A DNA stretch of 56,965 bases from Bacteroidia bacterium (lineage in GTDB: Bacteria; Bacteroidota; Bacteroidia; UKL13-3). The position numbers and the translations under genes are program-made. Positions 1 through 56,965 of the stretch are shown here, piece after piece. Positions within the stretch are counted from its first letter, which is position 1, and each line of letters starts with the position of its first letter. The notes below the pieces were generated by a model. That model searched no databases and was not told the DNA's origin. It was given only the letters and a program-made list of their open reading frames with translations. Location of the stretch: positions 1 through 56,965 of the forward strand of contig JAKLJI010000013.1 of NCBI GenBank assembly GCA_023151275.1, given 5' to 3'.

Positions 1-263
1 GGGTCATTGTGAATTCAATATCGCTTTCAATTCACCACCAAATCCCGAAGGGATTCAAGGTCTATAGATTCTAGATTGGGGCGATATCGGTTCGACCCCT
101 TCGGGGTCGTAGATTATCATAAACCCCGTTTTCCTATAAACCTTTGACCCCTTCAGGGTCATTGTGAATTCAATATCGCTTTCAATTCACCACCAAATCC
201 CGAAGGGATTCAAGGTCTATAGATTCTAGATTTGAGCGATATATGTTCGACCCCGAAGGGGTC
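1..263. repeat. Left part of 155-bp tandem hairpin-repeat array
   Basis: Almost two copies of a 155-bp unit. Each unit carries three 15-nt hairpins of the same geometry (6-bp arm, 3-nt loop): GACCCCTTCGGGGTC at 94-108, GACCCCTTCAGGGTC (one arm mismatch) at 146-160, its reverse-complement form GACCCCGAAGGGGTC at 249-263, and AATCCCGAAGGGATT at 41-55. Linker sequences between hairpins are also conserved, so the whole unit was duplicated and not just the hairpins. The array continues to the left of the window and resumes at 1027. Reading frames across it are repeat-derived and do not look like genes. Confidence 0.9.
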
Positions 264-480
264 GCAGAATATCTTTCACGCTTTCGTTCCTTCAAGGGAG
301 TCCGATATTTTAACGATGTAACGCTGAACAATTTACTTCTTGAACCTCGTTTTAATTCATGCAACTGCTTGGCATCTCTGCCTGTATGGTGTTTATTAAC
401 CAAACCAAAAAAAATTTAGAATTCAACACGAATAGTGTTATTTTTAAACAGGTAAAAGAATACCGCATAACAATCAAACT
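264..480. other. Unique non-coding stretch between repeat array and toxin-antitoxin genes
   Basis: The hairpin repeat stops at 263 and this A+T-rich sequence leads into the antitoxin start at 481. Apart from the small inverted repeat at 425-439 I see nothing that supports a gene. A minus-strand reading frame crosses the stretch, but its last third is translated repeat. Confidence 0.5.
425..439. promoter_or_regulatory. Possible operator of the toxin-antitoxin operon
   Basis: Inverted repeat AACAC-GAATA-GTGTT, 41 nt upstream of the antitoxin start. Antitoxins of this class usually repress their own operon by binding such sites. The arms are only 5 bp, so this is a weak inference from position and symmetry. 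Confidence 0.3.
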
Positions 481-690
481 ATGATCACACTCGACCCACA
501 ATTTATCACCGACAAAAAGGGCGAAAAAATTGCCGTCGTACTGCCAATTGGAGATTTTAAAGCTATAATTGAAGAACTGGAAGAGTTAGAAGAAATAAAG
601 CTTTATGACGAAGCCCAAAATTCAAATGAGGTTTCAATTCCTATTGATGAAGCTTTTAAAATGATTGAAGCAAAGCGTAAAGCGGAGTAA
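481..690 (+). CDS. Type II antitoxin, Phd/YefM-like
   Basis: A 69-residue acidic protein. It would neutralise the RelE-type toxin encoded immediately downstream and repress the operon. Residues 1-35 have the Phd/YefM-like pattern of a short strand (IAVVLPI) followed by a Glu-rich helix. The C-terminal part (SIPIDEAFKMIEAKRK) is the kind of extended tail that wraps the toxin. Its stop codon overlaps the ancestral toxin start (TAATG at 688-692), a normal translational-coupling arrangement. The pair sits inside a hairpin-repeat array. The family call rests on pattern and context; the pairing with a RelE-like partner is clear. Confidence 0.75.
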   Translation: MITLDPQFITDKKGEKIAVVLPIGDFKAIIEELEELEEIKLYDEAQNSNEVSIPIDEAFKMIEAKRKAE

Positions 691-943
691 TGGCCTATCA
701 AATAACCTTAAAGAAACAAGCCTTAAGGCTCTTGAAAAAATCAATGAGCCCTATTATTCCACAATCAAAGAAGCCATTTACAGCCTTGCGGAAAATCCAC
801 GTCCTATTGGTTACAAAAAACTAAAGGGCAGGGATGGATGCCGTATTCGAGTTGCCGATTACCGCATTATCTATACTATTCTTGATGATGTCCTTTTGGT
901 TGATGTAATTGCGATTGGTCATCGAAAAGAAATTTATGAATAA
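690..943 (+). pseudogene. RelE/ParE-family toxin, frameshifted near the N-terminus
   Basis: The expected start is ATG 690, overlapping the antitoxin stop. It reads MAYQITLKKQA, the usual RelE-type first strand, but that frame ends at TAA 822-824. The rest of the toxin (ALEKINEPYYSTI, KLKGRDGCRIRVADYRIIY, VIAIGHRKEIYE) lies in the -1 frame and ends at 943. Adding one C to the CC at about 730-731 would join both halves into a normal toxin of about 84 residues. The downstream frame alone opens at ATG 665, inside the antitoxin gene, but then has an unrelated N-terminus. RelE toxins cleave mRNA on the ribosome. As written this one is probably inactive, unless the shift is a sequencing error or is bypassed. 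Confidence 0.75.
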
Positions 944-1026
944 TACGGACTAAATATCTAAGCGCATTTATTGGCATACTTTGGATTCAATAAAAAATCA
1001 AAAACGCCGTTTTTCAATAAATCTAT
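944..1026. other. Spacer between toxin gene and right repeat array
   Basis: Short A+T-rich sequence containing AAAAACGCCGTTTTT near 1001-1015, which could fold into a weak hairpin. No gene is visible. Confidence 0.4.
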
Positions 1027-2184
1027 GACCCCTTCAGTGTCATACAAAATTCAAAATCGTTTTCATTTCCTCCAACCAATCCCGAAGGGATTTTAGGTTT
1101 ATAGATTCTAGATTTGGAAGATGTATGTTCGACCCCTTCAGGGTCGCAGATTTCATACAAACGGTTTTTCTATAAACCTTCGACCCCTTCAGGGTCGCAG
1201 ATTTGCATTCACATTATTTTCTCTATAAACCTTGGACCCCTTCGGGGTCGTTGAAAATTCAAATTTGCCTCCAAATTTTCAACCAAATCCCAAAGGAATT
1301 CAAGGTTTATAGATTCAAGATTTTTTTTGAAATATATTCGACCCCTTCAGGGTCGCAGATTCACATTCACATTATTTTCTCTATAAACCTTGGACCCCTT
1401 CGGGGTCATTGTGAATTCAATATCGCTTTCAAATTCACCACCAAATCCCGAAGGGATTCAAGGTCTATAGATTCTAGATTTGAGCGAAATATGTTCGACC
1501 CCTTCAGGGTCGTAGATTATCATAAACCCCGTTTTCCTATAAACCTTTGACCCCTTCGGGGTCATTGTGAATTCAATATCGCTTTCAATTCACCACCAAA
1601 TCCCGAAGGGTTTCAAGGTTTATACATTCTAGATTGGGGCGGAAAATGTTCGACCCCTTCAGGTTCGTGGATTATCTTACACACGGTTTTTCTATAAACC
1701 TTTGACCCCTTCAGGGTCATCGAAAATTCAATATCGCTTTCAAATTCACCACCAAATCCCGAAGGGATTCAAGGTTTATAGCAATATAATTTGTGCGAAT
1801 ACATTCGACCCTGAAGGGGTCGTAGATTTTCATAAACCCCGTTTTCCTATAAACCTTTGACCCCTTCGGGGTCATTGTGAATTCAATATCGCTTTCAATT
1901 CACCACCAAATCCCGAAGGGATTCAAGGTTTATACATTCTAGATTTGAGCGATATCGGTTCGACCCCTTCAGGGTCGTAGATTATCATAAACCCCGTTTT
2001 CCTATAAACCTTTGACCCCTTCAGGGTCTTGTATTTTCATCCACATTATTTTCACTATAAACTTTTGACCCCTTCAGGGTCATTGTGAATTCAATATCGC
2101 TCTCAAATTCACCACCAAATCCCGAAGGGATTCAAGGTTTATAGCAATATAATTTGTGCGAATACATTCGACCCTGAAGGGGTC
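1027..2184. repeat. Right part of 155-bp tandem hairpin-repeat array
   Basis: About seven further units of the array seen at 1-263. GACCCC-type 15-nt hairpins start at about 1027, 1131, 1182, 1235, 1340, 1393, 1497, 1549, 1652, 1704, 1807, 1859, 1962, 2014, 2067 and 2170, alternating between roughly 105-nt and 52-nt spacing. The longer interval holds AATCCCGAAGGGATT followed by a conserved segment containing ATAGATTCTAGA. Some hairpins appear as the reverse-complement form (GACCCTGAAGGGGTC at 1807 and 2170). Copies differ by point changes, and at 1182 and 2014 the short interval is doubled, showing unequal duplication. Function is unknown. It is not CRISPR, because unit and linker are both repeated and there are no unique spacers. 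Confidence 0.9.
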
Positions 2185-2245
2185 GCAGAAAAACACGCGC
2201 TTATTTGTCTTGGTCTCTGGAACGGTTTTCCTCGGACTTTTTGAA

Positions 2246-3736
2246 TTAAATGCGGCTCAATGCTTCTGCTAACTTTCTATCATTGCTCAAACGGGGAACT
2301 TTGTTCTGACCGCCCAATTTCCCCATGGATTTCATCAACTCAATAAAACTGCCTTTTTTCATTTGCCTCAATACCAAAGGTTTTAAAACTGAACCGCTAA
2401 TCAAATCCTGATAATAAATGTTCTTTTGCTGAAGGGCATGGTCAACTTCTTCTGCAAACCCCGAGGGCAATACTGTTCCTTCTGCAAATTCCACAAACCA
2501 TTCGTGGTAAGGCATGCCTCCTTCGGGTGGATTTACCTGCGGGGCAACCGTAAATTCAATGACTTCAACTCCGTATTTTTTGGCAACTTGCATCAAGGCA
2601 AATTCAACCTCTTCCCCAATTACATGTTCGCCAAAGGCCGAAATAAAATGCTTGATGCGTCCTGTAACCAAAATGCGGTAAGGCTTGAGCGAAACAAATT
2701 TCACTGTATCTCCAATGGAATAGCCAAACAAGCCGGCATTGGTACTAAGTAGCAAGGCATAATTTTTATTCAATTCCACTTCATGCAATTGCAGCCGACT
2801 TGGATTTTCGTTGAAGTACTCATCAACCGGAATAAACTCATAAAATATACCATTATTGGTAAGAAGCAACAAGCCGTCTGCAGCTTGTTTGTCCTGGTAA
2901 GCAATAAAGCCTTCCGATGCCGGATAGGTTTCTATGGTATTTATTTTGCGACCTATGCTTTGCTCTATCCTGGCGCGGTATGGTTCAAAGTTCACGCCGC
3001 CATATACAAATACCGAAAAATTAGGAAACAATTCCCCTACCGACTTCCCACTGCGCTCGCTTAGTAAATCAAAATACATTTGCACCCAGGGCGGAATGCC
3101 GCTAATGAGTGTCATATTCTCGGAGATGGTTTCATCTACAATTTTGCGCACCTTAGCTTCCCAATCTTCCATGCAATTGGTGGCATAGGAAGGCAATTGA
3201 TTTCTGCGCAAATACTGAGGCACATGGTGGTTTACAATGCCGCTTAATCTGCCCGTAAAAACGCCATGTTTTTTATCCATTTCAGGACTTCCGGAAAGAA
3301 ATATCAATTTGCCATCCACAAATGCCGAATTACCCGTTTCTGCGATATAGCATAGCAGGGCATTGCGTGCTGAATTGATGTGAAAAGGAATTGATTCTTT
3401 GGTGATTGGAATGTATTTCACACCTGAAGTTGTACCCGAAGTTTTGGCCCAATACAAAGGTCTCCCGGGCCACAATACATCCGATTCACCTTCTACAGCC
3501 GCATCAATCCAGGGTTTAAGCGCTTCATAATCCCGAACAGGCACCTGGTTTTTCCAATCGGAATAGGAATTGATTTTCTCAAACCCACTTTCCTTTCCAA
3601 AGCGGGTTTTTCGTCCTTGGACAACAAGGTAGGAAAACCATTTCTCCTGATCCTTGAGTGCATTGGCTGCCTCTTTTTTTACCTTTGAGGCAATAAGTGC
3701 CGCAAAGGGTTTTGCCAGTAACGATTTCAATCCCAT
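2246..3736 (-). CDS. GH3 family acyl-acid amido synthetase-like protein
   Basis: A 496-residue member of the GH3 branch of adenylate-forming enzymes. In plants these conjugate amino acids to auxin or jasmonate; the bacterial substrate is unknown. The nucleotide-binding motif SGTTSG lies at about 100-105, YPASEGF at about 271-277, GYSIGDTVKF at about 338-347 and TGR at 358-360, all in family order. Length is close to the Bacteroidota norm. It is cytoplasmic, with no signal peptide. The gene stands alone, with the repeat array downstream and a 151-nt gap upstream. I infer it adenylates a carboxylic acid and couples it to an amine; no neighbour points to a pathway. Confidence 0.88.
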   Translation of the reverse strand: MGLKSLLAKPFAALIASKVKKEAANALKDQEKWFSYLVVQGRKTRFGKESGFEKINSYSDWKNQVPVRDYEALKPWIDAAVEGESDVLWPGRPLYWAKTSGTTSGVKYIPITKESIPFHINSARNALLCYIAETGNSAFVDGKLIFLSGSPEMDKKHGVFTGRLSGIVNHHVPQYLRRNQLPSYATNCMEDWEAKVRKIVDETISENMTLISGIPPWVQMYFDLLSERSGKSVGELFPNFSVFVYGGVNFEPYRARIEQSIGRKINTIETYPASEGFIAYQDKQAADGLLLLTNNGIFYEFIPVDEYFNENPSRLQLHEVELNKNYALLLSTNAGLFGYSIGDTVKFVSLKPYRILVTGRIKHFISAFGEHVIGEEVEFALMQVAKKYGVEVIEFTVAPQVNPPEGGMPYHEWFVEFAEGTVLPSGFAEEVDHALQQKNIYYQDLISGSVLKPLVLRQMKKGSFIELMKSMGKLGGQNKVPRLSNDRKLAEALSRI

Positions 3737-3887
3737 AGCCCTGCAAGCTAGTTATTCTTGAGTAAACTTGAAAGGGCTTCCTTGTTGCCCATTTGCAGAC
3801 ACCTATTGCCTTTTGATAAATCTCAAAATTGAGTGTATTGCTAACTAACCAGAACCCTGGCAAAAGGTTAAACCTTACTTCCTAATG

Positions 3888-4904
3888 TTATTTCTTCCTC
3901 CAAATGGAGCCGTTTCGGGTTTTGAATTCCTGCAATTTTCCGGCTGCAGTGAGTTGCTGTAATTCAGCTTCAGCTTGCTTCCTTTCTTTGCCACTTATTT
4001 CTGCAAACTCGCGGGCGGTAAGACTTGGAAACTTAGTAAATAGATAGTCCCAATCTTTTGAATAAGGCATGGCCTCCAACTTGGGGTATTGCTTGAGTAG
4101 CAAACTTTTCATTTGTTCATAAGGTCTTGCTCCAACAAGTACGCTTGCATTTATTCCCTCCCCAAAAAACAAGGTAGGAAACGCGCGAACACCACTCGTT
4201 CTTGCCAATTTCAAGTCCTGTTCAAAATGGGCTTTGGCCTGGCTTTCCATGTCTAGTTTCAATTGCTCAACATTTAAGGTCAAGCTACTTGCTGCAGCCG
4301 AAAGATGCTCCCATTTGCAGATGTTTTTCTTTTCAAGAAATACCATTTCGCGGATTATCCGGAGAAAGGCACCGGCCTTTTCCGGGCTTTGCATTTGAAC
4401 AGCTTTGAAAGCAATGGATGGTGGATACGAAGACCAAAGTGGATCTTCCAACCAAATATTGCCATCAATGGGCATATCGTAATAGGGACTCACTTCATCC
4501 CAATGTGCTGAAACATCCGAAGGTTTGCTAATGCCACCGCTATTGTATGACCAATCCGGAAGAAGACCACCCATGCGGTAGTCGATATGAATTTGATTCC
4601 CAAATTCCAGTTTTAAGCGCCTCAATTGAGGTTCAATGCCCCAACACGATGAACAAATTGGGTCTGTGAAATAGGTAATTTGCGCGGCGGTTGTTTCCAA
4701 TTTTGCCAGCGTAATCTTTTCTGCACTATCGGCCTGAGGCAACTCACAGGCACCAGTTTCCGGGTCACATAATAAAGGATTCTTTGTATTCTCCATAGTT
4801 GATTGAGTTAAAAAGGAACAAGCAGACAAGCACCCAACAAGTACCAATAGCAACAAATGCATGCGGGTTTGTTTTAAGTAAACTGTGAAGGATGTTTGTA
4901 CCAT
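3888..4904 (-). CDS. DsbA/FrnE-like thioredoxin-fold lipoprotein
   Basis: A 338-residue exported thiol-disulfide protein. The N-terminus has a hydrophobic stretch ending in the lipobox LSAC, so it is probably a periplasm-facing lipoprotein. The thioredoxin-fold active site is CSSC in DPICSSCW (about residues 81-87), followed by a long helical insertion and the cis-Pro region AFPTLFF (about 240), the FrnE-like arrangement. A C-terminal extension of about 80 charged residues resembles a winged or helical add-on. ATG 4862 would give an even more compact signal peptide and is an alternative start. It is divergent from an HxlR-type redox regulator, 69 nt away, with a palindrome between them, so redox- or electrophile-controlled expression is plausible. 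Confidence 0.8.
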   Translation of the reverse strand: MVQTSFTVYLKQTRMHLLLLVLVGCLSACSFLTQSTMENTKNPLLCDPETGACELPQADSAEKITLAKLETTAAQITYFTDPICSSCWGIEPQLRRLKLEFGNQIHIDYRMGGLLPDWSYNSGGISKPSDVSAHWDEVSPYYDMPIDGNIWLEDPLWSSYPPSIAFKAVQMQSPEKAGAFLRIIREMVFLEKKNICKWEHLSAAASSLTLNVEQLKLDMESQAKAHFEQDLKLARTSGVRAFPTLFFGEGINASVLVGARPYEQMKSLLLKQYPKLEAMPYSKDWDYLFTKFPSLTAREFAEISGKERKQAEAELQQLTAAGKLQEFKTRNGSIWRKK

Positions 4905-4921
4905 TGTTCGTTTTGCTGATT

Positions 4922-4935
4922 AACTTGCGCAAGTT
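4922..4935. promoter_or_regulatory. Perfect 14-bp palindrome between divergent genes, likely HxlR operator
   Basis: AACTTGCGCAAGTT is a perfect palindrome in the 69-bp space between the DsbA-like gene (start 4904, minus) and the HxlR regulator (start 4974, plus). HxlR-type dimers bind such inverted repeats and commonly control the divergent gene. The site lies where it could block transcription of the DsbA-like gene. The assignment to this regulator is inference from position. Confidence 0.55.
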
Positions 4936-4973
4936 GCATTCAAAACACCATTCAGTCAATTAGTCAAAAAAAC

Positions 4974-5297
4974 ATGACCAGTCCAAACGAAAAAGAAAAC
5001 AAAGCTTGTCCTGCCGAAAGTTTATTGAAAATGCTTTCTGGAAAATGGAAACCACAACTTTTTAAGTTGGCCATGGAAGGCCCTTTGCGCTTCAATTCGC
5101 TGTTGCGCAGTTTAGAAGGTAGCAACAAGCAATCCCTGGCAACAGCGTTGAAAGAATTGGAATCTGAAGGGCTACTTGAACGGAAAATAATTCGTTTAAA
5201 ACCTTTGCATGTTGAATACCATTTGAGCGCAAAAGGAAACTTGTTCATTCCTGTAATGCAGCAATTGGAACAATTATCCTCCTCCACTCCTAGCTAA
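4974..5297 (+). CDS. HxlR-family winged-helix transcriptional regulator
   Basis: A 107-residue single-domain regulator. The HxlR signature is complete: an N-terminal Cys (ACPAE, C12), then LSGKWKPQLFKLAMEGPLRF, a recognition-helix region (SNKQSLATALKELESEGL), and the wing (VEYHLSAKG). The conserved N-terminal Cys is the redox or electrophile sensor in characterised relatives such as HypR and QorR. It probably represses the divergent DsbA/FrnE-like gene and itself through the palindrome at 4922-4935. The start at ATG 4974 gives the standard length. Confidence 0.9.
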   Translation: MTSPNEKENKACPAESLLKMLSGKWKPQLFKLAMEGPLRFNSLLRSLEGSNKQSLATALKELESEGLLERKIIRLKPLHVEYHLSAKGNLFIPVMQQLEQLSSSTPS

Positions 5298-5412
5298 GGC
5301 CTGTTCTTATTATTTGAATGAATTATTTCAGCATTTACCTATCTAGTTTATCCTCAAAAGTGAAAATTAACGAATTGAATTACTCGTTCAAGATTTTAAT
5401 TGTGTCTTACAT

Positions 5413-5442
5413 GTAGCCATTAATTTAGTAATCAATGGCTAC
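5413..5442. repeat. Perfect 9-bp inverted repeat at edge of G+C-rich block
   Basis: GTAGCCATT (5413-5421) and its exact complement AATGGCTAC (5434-5442) are separated by 12 A+T-rich nt. It lies in the space between convergent genes, at the left edge of the block that becomes G+C-rich. It could be a hairpin of the same element or a terminator-like structure for the HxlR gene, though it has no T-run. Confidence 0.5.
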
Positions 5443-5584
5443 TCCTATTGGAAATGAAGCAAGAGAATAGAGTCCGGGAGAAAGAGAGCAGGAAGGTATT
5501 TTTTCCTTTGAACATGAAGCAAGGGCTAGAAAGATGCAGCAAGCCATCCACCTGAATTGGATAAGCTTGGGAAGTAAAAAACCA

Positions 5585-5790
5585 GCAGCTGAATGCCTGC
5601 GTGAGGGACCGTAGCGGAAACCACGCAGGGACTTTTGGCCAGGCATTGCCGGAGCGAGGAAGCGACCACAGGAAGCTACCACAGCCCGCGCAAGGCCGGC
5701 AAAAAGGGCCGCGGAGTTGGAGCAAAGGGCACGGCCCCGCTGAACGCAATTTTCAATTGGAAACGGAAGCATGTTGCGGGGCACGCCCAA
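5585..5790 (+). ncRNA. Candidate structured RNA or G+C-rich mobile hairpin element
   Basis: A markedly G+C-rich block between two convergent genes, with several exact complementary arms in tandem: AATGCCTG 5592-5599 with CAGGCATT 5640-5647; nested CTGCGTG 5597-5603 with CACGCAG 5622-5628, itself enclosing CCG/CGG at 5609-5617; TGCCGG 5647-5652 with CCGGCA 5696-5701; GGGCCG 5706-5711 with CGGCCC 5732-5737. Unpaired parts on the plus strand are purine-rich (GGAAAC, GAGGAAG), as in folded RNAs, so I guess plus orientation. Open frames here overlap on both strands and show no protein-like pattern. I do not recognise it as RNase P RNA, tmRNA, SRP RNA or 6S RNA. A dispersed repeat element is the main alternative. 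Confidence 0.45.
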
Positions 5791-5803
5791 AAATCAATTA
5801 CGT

Positions 5804-6250
5804 TTATTTCCGAGGAAATACCTTTTCGAGGATTTTGGTGCTGTTTGCCCCTAATCCGGATGCAAGCTCTACAACCACATTGGTAATTTTGCTTAAACCA
5901 AGGGAATTTAAAACCTTGTCGCCTAGCTGTTTGAGCATATCGCCTGATAATCCGTTGATGTTATTTGCCAGGTTTGATTTTTGCAGGTTTGTCATTTTTG
6001 CAAAATCTTTATCGGCCACTTTAATTTTCAGGAGATTTCCCACCACTTCCGTTTTTGCGCCATCGAGTCCGAATTTTTGAATCAATGATTTATCGAAATT
6101 GGCCAAAGAATTTGTGAGTAATTGTTTTTGTGCATTGGCAAGTGCTTGGTTGTTTGAGGCGCCCAGTGTTTTTACCATTTTATCAAGTTGGGCCGAGGCT
6201 GGTTTAGATGCAAAAAACAAAATCAAGAATAAGGTACTTAGGTATTTCAT
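5804..6250 (-). CDS. Small secreted protein of unknown function
   Basis: A 148-residue protein with a clear signal peptide (hydrophobic core, then PASAQ at about 17-21). The mature part is helical and rich in Leu, Asn and Lys, with repeated Leu-Gly-Asn pieces, and ends in KVFPRK. I do not recognise a family. It begins one nucleotide after the stop codon of the upstream MuiA-like gene on the same strand, so the two are almost certainly co-transcribed and perhaps translationally coupled. A periplasmic or surface role linked to the MuiA-like protein is the only suggestion context offers. Confidence 0.75.
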   Translation of the reverse strand: MKYLSTLFLILFFASKPASAQLDKMVKTLGASNNQALANAQKQLLTNSLANFDKSLIQKFGLDGAKTEVVGNLLKIKVADKDFAKMTNLQKSNLANNINGLSGDMLKQLGDKVLNSLGLSKITNVVVELASGLGANSTKILEKVFPRK

Positions 6251-6251
6251 A

Positions 6252-7844
6252 TTAATAAGGATTAATTGTTTTATTGGCGGGGTATTTTAATTCGAATCCG
6301 AAATTTACCTTTTGTTGTTCGGATGCGGCCACATTTAGTGACCAGGTTAATTTACCGGAATCTTCTTGAAAATTGGCATTTCCTGTATTTAAAACTTTTA
6401 CAGAAATATCGCCATTTCGGCTAATGGGAATTTGGTCTTCGAGAATGAGGCGAATGGCTTCTTTTCGGGTATTACGAACTCGAATTTCGTAATTGCTTTG
6501 TTCAATTTTTGAATTGCCAAGGAGGTTGCGTTTGGAGAACTCGCGCAATTTTACCCGTTCGATAACAATGCGCGAATCGGCACCTAAACTTAGCTGGAGT
6601 GAATCATTCACTGTATTTCCAACAAAAGTATTACCGGTGAAATTACCTTGTAAAAACACCTGAGCATCGCCTTTGATTTGATTGAGCAAATCATCTGCCG
6701 GAACTTTCACTGTGAGGTAAGCTTGATTATCTAATTTCGGAACTGCTGAATAATAAAACTCGCCTGCCAAACTTAATGTTGCCAGATCAACGGTGACCTC
6801 AGCTTCACCAGAAAGAATGGTTTGAACCTGAGCCAAATCAAATTGAATTTGGGTCATCTGCTCATTTATTTCAGCATACTTAAATGAAGAAATACGTTTA
6901 TCCTGCTCGGCATCATCTTCGGCCTTTTTCTTATACACATTGCCGCGGTAAGCATTTACTACATTCAATTGCCTGTAATTGGGATTGTAGTATTCAAGGT
7001 AAGCCGGATTTAAATTTGGCATTTGACCTTTACTTAGTGGGTTTGCCGTATTTACGGTCAACTTAACCTCCTTCCAATCTTCACCGGTTTGTTGTTGGAT
7101 GCGTGCTTTGAGGAAAAACTGAACCGGGCTATTGATATCTTTTACACGTATATCGTAAACGGGTGTCCAGCTCACCTGATTGACTCTGTATTTTACTTCA
7201 AAAGGAATTCGTGCCAGGGCTTGATTGGTTTTTACCTCAATAACAATTTGATGATTTCCTGATTTAAGCGAAGATTGCCATTGACCCAATTGTGCAGCAA
7301 GTTTCGCAGCAATTGCATTCCATTTTTCTTCTTGCCTGGTAAGGCGGAACCAATCGTTTTTAAAACTGTTTAGTTTTCGTTCGAGCAGATTTACGACATC
7401 TTCCAATTCATCAGCCTTTACGCCTGCACTTCCACCAATTGATTTGTTTGCAAGCAACAAGTCTTTCTGATATACGATAGTTTCTTTGTCCGCTTTATAA
7501 TCTGCAAGGTATTCATGAACAATTCGTAGGGAGTCTTCCAATTTTGTAACCCAATCCGGTTTGTTGTCGGGACTTAAATAATCAACACGCGTTTTAACCG
7601 AGCGTAGTTCAACTCCGTTAACCGCACATTCCAAACTTTGAGGGTCGATATTGGAGGAAATATTATCAAGAATAAGCGTATGTACTCCCGGACTTAAATC
7701 GACCTGAAAAATTCGTGAAACAACTGCCTGAGACTGAAAAATCTGAACCGAACTGATAGTACTATGTGGCTTCAATTCGGATGAAACAGCCTTGCCTGTC
7801 AGGAAGAATAAACCAATCAGAAAGAGTACAAGATGTTTGCGCAT
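6252..7844 (-). CDS. Mucoidy inhibitor MuiA-like protein (DUF4140/DUF4139)
   Basis: A 530-residue exported protein. The start is placed at ATG 7842-7844 because MRKHLVLFLIGLFFLTG is then a normal signal peptide; the upstream in-frame extension has no support. It has an N-terminal DUF4140 domain (ISSVQIFQSQAVVSR..., LILDNI), a central coiled region (about 90-190), and a C-terminal DUF4139 beta domain (YRVNQVSWTPVYDIRV at about 225-240, GEDWKEVKLTVNTANP, and FGFELKYP near the end). Relatives affect mucoidy or envelope properties, but the molecular role is unknown. A small secreted protein follows one nucleotide downstream. Confidence 0.88.
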   Translation of the reverse strand: MRKHLVLFLIGLFFLTGKAVSSELKPHSTISSVQIFQSQAVVSRIFQVDLSPGVHTLILDNISSNIDPQSLECAVNGVELRSVKTRVDYLSPDNKPDWVTKLEDSLRIVHEYLADYKADKETIVYQKDLLLANKSIGGSAGVKADELEDVVNLLERKLNSFKNDWFRLTRQEEKWNAIAAKLAAQLGQWQSSLKSGNHQIVIEVKTNQALARIPFEVKYRVNQVSWTPVYDIRVKDINSPVQFFLKARIQQQTGEDWKEVKLTVNTANPLSKGQMPNLNPAYLEYYNPNYRQLNVVNAYRGNVYKKKAEDDAEQDKRISSFKYAEINEQMTQIQFDLAQVQTILSGEAEVTVDLATLSLAGEFYYSAVPKLDNQAYLTVKVPADDLLNQIKGDAQVFLQGNFTGNTFVGNTVNDSLQLSLGADSRIVIERVKLREFSKRNLLGNSKIEQSNYEIRVRNTRKEAIRLILEDQIPISRNGDISVKVLNTGNANFQEDSGKLTWSLNVAASEQQKVNFGFELKYPANKTINPY

Positions 7845-7915
7845 GAATAAAAAAACTTGTTGTGGTTTGAAGCACAACAAGTTTAATGCCAAATGTTCAA
7901 ATAAGAAAGCAGGAA

Positions 7916-9454
7916 CTACAAAGGAATATTGCCATGCTTTTTCCTTGGCAGGCGTACAGCTTTGTTTTCAAGCATTTTAAAGGCTTTGATTAATTTACTG
8001 CGCGTTTCTTCAGGCAGAATAACTTCATCAATAAATCCACGCTCAGCCGCTCGGTAAGGATTGGCAAACAAGTCGCCATATTCTTTTTCTTTGGCAGCAA
8101 GCGCAGCGGCTTTATCCTCTGCTGAATCAATTTCTTTTTTGAAAATAATTTCAGCGGCACCTTTTGCGCCCATTACGGCAATTTCAGCAGTTGGCCAAGC
8201 AAAGTTCATATCGGCACCGATGTGTTTGGAATTCATCACATCGTATGCTCCACCATATGCTTTGCGGGTAATAACAGTAACACGAGGAACAGTAGCTTCA
8301 CAAAATGCATACAACAATTTTGCGCCATTTGTAATGATGGCATTCCATTCTTGGTCGGTACCAGGCAAGAAACCAGGTACATCTTCAAACACGAGCAAAG
8401 GAATATTGAAAGAATCGCAAAAACGAACGAAGCGAGCTGCTTTTTTGGACGAATTGATATCCAAAACTCCAGCAAGGAATGCAGGTTGGTTGGCAACAAT
8501 TCCAATGGAACGACCCGCTAGCCTCGCAAAACCTACAACAATATTTTCTGCATAATTTTTATGGACCTCGAAGAAGCTATCTTCATCGGCCACTTGTTCA
8601 ATTACTTCGCGGATATCGTAAGGTTGATTTGGATTTTCGGGAACCAAATTGGCAAGCGCAGAACGCTCTTCTTCGCCTCCATTGTAAGGCAAGGAAGGAG
8701 CCTGTTCTTCGCAATTCTGGGGAATATAACTGAGAAGGCTTTTCAGTTGGCGAATACATTCAACCTCATTAGCGGCGGTAAAATGAGCCACACCACTTTT
8801 AGCAGAATGCACCGAAGCACCACCCAAATCTTCAGAGCTTACCTCTTCATGGGTAACGGTTTTTACTACATTGGGACCGGTAACAAACATATAGCTTGTG
8901 TTTTCTACCATTAGAATATAATCGGTAATTGCAGGGCTATACACGGCACCACCTGCACAAGGACCCATAATAGCAGATAGTTGCGGAATTACTCCGGAAG
9001 CAAGTGTATTACGGTAAAAGATATCCGCATAACCACCTAAGGAAACTACACCCTCTTGAATACGCGCACCACCTGAATCGTTTAAGCCAATTACCGGCGC
9101 GCCATTCTTCATGGCAAGGTCCATTATTTTGCAAATTTTCTCGGCATGTGTCTCTGAAAGCGAACCGCCAAAAATGGTGAAGTCTTGCGAAAACACGTAA
9201 ACCAAACGGCCATTTACTGTTCCATATCCGGTAACCACACCATCCCCTAAAAACTGCTGGTTTTCCATTCCAAAATCTTTGGAGCGGTGCTGAACAAATG
9301 CGCCGATTTCTTCAAATGAACCTTCATCCAAAAGAAAATGAATACGTTCTCTGGCGGTTAATTTTCCTTTTTTATGTTGTGAATCGATGCGGGCCTTGCC
9401 TCCCCCTTCCAACGCTTTATCCCGCGTTTGGAGTAGTAATTCGCGTTTGTCCAT
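7916..9454 (-). CDS. Acyl-CoA carboxylase beta (carboxyltransferase) subunit, propionyl-CoA carboxylase type
   Basis: A 512-residue carboxyltransferase of the PccB/MmdA family. It moves CO2 between biotin and propionyl-CoA or a similar acyl-CoA. Family hallmarks are present: [18 protein letters not shown] near residue 35, [11 protein letters not shown] and the oxyanion-hole stretch [12 protein letters not shown] in the N-terminal half, then [15 protein letters not shown] and [10 protein letters not shown] in the C-terminal half. Length is typical. No biotin carboxylase or biotin carrier gene is next to it, so the partner subunits must lie elsewhere. Propionyl-CoA carboxylase and methylmalonyl-CoA decarboxylase subunits cannot be told apart from this sequence. 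Confidence 0.92.
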
Positions 9455-9473
9455 GAATCAAAAAAAATTTCGG

Positions 9474-9481
9474 CTAAGATA
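9474..9481 (-). promoter_or_regulatory. Possible -7 element of the acyl-CoA carboxylase gene
   Basis: On the minus strand TATCTTAG lies 20 nt before the start codon, close to the Bacteroidota -7 consensus TAnnTTTG. The same octamer occurs 22 nt before the SNF2 gene (13840-13847). No convincing -33 TTG is present. Confidence 0.3.
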
Positions 9482-9549
9482 CACGGATTACTTGTACCTA
9501 AAAGTGATTTTCCTTCCCCATCAAAAGAACTTTGCACAATAGGTATAGT

Positions 9550-10257
9550 TTAGGCCGATCCTTGATAAAGCGCAATGGTTTTTCGTCCGACCAGCGGCGA
9601 AACAGGTGGATTGCTTAAACCCTGAAAAATAGCACCTGCCGGGATGTCAAGCCAGTGAAGCAATTCGAGCACTTGTTGCAAATGACTTGTGAGATAATCA
9701 TAAGAGATTTGTTCATGCTGCCTCGAAAAACAAATTGGCTCATGATGGGCAATGCGGTTACGCAGGGAATTGATAAGGGTTAATTGTTGAAACAGGACGG
9801 TATGGTTTGTTCCTTTAGGTCTATTTGGAAAAATAGTATGAAGGCTGCTGCCCATGGCTTGAAACTCCCGAGAGGCAAATTGGTAACGCCAAAATCCAAA
9901 ACTCAAATTTGCCAGTAAATTGTTGTGGGAATACCTTTTTCCCAAGCTTGCCATGCATGAACGAATGGTTTGCTGCGACTTGCGGGTTGCGTCTTGATCA
10001 AACGGTCCGCCTTTTTGGGCTGCGAATGCCAACCAATCGCTTTCACCATACAACTCCAAAAACTTTTGCCGGTAATGGTGGTCAATTTTATTTCGCAATA
10101 CCACTTCAAACAAACATAAACGGGCATAAACAGCCTGAGAACTGCGAATATTTAGACGGTAATAAAAAAGGGCTTTTCGTTTATCACCACCAGCAGCCAT
10201 CAGGTATTTTTCTAATCTTGTGCTAGAGAGCAATGTTTCAAACTCGTCGTAAGTCAT
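9550..10257 (-). CDS. Abi_2-family abortive-infection protein with HEPN-like motifs
   Basis: A 235-residue protein of the Abi_2/AbiD-AbiF family. Two RNxxxH-type motifs are visible: R55-N56...H60 in EVVLRNKIDHHY and R166-N167...H171 in LRNRIAHHEP. In HEPN RNases this motif is catalytic, so an RNA-cleaving phage-defence role is plausible. The order FYYRLNIRSSQAVYARLCLFE, then LANLSFGFWRYQF, then the second motif matches the family. The gene is alone on its strand, without an obvious antitoxin or restriction partner, and its upstream side holds a possible small plus-strand transcription unit. The activity is inferred. Confidence 0.8.
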   Translation of the reverse strand: MTYDEFETLLSSTRLEKYLMAAGGDKRKALFYYRLNIRSSQAVYARLCLFEVVLRNKIDHHYRQKFLELYGESDWLAFAAQKGGPFDQDATRKSQQTIRSCMASLGKRYSHNNLLANLSFGFWRYQFASREFQAMGSSLHTIFPNRPKGTNHTVLFQQLTLINSLRNRIAHHEPICFSRQHEQISYDYLTSHLQQVLELLHWLDIPAGAIFQGLSNPPVSPLVGRKTIALYQGSA

Positions 10258-10276
10258 GATTTTTTTTTAGTTTTTG

Positions 10277-10307
10277 CTTGCAAATATTAAACTAAGACTT
10301 ACCTTTG
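10277..10307 (+). promoter_or_regulatory. Bacteroidota-type promoter facing away from the Abi gene
   Basis: CTTG at 10277-10280, a 19-nt spacer, and TACCTTTG at 10300-10307, a full match to TAnnTTTG with the usual spacing. Transcription would start near 10313, directly before a hairpin with a T-run, and no plus-strand gene follows. Confidence 0.45.
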
Positions 10308-10315
10308 TGATGTAC

Positions 10316-10352
10316 TCCCGGCTGCCGCTGTCGAAAGATATGCTTCCGGGTT
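10316..10352 (+). terminator. CCCGG/CCGGG hairpin followed by a T-rich tract; possible tiny RNA
   Basis: CCCGG at 10317-10321 pairs with CCGGG at 10346-10350, and a T-rich tract (TTTTTGTTTTTT) follows. The spacing to the promoter at 10277-10307 would give a transcript of about 45-50 nt made up almost entirely of the terminator. It may be a minimal sRNA or simply a terminator. Confidence 0.4.
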
Positions 10353-10686
10353 TTTGTTTTTTATAGCTCTAAGCTATCGTTATTCCTAGCTTTCATTAGC
10401 TTTTGAAATCTTAAACAGTCAGATCAACTCTTTCAAAATTTAGGGAATTCCTTAACCCTACTTTTCATTACAATTTTGGCTATTGAGGTATTCCTTAAAC
10501 AGGAATTTCTAGTTGGAAAGTTTACCTACTTTTTAATTCCATATACGGGAGACTACACAAATTTGTGCATTTCTCGGCATACAATAAATTACCTGATACA
10601 AGCCGATTCTTCGCTCCAATTTTATCCCGGTAAAGTTTGCTAGTTCTTTTGAAAAGACTGAATTGAATTGTTGAGAATCTCTATGC
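10353..10686. other. Intergenic A+T-rich stretch with no visible gene
   Basis: This is the rest of the roughly 430-bp gap between the Abi gene and the SNF2 gene. It holds a small hairpin ATAGCT-CTA-AGCTAT (10363-10377) and otherwise nothing I can support. Confidence 0.5.
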
Positions 10687-13600
10687 CTATTCCAAAAGCT
10701 GCATTATTTCTTCAACATCGATGTGTTTGAATACGGCTTCATCGGTTTCAATAAGGCTATTGGCCAATTCTTTTTTCTTTTGTTGCAATTGAAGAATTTT
10801 CTCTTCAACAGTATCTTTACTAATAAACTTATAAATAAATACCGGTTTATCCTGACCAATACGATGTGCTCGGTCAATGGCCTGTCTTTCTACCGCAGGA
10901 TTCCACCAAGGGTCAATCAGAAACACATAATCAGCCTTGGTTAAATTGAGTCCAAAACCACCCGCTTTCAATGAAATCAAAAAGAAGGAATAATCTCCAT
11001 TCTGAAACTTGGAAACCATTTTTTGGCGATCTTCCGAATTCATGGAGCCATCGAGGTAGCAATAAGATATTTTCTGTTCATCAAACCATTTCCTGTAAAT
11101 GGTGAGTTGTGAAACAAATTGCGAAAACATAAGCACCTTATGTCCTTCCGCAATGGCTGTTTCTGCCATGTAAGTTACCTCGTTGAATTTACCACATTCA
11201 CCTGTAAAATCGGGGTTAACCAACAAAGGGTGGTTGGCAATTTGCCTCAATTTGGTAAGGCCTTGCAACAAGGTAAACTGAGACTTATTTAAACCCATTT
11301 CACGTATCACCTGAAGAATTTCGTTTCGGTAATGCGATTTTACCTTTTCGTAAGCTTCCTTCTGTTCTTCGCTCATATCGCAGTAAACCAACTGCTCCAT
11401 TTTCTCCGGCAAATCTTTTGCTACCTGGTCCTTGGTTCTTCTCAGAATAAAGGGTTTGATAATTGCCTTCAATTGCTGCATTTTGTAAGGATCTTTCAAC
11501 TTTTCTATGGGTTGAACAAAGCGCTCATTGAAGGTATTCAAACTTCCCAACAATCCGGGATTAATAAAACTCAGTTGCGACCAAAGTTCTTGAACACTGT
11601 TCTCAATTGGGGTTCCGGTAAGCACCAGTTTATTGGATGCTTTCAACATCTTCACCGCTTTTGAGCTTTGTGAATTGGGATTTTTGATAGCCTGACTTTC
11701 GTCCAGAATCAAGTAATTAAACCTGAATTCTTTGAGTATATCTACATCTACACGTACAGTTCCATAGGTAGAAATTACCAAATCGAAATTGGTGAATTGT
11801 CGCGTATTTTTTGACCTGCCAATGCCGGTATAAACAAGTACACGTAAACTGGGGGTAAAACGAATGGCTTCCTGGTACCAATTGTAAACCAAGGAATTGG
11901 GAACCACAATCAAAGAACAACGAATAAAGGTTTGGTCTTGAACCCGTTTTTGGTTAGTAGGTTTCAACTCGCGAGAAATGCCCTGACTTCTCACAAAGAG
12001 TTCCCGATTATCTACCTTTTCCTGAACCTGAATAGGTGCTTGGTCAAATAAATTCATTTGAACCGGTTCGCCTTTGGCAGGTTTGCGATTGTTTTCTTCC
12101 CAAAGTGGTGGTTCAAAAGGAACTTCTCCTTTGTTTTCTTCAAAGAGCTCTTTCTCTTTTTGAATAAGGGAGAGGGTTTGAATGGTTTTCCCTAAACCCA
12201 TATCATCGGCTAGACAACCGCCAAATTTGTTTTCTTTTAAAAAGTAAAACCAATCAAAACCTGCTTTTTGGTAAGGTCGAAGTTCACCTTTAAAATTCGC
12301 AGGCAAATCCATTTCGCGAACCTGACCATAGTCTCTTAATTTGAGCAGTTTCTCGCTAAGCTTTAGGTATTTTGAATTGCTGTTTGCTATTTCTTCAAGC
12401 AATCCCACATGGTGCTTTTCAAGTTTTATCTCTTCTTCACCCTCACTAAACTCAAGGATTCCGCTCAAATTGCCAAACCATTCTTCGGGAATTACAGCAA
12501 TCATTCCATTGGGCAATAAAAACTCCCGCTTGCCCTTCATGATGTACTCTCTCAAGGCCAGGAATGAAAAGGTGTATTCACCAAATTTCACAATGGCAGT
12601 TACATCAAACCAATCTCTTCGCTCTTTTACTTCAATTTTTATTTCACGCGGCCCAATAAAATATCGACTTGCTTCTGAAGCCTGTGAAACCTCAATCCCG
12701 GCTTGCTCCAGTTCTGCATGATGTTCATTCAACCAATCAAGAAACACATATTTGTTTACCGATTCTGAACCAAGAAGATTGTCTGTTTTTTTCTGAGGTT
12801 TAAAATCCGGAAGATGAAAGAAGGCCTTGGCAGAATGTCCCAATCCAATTTGTTCAAGTATTACTTTCTTTTTCTCTTCTTCGGCTTGATTGCGATGAAT
12901 ACGCGTAAAATAATAGCGTCCATCTTGCTTGGCTAGCTTTGACAAAACCTGGGCATCGGAGCCGTATTCAAACTCAATCTCGTTGTATTTAAAGCTTAAT
13001 TTTAACGCAATTTCATCCTCATAAAAGTGAACCATTTGCAGGTAAGCTTTTCCATCCGGATGAAAATTATTGATACCAAAGCAATCTGATTTTACATCGT
13101 ATTTATCTACCAACTGGGTAACAAACTTCTGCAAGTAAGTTTCCTCGGCATTGCGCGGTATTTGAATATACCGTTTGTTTAAAAAGGGTTGAAGCTTTTT
13201 GCCATCAATCTTCTTATCGAAATCAATGAGCTTATTTTGTACCAATAACCAGGCCGGATTTAAACATACCACCTGAGCACCTTTGTACATGAACTCTATT
13301 TTCTGACCTTGGTATTTTATCGTTGGGTAATAGCGTATGCCTTCGGGATTTTCTTTGAAATGAAACCACACATTCCCGGGTTCTGTAGCTACTTCAATTT
13401 TGACGGAAGTAGGATTGTTGTCGTTCCCTGTTTTGTAAATATTTCCGCCACGTAATCGCTGCAAAACCTTATTAATTCGTTCCTGAACAAAAGGTTTTAT
13501 GCGGTCTTCCAACAAGGGTTGAGGACAATACTTGCCAAAAAATTCGGTCGTACGTAATTTCTTTTTGGTTTCAGTATTGAAACGCTTGAATAGGTAATTG

Positions 13601-13818
13601 TCGTCAATCTCATCCAATATTTTGATTAACTCCATTTCAAGCGGTGTAATTCCCTTTGCAAAGTAATCGGCCGTTTTTGAAAATACGCGCTGATGGGTTA
13701 GGGTAAACGCACCTTTCCCATTCACCTGAACTACGTGAGGCTCAAGAAGTAAACCAAGTTGTTGATGGTCTACTAGGGTAAACACCAAAGCGAATGGTTG
13801 TGTATTAACTACCAGCAA
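10687..13818 (-). CDS. SNF2-family DEAD/DEAH-box helicase
   Basis: A 1043-residue SWI2/SNF2 ATPase. The first 500 or so residues form a long Bacteroidota-type N-terminal region. The C-terminal half is the motor: Walker A DDMGLGKT, motif Ia-like SLIVVPNSLVYNW, the DEAH-equivalent DESQAIKNP, LTGTPIENSVQELWSQL (motif III), RRTKDQVAKDLPEK, FSQFVSQL, and motif VI WWNPAVERQAIDRAHRIGQ. These enzymes translocate on duplex DNA to remodel protein-DNA or RNA polymerase complexes, as RapA does. It has no methyltransferase or nuclease partner nearby, so a defence role is not supported. dapF lies 104 nt upstream on the same strand. Confidence 0.93.
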   Translation of the reverse strand: MLVVNTQPFALVFTLVDHQQLGLLLEPHVVQVNGKGAFTLTHQRVFSKTADYFAKGITPLEMELIKILDEIDDNYLFKRFNTETKKKLRTTEFFGKYCPQPLLEDRIKPFVQERINKVLQRLRGGNIYKTGNDNNPTSVKIEVATEPGNVWFHFKENPEGIRYYPTIKYQGQKIEFMYKGAQVVCLNPAWLLVQNKLIDFDKKIDGKKLQPFLNKRYIQIPRNAEETYLQKFVTQLVDKYDVKSDCFGINNFHPDGKAYLQMVHFYEDEIALKLSFKYNEIEFEYGSDAQVLSKLAKQDGRYYFTRIHRNQAEEEKKKVILEQIGLGHSAKAFFHLPDFKPQKKTDNLLGSESVNKYVFLDWLNEHHAELEQAGIEVSQASEASRYFIGPREIKIEVKERRDWFDVTAIVKFGEYTFSFLALREYIMKGKREFLLPNGMIAVIPEEWFGNLSGILEFSEGEEEIKLEKHHVGLLEEIANSNSKYLKLSEKLLKLRDYGQVREMDLPANFKGELRPYQKAGFDWFYFLKENKFGGCLADDMGLGKTIQTLSLIQKEKELFEENKGEVPFEPPLWEENNRKPAKGEPVQMNLFDQAPIQVQEKVDNRELFVRSQGISRELKPTNQKRVQDQTFIRCSLIVVPNSLVYNWYQEAIRFTPSLRVLVYTGIGRSKNTRQFTNFDLVISTYGTVRVDVDILKEFRFNYLILDESQAIKNPNSQSSKAVKMLKASNKLVLTGTPIENSVQELWSQLSFINPGLLGSLNTFNERFVQPIEKLKDPYKMQQLKAIIKPFILRRTKDQVAKDLPEKMEQLVYCDMSEEQKEAYEKVKSHYRNEILQVIREMGLNKSQFTLLQGLTKLRQIANHPLLVNPDFTGECGKFNEVTYMAETAIAEGHKVLMFSQFVSQLTIYRKWFDEQKISYCYLDGSMNSEDRQKMVSKFQNGDYSFFLISLKAGGFGLNLTKADYVFLIDPWWNPAVERQAIDRAHRIGQDKPVFIYKFISKDTVEEKILQLQQKKKELANSLIETDEAVFKHIDVEEIMQLLE

Positions 13819-13839
13819 AAAACAATTACATTAAGGTAG

Positions 13840-13847
13840 CTAAGATA
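13840..13847 (-). promoter_or_regulatory. Possible -7 element of the SNF2 gene
   Basis: TATCTTAG on the minus strand, 22 nt before the SNF2 start and identical to the element before the acyl-CoA carboxylase gene. Weak by itself; the recurrence is the support. Confidence 0.3.
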
Positions 13848-13922
13848 AGGAGCCTTTGTGAAACTCCGAATAAAAAAAATGAAGAATTACTATTTTTAGC
13901 AATCCGCTTTCACCTGCGGCAT

Positions 13923-14729
13923 TTATTCTCCCTCTGGCAATTCAACCACTCCCTGAAACACCATTACCGCAGGCCCTTCTAACCAAACGTCGGAAATCAC
14001 TCCATTTTCACGTTGGTAACTCACGCGCAATGCTCCTCCTGGTGTTCCCAACCGAACCGCATGATGCGGAAATTCCCGCGGCTCGAGCTCACTTAATGCA
14101 ATAGCAGCGGCAGTTACACCTGTTCCACAAGAATAGGTCTCGTCTTCTACTCCCCTTTCATAGGTTCTAACCGCCAAACTTCCATCCTCCATTTTTTGAA
14201 CAAAATTCACATTGATTCCTTGCTCTGCAAATCGTTCAGAATAGCGAATGGATCTTCCGGCTTCTACTACATCAAGGGTAGTTATTAGCTGATTAATAAA
14301 TTTCACATAATGCGGAGAGCCGGTGTTCAACACAAAAGTTCTTTCGTCAACTTTTTCAACTGCATCTACATTCTTCATTTGAAGGCTTACCAATGCATTT
14401 TCTTTGACCAAGGCTTGGTGTGGACCATCAATGGCTAAAAATTCGAGTTTATTATCTGCTGCTTTTAAATCAACTAGAAAGCGGGAAAAACAACGACCTC
14501 CATTTCCACACATGGTACTTTCGGCACCGTCACTATTGAAATACTGCATGTAAGGCATTCCTTCAGCTGTAATTTGAAAGAGGATAAGTCCATCAGCACC
14601 AATACCAAATCGTCTGTGGCATAGGCGAGCAATCAGTGCTTTATCCCGGGCAGGAAATTTTCCTTCACGGTCATCAAACAGGATAAAATCATTACCTGTT
14701 CCTTGGTATTTGTAAAAAAGTTTGTTCAC
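13923..14729 (-). CDS. dapF: Diaminopimelate epimerase
   Basis: A 268-residue cytoplasmic enzyme that interconverts LL- and meso-diaminopimelate for lysine and peptidoglycan synthesis. The family start KYQGTGNDFILFD is present. Both catalytic cysteines are visible, in MCGNGGRC and in SCGTGVTAAA, as is the substrate-binding segment GIGADGLILF. Length is standard. The start codon overlaps the stop of the upstream membrane-protein gene (14726-14729), so the two are translated together. meso-DAP use fits a Gram-negative wall. Confidence 0.96.
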   Translation of the reverse strand: MNKLFYKYQGTGNDFILFDDREGKFPARDKALIARLCHRRFGIGADGLILFQITAEGMPYMQYFNSDGAESTMCGNGGRCFSRFLVDLKAADNKLEFLAIDGPHQALVKENALVSLQMKNVDAVEKVDERTFVLNTGSPHYVKFINQLITTLDVVEAGRSIRYSERFAEQGINVNFVQKMEDGSLAVRTYERGVEDETYSCGTGVTAAAIALSELEPREFPHHAVRLGTPGGALRVSYQRENGVISDVWLEGPAVMVFQGVVELPEGE

Positions 14730-15610
14730 CGAATTGGGAGTTTATGGTACTGCTGATCGTTGATTAGCGGAATTAGAAAATGTTGGGTAATTAAGGCATG
14801 AGTTGCACCTAAATCGGAATAGAGGAAAAACAGCGGTAATTCAGGCTTTACACCATATAAAATTAGCTTCTTTCCATTGTAGCGATAGCCGGTAAAATGT
14901 ACAGGAGAAACCCAGTATTCAACAAATAAACCTTTGGCTTTTGGGGTTGATTTTTTGAATAATCCACGCAGTATAGGATTCAAAACTGCCGTATCTGTAG
15001 GCATTGAATCTGATTTGATGTTTAAGGATTGCAGTCGCTCCTCCCAAACCCCAAAAGCAATGGATGAAAACAAACTATCGGCAAGCAAAATATCCTCCTG
15101 AACATTCGCCTGAAAATCAGTTTCCCTTACCTTTATCAATTCCATTTCGGCAATGGCAAACAAAGAATCTTCATCCAAAACCAAAGTATCAGACTGTTTT
15201 TCCTTACGCTGTTCTTTTCTTTTGGGCTTTTCCGGTTCAGGGCTGGGTTCTGGCTCTTGTCGGGGGATAATCCCGATGGTTTCTGCAATCGATTTACGGT
15301 TCAATTCCAGTTCATCTGCATATTTTTGGTTGATGTAATAATCAACCAACAAAACCAACAGAAGCACCGATACAATTAAATAGAGCCAGCCCCAACTTTG
15401 AGGTTTGCGAGGAGGAATGATTGGAGTTTCATACTCCTGGAGCTCCCTTGCCAGAATTTCTTCCCGGTTTGATTTATACCGCTCAAATTCTATAAAAAAA
15501 GCAGGATCCTGTTGCAACCGCGCTTGAAAAGCCTCCAGCTCCGGAGACTTCATCTCATTACGAAGAAACTTCTCAAAAAAGTACTGGTATCGCTCTGGAT
15601 CAAGGTGCAT
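14726..15610 (-). CDS. Membrane-anchored protein of unknown function, coupled to dapF
   Basis: A 294-residue protein with one transmembrane helix at about 74-91 (WLYLIVSVLLLVLLVDYYI). The N-terminal 70 residues are cytoplasmic, charged and helical (ERYQYFFEKFLRNEMKSPELEAF), reminiscent of the N-terminus of Bacteroidota anti-sigma factors. A Pro/Glu/Lys-rich linker follows (about 115-140), then a 150-residue domain that should be periplasmic. I do not recognise that domain. No ECF sigma gene is adjacent, so anti-sigma function is only a resemblance. It overlaps dapF by 4 nt (ATGA). Confidence 0.7.
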   Translation of the reverse strand: MHLDPERYQYFFEKFLRNEMKSPELEAFQARLQQDPAFFIEFERYKSNREEILARELQEYETPIIPPRKPQSWGWLYLIVSVLLLVLLVDYYINQKYADELELNRKSIAETIGIIPRQEPEPSPEPEKPKRKEQRKEKQSDTLVLDEDSLFAIAEMELIKVRETDFQANVQEDILLADSLFSSIAFGVWEERLQSLNIKSDSMPTDTAVLNPILRGLFKKSTPKAKGLFVEYWVSPVHFTGYRYNGKKLILYGVKPELPLFFLYSDLGATHALITQHFLIPLINDQQYHKLPIR

Positions 15611-15786
15611 ATGCTTACAGGAATGGCAAATTTCAACAATTTGAAGGTAAAATTTAAGATTAGACCTAATCGTTTTGAATTATTGTTGAATATTTTACCA
15701 CAACTGGCCTGAAATGCTGTTTTTGCGGTGACTATTTTTCAGCTTAGCTCCTTGAAACTGAAAAAACTTTCACCCCAAAACTGACA

Positions 15787-15799
15787 TTTTGTTCATGGA
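15787..15799. promoter_or_regulatory. Imperfect inverted repeat upstream of the HtrA gene
   Basis: TGACATTTTGTTCA begins near 15782 and is almost symmetric (TGACA against TG-T-TCA, with one extra base). It lies just before the HtrA coding region. A stress-response operator would fit the gene, but the symmetry is imperfect and I cannot assign a regulator. Confidence 0.2.
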
Positions 15800-15829
15800 A
15801 TGAAATTTGAGAAACAAAGAACACGAAAA

Positions 15830-17293
15830 ATGAAGAATATGAAAAAAGTGCTGACCCTCTTGTTGGTTGCAGGCCTTGGAGGCCTTGCTGCTGTAGGAAT
15901 TACCCGATTTCTGGACAAAGGTTCTGACCCTGAATTCACCCAAAACTACCTGGCTAAATATGCAAGCCTAAGCAATGGGATCGACCGTCCTGACTTTGTT
16001 CAGGTGGCGGAATTGGTTACCCCGACTGTGGTGCATATTATTACAACCACGGAGGGACCATCCAATTCAGAAAACGGCCAAGACCCTTATGGATTCTTTA
16101 GAGATTTTGGATTTCGAATTGATCCGGGACCACGCGCAGGCTCAGGTTCTGGTGTGATAATTTCATCAGATGGCTATATCGTAACCAATAATCACGTTGT
16201 TGATGGTGCCACAAAAATCAAAGTTATCCTGAATGATAAACGAGAATACACCGCCGAATTGTTGGGCAAAGACAGAAATACAGATTTAGCATTGATAAAA
16301 ATCGATGAAAAAAACCTTCCATTTGCGGTTGAAGGCAACTCGGATGAAGTAAAGGTTGGCCAATGGGTGCTTGCCGTTGGAAATCCATTTAACTTAACAT
16401 CAACAGTAACAGCAGGTATTGTTAGCGCAAAAGGAAGAGGTTTGAATTTATTGCGCGACCCAAGGAATCCGGAAACCCAATATGCGATTGAAGCTTTTAT
16501 TCAAACCGATGCTGCCGTAAACCCCGGAAACAGTGGCGGTGCTCTGGTTAGTGCTGATGGTAAACTGATTGGAATCAATGCCGCTATAGCCAGTGAAACA
16601 GGTCAATTCGCCGGATATTCGTTTGCAATTCCTGTGAATCTGATGAAAAAAGTGGTTGGCGACCTTAAAAAATACGGTGAAGTGCAACGTGGATTATTGG
16701 GCGTTCAAATTCAGGATGTAACCAATGATTTAGCCGATAAAGAAGGGCTGAGTGAAGTGCGCGGTGTATTCATTGCAAAAGTGAATGAAAACAGCGCAGC
16801 AGATGCCGCTGGTATCAAAGACAAAGACGTGATTGTTGCCATAGATGGTGAGAAGGTAAATAGTTCAAGTGAGTTGCAAGAAAAGGTGGGAAAGAAAAGC
16901 CCTGGCGACCTGGTAAAAGTTTCTGTAATACGCAGTAACAAGCCCATGGAATTTAATGTAACCTTGAGAAACAAAGAAGGAAAAACCTCTGTTGTAAAAA
17001 CTGAAAAAATTGAATCCAATAAAGTTTTAGGCTGTGAGTTCGAAAACATCACCCGTGAGGAGCGCCTGAAGCTCAAAATTTCAAATGGCGTTCGTTTGAA
17101 GAAGCTTGGAGAAAACAGCATTCTCAAAAAACGAGGAGTTCCTCAAGGTTTTGTGATTACCCATATTGATAAAACGCCAGTAGCCAGCAGTGCTGAGGTG
17201 AAAAGCGCATTAGAAGGCAAAAAAGGTGGGGTTCTGGTTGAAGGAATCAATCCGGATGGCTCAAAAGGCTATTATGGTTTTGGTATCGAATAA
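15830..17293 (+). CDS. HtrA/DegP-family periplasmic serine protease
   Basis: A 487-residue Do-family endopeptidase for misfolded envelope proteins. I start at ATG 15830, because KNMKKVLTLLLVAGLGGLAAVG is then a compact signal anchor; ATG 15800 would add ten charged residues. The catalytic triad is visible: His122 in TNNHVVDG, Asp152 in RNTDLALIKI, Ser235 in NPGNSGGAL. Two PDZ regions follow, the first beginning near RGLLGVQIQDV and the second near FENITREERLKL with GFVITHIDKTPV. A strong bidirectional terminator follows at 17303-17340. It is probably induced by envelope stress. Confidence 0.94.
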   Translation: MKNMKKVLTLLLVAGLGGLAAVGITRFLDKGSDPEFTQNYLAKYASLSNGIDRPDFVQVAELVTPTVVHIITTTEGPSNSENGQDPYGFFRDFGFRIDPGPRAGSGSGVIISSDGYIVTNNHVVDGATKIKVILNDKREYTAELLGKDRNTDLALIKIDEKNLPFAVEGNSDEVKVGQWVLAVGNPFNLTSTVTAGIVSAKGRGLNLLRDPRNPETQYAIEAFIQTDAAVNPGNSGGALVSADGKLIGINAAIASETGQFAGYSFAIPVNLMKKVVGDLKKYGEVQRGLLGVQIQDVTNDLADKEGLSEVRGVFIAKVNENSAADAAGIKDKDVIVAIDGEKVNSSSELQEKVGKKSPGDLVKVSVIRSNKPMEFNVTLRNKEGKTSVVKTEKIESNKVLGCEFENITREERLKLKISNGVRLKKLGENSILKKRGVPQGFVITHIDKTPVASSAEVKSALEGKKGGVLVEGINPDGSKGYYGFGIE

Positions 17294-17302
17294 AAAATCA
17301 GG

Positions 17303-17340
17303 GCATAAAAAAAGCGGGGAAATCCCGCTTTTTTTTATGC
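17303..17340. terminator. Bidirectional intrinsic terminator
   Basis: A nearly perfect palindrome between convergent genes. AGCGGG pairs with CCCGCT around a GAAAT loop, flanked by A7 on the left and T8 on the right and closed by GCAT/ATGC. It would terminate both the HtrA gene and the opposing DUF3467 gene. Confidence 0.9.
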
Positions 17341-17348
17341 TTAAATTC

Positions 17349-17666
17349 CTAAGCTTGGCCCATTCCCCCACCAAAATTAATTGGGAATGGAGGAGTTTGC
17401 TCGTTCAAGGAAATATGACCATTATGCGCTTCAAACTTGGCAACATTTTCCTGCAATGCCAGCAACAAACGCTTCGCATGATCAGGTGTTAAAACGATTC
17501 TTGATTTCACTTTAGCCTTAGGAACACCAGGCATAACGCGAATAAAATCGATTACAAATTCTGAATTGGAATGGGTAATGAGGGCTAAATTGGAATAAAC
17601 ACCTTCGGCCATTTCTTCGCTCAATTCAATATTCAGTTGGTTTGGATTATCTTGTGGTTCTTGCAT
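17349..17666 (-). CDS. DUF3467 family protein
   Basis: A 105-residue cytoplasmic protein. I start at ATG 17666 (MQEPQDNPNQLNIEL), the usual beginning of this family; 21 further in-frame codons upstream look unrelated. The central SNSEFVIDFIRVMPGVPKAKVKSR followed by RIVLTPDHAKRLLLAL is the DUF3467 signature. A Gly-rich tail ends the protein (INFGGGMGQA). Function is unknown; the domain is common and short in Bacteroidota. It ends at the shared terminator with the HtrA gene. Confidence 0.85.
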   Translation of the reverse strand: MQEPQDNPNQLNIELSEEMAEGVYSNLALITHSNSEFVIDFIRVMPGVPKAKVKSRIVLTPDHAKRLLLALQENVAKFEAHNGHISLNEQTPPFPINFGGGMGQA

Positions 17667-17866
17667 AATTTTTCTTTCGAAAATACCTGCTAATCGCAAA
17701 TATTTCGTTTCCTGTGGATTTCTTTCCAAAGCCCCAAGGTAACTAACTGCTAATCAAAACTATCTTCTGAAATCGAATTGAACAAGACTCGATTAAATTA
17801 AAAACTTTCAAGGTATTTTCGGTATTCAAACCGGAATTGTTAATTTGAATCGCCAATATTATTTAA

Positions 17867-18442
17867 ATGCGCGTTCAACTTTCAATCAAAGACATGATAG
17901 GCCGTAGATGCATAAGTACGGTTGAACGCATACTTTTAGATTTCCAAGTAAGTGCAATTCGTGTTTCTTTGGGCAGTGCTGAGTTTGACTGTTCCAACTA
18001 TCCTTTAATTTCAGAATCCTTAAAACTTGCCCTAGAAAAGGAAGGATTCAAACTGGTGAAGAACAAGGAAGAAAAGATTCTTGAACAAATAAAAGTAGCG
18101 GTATTGGAAATGATTTATTACGGTAACAACTTAAATACCATCATCCGCAATTCCGACTACCTGAGCGACAAAATTGGTCAGCCTTATTCTTACCTGAGTA
18201 AACTATTCAGTGAATTCACCGGACAAACTTTAGAGAAATATATCATACTGGTAAAAATTGAGCGTGTTAAAGAACTTCTGGCCTACAATGAAATGACCCT
18301 GAGTGAAATCTCGTATCAAATGGGTTATTCTAGTGTTCAATACCTAAGCACGCAATTCAAACAGGTTACAGGTTTTAGTGTAAGCGATTACAAGAATATG
18401 GAGCAAAAACCTAGAATTCCTTTGGATGAACTTTTGAATTGA
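17867..18442 (+). CDS. AraC-family regulator with a metal-chaperone-like N-terminal domain
   Basis: A 191-residue regulator. The C-terminal half (about 95-182) is a full AraC DNA-binding domain: YSYLSKLFSEFTGQTLEKYI as the first helix-turn-helix and LSEISYQMGYSSVQYLSTQF as the second. The N-terminal 70 residues follow the beta-alpha-beta-beta-alpha-beta order of heavy-metal-associated domains (VQLSIKDMIGRRCISTVERIL, then IRVSLGSAEF, then LKLALEKEGFKLV). The usual CxxC is reduced to a single Cys (GRRCIS), so metal binding is doubtful. It precedes the HerA-like ATPase by 41 nt and may share its transcript. Confidence 0.82.
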   Translation: MRVQLSIKDMIGRRCISTVERILLDFQVSAIRVSLGSAEFDCSNYPLISESLKLALEKEGFKLVKNKEEKILEQIKVAVLEMIYYGNNLNTIIRNSDYLSDKIGQPYSYLSKLFSEFTGQTLEKYIILVKIERVKELLAYNEMTLSEISYQMGYSSVQYLSTQFKQVTGFSVSDYKNMEQKPRIPLDELLN

Positions 18443-18483
18443 GCCTCAATTTCTCCTAATTGCAGCTTCTAATTTTACTTAAC

Positions 18484-20037
18484 ATGAGCGAGCAATTTAT
18501 ACAGGAAATTCAACAAGGATATCAAACAAAAGGTGACTCCATTCTTTTGGGTGCAGCCATGCTAAACGGACAGGCACATTCAAGCGCACAGGTTAAAATT
18601 CCATTGAAAACCTTAAACCGACACGGATTAATTGCCGGAGCTACCGGCACGGGGAAAACCAAATCGTTGCAATTGATTGCAGAGCAACTGAGCAAAGCCT
18701 CCGTTCCTTGTTTGTTGATGGACATTAAAGGGGACTTAAGCGGAATTGCTGCAGCTGGAGAAATGAATGAAAAGGTTCAGGAACGAGTAAATCTTATTGG
18801 TTTGGATTATACCAACCAGGGTTTTCCTGTTGAATTTTTAAGCTTGAGCAAGCAACCTGGTCTTCGCTTAAAGGCGACGGTTAGCGAATTTGGTCCGGTT
18901 CTGATTTCCAAAATTCTGGGTTTGAATGATACGCAATCCGGATTGATGAGCATGATTTTCAAATTTTGCGATGACTTGCAATTACCTCTGCTTGATTTGA
19001 AAGATTTGATTAAGGTACTTCAATATGTTTCCGACGAAGGAAAGGCTGAATTAACCAAAAATTACGGAGCCATTTCAACCTCAAGTACCGGCACTATTCT
19101 GAGGAAAGTAATTGAACTGCAACAACAAGGTGCAGATGATTTTTTTGGGGAACCCAGCTTTGATGTAAATGACCTGATTCGCATAGATAAAAACGGAATG
19201 GGGATGATTAGTGTGCTGCGCGTTACAGACCTTCAAGACAAACCCAAATTGTTTTCTACTTTTATGCTTTGCTTGCTTGCTGAATTGTACGCCACCCTTC
19301 CGGAAGAAGGTGATTTGGACAGACCTAAACTCTGCATGTTTATTGATGAAGCCCATCTGATTTTCAACGACGCAACAGGTGCCTTGCTTGAACAAATGGA
19401 AACCATCATCAAGCTGATTCGCTCCAAAGGAGTGGGTATTTATTTTATTACACAAAGTCCATCCGATATTCCAGCTTCAATACTTGGGCAATTGGGTTTA
19501 AAGGTGCAACATGCATTGAGGGCATTTACCGCTGCCGATAGAAAAGGAATTAAATTGGCTGCCGAAAATTTCCCGGAAACCAAGTGGTTTAAACCAGAAG
19601 AAACACTTACCAGCCTAGGTATGGGAGAAGCTTTGATTACCGGTTTGAATGAAAAAGGAATTCCAACTCCATTGGTTGCCTGTTTGATGAGCCCGCCAGA
19701 GTCAAGAATGAACATTCTTAAACCCGAGGAACTTGAAAAAATCACTAATTCATCCAAACTAGCAGCGGAATACAACCGCGAAATTGATTCGGTAAGTGCC
19801 TACGAAATTCTGAATCAAAAGCTAAATGCAAAAGCACAGATGGTTGAAGAAGAAGAAATTGAGAAAAGCAGTCCATCTGCTAAACGAAATGAGAAATCTA
19901 CCCTGGAAGAAATTCTTAGCAGCCCTGTTACCAAACAGGTTGCCAGAACAGCAACCCAAGTGCTTACAAGAACCCTTCTTGGAGCCCTTGGAATTGGAGG
20001 AAGCACCTCCAGAAAAAAGAAGAATTCCTGGTTCTAA
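18484..20037 (+). CDS. HerA-like ATPase of the DUF853/YjgR family
   Basis: A 517-residue cytoplasmic P-loop ATPase. I use ATG 18484 (MSEQFIQEIQQ), the family start, and not the in-frame codon eight residues earlier. Walker A is GATGTGKT at about 52-59, and DIKGDLSGIAA follows. Walker B is MFIDEAHLIF, then FITQSPSDIP as sensor motif. The C-terminus has an acidic/Ser-rich linker and a short basic end (RKKKNSWF). Relatives include E. coli YjgR, of unknown function. No NurA nuclease or SIR2 partner is adjacent, so it is more likely the housekeeping YjgR type than a defence HerA. Confidence 0.9.
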   Translation: MSEQFIQEIQQGYQTKGDSILLGAAMLNGQAHSSAQVKIPLKTLNRHGLIAGATGTGKTKSLQLIAEQLSKASVPCLLMDIKGDLSGIAAAGEMNEKVQERVNLIGLDYTNQGFPVEFLSLSKQPGLRLKATVSEFGPVLISKILGLNDTQSGLMSMIFKFCDDLQLPLLDLKDLIKVLQYVSDEGKAELTKNYGAISTSSTGTILRKVIELQQQGADDFFGEPSFDVNDLIRIDKNGMGMISVLRVTDLQDKPKLFSTFMLCLLAELYATLPEEGDLDRPKLCMFIDEAHLIFNDATGALLEQMETIIKLIRSKGVGIYFITQSPSDIPASILGQLGLKVQHALRAFTAADRKGIKLAAENFPETKWFKPEETLTSLGMGEALITGLNEKGIPTPLVACLMSPPESRMNILKPEELEKITNSSKLAAEYNREIDSVSAYEILNQKLNAKAQMVEEEEIEKSSPSAKRNEKSTLEEILSSPVTKQVARTATQVLTRTLLGALGIGGSTSRKKKNSWF

Positions 20038-20057
20038 AACCAGTCTAGCAAATCAAT

Positions 20058-21356
20058 TCAATTGGCAAGTTTTACTACTTTCTTAACTGTTGTCTGATTT
20101 CCTTTTGTCAACCTAACAAACCAGGTTCCGGGATTAAGGTCTTTTGTTTGAATTTGGTTACCCTTTCCAGAAGCTACAGGCTCAGCTTGCAAGCTATAAA
20201 GCTCCCAAGAAATGGGTTCACTTGTTTCTAATTCAATCCAATCTGTAAAGGGGTTGGGATATAGATTAACTTTGCTGTCCATTACTTCAGAAACGCTGCT
20301 GGTTGGCAATGCCTTTTTAAGGTAAGTCCAAATTTGATTGGCCAATAAAAATGGCACTAAAGCCTGATCTTCCGGATTATTTCCCATTCTTACTATCACC
20401 AAATTTTGAGAGGGAACCACGAATAAAAATTGTCCGTTCTTTCCCATGGCGGCATACATATCTGCCGGGGCATCCGGACAAAGAAATCCGGGAATATTCA
20501 CCTGCAAGCCGGGCACCATATACGAGGACTTTCCATTCAACCACCACAAATAGCCATAAGCAGGATTCAATTCTTGGGATGAATTAACCAGCCTATTATA
20601 CCAATTGGTATCGGTTAATACTGGTGTATTTTCCCATTTCCCTTTATTCAGCATCAACAAACCAAAACGAGCCATAGCTCTGGGTGTGGAATAGTAAACC
20701 GGATTGTAATTGCCAGGCGCTGTAAAATAAAATCCATCCATTCCTGTTTTTGATTTGAGGCTTTGCTGCATAAAAACATTTATGTTCTTACCAACGCCCT
20801 TTTCAATAACCGGCTCAAGCAAAGAATAAGGAGCATTGTGATAAGCCCAGCGCGTGCCCGGCTCTGCTGCGTATATCAAACAAGCAGGCAATGTGCAATC
20901 CGGGTCAGGCACCTTGTCATTTAATCCAGTGCTCATACTCAATTGGTGTCGAACTTTTATTTTCTGCTCTGCACTATCGGGCAAAGAAGTAAAGCCCTTT
21001 CCTAGATAGAAAGAGCTTGATGAATCGGGATGAACAAAACCACTCTGAACGGCTAAGCCCATAACAAATGAACTTAAGGATTTACCCGCCGAGGCCCAAT
21101 ACCACATACTGTCCTTTGTAAAGGAGCCATAATACTTCTCCCAAACAAGTTTACCGTCTTTCAGAATCAGGAAAGCTTTTGACTGTGCGGCCTCAACAAA
21201 ACTATCTGTTCGTTGCAGTTCAAGTGTATTCCATCCCAATTGTTCAGGAGAAATGCTTTCCCAATTATTGCCAGTCAATGGCGGAAAATAAATGGTTTGG
21301 CCATTTGCCTTATTTAAAAACAGAAATAGTAATACCAGGTAAACGAATGTTCTCAT
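20058..21356 (-). CDS. Secreted beta-lactamase-fold serine hydrolase with T9SS sorting domain
   Basis: A 432-residue secreted hydrolase. A signal peptide is followed by a class C beta-lactamase/DD-peptidase fold, with SAGK at 89-92 (nucleophile Ser89, Lys92) and the YxN motif Y172-H-N174 in RWAYHNAPY. The last 70 residues form a type IX secretion C-terminal domain: NLYPNPF near residue 360, WELYSLQ, then LNPGTWFVRL and KKVVKL at the end. It is therefore exported by the gliding/T9SS system and attached or released at the surface. Substrate is unknown. It is divergent from the PqqD/ATP-grasp operon, with a perfect inverted repeat between them. Confidence 0.9.
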   Translation of the reverse strand: MRTFVYLVLLFLFLNKANGQTIYFPPLTGNNWESISPEQLGWNTLELQRTDSFVEAAQSKAFLILKDGKLVWEKYYGSFTKDSMWYWASAGKSLSSFVMGLAVQSGFVHPDSSSSFYLGKGFTSLPDSAEQKIKVRHQLSMSTGLNDKVPDPDCTLPACLIYAAEPGTRWAYHNAPYSLLEPVIEKGVGKNINVFMQQSLKSKTGMDGFYFTAPGNYNPVYYSTPRAMARFGLLMLNKGKWENTPVLTDTNWYNRLVNSSQELNPAYGYLWWLNGKSSYMVPGLQVNIPGFLCPDAPADMYAAMGKNGQFLFVVPSQNLVIVRMGNNPEDQALVPFLLANQIWTYLKKALPTSSVSEVMDSKVNLYPNPFTDWIELETSEPISWELYSLQAEPVASGKGNQIQTKDLNPGTWFVRLTKGNQTTVKKVVKLAN

Positions 21357-21381
21357 GCTAAATTAGAGTTCAATATAACCA

Positions 21382-21405
21382 AAAGGTTTAATCGGTTAAA
21401 CCTTT
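21382..21405. promoter_or_regulatory. Perfect 10-bp inverted repeat between divergent units, operator-like
   Basis: AAAGGTTTAA (21382-21391) and TTAAACCTTT (21396-21405) are exact complements around TCGG. The even palindrome with central CpG, TTTAATC/GGTTAAA, resembles operators of LacI/GalR-type regulators. It lies 26 nt before the secreted hydrolase start on the minus strand and 121 nt before the PqqD-like start on the plus strand. No T-run follows, which argues against a simple terminator. No LacI gene is in the window. Confidence 0.55.
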
Positions 21406-21526
21406 CTGAATGGAGTTTATCCAAGTGCGGCCTCTTTTTATTGAATTTTATACGAAACGAATCGAATCCTATAACAGAAGAAAAAATCAAATCCTGAAAT
21501 TTGACTTACCCTTTAGCAACACGATT

Positions 21527-21769
21527 ATGAAAATTAAAAAGAATATCGCAATCAGTGAGTCCGGATTTATCTTCAATCCGACTAGTGGAGATTCCTTTTC
21601 CACCAACCCCATTGGATTTGAAATTATCAATCTGCTTCGGGAAGAAAAAAGCAAGGATGAAATCAGAACCGAAATCTTGAATAGGTATCAAATTGATGAA
21701 AGCACATTTGAAAAGGATTATTATGATTTCACCCAGCTATTGATTTCTTCTCAAATTGGCGAGGAATAA
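21527..21769 (+). CDS. PqqD-like protein (RiPP recognition-element fold)
   Basis: An 80-residue protein. The start is ATG 21527 (MKIKKNIAISESGFIF), because the 39 upstream in-frame codons have no family pattern. It follows the PqqD order: two short strands, a hairpin (NPTSGDSFSTNPIGFEI), helix INLLREEKSKDEIRTEIL, then helix DYYDFTQLLISSQIG. PqqD domains bind the leader of a ribosomal peptide and present it to modifying enzymes. The ATP-grasp gene starts 10 nt downstream, followed by a PLP decarboxylase whose N-terminus has a leader-like YxxP...G motif. I infer this protein recognises that motif or an unlinked peptide. No separate precursor gene is visible. Confidence 0.78.
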   Translation: MKIKKNIAISESGFIFNPTSGDSFSTNPIGFEIINLLREEKSKDEIRTEILNRYQIDESTFEKDYYDFTQLLISSQIGEE

Positions 21770-21779
21770 TTCCCGGATT

Positions 21780-22832
21780 ATGGAAACAAAAACCAAATTA
21801 GTTGTTGCCGTCTCGGGGTTAAACAATATTGATAGTCCGGGACCTGGCATCCCAGTTATTCGAGCTCTAAAAGAAAGCACTGAATTCGATATCCGAATCA
21901 TTGGTCTTTCTTACGAGGCGCTGGAACCGGGATTGTATATGCATGACCTGGTTGATAAGTCCTACCAGGTTCCGTTTCCTTCAGCTGGAACAGAAGCCCT
22001 GATGGAGCGCTTATCCTATATTCATCAAGTTGAAAACATCCAGGTAATCATTCCAAATTTTGATGCAGAACTTGGAAACTTCATGAATCTTGAAACGCGA
22101 ATTTTGAATGAAATGGGCATTCGTATGTTCCTCCCTACTCAGGAGCAATTTGACGAACGTCACAAGGCCAATTTGTTTGAGTTTGGGAAAAAACATGGCG
22201 TAAAAGTTCCTTTCTCAAAAATGATGTTTAATACATCTGAAATCCCAAGTCTTCAAAATGAATTCTCTTATCCCATGGTGGTTAAAGGAAGATTCTATGA
22301 AGCTTACATTGCTTACAATCCGGAACAAGTTGCCAGCTATTTCAATAAACTGGTTGCCAAATGGGGTCTTCCGATTATCATTCAGGAATATGTATTTGGA
22401 AGTGAAGTAAATGTAACAGCCATTGGTGATGGAAATGGTACTGCAATTGGTGCGGTTCCCATGCGAAAATTGTTTATTACCGACAAAGGAAAGGCTTGGG
22501 CCGGTATTTCATTGGATGATGAGGAACTCGTAGAAATTGCCAACAAGGTTATTGCTTCCTCCAAATGGAGAGGAGGCATGGAGCTAGAATTCATCAAAAC
22601 TTCAGAAAACGAGTATTACCTACTTGAAATCAATCCCAGATTTCCGGCTTGGGTTTACCTCGCGAAAGGCTGTGGGCAAAACCACCCCGAAGCTTTGGTA
22701 AAAATGGCTCTTGGAATGGAGGTTCAACCATTCCCAAGTTACGAAATAGGAAAAATGTTTGTCAGGTATTCCTACGACATGGTTATTGATTTAAAAGAAT
22801 TTGAACAAATTTCAACATTAGGAGAATTATAA
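21780..22832 (+). CDS. ATP-grasp ligase
   Basis: A 350-residue cytoplasmic enzyme. ATG 21780 (METKTKLVVAVSGLN) is preferred to the in-frame codon 8 residues earlier. Order: an N-terminal Rossmann-like pre-ATP-grasp domain (SGLNNIDSPGPGIPVIRAL, similar to CarB), then the ATP-grasp core with the ATP-binding strand YPMVVKG near 160-170, IIIQEYVFGSEVNVTAIGD, and the metal-binding end LLEINPRFPAW. ATP-grasp enzymes form amide bonds through an acyl-phosphate. Placed between a PqqD-like protein and an amino-acid decarboxylase, it could ligate an amino acid to a carrier or peptide. The acceptor is unknown. Confidence 0.88.
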   Translation: METKTKLVVAVSGLNNIDSPGPGIPVIRALKESTEFDIRIIGLSYEALEPGLYMHDLVDKSYQVPFPSAGTEALMERLSYIHQVENIQVIIPNFDAELGNFMNLETRILNEMGIRMFLPTQEQFDERHKANLFEFGKKHGVKVPFSKMMFNTSEIPSLQNEFSYPMVVKGRFYEAYIAYNPEQVASYFNKLVAKWGLPIIIQEYVFGSEVNVTAIGDGNGTAIGAVPMRKLFITDKGKAWAGISLDDEELVEIANKVIASSKWRGGMELEFIKTSENEYYLLEINPRFPAWVYLAKGCGQNHPEALVKMALGMEVQPFPSYEIGKMFVRYSYDMVIDLKEFEQISTLGEL

Positions 22833-22843
22833 AGCATTCATAC

Positions 22844-24202
22844 ATGGAAAAGTTAAGATACGAACGTCCGGTAATTAAAAAATTGAATTCCGGCTCAATG
22901 AATAAATTCGGAACTCGCACCGAATACACCCCGGTTACTCATATTGATGGTGCTTCTGTGAAAAGCCTCATCGAAGAATTTGGGTCTCCCTTGTTTGCAA
23001 TATCAGAACGCACCATTCGGCAAACTTATAAAGATTGCTTAAGGGCATTCAATAACCGTTACCCAAGGGTTCAAATGGCATGGTCATACAAAACAAATTA
23101 CATCAATGCAGTTTGCAATGTCTTTCATCAGGAAGGCTCTTGGGCTGAAGTTGTATCCGGTTTTGAATACCACAAAGCCTTGAAGAATGGCGTACCAGGC
23201 AATAAAATTATCTTCAATGGTCCGGATAAAACCGACGAGGATTTAATTGCAGCGATGACCAACAATTCGCTTATTCATATCGACCATTTGGATGAATTGT
23301 ACCGCTTGATTGAACTTACTCGCGAACACAACAAAAGACCACGAGTTGCTATTCGTGTAAACATGGATACCGGTGTTTATCCGATGTGGGACCGCTTTGG
23401 ATTCAATTATGAAAATGGTCAAGCTTGGGACGCTATCAACAAAATCATCCTGAATGACCAAATGGATTTGGTTGGATTGCATTGCCATATTGGAACCTTC
23501 ATGCTATCTGCAAATGCGTATGCCATTGCGGCCACAAAACTTGCCGATTTGGCTCACCATATCAATCTTAAGTTCAACAAAAAAATTACCTATATCGACT
23601 TAGGAGGAGGATTTGCTTCAAAGAACAATCTCAAAGGCTCGTATTTGCCAGGAAACATTGGCAACCCCAGCTTTGATGATTATGCAGAAGCCATTTGCAG
23701 CGCCTTGTTGAATTCTGAATTTTCAAAACAAGAACTGCCTTTGTTGATTCTTGAAACCGGAAGAGCTTTAATAGATGAGGCTGGCTACTTGTGCGGAACA
23801 GTACTTGCCAATAAACGGCTAAGCGATGGAAGAAGAGCTACCATCATGGATTTTGGCGTAAATATTTTGTTTACTTCATTCTGGTACGACCATAAAATTT
23901 CTCCGGCACAGGATTTCAGCCATTACACCGAAGATGGCGTAATTTATGGTCCATTGTGCATGAACATTGATGTGGTAAGAGAAAGCGTAACTTTACCACC
24001 TATGAAAAAAGGAGACAATGTGGTGGTGCATACCGTAGGTGCTTACAACATGACCCAATGGATGCAGTTTATTGCCATGCGACCAAATGTAGTAATGATT
24101 GACCTTCAAGGAAAACCTCACTTGATTCGAAACAAGGAAAATCTGGAATACATTCTCGAACGCGAGGAAATGCCGGGTTATCTTGCGGATTTTAATCTAT
24201 GA
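22844..24202 (+). CDS. Type III PLP decarboxylase (DAPDC-like) with leader-like N-terminus
   Basis: A 452-residue enzyme of the alanine-racemase-fold decarboxylases. Catalytic features are intact: PLP Lys83 in WSYKTN, LHCHIG, the phosphate loop LGGGFA, ETGRALIDEAG, the catalytic Cys in GPLCMNID, and GAYNMTQW near the C-terminus. It decarboxylates an amino acid or an aminoacyl group; the substrate is not predictable. Odd feature: residues 4-23 (LRYERPVIKKLNSGSMNKFG) precede the enzyme fold and look like a RiPP leader (Y6xxP9, I11, L14, G17). It starts 11 nt after the ATP-grasp gene and overlaps the next gene by 4 nt. lysA itself is a possible misreading, but the context is not lysine synthesis. 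Confidence 0.88.
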   Translation: MEKLRYERPVIKKLNSGSMNKFGTRTEYTPVTHIDGASVKSLIEEFGSPLFAISERTIRQTYKDCLRAFNNRYPRVQMAWSYKTNYINAVCNVFHQEGSWAEVVSGFEYHKALKNGVPGNKIIFNGPDKTDEDLIAAMTNNSLIHIDHLDELYRLIELTREHNKRPRVAIRVNMDTGVYPMWDRFGFNYENGQAWDAINKIILNDQMDLVGLHCHIGTFMLSANAYAIAATKLADLAHHINLKFNKKITYIDLGGGFASKNNLKGSYLPGNIGNPSFDDYAEAICSALLNSEFSKQELPLLILETGRALIDEAGYLCGTVLANKRLSDGRRATIMDFGVNILFTSFWYDHKISPAQDFSHYTEDGVIYGPLCMNIDVVRESVTLPPMKKGDNVVVHTVGAYNMTQWMQFIAMRPNVVMIDLQGKPHLIRNKENLEYILEREEMPGYLADFNL

Positions 24203-26397
24203 TTCAACTTCCTGAGTTCATAAAAATTCCTGCAAAGGGACTCGCAAATAGCTATTCGCAGTTGTTTCTTTCCAACAATCAGTTGGCAGGAATCTTAATT
24301 GCCTTAGCTTCCTTTGTTGACCCCATTGCAGGAATATGTGGCCTTGCCATGGCATTTATTACAAATGTCATGGCTTGGTTATTTCATTTGCCCAACTTGA
24401 AAATTGAAAATGGTAGCCTGGCGTTTAACAGCTTGCTTACCGGACTTTTCCTGGGCCATAGCTACAACCTAAGCGAATACTTGGCTTTAATTTTATTGGC
24501 TGGAAGTTTTTTGAGTCTCATTCTAACAGTGAACACAGAGGCCATTTTAGCCAAGCATAATCTTCCGTATTTAAGCGTTCCATTCCTTCTAAGCGTCTGG
24601 CTTTTAAAGCTCTCAACAGACAATATCAGTAATCTCGATCCCAATTCTACCCAGATTTTTGTTTTCAATCATGTGCTTCGAATTAGCGGAGAGGGAGGAT
24701 TGTTTACCTATCAGTTTTTAGAAAATCTTCCTCTTCCCATTTGGGTAAGTTCCTACTTAAAATCACTTGGTGCTGTGCTTTTTCAATACAGTACCCTTTC
24801 CGGTTTGGTAATAGCTTTGGCCTTGATTATACATTCTCGCATTGCATTTAGTTTATCGCTGATTGGATTTATTACAGGCTACGCATTTTACCAAATGATG
24901 GGTGCAGACATGAACGACCTAACCTTTGGCTTTATAGGTTTTAACTTTATTTTGACGGCTCTTGCGCTTGGAGGATTTTTCCTAATTCCCAGCGCATCAA
25001 GTTACTTTCTTGTCATTGTTTTAACCCCTGCGATTGCATTAATTGGAATTGCATCTGAAAGCGTACTTGCAAAATTTGGATTACCACTGCTGTCTTTGCC
25101 ATTCAATGCGGGAGTTATTTTATTCTTATACTTTTTGTATTTCAGAACCAAAAGCAAACATCTCTTACTAACACCGGTCCAACTGGTTTCACCAGAAAAA
25201 AACTTATACCGTTACCTCAATCAAAAGGGCAGATTCGGAAATGAACAAGCTATAAAATTGAGTCTGCCAATCGTAGGAACCTGGCGCATTTCGCAAGGTC
25301 ATGCCGGGAAAATTACCCATTTAGACGATTGGCAATATGCCTGGGATTTTGATTTAACCGATGACGAAAACAGGACCTATCGTCTTCCGGGTTTCTCTCC
25401 CGAGGACTATTTCTGCTACGGCCTTCCTGTGGTTGCTCCGGCACTTGGTCAAGTTGTGAAAGTGGTAGATGGCATTCACGACAATGAAATCAATAAAGTG
25501 AACCTTGGCCAAAATTGGGGGAACACTATTGTTATTCAACACAGCCCTACTTTGTTCAGCAAATTAAGCCACCTCAAATCGGGTAGCATAAGGGTAGCTG
25601 AAGGAGAATGGGTTGCTAAAGGACAAACCCTGGCTTTGGTTGGAAATAGTGGTCGCTCCCCCGAACCTCATCTTCATTTTCAATTGCAAGCAACTCCCTA
25701 TATTGGTTCAAAAACACTCAACATTCCCTTAAGCAATTTTATGGTTAAAGTTGATAAGGGCTTTCAATTTGTTACCCAAGGCATTCCAGAAGAAAATGCG
25801 CTTGTATGCAATCCAATTTCGAATCAAACCCTTGCCGAAGCCTTGAATTTCCTCCCAGGAAAGAAATTAGTTTGGAACAAAAATGGAGCAAAATCGAAAG
25901 GACTTGAGGTTTGGGAAGTCTTTACAGATGCCTACAATCAAACCTATTTCCACGACGCCAAGAACAATGCTACACTCTATTTCCAGAATAAAAACGGATT
26001 ATTTGAATCCAGAACATTTTACGGAAATAAAAATACGCTTCTCTTTCAATTTCATTTGTGCAGTCAACAAATACTTCAATCCTGGTATCCTGATTTGGAA
26101 TTGAAAAACGAAGTTGAAATCAGCAGTTTATTCAATCCAACTGAACTTTTTCTTCAAGATTGGGTGGCCCCCTTCTTTAGGTTCTTAAAAACCGAGTACC
26201 GTATCAACTATGCGTTTAACGACAACGATATTACCCAAAGTAAGATCATTTTAAAAGGCGAATTGCGTTCAACTCGATTGGGCATTTTCCATTCTTCAAG
26301 CCAGTTTGAACTTGAATTCTTCAATAAGCAATTGGTAGCCTTCCGATTTGAAAGCAAACGAGAAAAACTGGAGGCGACATGCTCGGAAAACGCTTAA
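24199..26397 (+). CDS. Urea-transporter-like channel fused to M23 peptidase-like domain
   Basis: A 732-residue fusion. Residues 1-315 form two membrane halves, each with the urea-transporter pattern: DPIAGICGLAMA and GSLAFNSLLTGLFLG in the first, SRIAFSLSLIGFITGYAF and DLTFGFIGFNFILTALALGG in the second. Residues 355-530 are an M23 (LytM) peptidase-like domain with VAPALGQVV, WGNTIVIQH, SHLKSG (H458) and PEPHLHF (H491, H493). The first zinc position, normally His four residues before Asp383, is Gln379 here; the nearest His is H374. The last 200 residues are unrecognised. ATG overlaps the decarboxylase stop (ATGA). It may carry a small amine or amide product and act at the cell wall. Confidence 0.82.
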   Translation: MIQLPEFIKIPAKGLANSYSQLFLSNNQLAGILIALASFVDPIAGICGLAMAFITNVMAWLFHLPNLKIENGSLAFNSLLTGLFLGHSYNLSEYLALILLAGSFLSLILTVNTEAILAKHNLPYLSVPFLLSVWLLKLSTDNISNLDPNSTQIFVFNHVLRISGEGGLFTYQFLENLPLPIWVSSYLKSLGAVLFQYSTLSGLVIALALIIHSRIAFSLSLIGFITGYAFYQMMGADMNDLTFGFIGFNFILTALALGGFFLIPSASSYFLVIVLTPAIALIGIASESVLAKFGLPLLSLPFNAGVILFLYFLYFRTKSKHLLLTPVQLVSPEKNLYRYLNQKGRFGNEQAIKLSLPIVGTWRISQGHAGKITHLDDWQYAWDFDLTDDENRTYRLPGFSPEDYFCYGLPVVAPALGQVVKVVDGIHDNEINKVNLGQNWGNTIVIQHSPTLFSKLSHLKSGSIRVAEGEWVAKGQTLALVGNSGRSPEPHLHFQLQATPYIGSKTLNIPLSNFMVKVDKGFQFVTQGIPEENALVCNPISNQTLAEALNFLPGKKLVWNKNGAKSKGLEVWEVFTDAYNQTYFHDAKNNATLYFQNKNGLFESRTFYGNKNTLLFQFHLCSQQILQSWYPDLELKNEVEISSLFNPTELFLQDWVAPFFRFLKTEYRINYAFNDNDITQSKIILKGELRSTRLGIFHSSSQFELEFFNKQLVAFRFESKREKLEATCSENA

Positions 26398-27518
26398 TTC
26401 AGCTTGTACTTTTCTTCCTTCTCTCATTTGAATTGCAAGCTCAAGCAATTGAAGATTCAAGCTATCAGTATTACCTGAATGCAAAACACGACGAACAAAT
26501 TGAACTAGGCAAAAGTGCGTTGAAGCAAGGTATAGATTATTATTACCTGCGCTACCGACTTGGAGTTGCCTACATGGGAAAAAGAAACTTCAGGAAAGCT
26601 ATTCAACAGTTCGACAAAGCCTTAAAAATGAACTCGGGCTCATACGAAGCAAAATCAATGATTCGCGATTGTGCATTGGCAGCAGGAATTGAAAAACTTG
26701 AATTGTATTCAAGACCCTTTACCGGTGCAAAAACCGGTTTTATGCAACAGGTTTATCTGGAGTCAGGAATGAAACAAAGCAGCTTCACCGATACAATTGG
26801 GAATCCTGTATTTGGTCAATTGGGCTTGCAGGTTGCGCTAGGCCCTTTTGTTTCATTGTTTGCCGGATATGCCCTTGCCTATCAAAACAACTTAACCCTC
26901 AATTTCAGGCAACATCAGCTGTATTCGCACTTAACTATCAAGCCTGGCATTGCTTGGCAAGTCAGTGCCTTTGGCTCTGGAATGGTAGCCAATGTTGCAC
27001 TGAACCAAAGTGATTCAGTTTTCAATGAATTTTCCGGATTGGCAGGAGTTAGCATTCAAAAATCTAGTGGCAACTGGGAATGGAGTTTAGGTGCCGGCAT
27101 TGGAAACCTAAATAAACTAAGACAAATTCAAGGGGGTCTTACCCTTACCTGGTATCCACTTGGCAATGATTTATTCAACCTCAGATGCATGAACCATTTG
27201 CAGGTTCAAAACGCAAGCCTTACTCCCATTATTTGTCCGTCAACCACAGTTAAACTTTTTAAAAACTGTTGGCTAAAAGCGGAATACTTACGTGCCAATA
27301 GCACAAATGTATGGGAGCAAGATGGCTATATTTTAAACAACAATCCCGACCGGACAATTGATAAATCAACATTACTTCTTACCTACAAGTACGCCTTTTA
27401 CCATGATATTTATTTGGTATCTCAACTAGAAAAAAAAGAAGCGTTGATTGAAGAAACAACAACAAGACCATACACCTTCAGCAACCTCATTGTTGGATAC
27501 ACTTACCGAATTCATTAA
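26379..27518 (+). CDS. Secreted TPR plus outer-membrane beta-barrel protein
   Basis: A 379-residue envelope protein. A signal peptide (LIQLVLFFLLSFELQAQA) precedes a short TPR region (about 35-100, with YRLGVAYMGKRNFRKAIQQFDKAL). From about 115 on, alternating strands with aromatic girdles (LESGMKQSSF, LGLQVALGPFVSLFAGYAL, LLLTYKYAFYHDIYLVSQLE, LIVGYTYRIH at the very C-terminus) indicate an outer-membrane barrel. The start lies inside the previous gene (19-nt overlap), so it is part of the same operon. It could place the operon's product, or a partner, at the outer membrane. Confidence 0.75.
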   Translation: MLGKRLIQLVLFFLLSFELQAQAIEDSSYQYYLNAKHDEQIELGKSALKQGIDYYYLRYRLGVAYMGKRNFRKAIQQFDKALKMNSGSYEAKSMIRDCALAAGIEKLELYSRPFTGAKTGFMQQVYLESGMKQSSFTDTIGNPVFGQLGLQVALGPFVSLFAGYALAYQNNLTLNFRQHQLYSHLTIKPGIAWQVSAFGSGMVANVALNQSDSVFNEFSGLAGVSIQKSSGNWEWSLGAGIGNLNKLRQIQGGLTLTWYPLGNDLFNLRCMNHLQVQNASLTPIICPSTTVKLFKNCWLKAEYLRANSTNVWEQDGYILNNNPDRTIDKSTLLLTYKYAFYHDIYLVSQLEKKEALIEETTTRPYTFSNLIVGYTYRIH

Positions 27519-27531
27519 TTAGAAAAACCAT

Positions 27532-28143
27532 ATGAAAAAATCAATTTTAATGCTGGCCCTACTTGGCCTATTTGCTGCAACTGGATTTGCCCAAACCAAC
27601 AGTCTTGAAACTGCATTCAAAAACTCCTATGCCCATGAAAAAAATGGAGACTACCCAAAAGCAATTAAAGAAATTGTAGCCCATCAAAACGAAAACAGCT
27701 ATGAGATAAACCTTCGTCTTGGCTGGTTGTATTACCTCAACGCTCAGCATGTTGAATCCATAAAACATTACAAAAAAGCAGTTGACTTAATGCCTTACGC
27801 TATTGAACCAAAATTTGGATTGGTTTATCCTCATTCAGCTTTGGGAAATTGGGATGAAGTATTGAACTTGTATCATGCAATCCTGAAAATTGACCCCTCT
27901 AATACCCTAATCAATTACAGAATTGGCTTGATTTATTACAACCGGAAAGAATATCCAAAAGCAATTCCATACCTGCAGAAGGTTGTCAATTTGTATCCCT
28001 TTTCTTACGATGGCTTAAACCTATTAGCATGGGCCCAATATTTAGCCGGAAACACACGTGAGGCTAAACTGCTTTTCAACCGCTGCTTGCTTACCAATCC
28101 GGGTGATGAATCCTCGTTAGGAGGTTTAAAATTGATAAAGTAA
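27532..28143 (+). CDS. Secreted tetratricopeptide-repeat protein
   Basis: A 203-residue periplasmic TPR protein. A clear signal peptide (ILMLALLGLFAATGFAQ) is followed by four or five TPR units between about 30 and 195, for example EINLRLGWLYYLNAQHVESI, INYRIGLIYYNRKEYPKAI and LNLLAWAQYLAGNTREAKLL. TPRs are scaffolds, so it probably links other envelope proteins of this operon. It starts 13 nt after the TPR-barrel gene and overlaps the GSCFA gene by one base (TAATG). The paired TPR genes may be duplicates with different C-termini. Confidence 0.82.
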   Translation: MKKSILMLALLGLFAATGFAQTNSLETAFKNSYAHEKNGDYPKAIKEIVAHQNENSYEINLRLGWLYYLNAQHVESIKHYKKAVDLMPYAIEPKFGLVYPHSALGNWDEVLNLYHAILKIDPSNTLINYRIGLIYYNRKEYPKAIPYLQKVVNLYPFSYDGLNLLAWAQYLAGNTREAKLLFNRCLLTNPGDESSLGGLKLIK

Positions 28144-29096
28144 TGCAATTCAAATCGGAATTTGTAATCCCCTTTTCTCAGTATCCGGTGAGGAAAGGGG
28201 ATCAATTTTTTCTGGCAGGTTCTTGCTTTGCGGAGCACCTATTTAAGGGATTAAAAAACTGGCGATTCCCTGCCAGAGGGCTATCCAATGGCATTCTATT
28301 TAATCCCTTGAGTATAGCAAATGCTTTCAGAGATTTACTTGAGCAAAATCCAATAGAAGCTGATGACTTGATTGAGGAGGATGGAATTTTCCTATCCCGG
28401 TTCCATCACGGGGCTGTTTACGATACCCAAAAGGAAAGACTTCTCGAAAGGACAAAATGCCTTCAACAAGAGGACCTCGCGTTTTTGAAATCCGCAAAAT
28501 TTCTAATTGTATCGTTTGGTACAGCAAAGGCTTGGAAGCATGTGCATAGAAACTACATCGTAGCCAATTGCCACAAAGAAGCGGCCTCCAACTTTAGCAG
28601 TTACCGTTTATCTGTTGCTGATATTGTTGCAGCCTGGAAAAGCGTTTTGGACAAATTATTCAGCATAAATCCAGGTATTCAAGTGGTGTTTACGGTAAGT
28701 CCCGTAAAATACCTGAAAGAGGGGTTTCACGAAAACAACCTAAGTAAATCTACGCTGTTGTTGGCAACCGAACAATTGTGTGCCAGCTATCCTTCTTGCA
28801 ACTACTTTCCATCCTATGAAATTGTATTGGATGAATTAAGGGATTATCGATTTTTTGAAACTGATTTTGCCCATCCAACCCAGCAAGCAATCAACTACGT
28901 TTTGCACAAATTCAGAGAGTCCTGGTTTGAACCTGAAACAAGTGAAATGATACAACAGCTTGAACAGCTTCAGAAAAGGGAAAGTCACCGCTTTTTGCAT
29001 CCAGAGGCCCATTCAGCGGTGAAGTTTATTGAAGACACGCAGAAGATGAGAAGAGAATTGGAGTTAAAGTATCCTTTTCAGGATTGGACTTATTGA
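28143..29096 (+). CDS. GSCFA-domain SGNH-hydrolase-like protein
   Basis: A 317-residue protein of the GSCFA family. The naming motif AGSCFAE (about 25-31) holds the likely nucleophile Ser, and ILFNPLSIANAF, FGTAKAW, FTVSPVKYL and the terminal DYRFFETDFAHPTQQAI (Asp...His dyad) follow in family order. Such proteins are thought to be SGNH esterases or acyltransferases; substrates are unknown. No signal peptide is apparent, so it may act in the cytoplasm. It closes the operon that begins at 21527 and its end overlaps the convergent DsbA-like gene by 7 nt. Confidence 0.88.
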   Translation: MQFKSEFVIPFSQYPVRKGDQFFLAGSCFAEHLFKGLKNWRFPARGLSNGILFNPLSIANAFRDLLEQNPIEADDLIEEDGIFLSRFHHGAVYDTQKERLLERTKCLQQEDLAFLKSAKFLIVSFGTAKAWKHVHRNYIVANCHKEAASNFSSYRLSVADIVAAWKSVLDKLFSINPGIQVVFTVSPVKYLKEGFHENNLSKSTLLLATEQLCASYPSCNYFPSYEIVLDELRDYRFFETDFAHPTQQAINYVLHKFRESWFEPETSEMIQQLEQLQKRESHRFLHPEAHSAVKFIEDTQKMRRELELKYPFQDWTY

Positions 29097-29809
29097 ATGG
29101 TCTTTACCTTTTCAAGCAATTCAAACAATTCATTTTCAGGAACAAATCCATTAGAAACCAAATAGTATTTTCCTTGAATTAATGCCAAGACAGCAGGGTA
29201 TCCAGAAACGCCCAACTTTTTGGCTGATTCAAATACCTCAAAGGCCTTTTTCTTGAAATCTTCTGAAGCTAAACCGGCATAGAAAACGGATTCAGACAAA
29301 TCCATTTTTTGCAAAAGCTCTTTGTACACAGTTGAATCAGAAAGATTCTTCCCACCAATAAAATGCAATTTCTGCATTTCGGATGCAAAAGCAATAGCTT
29401 TTGAACTATCCATGCTCTTTACTACTTCAAGTGCAATGGAGGGCAATACCGATGAGGTATATAAGCTTTTATCTTTGAGTTGATCCAGATAGGGCTGTCC
29501 AAATTTCACACCCGAATAGCTTTCAACTCTGCCGTAAGCAGATAAAATATAGTCGGCAAAATCACCAATTGGTCCTTCCCGCTCACCTACTACCATGCCA
29601 CCTGAGATGATTTCAAAATCAAGAGAATCTCCAAACTGCTGCTCAGCATTTCGGATTACACCACTAAACCCAAAGCACCAACCGCACATGGGATCAAACA
29701 CATATATTATTTTTGGCTTCGACATAACTTGAAAAGTTGAAAGACTTATTACCAATAGAAACAAGAACCGGATGATTACGTTTTTCTTCATCTTACTTCC
29801 GCTATTCAT
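29090..29809 (-). CDS. DsbA-family thiol-disulfide protein (FrnE-like)
   Basis: A 239-residue exported protein. MKKNVIIRFLFLLVISL is a signal sequence starting at the second Met (29791); the first ATG at 29809 adds six residues. The thioredoxin-fold active site is CGWC in DPMCGWCFGF (about 42-45), with the cis-Pro loop GVSGYPAVLAL (about 204). The helical insertion contains FADYILSAYG and LPSIALEVVKSM. It is related to the DsbA/FrnE-like protein at 3888-4904, but is shorter and lacks the lipobox. It lies at the end of a minus-strand run with a small membrane protein and lipA. Confidence 0.85.
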   Translation of the reverse strand: MNSGSKMKKNVIIRFLFLLVISLSTFQVMSKPKIIYVFDPMCGWCFGFSGVIRNAEQQFGDSLDFEIISGGMVVGEREGPIGDFADYILSAYGRVESYSGVKFGQPYLDQLKDKSLYTSSVLPSIALEVVKSMDSSKAIAFASEMQKLHFIGGKNLSDSTVYKELLQKMDLSESVFYAGLASEDFKKKAFEVFESAKKLGVSGYPAVLALIQGKYYLVSNGFVPENELFELLEKVKTIQ

Positions 29810-29841
29810 GAATGGGGATTCAACCCCGTAAAAACCTTAAA

Positions 29842-30264
29842 TTAAGACTTTTGAAAGGGATGCAACTTGGGCAAAAAATAAAGGGGCAATCCACCTGCAA
29901 TTAAATGCATAGGAATAACCAGCCACCTAAAATTTGCTGGTGCAGGTGTTCCATCCGGTAATACCGATTCAAATGCTGGAAAATTTGAGAAAAACAAAAA
30001 GGCTATTCCTAAAATTAAAAACAACAAATAACCTCTGGAAAATCCTCTTACAAGGAGATAATAAACAAATCCTGAGAATAGAATTGGCAAAATACTTGAA
30101 AGCACAACAGCTACAGGAAAGCCCTTTGGCAAATGAGAAATTCTCAATAGATCTTTGCCTAAAAAAAGCCAGGCAATATTGAGCAAGGCTGCCCAAAAAC
30201 CGAGTTTCAGTGCTGTGAATAACACTGAAAAAAGCTTCAACTCTTTTCCCATAATTGATTTCAA
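29842..30264 (-). CDS. Small four-helix membrane protein, DUF6069-like
   Basis: A 140-residue integral membrane protein with four hydrophobic helices (about 16-38, 50-72, 78-92, 116-130). The loop SVLPDGTPAPANFRWLVIPMHLIAGGLPLYFL resembles the DUF6069 pattern; the assignment is from memory and moderate. Function is unknown. It sits six nt after the response-regulator gene and 32 nt before the DsbA-like gene. Confidence 0.6.
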   Translation of the reverse strand: MKSIMGKELKLFSVLFTALKLGFWAALLNIAWLFLGKDLLRISHLPKGFPVAVVLSSILPILFSGFVYYLLVRGFSRGYLLFLILGIAFLFFSNFPAFESVLPDGTPAPANFRWLVIPMHLIAGGLPLYFLPKLHPFQKS

Positions 30265-30270
30265 CCCAGC

Positions 30271-30678
30271 CTATAGGCCCTTAAAGATTTCTTCTAATTT
30301 TTCACGATTCAAGGGTTTTGAAATAAACCCTTTTACAGAAGGATAGGATTTGGATTTAGCCAGATCAAAAGGATCGATGGAAGAGGTGAACATAAAGACT
30401 TTAAATCCAAAACCTCTTTTTTCGTAGTCCTCTAAAAAATCCCATCCTGAATATTCGGGCATATTGATATCCAACAAAATAATCAATGGAAGTTCAGTTG
30501 ACCTTATGCCCAGGTATTCAATGGCTTTTCTACCATCCAAAAATGAATTTACCTGATAATCCGGATGACTGAGAGTAATCGTTTTTTTTGCCAGGAAAAT
30601 GGTAATTGAATCATCGTCCACTACCAACACCTCAACAGGAGCTGAATTTAAGTTAGACAATGTTTCCGGGTTAGACAT
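30271..30678 (-). CDS. Stand-alone response-regulator receiver protein
   Basis: A 135-residue single REC domain. The acidic pair DDDS near residue 20-23, the phospho-acceptor Asp in LLDINMPEYSGWDF (about 69), the Ser/Thr in FTSSIDPF and the Lys in FISKPLNREKL are all in place. It has no output domain, so it acts by protein contact, like CheY or relay regulators. No kinase is adjacent; the kinase cluster at 44671-47839 has its own regulator. It starts 39 nt after lipA on the same strand. Confidence 0.88.
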   Translation of the reverse strand: MSNPETLSNLNSAPVEVLVVDDDSITIFLAKKTITLSHPDYQVNSFLDGRKAIEYLGIRSTELPLIILLDINMPEYSGWDFLEDYEKRGFGFKVFMFTSSIDPFDLAKSKSYPSVKGFISKPLNREKLEEIFKGL

Positions 30679-30717
30679 CTAGACAAATATGAGAAAAAAT
30701 ACCTTAATTTTTTATGA

Positions 30718-31584
30718 TTAAATATGCCTTTCTGCATGGTAAGAACTTCTTACTAAAGCACCGGATTCAACGTACTTAAATCCTTTTTCAAGTCCGGCAA
30801 CCTTGTAATAGTCAAACTGTTCAGGTGTAATAAACTCCTCAACATTCAGGTGCATTTTGGTGGGTTGAAGGTATTGACCTAATGTTAACACATCGCAACC
30901 ATGGGCCACCAAATCATCCATTATTTCTAAAACCTCGGCTTCAGTTTCACCCAAACCAAGCATGATTCCACTTTTTGTTCTGCGCCCTCTCTCCTTGGTA
31001 AGTTTAATTTGTTCGAGACTTCTTTCATATTTGGCTTGAGGCCTAACGCGTCTGTATAGACGTTTTACCGTCTCCATGTTGTGAGAAACCACCTCAGGTT
31101 TTTCATCAATTACTTGGTAAAGCAAATCCCAACGCCTTTGAAAATCGGGAATTAAGGTTTCCATGGTTGTACCCGGACTTTCTTGCTTAATCAAACGAAT
31201 GGTATCAGCCCAAACTTTTGCACCTTTATCCGGAAGTTCATCTCGATTTACTGAAGTTATTACAGCATGCTTAACATTCATGAGTTTCACAGCCTGCGCA
31301 ACACGTTCTGGTTCCTCCAAATCGTAATTGTGCGCTCTTCCTGTAGCAACCGCGCAAAAGGAGCAAGACCTGGTGCAGGTATTACCCAAAATCATAAAAG
31401 TTGCGGTTCCTTCTCCCCAACATTCGCCCATATTTGGACAATTGCCACTTTCACAAATGGTATGAAGTTTATAATGATCGACCAGTTGCCTTACCCGACG
31501 GTAATTTTCACCGGTTGGTAATTTTACTTTAAGCCAAGATGGCTTTTTAACTTTTTCCTCTCCAAGAACAGGTAATTCAATCAT
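30718..31584 (-). CDS. lipA: Lipoyl synthase
   Basis: A 288-residue radical SAM enzyme that inserts two sulfurs into protein-bound octanoate to form lipoyl groups for 2-oxoacid dehydrogenases and the glycine cleavage system. Both iron-sulfur clusters are present: the auxiliary cluster motif [13 protein letters not shown] and the SAM motif [33 protein letters not shown] and the terminal SSYHA with the catalytic Ser follow. Standard length. It begins two nt after the stop of the upstream barrel gene. Confidence 0.97.
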
Positions 31585-31586
31585 GA

Positions 31587-32336
31587 TTAATTCTTATATC
31601 CCCAATTAAATGCCAGATAAAGACCAAAGTAGCGCTTTTCAGCAGGTTGATTAGCCATTAATGGAAGTCCATCTAAAAAACTATCAACTGTTACACCGGC
31701 TTCTAAACTTTTGGTTTCGTCGGGATATTGACCCCACTCTACCTGAAGCCCGGCTCTGCCATAGGCACCTAATTTTACTTTGGTTTCACCAACGCCTGCA
31801 AATATGGATGAATTCCCGTAAATCCTGAATATATCGGTATGCTTTACCGGATCATATTTTTCAGAAACTAAATAACCATTTGGGGTTCCATCGGCATAGG
31901 GGTAAAACACATCCAAATAAACCGGCTTTAAAAAAGCAGTACTTAAGCCAACCGTGTAAACAAAATTCAAACCAATTGCATTCTTATAAGGTCTCTCGGT
32001 GATGGTGATTGTTTGGCCAATTCCATTCCTAAAAAAAAAGGCCAAATTCAACCGACCAAAAGAATATTGACTAGGTTGCTCCGTAAATCCACTTCGTTTA
32101 ACTTCTTTGGGATGCTTCAAACGCAATAATTCGGATTCAAAATGATTGAAAACGCGCGCCGTCTTGTGCCAACCATACCTAAACTGTGCTCCACCCATGC
32201 GAAACGAGTTGAGATTCACCCCAAACTGATAGTGTTGCAGGTACATCAACTGAGGCTCAGTAATGGGTGCATTTTGAGCCCAAGCTGTTGGAAGTGTTAA
32301 AACACCAAGGAGAATATGGAGTAGAATGCGTCTCAA
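31587..32336 (-). CDS. Outer-membrane beta-barrel protein of unknown function
   Basis: A 249-residue exported protein. The signal peptide ([17 protein letters not shown]) is followed by alternating strands such as [36 protein letters not shown] and the terminal [14 protein letters not shown], whose last aromatic residues fit a barrel C-terminus. The loop between [19 protein letters not shown] and [15 protein letters not shown] suggests an intrinsic small barrel of 8-10 strands. It shares a transcript with lipA (2-nt gap) but has no obvious functional link to it. It is divergent from the OsmC gene by 28 nt. Confidence 0.72.
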
Positions 32337-32364
32337 TGCTTATTTTCGCTTAAATACCTAACGA

Positions 32365-32781
32365 ATGTACACAACAGAATTAATATATCAAGGCGCTTTG
32401 CGCTGCAATGCTACCCATGTAAGATCGGGAATTCAAATTGAAACTGATGCACCCATTGACAACAATGGCAAGGGCGAAAGGTTTTCTCCTACAGACTTGG
32501 TTGCTGCGGCTTTGGGCTCCTGCATGCTCACTGTTATGGGAATTGAAGCCGAAAAACATCAAATCGACCTAAGCGGTAGCAGTATAAAATTAACCAAAGT
32601 AATGGGAATTGGACCACGTAGAATTGTGGCCTTGAAAGGTGAATTACAGGTTTTTCATAGCGCTTGTTCGCCGGAGCAAATTAAACTACTGAAGCAAACT
32701 GCGCTCAATTGTCCTGTAGCAAAGAGCATTCATCCGGATATCCGCCAGGAAATCGAGCTGAATTTTATTTTAAAAGGCTAG
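32365..32781 (+). CDS. OsmC/Ohr-family peroxidase-like protein
   Basis: A 138-residue cytoplasmic thiol peroxidase-type protein, usually protecting against organic hydroperoxides. The two redox cysteines of the family are in AALGSCMLTVMGI (about Cys52) and ALNCPVAKSIHP (about Cys116). The start MYTTELIYQGALRC follows the OsmC pattern, and length is standard. Its promoter must lie in the 28-nt gap to the divergent barrel gene or inside that gene. Confidence 0.9.
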   Translation: MYTTELIYQGALRCNATHVRSGIQIETDAPIDNNGKGERFSPTDLVAAALGSCMLTVMGIEAEKHQIDLSGSSIKLTKVMGIGPRRIVALKGELQVFHSACSPEQIKLLKQTALNCPVAKSIHPDIRQEIELNFILKG

Positions 32782-32879
32782 TCAGACTCCCCAAATTCAA
32801 GTGAAATTTAGGGCAGCTTCCTTTGCAGGAACTTAAACTGAACAAAGCGATTACTGCGGCACCAACTAATATCTTTTTC

Positions 32880-34124
32880 ATGGATCTTAAATTTATTACT
32901 TCTGAAACGATGGAAGTGTTTTTAAGTACATTCGACCTGGAGGGCTTTTTGTCTAAAAACGGCCATCTTTCTCCTCAAACCTTCCTACTCAGCTACAAAG
33001 GTAATGAAAATTCAAATGCTAACCTCCTAGCCGACCAGTTAAAAGTTTATAAGAAAGCGATTTACAAATTACCTGTCCACTGTCAACATTTCTGTTGGTT
33101 TAGCTCCAAAAGTTATGAACAAGCCAGTAGTGAAGCGTCTGCCCTTCTAAAATCCAAGCTGTTTCCAGCCAAAACTGTTCTCGATTTAAGCGGTGGCCTA
33201 GGTATAGATGATTGGGCTTTTGCTAAGGCAGGAGCGCAAGTTACCTCAGTTGACCCGGATGAAATGCTGAATAAATTGGTGATAGCAAACAATAAAAAAA
33301 CAGGCTCCACCTCCATTTCAAGAATTACCCAAACAGCTGAAGCTTTTCTGGAAAATTTTTCAGAGAGAATTGACCTGGTTTATCTCGATGCGGACAGAAG
33401 AGAGGCTGAAAAAAGAGTAAGTCTGAAGTCGAATGGCAAGCCCGACTACTTTGAATTGGAGAAAAAATTACATGAAATAGCTGATAAAATTGTCTTGAAG
33501 CTTTCACCTTTGGTTGATTTAACAGCATGTGAACGCGAACTCAGCTACTTAAGTAAAATTGCTGTAGTATCTCTAAATTATGAAGTAAAAGAAATCCTCT
33601 GCTGCATTGAACCGAAATTTTCGGGAAAACCTAGTGTTGAAATTTTTGAATTGAATGAACAAGGTGAGGTCTTGTTTTCTATTTCCTCCGAAACCCTTAA
33701 AGACATTCAAATTTTTGAAGAGTTGGGTTCAACTGAAACTTGTTTTTTTGAGGCCAGACCTGCACTAATTAAGTCGGGATTTGCCATGCAATTCGCTAAG
33801 CAACTGGGCTTTGAGCCCCAAAATCAAAATGGCACTTGGTTTATTGGTCCTAATTTACAAAGCTCAAATGAACACGTTTTTAGGGCATTTCACCTTGCAA
33901 ATCAAGGTATCTTTAAGAAAAATGAGTTCATTCAGTATTTGAAATCCAATCAAATCAAAAAGGCGCATGTAAAATGCCGTGAAATTGGAATCAGTGTAGA
34001 TGAGTTTAGAAAACAATACAAAATTGCAGATGGAGGGGAAGATTACTTTTTCGTGGGAAAAAGCCTTTCAGGAGAAAAAACATGGTTCCATTGCCGGAAA
34101 ATTAACCCCGGCTTGCAGGAATAG
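32880..34124 (+). CDS. THUMP-like domain SAM-dependent methyltransferase
   Basis: A 414-residue enzyme. I start at ATG 32880 (MDLKFITSETMEVFL), because the 19 codons before it look unrelated. The SAM fold is at about 110-215, with VLDLSGGLGIDDWAFAKAG (motif I), VTSVDPDEML and DLVYLDADRREAE, the last being the family's Asp-rich signature. The C-terminal third (about 300-414, with WFIGPNLQSS and KKAHVKCREIG) is the THUMP-like domain. The combination suggests modification of RNA, target unknown. It overlaps the convergent MltD-like gene by 23 nt. Confidence 0.83.
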   Translation: MDLKFITSETMEVFLSTFDLEGFLSKNGHLSPQTFLLSYKGNENSNANLLADQLKVYKKAIYKLPVHCQHFCWFSSKSYEQASSEASALLKSKLFPAKTVLDLSGGLGIDDWAFAKAGAQVTSVDPDEMLNKLVIANNKKTGSTSISRITQTAEAFLENFSERIDLVYLDADRREAEKRVSLKSNGKPDYFELEKKLHEIADKIVLKLSPLVDLTACERELSYLSKIAVVSLNYEVKEILCCIEPKFSGKPSVEIFELNEQGEVLFSISSETLKDIQIFEELGSTETCFFEARPALIKSGFAMQFAKQLGFEPQNQNGTWFIGPNLQSSNEHVFRAFHLANQGIFKKNEFIQYLKSNQIKKAHVKCREIGISVDEFRKQYKIADGGEDYFFVGKSLSGEKTWFHCRKINPGLQE

Positions 34125-35364
34125 TTAAACGTGAACCTTTATTTACACGGTTTCCTTTTATCTTACCCTTATTTACTTTTTTCAACTCTGCCACTGTAAC
34201 CTGATGTTTACGGGCAATGCTGCTTAAATTATCCCCTTTTCGAACCACATAGGTAGTAGCTCTCGCGGAAGAAACTTTCTCGGGGGTGTTCGACTGATTT
34301 ATGGCCATCAAAGCCTGAGTGCTGCGGTTTCTAAATTCAGAATCTGAATTGAGTTCAGCTGCTTTCAAGGCCAAATGGTAAGGTAGATTCAAAACCACTT
34401 TGTTGGTTGAAAATGGAATATAACCTTTTTTCAAAGCCGGATTCCACTGTCTAATTTCAGCCGGACTAACCTGAAGGGATACCGCCAACTGTTCAATCGA
34501 CATTTGGTTATCAACCAAAACTGTATCCATGAGCTGAGGAATGTCTTGCTGCTCGGGGTAGATATTGTGCTCCGCTGCATAGTTCATCACATACGCAGCG
34601 GCAATAAATGCCGGAACATAGCCTCTGGTTTCTCTAGGTAAGTAAGGCATAATTTCCCAGAATGTGCGCTTTCCTCCAGAACGTCGAATTGCTTTGTTTA
34701 CATTGCCAGGACCACAATTGTAGGACGCAATAACCAATAACCAATCTTTGTAAATGCGGTATGAATTCTTGAAGTACCTTACAGCGGCTTCTGTTGAACG
34801 AATGATATCGCGACGTTCATCAATCGAATGATCCGTTCTTAAACCGTAAATACGTCCGGTTGGAGCCATGAATTGCCACATACCGGTTGCGCCAACATGG
34901 GAAACCGCATTCTGGTTCAAGGCAGATTCAATCACAGCCAGGTATTTCATTTCCATAGGAATACCCTCGCGATCAAAAACCTCTTCAAAAATAGGAAAGT
35001 AATACCTTGAGGTAGTTAGTACACGACTCACCAATTTACGCCTTCTGTTGGCATAAAAGTCGATAAAGGTTCTTACATGCTGGTTGTACTGAAGCGGTAT
35101 TTCTGTCTCCAACAAACTTAACCTGTATGCGTATGCACTATCACTAAAAACAGGAATATCCTGTTCATTGTAACCGTAAATATTCAAATCACCTGGTTCT
35201 GCAATGGGTGGATACAGCTTGTTCTTCAATTTGAAGATGCTGGAATCCATCTGGGCAATTTTCACCATCGTTTCAGGGTCTGTTCCGTCTTGCAAAACTT
35301 GTGCAAACGCCGCGCCCATGGGTAAAAAAGCCAACAGAAAAGCAATCCTTTTTATCAATACCAT
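34102..35364 (-). CDS. MltD-like lytic transglycosylase with LysM domain
   Basis: A 420-residue exported enzyme that cleaves peptidoglycan glycan strands with anhydro-ring formation. A signal peptide is followed by the SLT domain at about 125-260. The catalytic Glu is in YLAVIESALNQNAVS, followed by VGATGMWQFMAPTGR and ASYNCGPGNV. The LysM domain (about 372-417) is YVVRKGDNLSSIARKHQV. Residues 270-350 are a linker with RQWNPALKKGYIPF typical of MltD. The promoter at 35402-35432 fits it. Its 3' end overlaps the THUMP-like gene. Confidence 0.92.
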   Translation of the reverse strand: MVLIKRIAFLLAFLPMGAAFAQVLQDGTDPETMVKIAQMDSSIFKLKNKLYPPIAEPGDLNIYGYNEQDIPVFSDSAYAYRLSLLETEIPLQYNQHVRTFIDFYANRRRKLVSRVLTTSRYYFPIFEEVFDREGIPMEMKYLAVIESALNQNAVSHVGATGMWQFMAPTGRIYGLRTDHSIDERRDIIRSTEAAVRYFKNSYRIYKDWLLVIASYNCGPGNVNKAIRRSGGKRTFWEIMPYLPRETRGYVPAFIAAAYVMNYAAEHNIYPEQQDIPQLMDTVLVDNQMSIEQLAVSLQVSPAEIRQWNPALKKGYIPFSTNKVVLNLPYHLALKAAELNSDSEFRNRSTQALMAINQSNTPEKVSSARATTYVVRKGDNLSSIARKHQVTVAELKKVNKGKIKGNRVNKGSRLTIPASRG

Positions 35365-35401
35365 CAGTGTTTTTTTAGATTTGTATTTAAGGGGTAATCT
35401 A

Positions 35402-35432
35402 CAAATGTAACAAATTCAGCTCAAGTCCGCAA
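35402..35432 (-). promoter_or_regulatory. Bacteroidota-type promoter of the MltD-like gene
   Basis: On the minus strand: TTG (35430-35432), a 20-nt spacer, and TACATTTG (35402-35409), a full match to TAnnTTTG with normal spacing. Transcription would start near 35396, about 32 nt before the coding region. Confidence 0.55.
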
Positions 35433-35546
35433 GTGCCAAATTACGAGCCGCTTAATAATTCATAAGCTTCCATTGAAAAATACTACTGACAGGAATCAGG
35501 AAACCTATTGAGGAGTTATTGTTAATATTGCTAAAAATAAAACCCA

Positions 35547-36602
35547 TTGAAGCTGGCCAAAATTCTCTTAAGTCCTTTTGCTCTTTTGTTTTTTCTCATT
35601 CTTAAAACAAGGAACTTCCTTTACGATAAGGCTTTCTTTGGGGTTACACGGTTTGATATTCCGGTAATTTCGGTTGGCAATCTTTCTTTTGGAGGCACAG
35701 GAAAAACACCTCATATTGAGTACCTGGTTAAATTACTTTGGGACCAAAATCCTGCAGTATTAAGCAGAGGATACAGACGGAAAACTAGTGGTTATTTATT
35801 TGCCAACCCCGACACCCCGGCAACCCAAATTGGCGACGAACCCCGTCAGATAAAATCACGTTTTCCCAACCTACCTCTTGCTGTTTCTGAAAACCGGGTT
35901 TTGGGCATTCCAAATCTATTGTTTGATGCTCCCGAAACTGGAGTAGTGCTTTTGGATGATGGCTTTCAACACCGTCCGGTAAAGCCTGGCTTGAATATTT
36001 TACTTAGTGAATACCGCTTGCTTTTTACCCGAGATTTTTTGGCTCCAATGGGAACCTTGCGCGAGTACAAATCAGCTTACAAACGCGCAGACCTAATTGT
36101 GGTAAGTAAATGTCCGGAAAATTTATCCTTAGATGAGCGTAAAACCATCATTCGTGAAATCAATCCATTCCCTCATCAAAAAGTATTTTTCAGCCACCTG
36201 AGGTATGGCCAAATTTACCATTGGCTTGATCATTCTCCATTAGTGAAATCAACCCCTGTTTTCTTTGCCGGAATTGCGAATACAAGCAGCATCGAAAACT
36301 ACCTAAGCAATCATTTCAATTCGTATAAAATCAGAAAATTCAAAGACCATCATCTCTTTAGCGTTGACGAATTACGAATTCTTCAAGACGAGATAAAATC
36401 TTTGGGGGATGATGCCTTTTTGCTTACCACCGAAAAAGATTTAAGCAAACTGCTATTACCTGAATACAGGGATTTGCTAATAAATACCCCTTTGTATGTC
36501 CTTCCGGTTGAAGTTGAATTCAATCCAGAGGATGCAATACTTTTCAATCAAACTGTAAAAACCTATGTTGACCAAACTAAACCAAGCTACAGAATTCCTT
36601 AA
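35547..36602 (+). CDS. lpxK: Tetraacyldisaccharide 4'-kinase
   Basis: A 351-residue inner-membrane-associated kinase that phosphorylates the 4' position of the lipid A disaccharide. The P-loop is SFGGTGKTP at about 47-55. VLSRGYRRK, IGDEPRQI, LDDGFQHR and LLTTEKDLSKL follow as in the family. The first 20 residues are the hydrophobic anchor. The start codon is TTG at 35547 in frame with the family N-terminus (KLAKILLSPFALLF). Its 3' end overlaps the purine nucleoside phosphorylase gene by 38 nt. Confidence 0.94.
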   Translation: MKLAKILLSPFALLFFLILKTRNFLYDKAFFGVTRFDIPVISVGNLSFGGTGKTPHIEYLVKLLWDQNPAVLSRGYRRKTSGYLFANPDTPATQIGDEPRQIKSRFPNLPLAVSENRVLGIPNLLFDAPETGVVLLDDGFQHRPVKPGLNILLSEYRLLFTRDFLAPMGTLREYKSAYKRADLIVVSKCPENLSLDERKTIIREINPFPHQKVFFSHLRYGQIYHWLDHSPLVKSTPVFFAGIANTSSIENYLSNHFNSYKIRKFKDHHLFSVDELRILQDEIKSLGDDAFLLTTEKDLSKLLLPEYRDLLINTPLYVLPVEVEFNPEDAILFNQTVKTYVDQTKPSYRIP

Positions 36603-37377
36603 ACCATTCTGTACAACTCCGCCTCAAACCGGCATCATTCTAGGAACTGGTTTGGGTGCACTTGTAAACGAAATTGAAATCAGACATAGCATTGATTATC
36701 CCGAGATTCCGAATTTCCCGGTTAGCACGGTAGAAAGTCATAAAGGAAGATTAATTCTGGGAACCCTTGCCGGCAAAGAAGTTATTGTGATGCAAGGACG
36801 CTTTCACTACTATGAAGGCTATTCCTTGCAGGAAGTAACTTTTCCGGTAAGAGTTATGATTCAACTCGGCATCAAACAACTTTTCATCAGCAATGCTTCA
36901 GGTGGATTAAACCCTAGCTATGAAATTAGCGACTTGATGGTATTGGACGATCATATCAACCTTTTACCAGACCATCCTCTTCGTGGAAAAAATGAACCCA
37001 CTTTAGGACCACGCTTTCCAGACATGAGTGATGCCTATGACGAATCACTTATTAAATTGGCATTTGAGGTAGCCAAGGAACAACAACTAAAACTTCAGAA
37101 AGGTGTATATGCGGCAGTTCAGGGTCCAACCTTGGAAACCAAAGCCGAGTACAAATACCTCCGGGTAATTGGGGCAGATGCAGTTGGCATGAGCACAGTT
37201 CCCGAAAATATAGTGGCACGCCACATGGGAGTTCCTGTTTTTGCGATTTCAGTTATTACAGACTTAGGCGTTCCAAATCGCATTCAAGAAACAAGTCTTC
37301 AAGACGTAATTAACGCAGCAGGAATTGCAGAGCCGCGCATGACGGCTTTGATAAAAGGTATGATTAGTAAATTGTAA
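36565..37377 (+). CDS. Purine-nucleoside phosphorylase
   Basis: A 270-residue enzyme that cleaves purine nucleosides with phosphate, for purine salvage. The trimeric (class I) pattern is complete: GIILGTGLGALVNEI, ESHKGRLILG, GRFHYYEGY, SNASGGLN, YAAVQGPTLETKAEYKYL and VGMSTVPE. ATG 36565 is the family start (MLTKLNQATEFLKP), even though it overlaps lpxK by 38 nt, which suggests coupled translation. It converges with AMP nucleosidase, and the two enzymes act in the same purine salvage area. Confidence 0.95.
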   Translation: MLTKLNQATEFLKPFCTTPPQTGIILGTGLGALVNEIEIRHSIDYPEIPNFPVSTVESHKGRLILGTLAGKEVIVMQGRFHYYEGYSLQEVTFPVRVMIQLGIKQLFISNASGGLNPSYEISDLMVLDDHINLLPDHPLRGKNEPTLGPRFPDMSDAYDESLIKLAFEVAKEQQLKLQKGVYAAVQGPTLETKAEYKYLRVIGADAVGMSTVPENIVARHMGVPVFAISVITDLGVPNRIQETSLQDVINAAGIAEPRMTALIKGMISKL

Positions 37378-37402
37378 CTTGAGGCTAGGAAAAACCAAAG
37401 TT

Positions 37403-38176
37403 CTACTCAAACCTCAAGTGTTTAACAGACTCGCCTGAATCGCGCAATTCAATAAGGGCATCAATGCCAATTTCCAAGTGTTTGGTAACAAATTTCTCAG
37501 TAACCTTCTTATCACTTTTTGAAGTTTTAACACCTTCCGGCGTCATTGGATTATCGCTCACTAACAAGAGCGCACCTTTTGGGATTTGGTTTACAAAGCC
37601 AACAATAAAAATGGTTGCAGTTTCCATATCAATACCCATGGCTCTGGTTTTGCGCAAGTACTCTTTAAACTGTTCATCGTGCTCCCAAACACGACGATTG
37701 GTGGTATAAACTGTGCCTGTCCAATAATCCATTTCATGCGACACAATGGCAGCAGAAACAGCTTTTTGAAGACGGAAGGATGGCAATGCAGGGATTTCTT
37801 CCATGATATAATCATTGCTGGTTCCTTCCCCTCGAATGGCCGCGATGGGCAAAATCAAATCACCCAGTTTGGTATTCTTTTTCAACCCGCCACATTTGCC
37901 CAAAAAAAGTGCTGCTTTGGGAGAAACTGCCGACAACAAATCCATGCAAGTTGCAGCCATGGCACTGCCCATACCAAAGTTAATGATCGTGATATTTTCG
38001 GCTGTGGCAGTTTGCATGGGCTTGTCTTTCCCCATGATTTCAACCCCAAACCGGCTGGCAAACATCTCTACATAATTGATGAAATTCGTCAATAAAATAT
38101 ACTCTCCAAATTCCTCCAAAGGCCTACCTGTGTATCTGGGTAGCCAATCTTCAACTATCTCTTTCTTTGTTTTCAT
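37403..38176 (-). CDS. amn: AMP nucleosidase
   Basis: A 257-residue enzyme that hydrolyses AMP to adenine and ribose 5-phosphate. The short Bacteroidota form lacks the N-terminal regulatory domain of the E. coli enzyme. Phosphorylase-fold marks: NFGMGSAMAATCMDLLSA, FLGKCGGLKKNTKLGDLILPIAAIRGEGTSNDYI, YWTGTVYTTNRRVWEHDEQF, GIDMETATIF and LLVSDNPMTPEGVKTSKSD. It is convergent with purine-nucleoside phosphorylase across 25 nt. Together they would recycle adenine nucleotides. Confidence 0.94.
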   Translation of the reverse strand: MKTKKEIVEDWLPRYTGRPLEEFGEYILLTNFINYVEMFASRFGVEIMGKDKPMQTATAENITIINFGMGSAMAATCMDLLSAVSPKAALFLGKCGGLKKNTKLGDLILPIAAIRGEGTSNDYIMEEIPALPSFRLQKAVSAAIVSHEMDYWTGTVYTTNRRVWEHDEQFKEYLRKTRAMGIDMETATIFIVGFVNQIPKGALLLVSDNPMTPEGVKTSKSDKKVTEKFVTKHLEIGIDALIELRDSGESVKHLRFE

Positions 38177-38199
38177 AAGGTATCAAGATAAACAACTAT

Positions 38200-39696
38200 T
38201 TACTCTTCTCCTAACTTAAATCCTTCATCGTTATTCATTGAAAACATTCCACTCATTAAATCCTTGAATTCCATACCCGCCGCAATTGAATGCCTGCTCA
38301 ATTGACTGAACTCCGACAAGCCATAAATCACCAATTCCATAAATACCAATTGCTCTTCCTTTCCTAATCCCGGAAAACGCTCTGCCACCAATTCTTTCAG
38401 GCCTTCTACTTTGAATAGAGCCTCTTCATAGTCCTGCAATTTGCTTTCAAAACCCAGTTTTAAATCCATTCCATCGTTGAACCAATTAAGAATTGCGGCA
38501 TACGGGTTAGCCTTTTTTGATTTCTTGGCTTTTTCAGGATCGGGGAAATAAGCGGTGAATACTGTTCGTATGGCCTTTCCAATCAAACTTAGGGCAACAT
38601 TCCCTGCACCTTCGAGTTCGCCTTCATACACCAATTCAACCTTCCCGGTAATGCTGGGTATAGCTCCAAACAAATCGGTTAATCGCGCTCTGGTTTTTGA
38701 TTCTTCATTCAACAACAAACGGCGCTCGGCAAAGCTATACAGGTTTTCATAAGCGGATATGGTTAGTCGCGCACTCACACCACTCTTTTGGTCCACCAGC
38801 TCACTCTGCCTGGCTTCCATGGCAATTTGCTCGATGAGAACAGGAAGAATCTCCGGCATCTCAATGGATAGCTTTTGCTCATCGGTTATTTTGGCTTCCT
38901 GACTGGTGATCTTTTGCGCAATTTCGATGGTCTTGGGATAATGCGTGATAATTTGACTATCAATCCTGTCTTTTAATGGTGTTACTATACTTCCCCGATT
39001 GGTATAATCTTCGGGATTTGCAGTAAAAATAAACTGAACATCCAGTGGCAATCTGAGTTTGAAGCCACGGATTTGCATGTCGCCTTCCTGCAAAATATTA
39101 AACAATGATACCTGGATTCGGGCTTGCAAATCAGGCAATTCATTAATCACAAAAATGCAGCGATGACTTCGAGGAATCAACCCAAAGTGAATAACCCTTT
39201 CGTCGTTGTAATGCAATTTCAAAGATGCCGCTTTGATTGGGTCTACATCTCCAACCAAATCCGAAATACTCACATCAGGAGTAGCCAATTTCTCGGTGTA
39301 TCTATCGTTCCGATGAAGCCATTCGATGGGTGTTTTATCCCCTTTCTCCTCAATCAAATCAAGTGCATAACGAGATATGGGTTGTAATGGGTCATCATTA
39401 ATTTCAGAACCTTGAACCACTGGAATCCATTCATCCAACAGGTTGAGCATTAGGCGTGCTAATCTGGTTTTTGCCTGACCTCTCAAGCCCAACAAAATGA
39501 TGTTGTGACGCGATAACACTGCTGTTTGAAGCTGAGGTATTACCGTTGATTCATAGCCTTCTATACCTTGAAAAGGGTTTTGTTTGTTTCGGATTGAATC
39601 AATCAAATTCTTTCTCATCTCCTCTTTTACCGAGAGCGGCTTGTAGCCCGATTTTTTTAATTGACCCAGTGTGCTAAGGGTTGGTTTTGTTGTCAT
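38200..39696 (-). CDS. MoxR/ChlI-type AAA+ ATPase
   Basis: A 498-residue ATPase of the magnesium-chelatase-like group. Walker A is LLGLRGQAKTRLARLML at about 66-82. The Walker B region is CIFVINELPDL with Asn in place of the usual Asp, as is common in this family. IQVSLFNILQEGDMQIRGF and FIFTANPEDYTNRGSI (sensor 1) follow. It overlaps the VWA gene by 4 nt (ATGA), and AAA/VWA pairs commonly act together as chaperones or insertion machines for cofactors or protein complexes. The client is not evident; no chelatase substrate gene is nearby. Confidence 0.9.
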   Translation of the reverse strand: MTTKPTLSTLGQLKKSGYKPLSVKEEMRKNLIDSIRNKQNPFQGIEGYESTVIPQLQTAVLSRHNIILLGLRGQAKTRLARLMLNLLDEWIPVVQGSEINDDPLQPISRYALDLIEEKGDKTPIEWLHRNDRYTEKLATPDVSISDLVGDVDPIKAASLKLHYNDERVIHFGLIPRSHRCIFVINELPDLQARIQVSLFNILQEGDMQIRGFKLRLPLDVQFIFTANPEDYTNRGSIVTPLKDRIDSQIITHYPKTIEIAQKITSQEAKITDEQKLSIEMPEILPVLIEQIAMEARQSELVDQKSGVSARLTISAYENLYSFAERRLLLNEESKTRARLTDLFGAIPSITGKVELVYEGELEGAGNVALSLIGKAIRTVFTAYFPDPEKAKKSKKANPYAAILNWFNDGMDLKLGFESKLQDYEEALFKVEGLKELVAERFPGLGKEEQLVFMELVIYGLSEFSQLSRHSIAAGMEFKDLMSGMFSMNNDEGFKLGEE

Positions 39697-40790
39697 TTTA
39701 CGCGCTTCTTTCTGTTCTTTTCAAAATCTTCAAAAATATAATCGCCTAATCCATTGAGATTGCTGTAGTAGGCTTTTCCTTGGTTTACCTCGGTAAACTC
39801 TCTTACGAACTTTTGCAGGTAAGGGTCTGAGGCAATCATGAATGTAGTTATTGGAATACGGAGCCTGCGTGCCTGGGCTGCCATGGTAAGGGTTTTATTG
39901 ATGATTTTTCGATCGAGCCCAAAACTGTTTTGGTAATACCCATTCCCTTCTTTTAAACAGGTTGGCTTACCATCGGTAATCATAAAAATTTGCTTGTTGG
40001 CATTCTTTCTTTTACGCAAAATATCAAGTGCAAGCTCAAGTCCTGCGTAGGTATTGGTATGGTATGGACCAACTTGCAAATAAGGCAAATCTTTGATTTC
40101 TATGGGCCAGGCATCGTTACCGAATACCAGAATATCGAGCGTATCTTTAGGGTAACGAACCTTAATCATTTCGGCGAGAGCCATAGCCACTTTTTTGGCA
40201 GGAGTAATCCGATCTTCGCCATACAGAATCATGCTATGCGAAATATCAATCATTAACACCGTGCTGGTTTGTGCTTTGAAATCACGTTCCCGAATTTCTA
40301 AATCGTTCTCGGTTAAATTAAAATGTTCTGTTCCATGATTTACCTGGGCATTCCTCAAACTGGCTGTTAAATCTATTTGATCCACCTGGTCACCAAAAAC
40401 AAAAGCACGGGTATCTGAATTCATTTCATCACCAATTCCGGTATGCCTTGTCTTGTGATTGCCAAGCGGACTTTTCTTCAACTTTCCAAAAATCTCATCC
40501 AGACTCTTTTTCCGGATGGTTTGATTGGTTTTGGCTGAAGGACTAAACTCTCCGTTGATTGGATTCTCTTGGAGATAACCTTTGTCTTTCAAATCGCGAA
40601 TAAAATCTCCCATGCCATAAGCATCATCTGTAAGTTTATGTTGCCTATCAAGTTGATTCATCCAATCCAACACTTCACCCACATCTCCATTGGTGTATTG
40701 CATCAATTGCAGGAACAAATTCAACAAACGTTGAAAGGGTTCCATTCCATTTTCTTGAGGGATATAGCGCGTAAAAAGATGGGAATTCAT
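39693..40790 (-). CDS. VWA-domain protein, partner of the AAA+ ATPase
   Basis: A 365-residue protein. I start at ATG 40790 (MNSHLFTRYIP); the 20 codons before it are unsupported. The C-terminal half is a von Willebrand A domain with an intact MIDAS: DISHS (DxSxS), the Thr near HTNTYAGLELAL, and ITDGKP for the second Asp. An acidic linker with NSDTRAFVFGDQVDQIDL precedes it. It is translated with the AAA+ ATPase through a 4-nt overlap. VWA proteins of this kind select the client of the ATPase. Confidence 0.88.
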   Translation of the reverse strand: MNSHLFTRYIPQENGMEPFQRLLNLFLQLMQYTNGDVGEVLDWMNQLDRQHKLTDDAYGMGDFIRDLKDKGYLQENPINGEFSPSAKTNQTIRKKSLDEIFGKLKKSPLGNHKTRHTGIGDEMNSDTRAFVFGDQVDQIDLTASLRNAQVNHGTEHFNLTENDLEIRERDFKAQTSTVLMIDISHSMILYGEDRITPAKKVAMALAEMIKVRYPKDTLDILVFGNDAWPIEIKDLPYLQVGPYHTNTYAGLELALDILRKRKNANKQIFMITDGKPTCLKEGNGYYQNSFGLDRKIINKTLTMAAQARRLRIPITTFMIASDPYLQKFVREFTEVNQGKAYYSNLNGLGDYIFEDFEKNRKKRVK

Positions 40791-40864
40791 GATATCTGTA
40801 AATTCAAGTGATGGGGAATTTATGTAAGTTCGCCCCAATAACAACGTCAAAAACCTGCTTTACA

Positions 40865-41911
40865 ATGATAAAACAAGGCTTGCTCTTTAAAATCCTGCTT
40901 GGCATTGGTTTGGCTTTACACGGCTTCAGCAATTTAAATGCCCAAACAGGTAAAAATGTTTTCATTTCATTTTACAACCAAGAAAATCTTTTTGATACCC
41001 TTGATAATCCAAACAAAATGGATGAGGAATACTTGCCGGATTCCAAGCTAAAATGGAATTCCGAAAAATATTTCAATAAGCTCAACAACATGAGCTCGGT
41101 AATTTTGGATATGAACCAAGGTAATGGCCCCGATTTTTTAGGCTTGTGTGAGGTAGAAACTGAAGTTGTTTTGGCCGATTTGGTTAAAACCTTAAATGCT
41201 AAAACCAAAGATGCTTATGCTTATATTTTCTTTGAAGGACCGGATGAACGTGGAATTGACAATGGATTAATTTATAGAAAATCAGCAGTAAAATCCATCA
41301 AGGCCAGAGCGTATGGTATTGATCCGGATTTGATTGGAGGAGATAAAACCCGAAATATCCTGCTTGCAGATGTTAAACTCTCAAACAATGCGCGTTTGGT
41401 TTTGGCAGTTAACCATTTTCCAAGCCGACGCGAAGGTCAGAAAGAATCTGAATTTAAGCGAGTTGCCGCTGCAAATCGGCTGAGAACCATTTGTGATAGC
41501 TTATTGAAATCGGACAAAAAAATTAACATTGTCCTAATGGGCGATTTCAACGACCATCCGGTTGACCGCAGTATGGCTGAGGTTTTGGAAGGAAAATCAA
41601 CCATTGGCGAAGTTGATGAAAGGCAGTTTTATAATCCCATGTGGTTGTTTCATAGCCAAGGAGTTGGTAGTCACAAATACAAAAACGATTGGGGCATGCT
41701 CGACCAAATTCTTTTGAGCAAAAACCTATTGGATGGAAAATCCAAACTCAAGTACCTTAAAGGTTCTGCTGGCATACACAAAGCTGAATTTATGCTGGAA
41801 ACCGAGGAAAAGTATAAAGGAAATCCGAAGCGTACTTTTGCAGGGAACAAATACCTGAATGGTTATTCGGACCACTTACCGGTTTATATTAAATTGGAAC
41901 TTGTAAAATAA
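40865..41911 (+). CDS. Secreted endonuclease/exonuclease/phosphatase family protein
   Basis: A 348-residue exported hydrolase. I start at ATG 40865 (MIKQGLLFKILLGIGLAL), a proper signal peptide ending at LNAQ. EEP-fold motifs are in order: FISFYNQENLFDTLDNP, DFLGLCEVE (metal Glu), VNHFPSRREG (His), VLMGDFNDHP (catalytic Asp/Asn), and GYSDHLPVYI (catalytic Asp-His). The target could be DNA, RNA or a phosphoester. It is 4 nt before mnmD, though a functional link is not obvious. Confidence 0.88.
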   Translation: MIKQGLLFKILLGIGLALHGFSNLNAQTGKNVFISFYNQENLFDTLDNPNKMDEEYLPDSKLKWNSEKYFNKLNNMSSVILDMNQGNGPDFLGLCEVETEVVLADLVKTLNAKTKDAYAYIFFEGPDERGIDNGLIYRKSAVKSIKARAYGIDPDLIGGDKTRNILLADVKLSNNARLVLAVNHFPSRREGQKESEFKRVAAANRLRTICDSLLKSDKKINIVLMGDFNDHPVDRSMAEVLEGKSTIGEVDERQFYNPMWLFHSQGVGSHKYKNDWGMLDQILLSKNLLDGKSKLKYLKGSAGIHKAEFMLETEEKYKGNPKRTFAGNKYLNGYSDHLPVYIKLELVK

Positions 41912-41914
41912 GCT

Positions 41915-42592
41915 GTGAATCCGGAATTGTATTTAACAGCCGATGGCTCTCATACCTTGTACATCAAGGAGCTGGACGAAACCTACCATTCTAGAAATGG
42001 AGCCATTGAAGAAAGTCGATATGTTTTTATTGATAAAGGTTTTAACCATTGGCGAAGTCTTTATCCGGAGAAAGAAAGCATCCATATTTTTGAAGTAGGT
42101 TTTGGAAGCGGACTAAATGCCTGGCTATTTTCTGAACTTGCCAAAAGCCTCTCCCTTTCAATTCACTTTTCTAGCATTGAAAAATTTCCCATTTCACCAG
42201 AAATCGCTGCCACATTAAACTACCCTGAACAATTAGGATTTGATGAAACCGGTTTTCATGAATTGCATCAAGCACCTTGGAACCAAGCGGTCTCAATTCA
42301 TTCTAGGTTTCAACTCAAAAAAATAAATGCCGATTTTTTGAGCTTTGATTGGAACTCAACTCCCACCATTGATTTGGTGTTGATGGATGCATTTGGACCT
42401 GATAAACAACCTGAAATGTGGGAGGCAAAACTTCTCGAAAACCTCTTTCAAGCCTTAAATCCGGGGGCCGTTTGGGTTACGTATTCAAGCAAAGGAGAAG
42501 TAAAACGAAGTCTTAGAAATGTTGGTTTTAATGTAGAGCGCTTGCAAGGACCACCTCGAAAAAAACACATGCTTAGAGCGAGTAAACCATGA
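41915..42592 (+). CDS. mnmD: tRNA (mnm5s2U34) methyltransferase MnmD
   Basis: A 225-residue free-standing version of the methyltransferase half of MnmC. It methylates aminomethyl-2-thiouridine at the wobble position of Lys, Glu and Gln tRNAs. It has the SAM-binding EVGFGSGLNAWLF, the IEKFPIS region, and the catalytic LMDAFGPDKQPEMWE. The start is GTG 41915 (reads NPELYLTADGSHTLY). It overlaps the following FAD enzyme by 4 nt (ATGA), the two halves that are fused in E. coli MnmC. Confidence 0.93.
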   Translation: MNPELYLTADGSHTLYIKELDETYHSRNGAIEESRYVFIDKGFNHWRSLYPEKESIHIFEVGFGSGLNAWLFSELAKSLSLSIHFSSIEKFPISPEIAATLNYPEQLGFDETGFHELHQAPWNQAVSIHSRFQLKKINADFLSFDWNSTPTIDLVLMDAFGPDKQPEMWEAKLLENLFQALNPGAVWVTYSSKGEVKRSLRNVGFNVERLQGPPRKKHMLRASKP

Positions 42593-43644
42593 AAGAATTT
42601 GATTTCCTGATTATCGGCCAGGGGATTGCCGGAACTGTAATGGCTTACCGCTTGATGAAGGCCGGAAAATCTGTACTTATTCTCGATGAAGCAGAACCTT
42701 ATCAATCAAGTTCCGTGGCTGCCGGCATGTACAATGCCATTTCGGGTAAACGCATGACCCTTTCCTGGAAATGGGAAGAAACGTTTCTCGAAGCTAAAGC
42801 CTTGTACTCAGAAATTGGAGAACTTTTAGGCAAGAACTATTTGTTTGAAAAGGAGACTTTTCAAAGTTTTGGAAACATCAAGGAACAAAATGATTTCAGT
42901 TTAAAGGCAGAAGATGAGCTTTTTCAAAAACATATTCGTCCAACCGAACAAAAGTTTCCAGCTATACGAAATGAATTTGGCTCATTTATTATTAACTCAA
43001 CAGGATGGCTTCAAACCCATGAATTCCTGAAAGACTTCAAGGAGTACGCCATTCAACAGGAACAGTTAAAAACAGAACAAATAGATTGGTCAAGTTTTCA
43101 GCATAGTGAAGAAGGGATTAAACTAAATGGGTATTTTGCCAAACAGGTAATTAGCTGTGAAGGTTGGAAATTAACCCAAAATCCACTGTTCAATTTTGTC
43201 CCTTTGATTCCAACCAAAGGCGATGTATTCCTGCTCAAATGCGATGAATTACCCGATACCTTTATATGGAAAAAAGGAGTTTATCTGGTACCACTTGGTA
43301 ATGGAATTTTTAAAGCTGGCTCAACCTACCGCTGGAATGTGGAAGAGCTGGGGCCTGACAAAGACGGCTACGAAGAATTGTATTCAAAAGTAGAAGCTCA
43401 ACTCCAGGTTCCATTTGAAGTACTTGAACATTTATCAGGATTCAGACCCGCATCAAAAAACCGATATCCAATAATTGGCGCACATCCTATTTTCAAAAAC
43501 TTGTTTGCATTCAATGGCTTGGGAACACGTGGAATCATGCTTGCCCCTTATGTAAGCAAACAACTTGTTTACCACATACTAGTTGGAACTGAGATTGAAC
43601 CAGCGATTCAAATCAACAGATATTATCCAAAATCTTCTCAATAG
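42589..43644 (+). CDS. FAD-dependent oxidoreductase, MnmC oxidase-like
   Basis: A 351-residue DAO-family flavoenzyme. The FAD-binding start is FLIIGQGIAGTVMAYRLMKAG (3-23), SSVAAGMYNAISGKR follows, and the C-terminal GFRPASKNRYPIIGAHP and FNGLGTRGIMLAPY complete the DAO fold. The overlap with mnmD suggests it does the oxidase step that converts cmnm5s2U to nm5s2U before MnmD methylation. The alternative is an unrelated amino-acid oxidase, but the neighbour argues for tRNA modification. Confidence 0.8.
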   Translation: MKEFDFLIIGQGIAGTVMAYRLMKAGKSVLILDEAEPYQSSSVAAGMYNAISGKRMTLSWKWEETFLEAKALYSEIGELLGKNYLFEKETFQSFGNIKEQNDFSLKAEDELFQKHIRPTEQKFPAIRNEFGSFIINSTGWLQTHEFLKDFKEYAIQQEQLKTEQIDWSSFQHSEEGIKLNGYFAKQVISCEGWKLTQNPLFNFVPLIPTKGDVFLLKCDELPDTFIWKKGVYLVPLGNGIFKAGSTYRWNVEELGPDKDGYEELYSKVEAQLQVPFEVLEHLSGFRPASKNRYPIIGAHPIFKNLFAFNGLGTRGIMLAPYVSKQLVYHILVGTEIEPAIQINRYYPKSSQ

Positions 43645-43680
43645 ATTTTTGTTTTCATTCCTTTCCATTAAATTGAAACC

Positions 43681-44670
43681 ATGGATTGGATTTTGGAAAC
43701 GTTACCACTTGAGTTAAAATACACCTGGAAAATTTCACGAAATTCCAGCGAGTTGAAGCATAATTTTTTGGTAAGATGCCGGATTGACCGCTATGAAGGC
43801 TTGGGGGAAGTTGCACCGAATATTCGGTACCAAGAAACTACTGAACGGATTCAGGAAGGGTTCAAAAGTTTCTTGAATTACCCCAATAAACACCTGATAA
43901 AATCCGATTCTCAACTGAATGAAATTTTATCGAGCCTGAATTTACCCAATGCCTTGCGTTTTGGAATTAATTCGGCCTGGGTACATTGTATGGCCTCGAA
44001 AAATAAGGTTTCAACGCCCAGCTATTTAGGCATCCCGGAAAAAAAAGAAATCAATTCTTGCTATACATTTCCAATTATGGAAGCCGATGAATTGGAAAAC
44101 TTTTATCAGGAGTACAACCTTCAACGGTTCAATTACCTGAAAGTAAAGGTGAATGCTGAAGAACCTTTGGAGGCGATAAAACGAATTGCCGCTTTTAGCA
44201 CGCAAAACCTAATTATCGACGGAAATGAAGCCTGGACGGACCCGCAACAAGTGCTCGAGTTCACCCATTTATTGGATGGAATTCGGGTTGAATTTCTTGA
44301 ACAACCGATGCCTGCGGCTGAACAAGATGCTTACCAATGGCTCAAAAGGAAAAGCACGGTTCCACTAATGGCTGATGAAAGCTTACTCGACAATCCGGAT
44401 TGGGAAATGCTTGAAAAAGGATTCCATGGAGTGAACATGAAATTGATGAAAGCAGGTTCTTACCAAAATGGAATTTCCATTTTACAGGAGGCCAAAGCGA
44501 GAGGTTTTATGACCATGACAGGTTGCATGATAGAAAGTACCCTTGGTATTAGCTCTGCATTTTACGCGGCTGCCCTTAGTGATTACGCAGATTTGGACGG
44601 CTGCTTAATCGTTGCAAATGAACCTTTTGGATTGGTAGCAGAAAAAGGAGGAAAATTCTATTTGAGTTAA
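43681..44670 (+). CDS. Dipeptide epimerase of the enolase superfamily
   Basis: A 329-residue enzyme resembling L-Ala-D/L-Glu epimerases, which recycle murein peptides. It has the catalytic KxK (YLKVKVNAEE), metal ligands in IDGNEAWT, EFLEQPMP and LMADESLL, the second acid-base Lys in NMKLMKAG, TGCMIEST, and the AEE-type DxD near the end (YADLDGCLIV). The dipeptide specificity is not predictable. o-Succinylbenzoate synthase is less likely, because the DxD and CMIES signature favour dipeptide epimerase. Confidence 0.85.
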   Translation: MDWILETLPLELKYTWKISRNSSELKHNFLVRCRIDRYEGLGEVAPNIRYQETTERIQEGFKSFLNYPNKHLIKSDSQLNEILSSLNLPNALRFGINSAWVHCMASKNKVSTPSYLGIPEKKEINSCYTFPIMEADELENFYQEYNLQRFNYLKVKVNAEEPLEAIKRIAAFSTQNLIIDGNEAWTDPQQVLEFTHLLDGIRVEFLEQPMPAAEQDAYQWLKRKSTVPLMADESLLDNPDWEMLEKGFHGVNMKLMKAGSYQNGISILQEAKARGFMTMTGCMIESTLGISSAFYAAALSDYADLDGCLIVANEPFGLVAEKGGKFYLS

Positions 44671-45300
44671 TTAATCCGCTTTATTCATATTCACCGAAGC
44701 CCACTTAAGCAACACATTTTTTCCTTTAGGAAGCTTCAACTTTTCACAGATACTTCGCTTATGCGATTCCACAGTTTTCTCGGCAATGAAGAGAAATTCA
44801 GAAATTTCTTTGTTTGTTTTAAAAGCGGCAACAAGCTCCAATACCTTTATTTCTGTTTGGGTTAACTGCTTCATCCAATCTTTATCCGGGATAGAATCAT
44901 AAACCAAACTCCCTTCCAATTCAGGACTTAAGTATTTAGCACCCTGTAAAACTTTTTCAATGCAGGTAGGAAGCTCCAATTGAGCATTATCCTTTAATAC
45001 ATAACCATCGCATCCTTTTTCGCGAGCAGACAATACCACAGACAGCTCCCTGTGCATGGTGAGTAATATTACCCGGGTCCGCAAATGCTTAGATTTAATA
45101 TTTTCAACAATTTCGAGACCACTTATTCCAGGCATACTTACATCCACAATTGCAAGATCCGGATTTAATGTAACTATACCATTCAAACAACTTACTCCGT
45201 TATGAAAAGAACCAATTACTTTGAAATTTAAGGTTCTCAAAAAAGCTTCTGTCCCTAATAAGGTTATCGGATGGTCATCCGCTACAATTACACTGTGCAT
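44671..45300 (-). CDS. LuxR/NarL-family response regulator
   Basis: A 209-residue two-domain regulator. Receiver: the Asp pair in VADDHPI, phospho-acceptor Asp in AIVDVSMPGISG (about 53), LLTMHRE and the Lys in YVLKDN. Output: a LuxR helix-turn-helix at about 145-205, LTQTEIKVLELVAAFKTNKEISEFLF then EKTVESHKRSICEKL. It is the last gene of the sensor operon; 9 nt separate it from the kinase-like gene. It would be phosphorylated by the upstream kinase. Confidence 0.93.
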   Translation of the reverse strand: MHSVIVADDHPITLLGTEAFLRTLNFKVIGSFHNGVSCLNGIVTLNPDLAIVDVSMPGISGLEIVENIKSKHLRTRVILLTMHRELSVVLSAREKGCDGYVLKDNAQLELPTCIEKVLQGAKYLSPELEGSLVYDSIPDKDWMKQLTQTEIKVLELVAAFKTNKEISEFLFIAEKTVESHKRSICEKLKLPKGKNVLLKWASVNMNKAD

Positions 45301-45309
45301 TTTCTTTCT

Positions 45310-45909
45310 TTAATCTAAAATAAAAAACGTCTCGGTTTGTGCATTTTCAAAGTAAAAATTTGCTCCAATTTCCTTGGCTAATCTCTCGAGACCTTTCTGA
45401 AACTGGGCCGAATCAGACATTGGATTATACTCCGATTTATCCGGCTGTTTCCGCCCAACAATACGAACAGATAAGGCATTTCCAACCTGATTCATAAACA
45501 AATCAGCATCCTGATAAGCAGCACAAGAAACCAACTCATTCAACACACGTTCAACAAATTGATAACTCACTAAAATCAATCTGAAATCGGGTTTACTACT
45601 TCCTAAATTCAATTGGGCATACACCTGAAAATTGAAATTTTCCTTGAGCTTATTGATTAACTCAATCACGCTTAGCTCGAGCCCTTTTTCCAAAATGGAT
45701 GCCGATTGGGCATAACCTCTCAACCAGCTAAACGATTGATTCAGGTTCAGTTCTAATTGCTGATCCATCTGCACTTTCCGATTGTATTCATTGGAAATCC
45801 ATTTGAGTTCGGATTGAAGAAATTTCAGGTAATCGGACAGGTGAAGATTATCCATGTTTGATTTGCACATTTTTAATGAATCAAACTTACTTTTAGTTTC
45901 TGACAGCAA
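45310..45909 (-). CDS. Degenerate histidine-kinase-like protein (pseudokinase candidate)
   Basis: A 199-residue protein. Residues 15-60 are a helical hairpin like a DHp domain but without a phosphoryl-acceptor His-Asp. Residues 105-199 follow a HATPase layout: YQFVERVLNELVSCAAYQDAD stands where the N-box should be, with NxxxxxxN altered; ALSVRIVG stands for the strand before the G1 box, and the DxGxG is missing. QKGLERLAKEIGANFYFEN stands for the G2 region, and FFIL for the last strand. It is probably unable to bind ATP. It sits 9 nt after the true kinase and 9 nt before the regulator, so it may dimerise with or modulate the kinase. Confidence 0.55.
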   Translation of the reverse strand: MLSETKSKFDSLKMCKSNMDNLHLSDYLKFLQSELKWISNEYNRKVQMDQQLELNLNQSFSWLRGYAQSASILEKGLELSVIELINKLKENFNFQVYAQLNLGSSKPDFRLILVSYQFVERVLNELVSCAAYQDADLFMNQVGNALSVRIVGRKQPDKSEYNPMSDSAQFQKGLERLAKEIGANFYFENAQTETFFILD

Positions 45910-45918
45910 CTATCAGGG

Positions 45919-46479
45919 TTAACCCTGATTTGGAACAGGTACCCTAATTTCAATTCGTGTACCACTATCCCCTGATTCGATATGGAGTTGAGCGCCCATT
46001 GCATTGCACCGTTGACGGATACTCATTAAACCGAATGCCCTACCCGATGCAGTAACTTGTTGCAGATTGAACCCTTTCCCATTATCCTGAATGGAGAGAT
46101 TGACATACTGCCCCTCATGGACCAGGTCAATCTTGGCAGATTTTGCCTCTGCATATTTAAGTGTATTACTCAATGACTCTTGAATAATCCGATAGATATT
46201 CAGTTCCCATTTCATGGGCAATATTCCTTTCGGATAATCCATTTCTGTGGAAACATAAAATTGGTCTGACTTTTGAATGGTATCAGTTAACTGAATAATG
46301 CTCAAGGTAAGCCCAACTTCCTCAAACATGGCAGGAAACAAGTTTCTGCTTATTTCACGAACCTCTTTTAAAATAGCTTCCACTTGTCCAACTCCCTTTT
46401 CAGAATTGTTTGCAATCAGGCTCTTCAAATTCAGCAATTCATGGCCCACACTATCATGCAAGTCCCTGGCAATCCGCAT
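45919..46479 (-). CDS. Sensor histidine kinase, catalytic half (HisKA_3 plus HATPase)
   Basis: A 186-residue kinase fragment as translated from ATG 46479. The DHp acceptor His is in RIARDLHDSVGHELLNL at the very start. N-box YRIIQESLSNTLKYAEA, G1 box IQDNGKGFN and G2 box GRAFGLMSIRQRCNAMGAQL are intact. Reading upstream in the same frame gives NTEEER before a stop at 46498-46500, the standard lead-in of NarL-type kinases. The TPR-membrane half lies in another frame and ends at 46490. The two are probably one gene split by an indel, or the kinase is made by reinitiation 10 nt after the upstream stop. Confidence 0.85.
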   Translation of the reverse strand: MRIARDLHDSVGHELLNLKSLIANNSEKGVGQVEAILKEVREISRNLFPAMFEEVGLTLSIIQLTDTIQKSDQFYVSTEMDYPKGILPMKWELNIYRIIQESLSNTLKYAEAKSAKIDLVHEGQYVNLSIQDNGKGFNLQQVTASGRAFGLMSIRQRCNAMGAQLHIESGDSGTRIEIRVPVPNQG

Positions 46480-46489
46480 GCGTTCTTCC

Positions 46490-47839
46490 TCAGTATTTTA
46501 CAAATAACAAAACAAGTATAACCAACAAAGCTGCCAATAATATGAGGGTCCTGTTTCTCGATAACAATTCCTCGTCCTTCAGCAAAAGTTCCTGCTCCCT
46601 TAACTTGGTTTTATACTTGACCTCCATCTCATAAATCTTTCCATTAAAGTTCTCCCGGTATAAAAGTTCATGCAAATCATCCAAGGTATCCTGGTAGGCT
46701 AATGCAAGGTTTAGTTGACCTGAATTTTTTGCCGATTTAAACAAAACATTGTAGCAAGATATAGCCTCCTTATACTCCTTCATTTCGCGTGAGTTGAATG
46801 CATTCTCTTTTAAAAAACCTGTATTCGTAAGCGGCTTGTTTCTGAAATTTGCCAGCATAGCAGAATAGGTTTGATACTTGGTAATTGATGAACCTTGTTG
46901 TATTTCACAAATTGCTTTAAACCGGTTCATCCAGATTTCCATCGAATCCAATTCCCTGCGAATCCCATAGAATTGAATATTCGAAATTGCCTGCGAATAT
47001 TCCATATTCAGGTTTTTTCTGGAGTAATGATCCATCAGAAAATTAATGCGATGAACATTTGCAGTCATATCTCCAACTGAATCCTCATCCTCCGCATAAA
47101 CCAAACCCAGATTATGCCGCAACATGATCTCTAAAAATGTATCTTTTTTGATCGTAGCCAGGCGTAAACCGTTCTCTATGTATTCTAAAGCCAGATTATA
47201 GGCAAAAATATACCTGAAATCATTGGCCAGATTATTTGAACTCACACAGATATTAACAGTATCTTTTAAACGTAAATAATAGTCTAAATTGGCTTGTTTC
47301 AAGGCAATGGAAGAATCCATTTTATTTAAATTTGCGTAAGTATTTGCAAGCATGGTTCTACACCTTACCTTGGTTCGTGGTAATGCAGAGGGATGATTTA
47401 ATGTATAATTCAACCAATAAAACGTTGAGTCGGAGTTTTCAATGGTGTAATACATACTTCCAATGTAATACCCCAACTTGAGAAGCTCATGCTGATTTTC
47501 TTTTGTCCCTAAACCTTTTGCCAGATGCTCTTTGGACCAAAACATAACCAGACTATCGTAAATGTAATTCTGATCCAATACTTCATTGAATGCTATCAAA
47601 CAAAACAAAGCCGAATCTCGCTGTCCCTCCTTCAAGTACTTCAGGTAAAGAGCCCCAGCTTCAGCACTGTAGGCAGAATCACCGCCCCTCGAATTGTTAT
47701 ATAAAGCTTGAATTGTTGGCGGCATATCATCATAAGTAAGCCCCTTTTCTGCATCTCCTTTCTGCTTTGGTGCCTGGCAAGCAATCCCAATTAAAGAAAG
47801 AAAAAACAACCTTTTTATACAACGAATCAGCATATCCAT
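46490..47839 (-). CDS. TPR sensor with C-terminal transmembrane helix; probably the sensor half of the split kinase
   Basis: A 449-residue exported protein. An N-terminal signal (LIRCIKRLFFLSLIGIACQ) precedes helical repeats through about 370 (SNNLANDFRYIFAYNLALEYI, LRHNLGLVYAEDEDS, LALAYQDTLDDLHE). A coiled region follows (KYKTKLREQELLLKDEELLSRN), then one transmembrane helix (TLILLAALLVILVLLF) and an immediate stop after VKY. This is the layout of Bacteroidota TPR-TM-HisKA_3 kinases, cut exactly where the kinase should begin. Two extra A residues in the AAAA run at 46496-46500 would join it to the kinase frame (VKNTEEERM). Confidence 0.82.
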   Translation of the reverse strand: MDMLIRCIKRLFFLSLIGIACQAPKQKGDAEKGLTYDDMPPTIQALYNNSRGGDSAYSAEAGALYLKYLKEGQRDSALFCLIAFNEVLDQNYIYDSLVMFWSKEHLAKGLGTKENQHELLKLGYYIGSMYYTIENSDSTFYWLNYTLNHPSALPRTKVRCRTMLANTYANLNKMDSSIALKQANLDYYLRLKDTVNICVSSNNLANDFRYIFAYNLALEYIENGLRLATIKKDTFLEIMLRHNLGLVYAEDEDSVGDMTANVHRINFLMDHYSRKNLNMEYSQAISNIQFYGIRRELDSMEIWMNRFKAICEIQQGSSITKYQTYSAMLANFRNKPLTNTGFLKENAFNSREMKEYKEAISCYNVLFKSAKNSGQLNLALAYQDTLDDLHELLYRENFNGKIYEMEVKYKTKLREQELLLKDEELLSRNRTLILLAALLVILVLLFVKY

Positions 47840-47950
47840 GAATTAGTAAGATAAATAATCAAGATTAACAAATAACAGCCTTATGCTTCTTACTTCCAAT
47901 TCCAAAATAAACCCTACGGATTAATCGTTAGGAATTCAAACGGTCATTCT

Positions 47951-47958
47951 TATTTTTG
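47951..47958 (+). promoter_or_regulatory. TATTTTTG -7-like element directly before the GT39 gene
   Basis: Matches TAnnTTTG and ends 4 nt before the ATG at 47963, which would put transcription start at or next to the start codon. No clear -33 TTG is present, so this is weak. Confidence 0.3.
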
Positions 47959-47962
47959 TCCG

Positions 47963-49558
47963 ATGTCTTCCATCAAGAGCAAACTTAATTGGGACTGGTC
48001 ACCCTGGCTGGTAGTGTTTGCGGCATGTCTTCTTTTCATAGGCTATCAATCAGACAGATTAAACTCGCCTTTTTTTTGGGATGAAGCATGGGTGTACGCA
48101 CCAGCCTTGAGAACCATGGCCGAATCGGGACCTGGATTATTGCCATCAAGCCTCGACCCTTCTCTTTCAAGAGGCCATCCTCTTTTATTCCATTTTCTGG
48201 GAAGCAGTTGGATTCAACTGTTTGGAAATTCACCAATGGCCATGCATTCCTTCGCGATAAGCCTATCCTTAACGAGTGTTATTTTACTGTTTGCATTTCT
48301 CAAATTGCAAGGCAATGCCTGGATAGCTTTGATTTTATCCGCCGGTTATCTTTTTGCTCAGGAGGTTTTTCGCATCCAGGGCATCATGGTTCTCCCTGAA
48401 ATTATGCTTGGAATATGGGTCACGGGCTTACTCTGGGCATTCAAAGAAAAAAAATCCTGGTTCGTATTTTTATTCCTAAGCCTTGGTTTGTTAAGCAAAG
48501 AATCATTTATACCTATTGCTTTAGCACTATTCTTAGCTCAAATTCTGGCAACACTGAGAGCCAATTCAAGAAAAAACCTAGGCTTATTACTTGCATTTGT
48601 TGGTGGATTCATGAGTCTTTTTGTTTTCTTTTTGATTCAAAAACTACAACATGGTTGGTGGCTGTACCCCCTCCACCAAGGCATGATTGAATTAGATTCC
48701 TGGCAATTTGCCTACAAGCTTCGAGTAGCTTTGCGCTTTATCTTATGGGAACAAAACAGATGGATTTTTACCTTATTATTTCTGGGTTTAAGCAGCAGCT
48801 ACCTTATTAAAAACAAAGGTGGAATGCGGATTGGACTCTTTCTAATTGTGCTAATCTTTCTCTACCGAAACCTTATTGAAGAAAGTGTTCATACCGATTG
48901 GCTAAGCTATTTGTTACTGGCTTCAATTGCTGGAATTTTAATTACTCGCTTATTTCAACTTGCAGGTAAAGAATCGCAGGAAAATGAATACTTTTCACTT
49001 AGCTTGATTTTAACATCCTGCGCATATCTTGTTTTTTCTTCGCTTAATTTTTTCACAGAAAGATACCTGATGCTGCTGTTCCCGATTGTAGCAATTGGAC
49101 TTTTTCAGATTTCTACACAATTCACAAATCAAAAAATCATTTCAATTTTCCTGGGACTTGCCTTGCTTGGAAATGCATTTTTTCCAATTCCAAAAACAAA
49201 AATTGATGATGTTTCAAAAGGCGGACTGGATGCTATTTCTCTTCAAAAAGAAGCACTTGGCTTCCTTACCGGAAAAGCCAATCAAAACGATGGAATTATG
49301 GCACCCTTCCTTATTCAAACCGCATTAAGAGACCCTGGACAAGGATACTTGCCAAAGCAATTCAATTTCGCATTTTCAAATGTTCATGGCCTTCCAATTG
49401 ATGCTGAAGACAAGTTCTTGGTACAGACAAGCTGGGAGAAATTCAATTTGATTCCTGATTCAACCCAGTTCAATCAGTTTCAACGGGTGTTTGAACGAGA
49501 ACAAGGACTTGCGCGAATTGAAATTTTCCAACGGATTCAAAACCCTCAAACCAAATAG
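47963..49558 (+). CDS. GT39-like glycosyltransferase, polytopic membrane protein
   Basis: A 531-residue membrane protein with about eleven hydrophobic helices between residues 14 and 420. The first periplasmic loop holds FFWDEAWVYAPALR, the Asp-Glu motif of protein-mannosyltransferase-type (GT-C) enzymes, and RGHPLLFHFLG follows. Such enzymes move sugars from lipid-linked donors to lipid A or proteins. The C-terminal 110 residues are soluble. The 3' end overlaps the convergent nnr gene by 13 nt. Confidence 0.75.
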   Translation: MSSIKSKLNWDWSPWLVVFAACLLFIGYQSDRLNSPFFWDEAWVYAPALRTMAESGPGLLPSSLDPSLSRGHPLLFHFLGSSWIQLFGNSPMAMHSFAISLSLTSVILLFAFLKLQGNAWIALILSAGYLFAQEVFRIQGIMVLPEIMLGIWVTGLLWAFKEKKSWFVFLFLSLGLLSKESFIPIALALFLAQILATLRANSRKNLGLLLAFVGGFMSLFVFFLIQKLQHGWWLYPLHQGMIELDSWQFAYKLRVALRFILWEQNRWIFTLLFLGLSSSYLIKNKGGMRIGLFLIVLIFLYRNLIEESVHTDWLSYLLLASIAGILITRLFQLAGKESQENEYFSLSLILTSCAYLVFSSLNFFTERYLMLLFPIVAIGLFQISTQFTNQKIISIFLGLALLGNAFFPIPKTKIDDVSKGGLDAISLQKEALGFLTGKANQNDGIMAPFLIQTALRDPGQGYLPKQFNFAFSNVHGLPIDAEDKFLVQTSWEKFNLIPDSTQFNQFQRVFEREQGLARIEIFQRIQNPQTK

Positions 49559-51057
49559 GGAATTTCTTTTAATAAATCGCTAGCCACAAGACTTCGTTTT
49601 CCGGAATTAACTATTCTTTTGGCGGCTTCTGCATGAATGGCAACACCCATTTTACAAGCTGTTTCAATCTCAATTCCTTGGGCCATTAAACCGCCTACCA
49701 ATCCTGCCAATACATCACCAGTGCCTGCGCTGGATAGCATAGGATTTGAACTCAATTGAAAACAAACCTGTCCATCAGGCATTATAATTCGCGTGAAGGC
49801 ACCTTTTAAAATCACATAAACCTGGTGCTTCTCCGCAAAGCGCCGGGCTTCATCCAGCTGTTTGTAGCTGTTCATTTTTACATTCCCCAAAAGACGCTGC
49901 ATTTCACCAGGATGAGGAGTAAGCACCAAATGAGATGGCAAGCGTATTTCCGGGTTGATTTGAATAAGTCGAGCCAATAACGTAATGGCATCAGCGTCAA
50001 ACACTGCGGGTATGTTGAGCGAGCCTAGCAGTACCTGAATCTGGTTCATGGTTTGTTTATCCGTACCCAAGCCACAGCCTACAACAAGAGCAGAATAACA
50101 ACTTAGCAAGGATTGTATATCTTCTTCATGCTCAAATTTGCTACCATTCAATAAAAGCTCTGGTTGCCAAGCATGAAACAAATTGAAATTTTCTGGTGCT
50201 GTATGCATGGTTACCAATCCCGAACCCGAATGTAAAGCCGCGGAAGCTGCTAACATCGCCGCTCCCTGCATTCCTTTAGTCCCTGCAAAAACACCCGTAT
50301 GTCCAAAACTACGTTTGTGACTAAACACCGATTTAATCTGCCTGAGGCCAATGCCGGTTGAATAAGATTGGTAAGAAAAAGGGCTGGATTCAATTTGCTC
50401 AAAATCTTTGCTTAAGCCAATGTTGAGTAGTTGAAAATTTCCAACAAACCTACCCCATTCTTCAAACAAAAAACTCAATTTAGGCACCTGAAATGTAAGT
50501 GTGATATCGGCCTGAACCACTGCATCGGGAGTTGGCAAAAAAAGTGTGGGCTCTGCCGGTAATCCCGATGGCAGATCTAGGCTTACCAACCTAGCCTGAC
50601 AGGCATTCATAACTTGTATCCATTTCCAGGCTTCAGAGTCAGGTTGGATAGGTCTATTCAAACCTGTTCCAAATAGCGCATCAATAAGTAATACGTGTTG
50701 ATTTTGGACAGAAAATTTATCAAAGGATTCAATTTCACAATTTTCAGCCCTCAGGGCCTCTGCATAAAAAAGAGCATCCTTACTCAATTCTCCTTCCGGT
50801 TTAAATACCCTAACCGGAATCCCCTTGGCTCTCAATAGGGATGCAATTACAAAACCATCCCCTCCATTGTTTCCGTTTCCACAAACCACGCATACCTGAC
50901 TGTAAAACCCAAGCTCCCACTCTTTCAAAATTGCGGGGATTGCCGAGGATGCAGCTCTATACATCAAATCCTTGGAGGAAATGGGTTCATGGGCAATGGT
51001 ATAGGTATCCCAAGCCCTTATTTGGTCTGATGTAAATAGTTTTTTATCGGTTGTCAT
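49546..51057 (-). CDS. nnr: Bifunctional NAD(P)H-hydrate epimerase/dehydratase
   Basis: A 503-residue repair enzyme for hydrated NADH/NADPH. I start at ATG 51057 (MTTDKKLFTSDQIRAWD), the family start. The N-terminal epimerase (YjeF_N) includes VCGNGNNGGDGFVIASLL, LLIDALFGTGLNRP and LDLPSGLPAE. The C-terminal ADP-dependent dehydratase (ribokinase fold) includes HKRSFGHTGVFAGTKGMQGAAMLAA, VVGCGLGTD, FDADAITLLA, LTPHPGEM and SSAGTGDVLAGLVGGL. Both active sites look intact. A terminator lies between it and the upstream DUF4349 gene. Confidence 0.94.
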   Translation of the reverse strand: MTTDKKLFTSDQIRAWDTYTIAHEPISSKDLMYRAASSAIPAILKEWELGFYSQVCVVCGNGNNGGDGFVIASLLRAKGIPVRVFKPEGELSKDALFYAEALRAENCEIESFDKFSVQNQHVLLIDALFGTGLNRPIQPDSEAWKWIQVMNACQARLVSLDLPSGLPAEPTLFLPTPDAVVQADITLTFQVPKLSFLFEEWGRFVGNFQLLNIGLSKDFEQIESSPFSYQSYSTGIGLRQIKSVFSHKRSFGHTGVFAGTKGMQGAAMLAASAALHSGSGLVTMHTAPENFNLFHAWQPELLLNGSKFEHEEDIQSLLSCYSALVVGCGLGTDKQTMNQIQVLLGSLNIPAVFDADAITLLARLIQINPEIRLPSHLVLTPHPGEMQRLLGNVKMNSYKQLDEARRFAEKHQVYVILKGAFTRIIMPDGQVCFQLSSNPMLSSAGTGDVLAGLVGGLMAQGIEIETACKMGVAIHAEAAKRIVNSGKRSLVASDLLKEIPYLV

Positions 51058-51083
51058 TTTTATGGATGGGGAAATTAAACCAA

Positions 51084-51111
51084 AACGGCCCCGAAAACAA
51101 TCGGAGCCGTT
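51084..51111 (-). terminator. Intrinsic terminator after the DUF4349 gene
   Basis: On the minus strand AACGGCTCCG pairs with CGGGGCCGTT (one mismatch) around an 8-nt loop and is followed by TTTT. It lies 8 nt after the DUF4349 stop codon and 27 nt before nnr. Confidence 0.65.
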
Positions 51112-51118
51112 GTATGAA

Positions 51119-52036
51119 TTAGCTTCTAAATCCTGTAAGTGGCTTCCATTTTTTGTAAGCCCAAAAACCAATTAAAAATAACACCAACAAACTCCACATC
51201 CGAACCAGTACAATTGCGAGTTTCTCAATCCATGTAAACCCATCCAGGAATGCCGCCTTCAACTCATTTACCAGCGGCATTTTGGGCGATTCCCTAAATG
51301 CAATATTTGCAATCTTTACGTGTTCAACAAACGCCGGTTGAAGCACATCAATATGCAAATCGGCATACCTGATTTTATCTTGAATACGCAATTGCTCCAA
51401 CCGATACCAATCTGCCAATCGGGTTCTTTCCATCAACACTTCTTGCGTCTGAATTGCATCTCCGGCTTTGGTCTGTTGTTTGGGTTGGACGGTTTTTATC
51501 AACTGGCCATTGTAAGATTCAAGTCGTTGCTGTTCTAATCTGGCTTCCAACAAATCAAGACTTACACTATTGGCCTCCAACGAACGTTCCACAACCTTTA
51601 ATTGTAAGGAATCCAAGCCATGCAAAAAAACAGCCAAGTGCTCTGAAGGAATTCTCAAATGCAAATTCGCCGATGATTGAATCGTTCTTACCCGGGTAGA
51701 TGAATCGGAAGAATATGGAAATTCTTCTTCGCTTAGCACGTTGCTGCGTTGATTTGATTGTTGGATAAACCCACCCAAACTCATTGTTTTGTTTTCAAGT
51801 TCATCAACTGCCTTCGAAACATTGTCAACTTCAAGTTTCAGGTTTGCTTGTTTAACCAAATCCGTTCGTGAATCCTGGAAAGTGATTGGATTAGCACCCA
51901 AGGCATCCAATGAATCAGAAAGTGGGACCGGTGCTTCTGAATTTAAAAATTCAGCATTTGCTGTGTTCTTGTGGTTCGCCTCTCCACAAGAAAACAGAAA
52001 CAGACTCAGTGAGCCTGCATAAATCATACGTTTCAT
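51119..52036 (-). CDS. DUF4349 lipoprotein with C-terminal membrane helix
   Basis: A 305-residue envelope protein. I start at ATG 52036 (MKRMIYAGSLSLFLFSC), a lipoprotein signal with Cys at 17. The DUF4349 domain contains QANLKLEVDNVSKAVDELENKTMSLGGFIQQ and LHLRIPSEHLAVFLHGL, then SVSLDLLEARLEQQRLESYN as a coiled coil. A C-terminal helix (LAIVLVRMWSLLVLFLIGFWAYK) and a short basic tail follow. Function is unknown. It ends at its own terminator. Confidence 0.87.
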   Translation of the reverse strand: MKRMIYAGSLSLFLFSCGEANHKNTANAEFLNSEAPVPLSDSLDALGANPITFQDSRTDLVKQANLKLEVDNVSKAVDELENKTMSLGGFIQQSNQRSNVLSEEEFPYSSDSSTRVRTIQSSANLHLRIPSEHLAVFLHGLDSLQLKVVERSLEANSVSLDLLEARLEQQRLESYNGQLIKTVQPKQQTKAGDAIQTQEVLMERTRLADWYRLEQLRIQDKIRYADLHIDVLQPAFVEHVKIANIAFRESPKMPLVNELKAAFLDGFTWIEKLAIVLVRMWSLLVLFLIGFWAYKKWKPLTGFRS

Positions 52037-52111
52037 TTTGTTTGCTTTATACAGCACACAAAACGTATGACAACAACCCTAGATTTTTCCTATTATCAAT
52101 TTACCTATCCG

Positions 52112-53152
52112 TCAATCCATTTTCAGTTGAACCAATTTTTCACTTGAAGGTACAAGCCTACCAACCGGAACTTTAAAGGCGCCTAAACCTTGCTCTTCCA
52201 ATAACAAAGAAAACGCGGGCGCAGCTTCTTCTCGAACCGCAATCAATAAACCTCCGGATGTTTGCGGATCATTCAACAATTGAAAGCTACGCATGTCCAT
52301 CATGCCATCTACTTGTTGCTCTATGGCATTCCAATTGCGGTACGTATTATCCGGTACACAATTCTGGCTCAACAATTCATCAATTCCTTCTATGGCCTGA
52401 ATCGCTTTCACATCAATACTGGCGCTAACTCCGCTCGATTCAGCCATTTCTATCAAATGACCCAAAAAGCCAAAGCCTGTAATATCGGTAATTGCTGTTA
52501 CTTCCGGCATTGAAGCCAACTGCTCTCCTAAGCTATTCAATTTTACCATGCTTGAAATGGCTGCTTGAAGTAGTTGAGCCGAAGCCAGCTTTCTTTTTAC
52601 CCCGGTACTAATAATTCCTGTCCCTAAAGGTTTGGTTAAAAACAAAACATCACCCACTCCTCCTGTATTGTTTCGTTTGATATGTTCGGATAAAACCGAA
52701 CCGGTAACCGACAATCCAAAAAAAGGTTCTTTTGCATCAACACTATGCCCACCTGCAAGCGGAATTCCTGCCAACTCGCAAATGGTTCTCGCCCCGTTAA
52801 GCACTTGTGCAGCAAGATTGGCTGGCAATTGCTCAACCGGCCAACCAAGAATAGCATTGGCAAAATGAGGTTTCCCTCCCATGGCATAAATATCACTTAT
52901 GGCATTTGCAGCCGCTATTCTCCCAAAATCAAAGGCATCGTCAACAATGGGCATAAAAAAATCCACCGTATTAATCAGCGAAAGCCCATTTCCAATCTCC
53001 CAAACTGCTGCATCATCATTGGTGCTATTTCCAACCAATAAAGATGGAAAATCAAGCCCGGGTTCAATCTCTTTTAAAATCGACTTTAAAACTGCTGGAG
53101 CAATTTTACAACCACAGCCTGCAGCATGAGCGTATTCGGTTAAGTGAATCAT
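52112..53152 (-). CDS. selD: Selenide, water dikinase
   Basis: A 346-residue enzyme that makes selenophosphate from selenide and ATP. The active site is AAGCGCK with Cys13 and Lys16 (a Cys form, not Sec). NDDAAVWEIG, NTVDFFMPIVDDAFDFGRIAAANAISDIYAMGG, GGHSVDAKEP and LNDPQTSGGLLIAV are the ATP-binding and family motifs. No selA, selB or selenoprotein is visible nearby, so it may serve 2-selenouridine in tRNA; mnmD and the MnmC-like gene at 41915-43644 act on the same wobble base. Confidence 0.95.
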   Translation of the reverse strand: MIHLTEYAHAAGCGCKIAPAVLKSILKEIEPGLDFPSLLVGNSTNDDAAVWEIGNGLSLINTVDFFMPIVDDAFDFGRIAAANAISDIYAMGGKPHFANAILGWPVEQLPANLAAQVLNGARTICELAGIPLAGGHSVDAKEPFFGLSVTGSVLSEHIKRNNTGGVGDVLFLTKPLGTGIISTGVKRKLASAQLLQAAISSMVKLNSLGEQLASMPEVTAITDITGFGFLGHLIEMAESSGVSASIDVKAIQAIEGIDELLSQNCVPDNTYRNWNAIEQQVDGMMDMRSFQLLNDPQTSGGLLIAVREEAAPAFSLLLEEQGLGAFKVPVGRLVPSSEKLVQLKMD

Positions 53153-53182
53153 GCCGCAAATAAAGGGCTTTTCAAGCGCTCT

Positions 53183-54916
53183 CTAAAATTGCCATGAACT
53201 ACTTACACGAAGTGTATTTTCATTGAAGCGTGAATCTGGTCGTGCTGAGCCATATAAATAGTTATTGTTGGTCCAGCGCAACCCAATTCCAAATCCGGTT
53301 CTGCTTCGGTAATCTATACCCGCATTTAACACCCACTGTTGGTCTTCGGTTTGATTTGGATTAGCCAAATTAGCCATTCTGCCCACTGATGTGCTAAGTT
53401 GAAGTCGTTTTTTGAAAAGACGGAGGCTTGAATTCACCGATAAACTTTGGTTGAAAAGATTCGCAAAACCAGAGGTAAACTTAAATCGATTGTAGGCTAA
53501 TCCATAATTCACAATCCCACTCAAACTAGTTCTATTCCAAGAGGCAAGGTAAATCTCACTTTGATTGTTACCTACTTTTCCGCTCAACACATTCAAATCC
53601 GCAAAATCATCCCGATTGTAAGAAAACAACAAGGTATGCACTGCTTTTTTGCCTGTAAAGTTGAATAAAGGAGATACCTGAAAATTCTGTGCAACTTGTT
53701 CGATGCGGAAACTATCATTCAAAATTCCGCTTCGCGTTCCAAAATTTCCATATCCTCCGCTAAATGAAAACCAATCGCAAAATCGAATGGAAACATTGGA
53801 TTGAACAATAAGTTGCTCCATAGGTGCGGCTTTGGTACCGCTGAGGTTATTTACTCGCTGACCAAATGAACCCGAAACTTGCAAATCGCCACGTAGCAAA
53901 TTCAACCTTGGACTTATGGTAAATTCCATTCGGTCTGATTGCAAAAATGGGTAGCCAAGCGACTTATAACCTGCTCCAACATACAATGCTTTTGCTGCCA
54001 GCCTGAATCCTTTCAATTCAAATCCAACTGCTCCATTACCAGCCAAATCTGCCCTGCTGGAAGTACTTAATTTTAGTTCTTCTGGCAATGCTGGTAGCCC
54101 AATATCCGAAGCTTTAAATGGAATGCCCAAAGTATTATCTGTGTACAAACTTGCGGCAGCCTCACTTTCCCAAAAGAAATACCTCCCAAATTGAATTCTC
54201 CATTGTGCCGATAATGCTATTCCCTGCTCAGGCTTTACGGTTGAATCAGGGAGAAGTCCTTTAACAGGTGAATCATTTCCGACGAGTGCATTCAGTGCAA
54301 AAAAAGAAGCATCGGTTCTCCCAATTCCCAAACGGAATGAAAGCTGCTCTTTTCGATAGGCACCAGCCAGACCTTTGAGGGTATCTCGGGCAAAGCCGGC
54401 CTGACTAATTCCATACCCTACACTGGCAAACATTCGCTTGCCATTATAATCAACACCTGCACCAAAAACAGATATACTACCCTGAACCAATTCCGAAAAA
54501 TAAGGCGTTGATGTTCCTAGTCTAAATCGAAACTTTCCGAGTACCGGAGTAAATCCAATTCGATTCACAGGGTTACTTACAAAGCGCAACATATCATCGC
54601 CAGTTTTTAGTTGTGATAAACTGGAAAACTGGCTTGAATATCCGTCCAAGGAACTAGTAACACCTGCACTTTGGGTATTGAAGCTAATTTCAAATGGCAA
54701 AGAAATTTTCCCTTTTGAAAATCGTGTGTACACTTGAAAACGGGTCACATGCTCAGGTCTTCTGTTCTTCAAATGGTCTATTCCATTTCCGGTTAAAGAA
54801 TAATAATCGTGCGAAACGCCAATCGACCCATCTACCCGAAAGGGATTCTTTTTGGCTTGCGCAGTTCCACAAACCGAAATCAACAAAGCACAACATAACA
54901 ACCAAAAGCGCATCAC
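53183..54916 (-). CDS. Large outer-membrane barrel protein of unknown function
   Basis: A 577-residue exported protein. The signal peptide (FWLLCCALLISVCGTAQA) is followed by long alternating-strand sequence throughout (FRLGTSTPYF, MFASVGYGISQAGFA, FRLAAKALYVGAGYKSLGY, FGIGLRWTNNNYLYGS and the terminal LRVSSSWQF, whose last Phe fits a barrel end). No soluble domain is recognised. It starts 11 nt after the preceding gene and is the last of a three-gene surface operon. Confidence 0.72.
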   Translation of the reverse strand: MMRFWLLCCALLISVCGTAQAKKNPFRVDGSIGVSHDYYSLTGNGIDHLKNRRPEHVTRFQVYTRFSKGKISLPFEISFNTQSAGVTSSLDGYSSQFSSLSQLKTGDDMLRFVSNPVNRIGFTPVLGKFRFRLGTSTPYFSELVQGSISVFGAGVDYNGKRMFASVGYGISQAGFARDTLKGLAGAYRKEQLSFRLGIGRTDASFFALNALVGNDSPVKGLLPDSTVKPEQGIALSAQWRIQFGRYFFWESEAAASLYTDNTLGIPFKASDIGLPALPEELKLSTSSRADLAGNGAVGFELKGFRLAAKALYVGAGYKSLGYPFLQSDRMEFTISPRLNLLRGDLQVSGSFGQRVNNLSGTKAAPMEQLIVQSNVSIRFCDWFSFSGGYGNFGTRSGILNDSFRIEQVAQNFQVSPLFNFTGKKAVHTLLFSYNRDDFADLNVLSGKVGNNQSEIYLASWNRTSLSGIVNYGLAYNRFKFTSGFANLFNQSLSVNSSLRLFKKRLQLSTSVGRMANLANPNQTEDQQWVLNAGIDYRSRTGFGIGLRWTNNNYLYGSARPDSRFNENTLRVSSSWQF

Positions 54917-54927
54917 AAGGAAATGGA

Positions 54928-56199
54928 TTAATTAAATACCAGGAAACTTTGTAAGCCCTTGCAGGCATCAACCAAACGCCTTACTCTATCGCGGCTTGTC
55001 GACTTACCTCCTTTAGCGCTTTTTGCAAAGGAGTCGCGCCAAATAAACATGGCTCCCGAGTTCAGCCCAATCCAATCTGAATTGGAGGCATTGTTCTTAA
55101 AACTTAAAACGGGACCATTGGCGTTAGCAACCAGAATCAAGTCGCCTTTGCCATTCAAAACAGGTTGCGCTTTATCCGGATTTACCTGCGTAACCAATGG
55201 CACGGCCTTGAGGTCAATATCAAACCTGTTTTTCTGATCACATTGATTAAACAATTCTTGAATAGCTTCCATGTTATTGCTTGGTAAAATCAAGGTTTGA
55301 ACCACCTGCGAACTCCCTTTGGGCTTTAATTGCATCTGAACAAATGGCAACTCCGGAACCCGCGTTTGTTGATTCACTCCATTGGCAACCTGGGTTGATG
55401 GAATAGAAAAAATTCTTGGCTCTGTGCTGGTTTCACCTGACCCAACCAAATTTCCTGCATTGTCAAATGCACGTACAATCCAGACGTATTGTCCTGGCTC
55501 ACGTGGGACCTCAACCGGCCAGTTAAGCTGTGTTGAAGGCACACTGTTTTGCCACAAAGGTTGATTTACACGCAGGGCTTGAATGGGTTCTTGTCCGGGT
55601 TGAATCTCAAACACACTCAATTCATAACGCAATGCCCCGGGGTAAACAGGAGTTACCGGACTCCAACGAAACATGCTTAAACCTGTAGCTGGTAATACTG
55701 CGCCATTATCCGGAAACAAAGCAACAGGGGCTTGATAGGTGGTAGTTCGCGCTCCTCTGCATTGCTCCTGGCAGAGAATAATAGATGAATTATCTGCTTG
55801 ATGAAGTGTAAAGCACCAATTGAGATAACCTGCAGGCAAGTAACCCGAGCGAAGTATATTGATTACAACCGGACTTTGATAATCGATGCTGTTTTGAAAA
55901 ACGGCAAGGTCATTCAGATTGTAAGTCCTAACCTGGCCGGGACCAATTATTTCAACCGGACTTTGAGATGGAAGGATGGATGCAATAACAGCATCATCAA
56001 TTCCAACCTTACCGCTTGCCCTAAAGCGCTGTTCACTAGAACTGGTATTGGTAACAATAAGTTGAATTCTATCGGATTGGTCAAACAATTCTGATACCCT
56101 GGAAGGCAATGGAGGTACAATTACCTGAACCGATAATTGGCCATACAAGGCTTGAATTCCTAGTGTAAGAAGTATACTTAAAATGAATCTTTTCATCAC
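54928..56199 (-). CDS. Secreted protein with fibronectin-like domain, TANFOR-like
   Basis: A 423-residue exported protein. Signal peptide: RFILSILLTLGIQALYGQ. The N-terminal domain (LSVQVIVPPLPSRVSELFDQSDRIQLIVTNTSS) resembles that of Bacteroidota TANFOR-type proteins; this is from memory and uncertain. Residues 160-270 look like a fibronectin-like domain (FRWSPVTPVYPGALRYELSVF, GQYVWIVRAFDNAGN). The C-terminal 130 residues are unrecognised. It begins one nt after the stop of the upstream gene, so it is co-translated with it. Confidence 0.65.
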   Translation of the reverse strand: MMKRFILSILLTLGIQALYGQLSVQVIVPPLPSRVSELFDQSDRIQLIVTNTSSSEQRFRASGKVGIDDAVIASILPSQSPVEIIGPGQVRTYNLNDLAVFQNSIDYQSPVVINILRSGYLPAGYLNWCFTLHQADNSSIILCQEQCRGARTTTYQAPVALFPDNGAVLPATGLSMFRWSPVTPVYPGALRYELSVFEIQPGQEPIQALRVNQPLWQNSVPSTQLNWPVEVPREPGQYVWIVRAFDNAGNLVGSGETSTEPRIFSIPSTQVANGVNQQTRVPELPFVQMQLKPKGSSQVVQTLILPSNNMEAIQELFNQCDQKNRFDIDLKAVPLVTQVNPDKAQPVLNGKGDLILVANANGPVLSFKNNASNSDWIGLNSGAMFIWRDSFAKSAKGGKSTSRDRVRRLVDACKGLQSFLVFN

Positions 56200-56200
56200 A

Positions 56201-56965
56201 TTACTTTTTTAGCGTTAAACTTTGCTTGAATCCCTCAAGAACCAGCTGCTGCAGAGACTCTGCCATGGGAACCTCGGAAAAACTCAAAACAACTCCCGAT
56301 TCGGTTGATACCATAAACAACCCAATATCTTCGGTGAGGTAGGGCATAATGAGTGAGTAGGGCTTGGGCCGCTCAGAGACAAAAAGTTTTGTTCCGATTT
56401 GCTGTCCTTTCAACTCATCGGAATTGAGTACTGCTTTTTGCACATCGAGTGCCAGACCTAAAACAGATGAAGTAGGCTGAAGTGCTGAGCTTGCAGGCAA
56501 TTTAACAGGAATACAAACTTCATTTACGGGTAATCCGGAAGGAGCTAAAAATTGTACATGTACATAAATCAATCCAACTTGAACGAGTTCCTTCGCCGTA
56601 AATTTACTTGCCACAAAACAGGTATCATTCCCTTGCCTTATGCGCGACCAAAGGGCGGTAGTATAAAATAATGGATCATTTGGCTTTACCAGATAAGCAG
56701 GTACAATTGCTTTTCGCTTTGATGCTGAAACCAAAGCTTTAAACGACTCATCAAAATCAACCTGTCTTTGATTCGCCTGCATTTCCAAATAAGCCTCTAC
56801 TGGTGTATTTGTTGAGGTTTTCAATGCCGCCAAGGCAGATATCTCTCCTAAAGTTGTTGTCTCTTGTTTAGGCTTGGAATTTCCGCCATTGCCTCCTTTT
56901 CCTCCACCTTTAGCGGAAACCTCAACTTGTGAGGTATCCTTGGCGGAACCCGTCTGTCCTGTTTT
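56201..56965 (-). CDS. C-terminal part of a surface protein, truncated by the window edge
   Basis: The reading frame stays open to the last base of the window, 44 codons beyond the TTG at 56833 that could be mistaken for a start. Those codons encode a Gly/Lys/Asn-rich low-complexity linker (SAKGGGKGGNGGNSKPKQ) that belongs to a larger protein. The visible C-terminal domain (EAYLEMQANQRQVDFDES, DTCFVASKFTAKELVQVGLI, YLTEDIGLFMVSTESGVVL) is soluble and unrecognised. It lies one nt before the TANFOR-like gene and forms an operon with it and the barrel at 53183. Confidence 0.75.
   Translation of the reverse strand, partial: KTGQTGSAKDTSQVEVSAKGGGKGGNGGNSKPKQETTTLGEISALAALKTSTNTPVEAYLEMQANQRQVDFDESFKALVSASKRKAIVPAYLVKPNDPLFYTTALWSRIRQGNDTCFVASKFTAKELVQVGLIYVHVQFLAPSGLPVNEVCIPVKLPASSALQPTSSVLGLALDVQKAVLNSDELKGQQIGTKLFVSERPKPYSLIMPYLTEDIGLFMVSTESGVVLSFSEVPMAESLQQLVLEGFKQSLTLKK

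Follow-up and report, generated by a model that had tools for sequence, protein, structure and literature searches.

What does a PqqD-like protein recognize when it is encoded directly ahead of an ATP-grasp ligase and a PLP-dependent decarboxylase (DEC)? This question is raised by a locus in a Bacteroidia bacterium, which we analyzed in a window of 56,965 nucleotides (the whole stretch of DNA considered here, from contig JAKLJI010000013.1). RiPP leaders and their recognition elements (RREs) are a way to guide the modification of small peptides. Our reading of the locus as a whole, to which we give an even chance of being right, is that of a module in which a leader guides modification and the client is an enzyme, namely DEC.

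A conserved operon of six genes

All seven open reading frames of the locus are present on the forward strand (Table 1), flanked by genes on the reverse strand (20058-21356 and 29090-29809). The intergenic distances are, in order, +10, +11, −4, −19, +13 and −1 nt; the claim of an earlier, sequence-only reading that gaps do not exceed 13 nt is therefore correct. Its domain assignments for all seven genes also agree with Pfam (PqqD 34.3 bits against a profile cut-off of 23.4, ATPgrasp_Ter 42.1, Orn_Arg_deC_N 104.8 and Orn_DAP_Arg_deC 44.6, UT 180.3 and Peptidase_M23 56.7, GSCFA 257, with the TPR proteins matched as well).

Table 1. Features of the locus, with positions in the window and the basis of each assignment.
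Feature	Position	Strand	Basis
PqqD-like RiPP recognition element (RRE), 80 aa; expected leader-binding positions N27, D64, F68, L72	21527..21769	+	Pfam PF05402 and profile matches
PqqD Asp64 codon (equivalent of LppB Asp70)	21716..21718	+	Profile alignment; covariation with tag
ATP-grasp ligase, 350 aa	21780..22832	+	Pfam, model, structural matches
PLP fold-III decarboxylase (DEC), 452 aa, leader tag at its N-terminus	22844..24202	+	Structural matches, phmmer, catalytic residues kept
Leader tag, DEC residues 1-23 (Y6-x-x-P9-x-I11 ... K21-F22-G23)	22844..22912	+	Motif conservation; low pLDDT
DEC Lys21 codon, invariant; proposed acceptor at leader/body junction (lasso position −2)	22904..22906	+	Conservation and lasso register
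Urea-transporter-like channel fused to M23 peptidase-like domain (UT-M23), 732 aa	24199..26397	+	Pfam; conserved residues
Secreted TPR protein, likely outer-membrane barrel (TPR-barrel)	26379..27518	+	TPR_1 E 4e-6; visual assessment of signal peptide and barrel
Second secreted TPR protein	27532..28143	+	Pfam; signal peptide judged by eye
GSCFA hydrolase-like gene; local neighbor outside the conserved unit	28143..29096	+	Pfam

We compared the best 80 of 91 genome-contig loci found together with 20 fetched regions, a redundant set in which some genomes occur two or three times, and counted for each gene only the loci whose sequence reached far enough. PqqD was present in 94 of 95 loci, DEC in 93 of 93, UT-M23 in 81 of 81, the second TPR protein in 67 of 69 and a recognizable TPR-barrel in 57 of 69. 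In the sole locus counted without PqqD (L124), a PqqD match is present beyond a 661-residue ORF; this is one of five loci with an extra ORF between the genes of the PqqD/ATP-grasp/DEC trio (the others being L064, L066, L073 and L091). The operon is real, and its conserved unit comprises PqqD, ATP-grasp, DEC, UT-M23, TPR-barrel and TPR protein, that is, six genes and not the seven originally proposed. GSCFA was rejected as a member, being found directly downstream only in the near relatives L032 and L034, with the hits in L059 and L060 located upstream and separate from the operon.

Among 395 genomes of the phylum, ATP-grasp (E ≤ 1e-30) and DEC (E ≤ 1e-100) had an identical distribution, in 34 genomes, and strong matches to the channel-M23 protein, for which two candidates were scored per genome, fell in the same 34. 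Records with the six-gene operon are titled Bacteroidetes, Ignavibacteria and Chlorobi. The sequence-only reading was to be abandoned if the trio did not form a block elsewhere; it is conserved as a block across the loci, and the reading therefore passed this first test. A role in anti-phage defense was rejected, as PADLOC gave no match. Searches of phage families turned up nothing beyond M23, TPR and a weak match to ATP-grasp, and on plasmids ATP-grasp had no match at E 1e-30. In the open-licence PMC literature, we found no paper on PqqD/ATP-grasp/decarboxylase systems with a urea transporter, an M23 domain or a fused leader.

The leader-like tag of DEC and its match to PqqD

The N-terminus of DEC carries the lasso-type RiPP leader motif [Y/F]xxPx[I/L/V]. 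This motif and an invariant lysine at exactly +15 are found in 163 of 163 complete DEC N-termini (counts that leave out L053, where the decarboxylase frame is broken upstream of the tag, and include L176, L186, L188 and L190, where the junction reads KHG). Among unique tags, the lysine is kept in 102/102 and a glycine at +17 in 101/102. The first tag residue is tyrosine in 124 of the 163 sequences, the window included, and phenylalanine in 39; Tyr tags conform to the strict consensus [Y/W]xxPx[L/V/I/A/F/Y], and Phe tags lie outside it. In the lasso leader register (PMC10368454), the conserved tag residues occupy positions −17, −14, −12 and −2. The positions of leader residues differ between systems, with Tyr(−16) in LppA and Trp(−15) in PbaA (PMC13381572); the DEC tag fits lasso Tyr(−17), unlike either of these. 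As a background, the motif occurred in 2 of 613 unassigned neighboring ORFs and in at most one of 52-110 sequences per gene for the remaining five genes of the operon, and a search of 10 genomes found no second tagged protein (next-best match E 0.19). DEC residues 1-30 have low pLDDT, around 50 in the tag stretch, which is thus predicted to be disordered.

A separate RiPP precursor shared between the loci was not found near the operon when we scanned L001-L111 in six frames with one restricted motif near a Met, a search that a precursor with a different leader could escape. It gave 30 matches outside the assigned DEC frames, of which two are DEC itself in copies of the window, five lie inside UT-M23 or ATP-grasp, three (L071, L082, L104) represent one out-of-frame stretch within the DEC gene, and the remaining 20 had no common sequence by eye. 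The leader, and with it the possible attachment point, sits on DEC itself, whose N-terminus was one of the two ligation sites suggested in the sequence-only reading.

By sequence, PqqD resembles lasso recognition elements most closely among solved structures: its best PDB profile match is TbiB1 (5v1u, E 5e-14), followed by TfuB1 (6jx3, 1.4e-8), PbaB1 (9x90, 2e-5) and LppB (9x8z, 0.0058). The operon PqqD was the only PF05402 match found in the window genome; 4 of 10 genomes tested contain a further PF05402 protein, and PqqD is therefore not always the sole RRE. In LppB, Asp70 hydrogen-bonds the leader tyrosine (PMC13381572). The leader-binding residues of YxxP-type RREs, Asn33, Asp70 and Phe74 in LppB, correspond to N27, D64 and F68 in the PqqD of the window, with Asn27 kept in 162/162 and Phe68 in 150/164 sequences. 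Residue 64 is Asp or Asn in all 124 sequences with a Tyr tag (Asn in three of them) and Tyr, His or Phe in all 39 with a Phe tag; the window pairs Tyr with Asp, and Algoriphagus L054 pairs Phe with Tyr. Among 877 columns (79 of PqqD, 348 of ATP-grasp and 450 of DEC, the tag position itself excluded), this is the only one to separate the two groups fully, and it coincides with the known Tyr-binding position of LppB. Because the tree contains only two tag switches, this covariation does not reach significance when tested phylogenetically (on quick trees in which the long branches of L117 and L124 come together); the two independent pairs changed in the same direction in 1.5 cases on average and showed no difference in 0.5. 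We consider it well supported that PqqD docks DEC via the leader of the latter.

The small number of independent events would also suit an explanation in which the DEC tail aids folding, dimerization or regulation, its likeness to leaders is convergent, and PqqD guides an unseen peptide. Some fold-III decarboxylases do align into the tail region (rows of D-ornithine/D-lysine decarboxylases start at model residue 12-18). Nevertheless, we consider this explanation very unlikely, given an RRE motif at lasso spacing in 163/163 sequences (the published consensus has Y/W first, and 39 have F), the lack of a second tag in 10 genomes, the lack of a leader-like ORF common to the loci other than DEC shadow frames in the scan with one restricted motif, and the identity of the separating column with a known Tyr-binding site.

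The sequence-only reading had cast PqqD as a carrier or recognition protein. Recognition is borne out by the likeness to RREs and the leader-binding residues; the carrier role is not, as possible attachment residues vary. Conservation stays at or below 90% for every Lys, Cys, Asp, Glu, Thr and Tyr of PqqD; Ser10 is present in 154/164 sequences and replaced by Asn or Arg in 7, and Ser23, part of an ACP-like GDS triplet, is Thr in 25/162. On conservation, a covalent carrier thus appears unlikely: PqqD has no fully conserved attachment residue and keeps leader-binding residues instead. In its full form, with PqqD itself holding the amino acid like BtrI, the carrier model can invoke a ligase and decarboxylase logic like that of BtrJ/BtrK, as well as the presence of BtrK in the DEC fold list (Z 42.2), yet the variability of Ser23 and Ser10 beside conserved leader-binding residues makes it highly improbable.

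The ligase, the decarboxylase and the channel

The ATP-grasp model (pLDDT 94.1) gave VIA-align Z-scores of 29.5 to 2pn1, 24.9 to PylC (4ffr) and 23.8 to an L-amino acid ligase (3vot); PylC, an enzyme that acylates lysine on its side chain, was tied in this list with biotin carboxylases and GAR synthetase, below 2pn1. PF15632 and PF02655 matched above their cut-offs, and the pyrrolys_PylC model scored 22.4 bits against a cut-off of 248.3.

DEC is most similar to the N-citrylornithine decarboxylase 7kh2 (Z 47.1; phmmer E 1.5e-56), tied in the structural list with 1twi (Z 46.2). With its PLP lysine K83 kept in 164/164 and its catalytic cysteine C372 in 158/159 sequences, it belongs to the PLP fold-III (alanine racemase-fold) decarboxylases. 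With FigC it shares a methionine beside the catalytic cysteine and, in the specificity helix, a Thr and a Tyr; the position of FigC His357, equated by alignment, is occupied by Ile375 in 159/159. Scores stayed below the cut-offs of the FslC model (227.9 against 500 bits) and the lysA equivalog (212.2 against 297.9 bits), and identification as LysA was rejected also in view of a separate true LysA in the genome (389.3 bits). The comparison to a BtrK-type enzyme made from the sequence alone has held up in that DEC is nearest to a decarboxylase of side-chain-acylated amino acids, and BtrK appears in its fold list.

In UT-M23, the PF03253 profile was matched over almost all of its length, and each LPxx(S/T)xPF box has Ser or Thr in 34 of 36 homologues, mostly Ser in place of Thr. 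M23 enzymes are known as peptidoglycan hydrolases, in which the first zinc ligand usually lies in H-x3-D. The M23 domain of UT-M23 does not have this first ligand, which the invariant H374 may replace; all 36 aligned homologues retain H374, D383, H458, H491 and H493. The distribution of positive residues and the topology of urea transporters place the domain probably on the cytoplasmic side, and its earlier assignment to the envelope is therefore doubtful. The separation of UT and M23 into two genes in L121 was rejected as evidence on topology, since their frames overlap as in a frameshift. NCBIfam and Pfam provided no name for the barrel of the TPR-barrel protein.

A cytoplasmic M23 domain could be a leader peptidase. 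In such a maturation, ATP-grasp or M23 would modify or cut DEC once at Lys-Phe-Gly, so as to make it active or to uncover Gly23, in the manner of the B2 peptidases that cleave lasso leaders. The five invariant M23 residues and the location of the junction at the lasso leader cut position (PMC10368454) agree with this. We nonetheless consider it unlikely, as the cytoplasmic location of the domain is predicted from charge and general transporter topology and the family is known as one of peptidoglycan hydrolases.

A possible mechanism and its relation to known systems

The chemistry and the product of the operon we infer as follows. The first 22 residues of DEC, lasso-type leader by sequence and flexible in the model, would be bound by PqqD as a discrete RRE in the way lasso RREs bind theirs, a step with strong support; leader Tyr would contact Asp64, the Pro kink Asn27, and the aliphatic residue a second pocket. 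Binding may bring the Lys21-Phe22-Gly23 junction, which coincides with the processing site of lasso leaders, to the catalytic center of the partner ATP-grasp. This ligase could attach a carboxylate to the side chain of Lys21 or, after removal of the leader, to Gly23. DEC, being of a type whose substrates are amino acids in acylated or carrier-held form, might then decarboxylate the tethered or released product. The system may build or install an amine, and a small polar product might pass through the urea-type channel and be handled by the TPR proteins in the periplasm and the outer-membrane barrel.

In the most far-reaching form of this reading, DEC would be RRE client, carrier and catalyst at once: its own junction lysine, loaded with an amino acid by ATP-grasp under PqqD guidance, would swing as an arm into the DEC active site, and the product would exit by the urea-type channel. 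This proposal is tentative, and we regard it as rather doubtful. In the module reading generally, whether or not DEC is the carrier, a tethered product would call for a release step, and we found none.

Such a step is not required if the leader serves for docking only, letting PqqD hold DEC and ATP-grasp together while a small amide passes from ligase to decarboxylase and the tag is never modified. The evidence for leader docking (motif, column 64, likeness to lasso RREs) applies equally here, and FslC/FigC, to which DEC is nearest, acts on a free acylated amino acid. We hold docking alone to be less probable than the modification module: it leaves unexplained the invariant lysine at +15 and the near-invariant glycine at +17, which lie outside the bound motif in a stretch modelled as disordered.

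Several known systems come close to the operon. With lasso B1 (a discrete RRE) and LppB/LppA (linear polyphosphorylated peptides), the operon has in common a PqqD-type RRE, a YxxPx[L/I/V] leader, an Asp for the Tyr, an Asn fixing the Pro kink, and position −2 and Gly +1 in the lasso register. Unlike there, the leader is on a 452-residue decarboxylase and not on a precursor peptide, and an ATP-grasp is present; no lasso macrolactam cyclase or B2 leader peptidase was matched among the operon proteins of the window. Graspetide systems, which employ ATP-grasp RiPP ligases, resemble the leader-guided ATP-grasp proposed here but differ in having a precursor peptide, which we did not find. In the butirosin system, BtrJ acts as a ligase. 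As with BtrI/BtrJ/BtrK, a ligase is followed by a fold-III PLP decarboxylase, with the logic of a held amino acid, whereas no acyl carrier protein was seen in our operon, where PqqD and leader stand in place of one. The decarboxylases of the FslC/FigC type share with DEC the fold and active-site features described above; Ile375, an operon without NIS synthetase and the leader tag set DEC apart. From urea transporters, which it resembles in PF03253 and LPxx(S/T)xPF boxes, UT-M23 differs by mostly having Ser for Thr, by its C-terminal M23 domain and by its occurrence in genomes with the trio.

In this operon, a RiPP leader code is fixed in the same register at the N-terminus of a full-size PLP enzyme, which would be an unexpected reuse of RiPP machinery. 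If binding is confirmed, genome mining for nothing but short precursors beside RREs would be missing a class of protein clients, and a set of partners would become available for ATP-grasp and decarboxylase enzymes of a family that is still unassigned. Should DEC indeed be its own carrier, it would offer a ribosomally encoded alternative to separate carriers like LysW or BtrI.

Conservation of the operon

The seven tandem ORFs of the window (contig C4 of a 3.9 Mb, 98.3% complete source genome) are flanked on either side by opposite-strand genes, and a Pfam search of the ORFs, with NCBIfam also run, backed the domain assignments of the sequence-only reading. To place them in a wider context, we scanned a genome collection with the ATP-grasp protein as query and kept the best 80 of 91 loci. 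Locus mapping gave a conserved order on a single strand: PqqD, ATP-grasp, the PLP fold-III decarboxylase (DEC), the urea-transporter-like channel fused to an M23 domain (UT-M23), TPR-barrel and TPR. Among loci with enough sequence to tell, PqqD was present in 94 of 95, DEC in 93 of 93, UT-M23 in 81 of 81, TPR-barrel in 57 of 69 and TPR in 67 of 69; four loci titled Ignavibacteria/Chlorobi instead carry a separate protein, barrel-like by eye, after the TPR gene. The first three genes thus recur as a block in other genomes, in line with the earlier reading, and its seven-gene operon exists as an array in the window. The conserved unit comprises six genes, the GSCFA gene being a local neighbor by its presence count across loci.

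Whole-genome searches found the ATP-grasp in 34 of 395 genomes of the phylum at E≤1e-30, and in 10/128, 30/325 and 1/98 genomes of smaller groups at E≤1e-60. A DEC profile (E≤1e-100) retrieved the identical 34 genomes. With UT-M23 (E≤1e-20, two candidates scored per genome) we obtained 50 of 395, of which the strong matches form the same set of 34 and the remaining 16 match a single domain.

Several loci show peculiarities (see table). L121 lacks a detectable TPR gene downstream of UT-M23, and its operon looks decayed or misassembled. The operon matches at each end of a one-contig genome (L116, genome G124) are probably a terminal assembly overlap, not a duplication. A secreted protein with an apparent C-terminal sorting domain sits between the trio genes in L064, L066 and L073, and a small protein, which we take to be DUF2202-like, immediately precedes PqqD in L079, L083 and L094. 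In the best 80 of 91 loci, ORF clusters of LytTR/two-component type (25/80) and AraC type (11/80) recur, each with one or two members Pfam-typed, as does an upstream surface protein that by eye resembles leucine-rich repeats (11/80). The latter and LytTR-type regulators often lie upstream of the operon in Paludibacter-titled records (L080, L083, L087, L091, L104 and others).

Coordinates of features in the window and in homologous loci
Feature	Record	Position	Strand
Seven tandem ORFs	window	21527-29096	+
Serine beta-lactamase-like hydrolase with T9SS C-terminal sorting domain (Pfam, NCBIfam), opposite the operon	window	20058-21356	-
DEC frame interrupted close to the N-terminus	L053	2479-3858	
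UT-M23 gene apparently frameshifted between domains	L121	~8923-11195	

Leader tag and recognition protein

DEC begins with M-E-K-L-R-Y-E-R-P-V-I-K-K-L-N-S-G-S-M-N-K-F-G. We collected 164 DEC sequences including that of the window, 163 with a complete N-terminus, and all 163 have [Y/F]xxPx[I/L/V] with a lysine exactly 15 residues past the aromatic one. In the 102 unique tags proline and lysine are invariant, and glycine occupies +17 in 101 and +11 in 97. PMC13381572 gives [Y/W]xxPx[L/V/I/A/F/Y] as the leader consensus for most discrete lasso RREs (RiPP recognition elements). Within the first 20 residues, this stricter Tyr/Trp form occurs in 98 of 108 DEC, in 2 of 613 unassigned neighboring ORFs, in 1 of 106 PqqD and in no protein of the remaining four operon genes. 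A tag profile matched DEC only in all 10 genomes scanned (next best E 0.19). Lasso leaders are described in PMC10368454 with Tyr −17, Pro −14, Leu −12 and a penultimate residue −2, usually Thr, before a core starting with Gly +1 in that system. Y6, P9, I11, K21 and G23 of DEC coincide exactly with these positions, whereas Tyr −16 of LppA and Trp −15 of PbaA are one or two off (PMC13381572). Sequence comparison thus shows that DEC carries a leader in lasso register.

Packing in the modelled monomer does not account for this invariance, since residues 1-30 have a pLDDT of about 50 in the AlphaFold2 model (mean 88.7). Most solved relatives in the structural list align from residue 24-38, the D-ornithine/D-lysine decarboxylase rows from 12-18.

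By its sequence, PqqD is a lasso-type RRE covarying with the tag. Searching the PDB with a profile built from 59 PqqD sequences retrieved TbiB1, TfuB1 and PbaB1, with LppB as a weak match; N27, D64 and F68 align with Asn33, Asp70 and Phe74 of LppB, in keeping with the recognition role assigned to PqqD earlier. In LppB, Asp70 hydrogen-bonds the leader Tyr and Asn33 fixes the Pro kink; D70A weakens the complex and N33A almost abolishes it (PMC13381572). Position 64 is D (121) or N (3) with Tyr-tags, and Y (35), H (3) or F (1) with Phe-tags, and alone separates them fully among 79 PqqD, 348 ATP-grasp and 450 DEC columns (those other than the tag position). Since the loci are redundant and as few as two tag switches account for the ATP-grasp and DEC tree, we claim no phylogenetic significance for this correlated change; it carries weight because the separating column is the known leader-Tyr contact site. 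Asp70 of LppB was known from the literature before the scan (PMC13381572), its position in PqqD being mapped only afterwards. The operon PqqD is the sole PF05402 match in this genome; 4 of the 10 genomes have an additional one outside the operon.

Enzymes, channel and putative pathway

The closest relative of DEC by sequence is N-citrylornithine decarboxylase, which also tops the structural list (Z 47.1), tied with M. jannaschii DAPDC (46.2). Like FigC, DEC has a Met next to its catalytic Cys and a Thr and a Tyr in the specificity helix; FigC carries these where acidic residues or Arg would specify a free basic amino acid or diaminopimelate (PMC7857480). FigC His357 is Ile in DEC. The FigC clade also includes BtrK and MccE, whose target groups are held on a carrier or a peptide (PMC7857480). 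Overall, a side-chain-modified substrate is likely for DEC, while diaminopimelate, ornithine and arginine in free form are improbable.

The ATP-grasp model (pLDDT 94.1) has 2pn1 as first structural neighbor, followed by tied biotin carboxylases, PylC and GAR synthetase, so that structure does not identify the acceptor. PylC acts on a lysine side chain, by analogy no more than a suggestive pointer.

For each LPxx(S/T)xPF box of the UT-M23 channel, 34 of 36 homologues retain Ser or Thr. All 36 share five M23 residues, but the first metal ligand is altered. Urea transporters have N-in/C-in topology, and the channel domain has positive residues at both flanks and an acidic central loop; the M23 domain would therefore face the cytoplasm. 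This prediction weakens the proposal that the system acts at the envelope and allows M23 action on a cytoplasmic client.

A search of open-licence PMC papers found none on the combined PqqD/ATP-grasp/DEC/UT-M23 genes. A 2025 RRE survey lists PF02222 ATP-grasp among neighborhood markers, and "decarboxylase" is absent from its main text (PMC12710340); a graspetide paper cites PqqD as an analogy (PMC8939145).

The matching leader-binding residues and their correlated change with the tag make it highly probable that PqqD binds the leader directly, for which a cell-free RRE-peptide binding assay using PqqD and TbiB1 could be suited (PMC12325987). In the pathway we infer, PqqD would present K21-F22-G23 of DEC to the ATP-grasp for covalent loading there, and the loaded or released product would then be decarboxylated and exported; the main alternative to this loading is that PqqD docks onto DEC and the tag stays unmodified.
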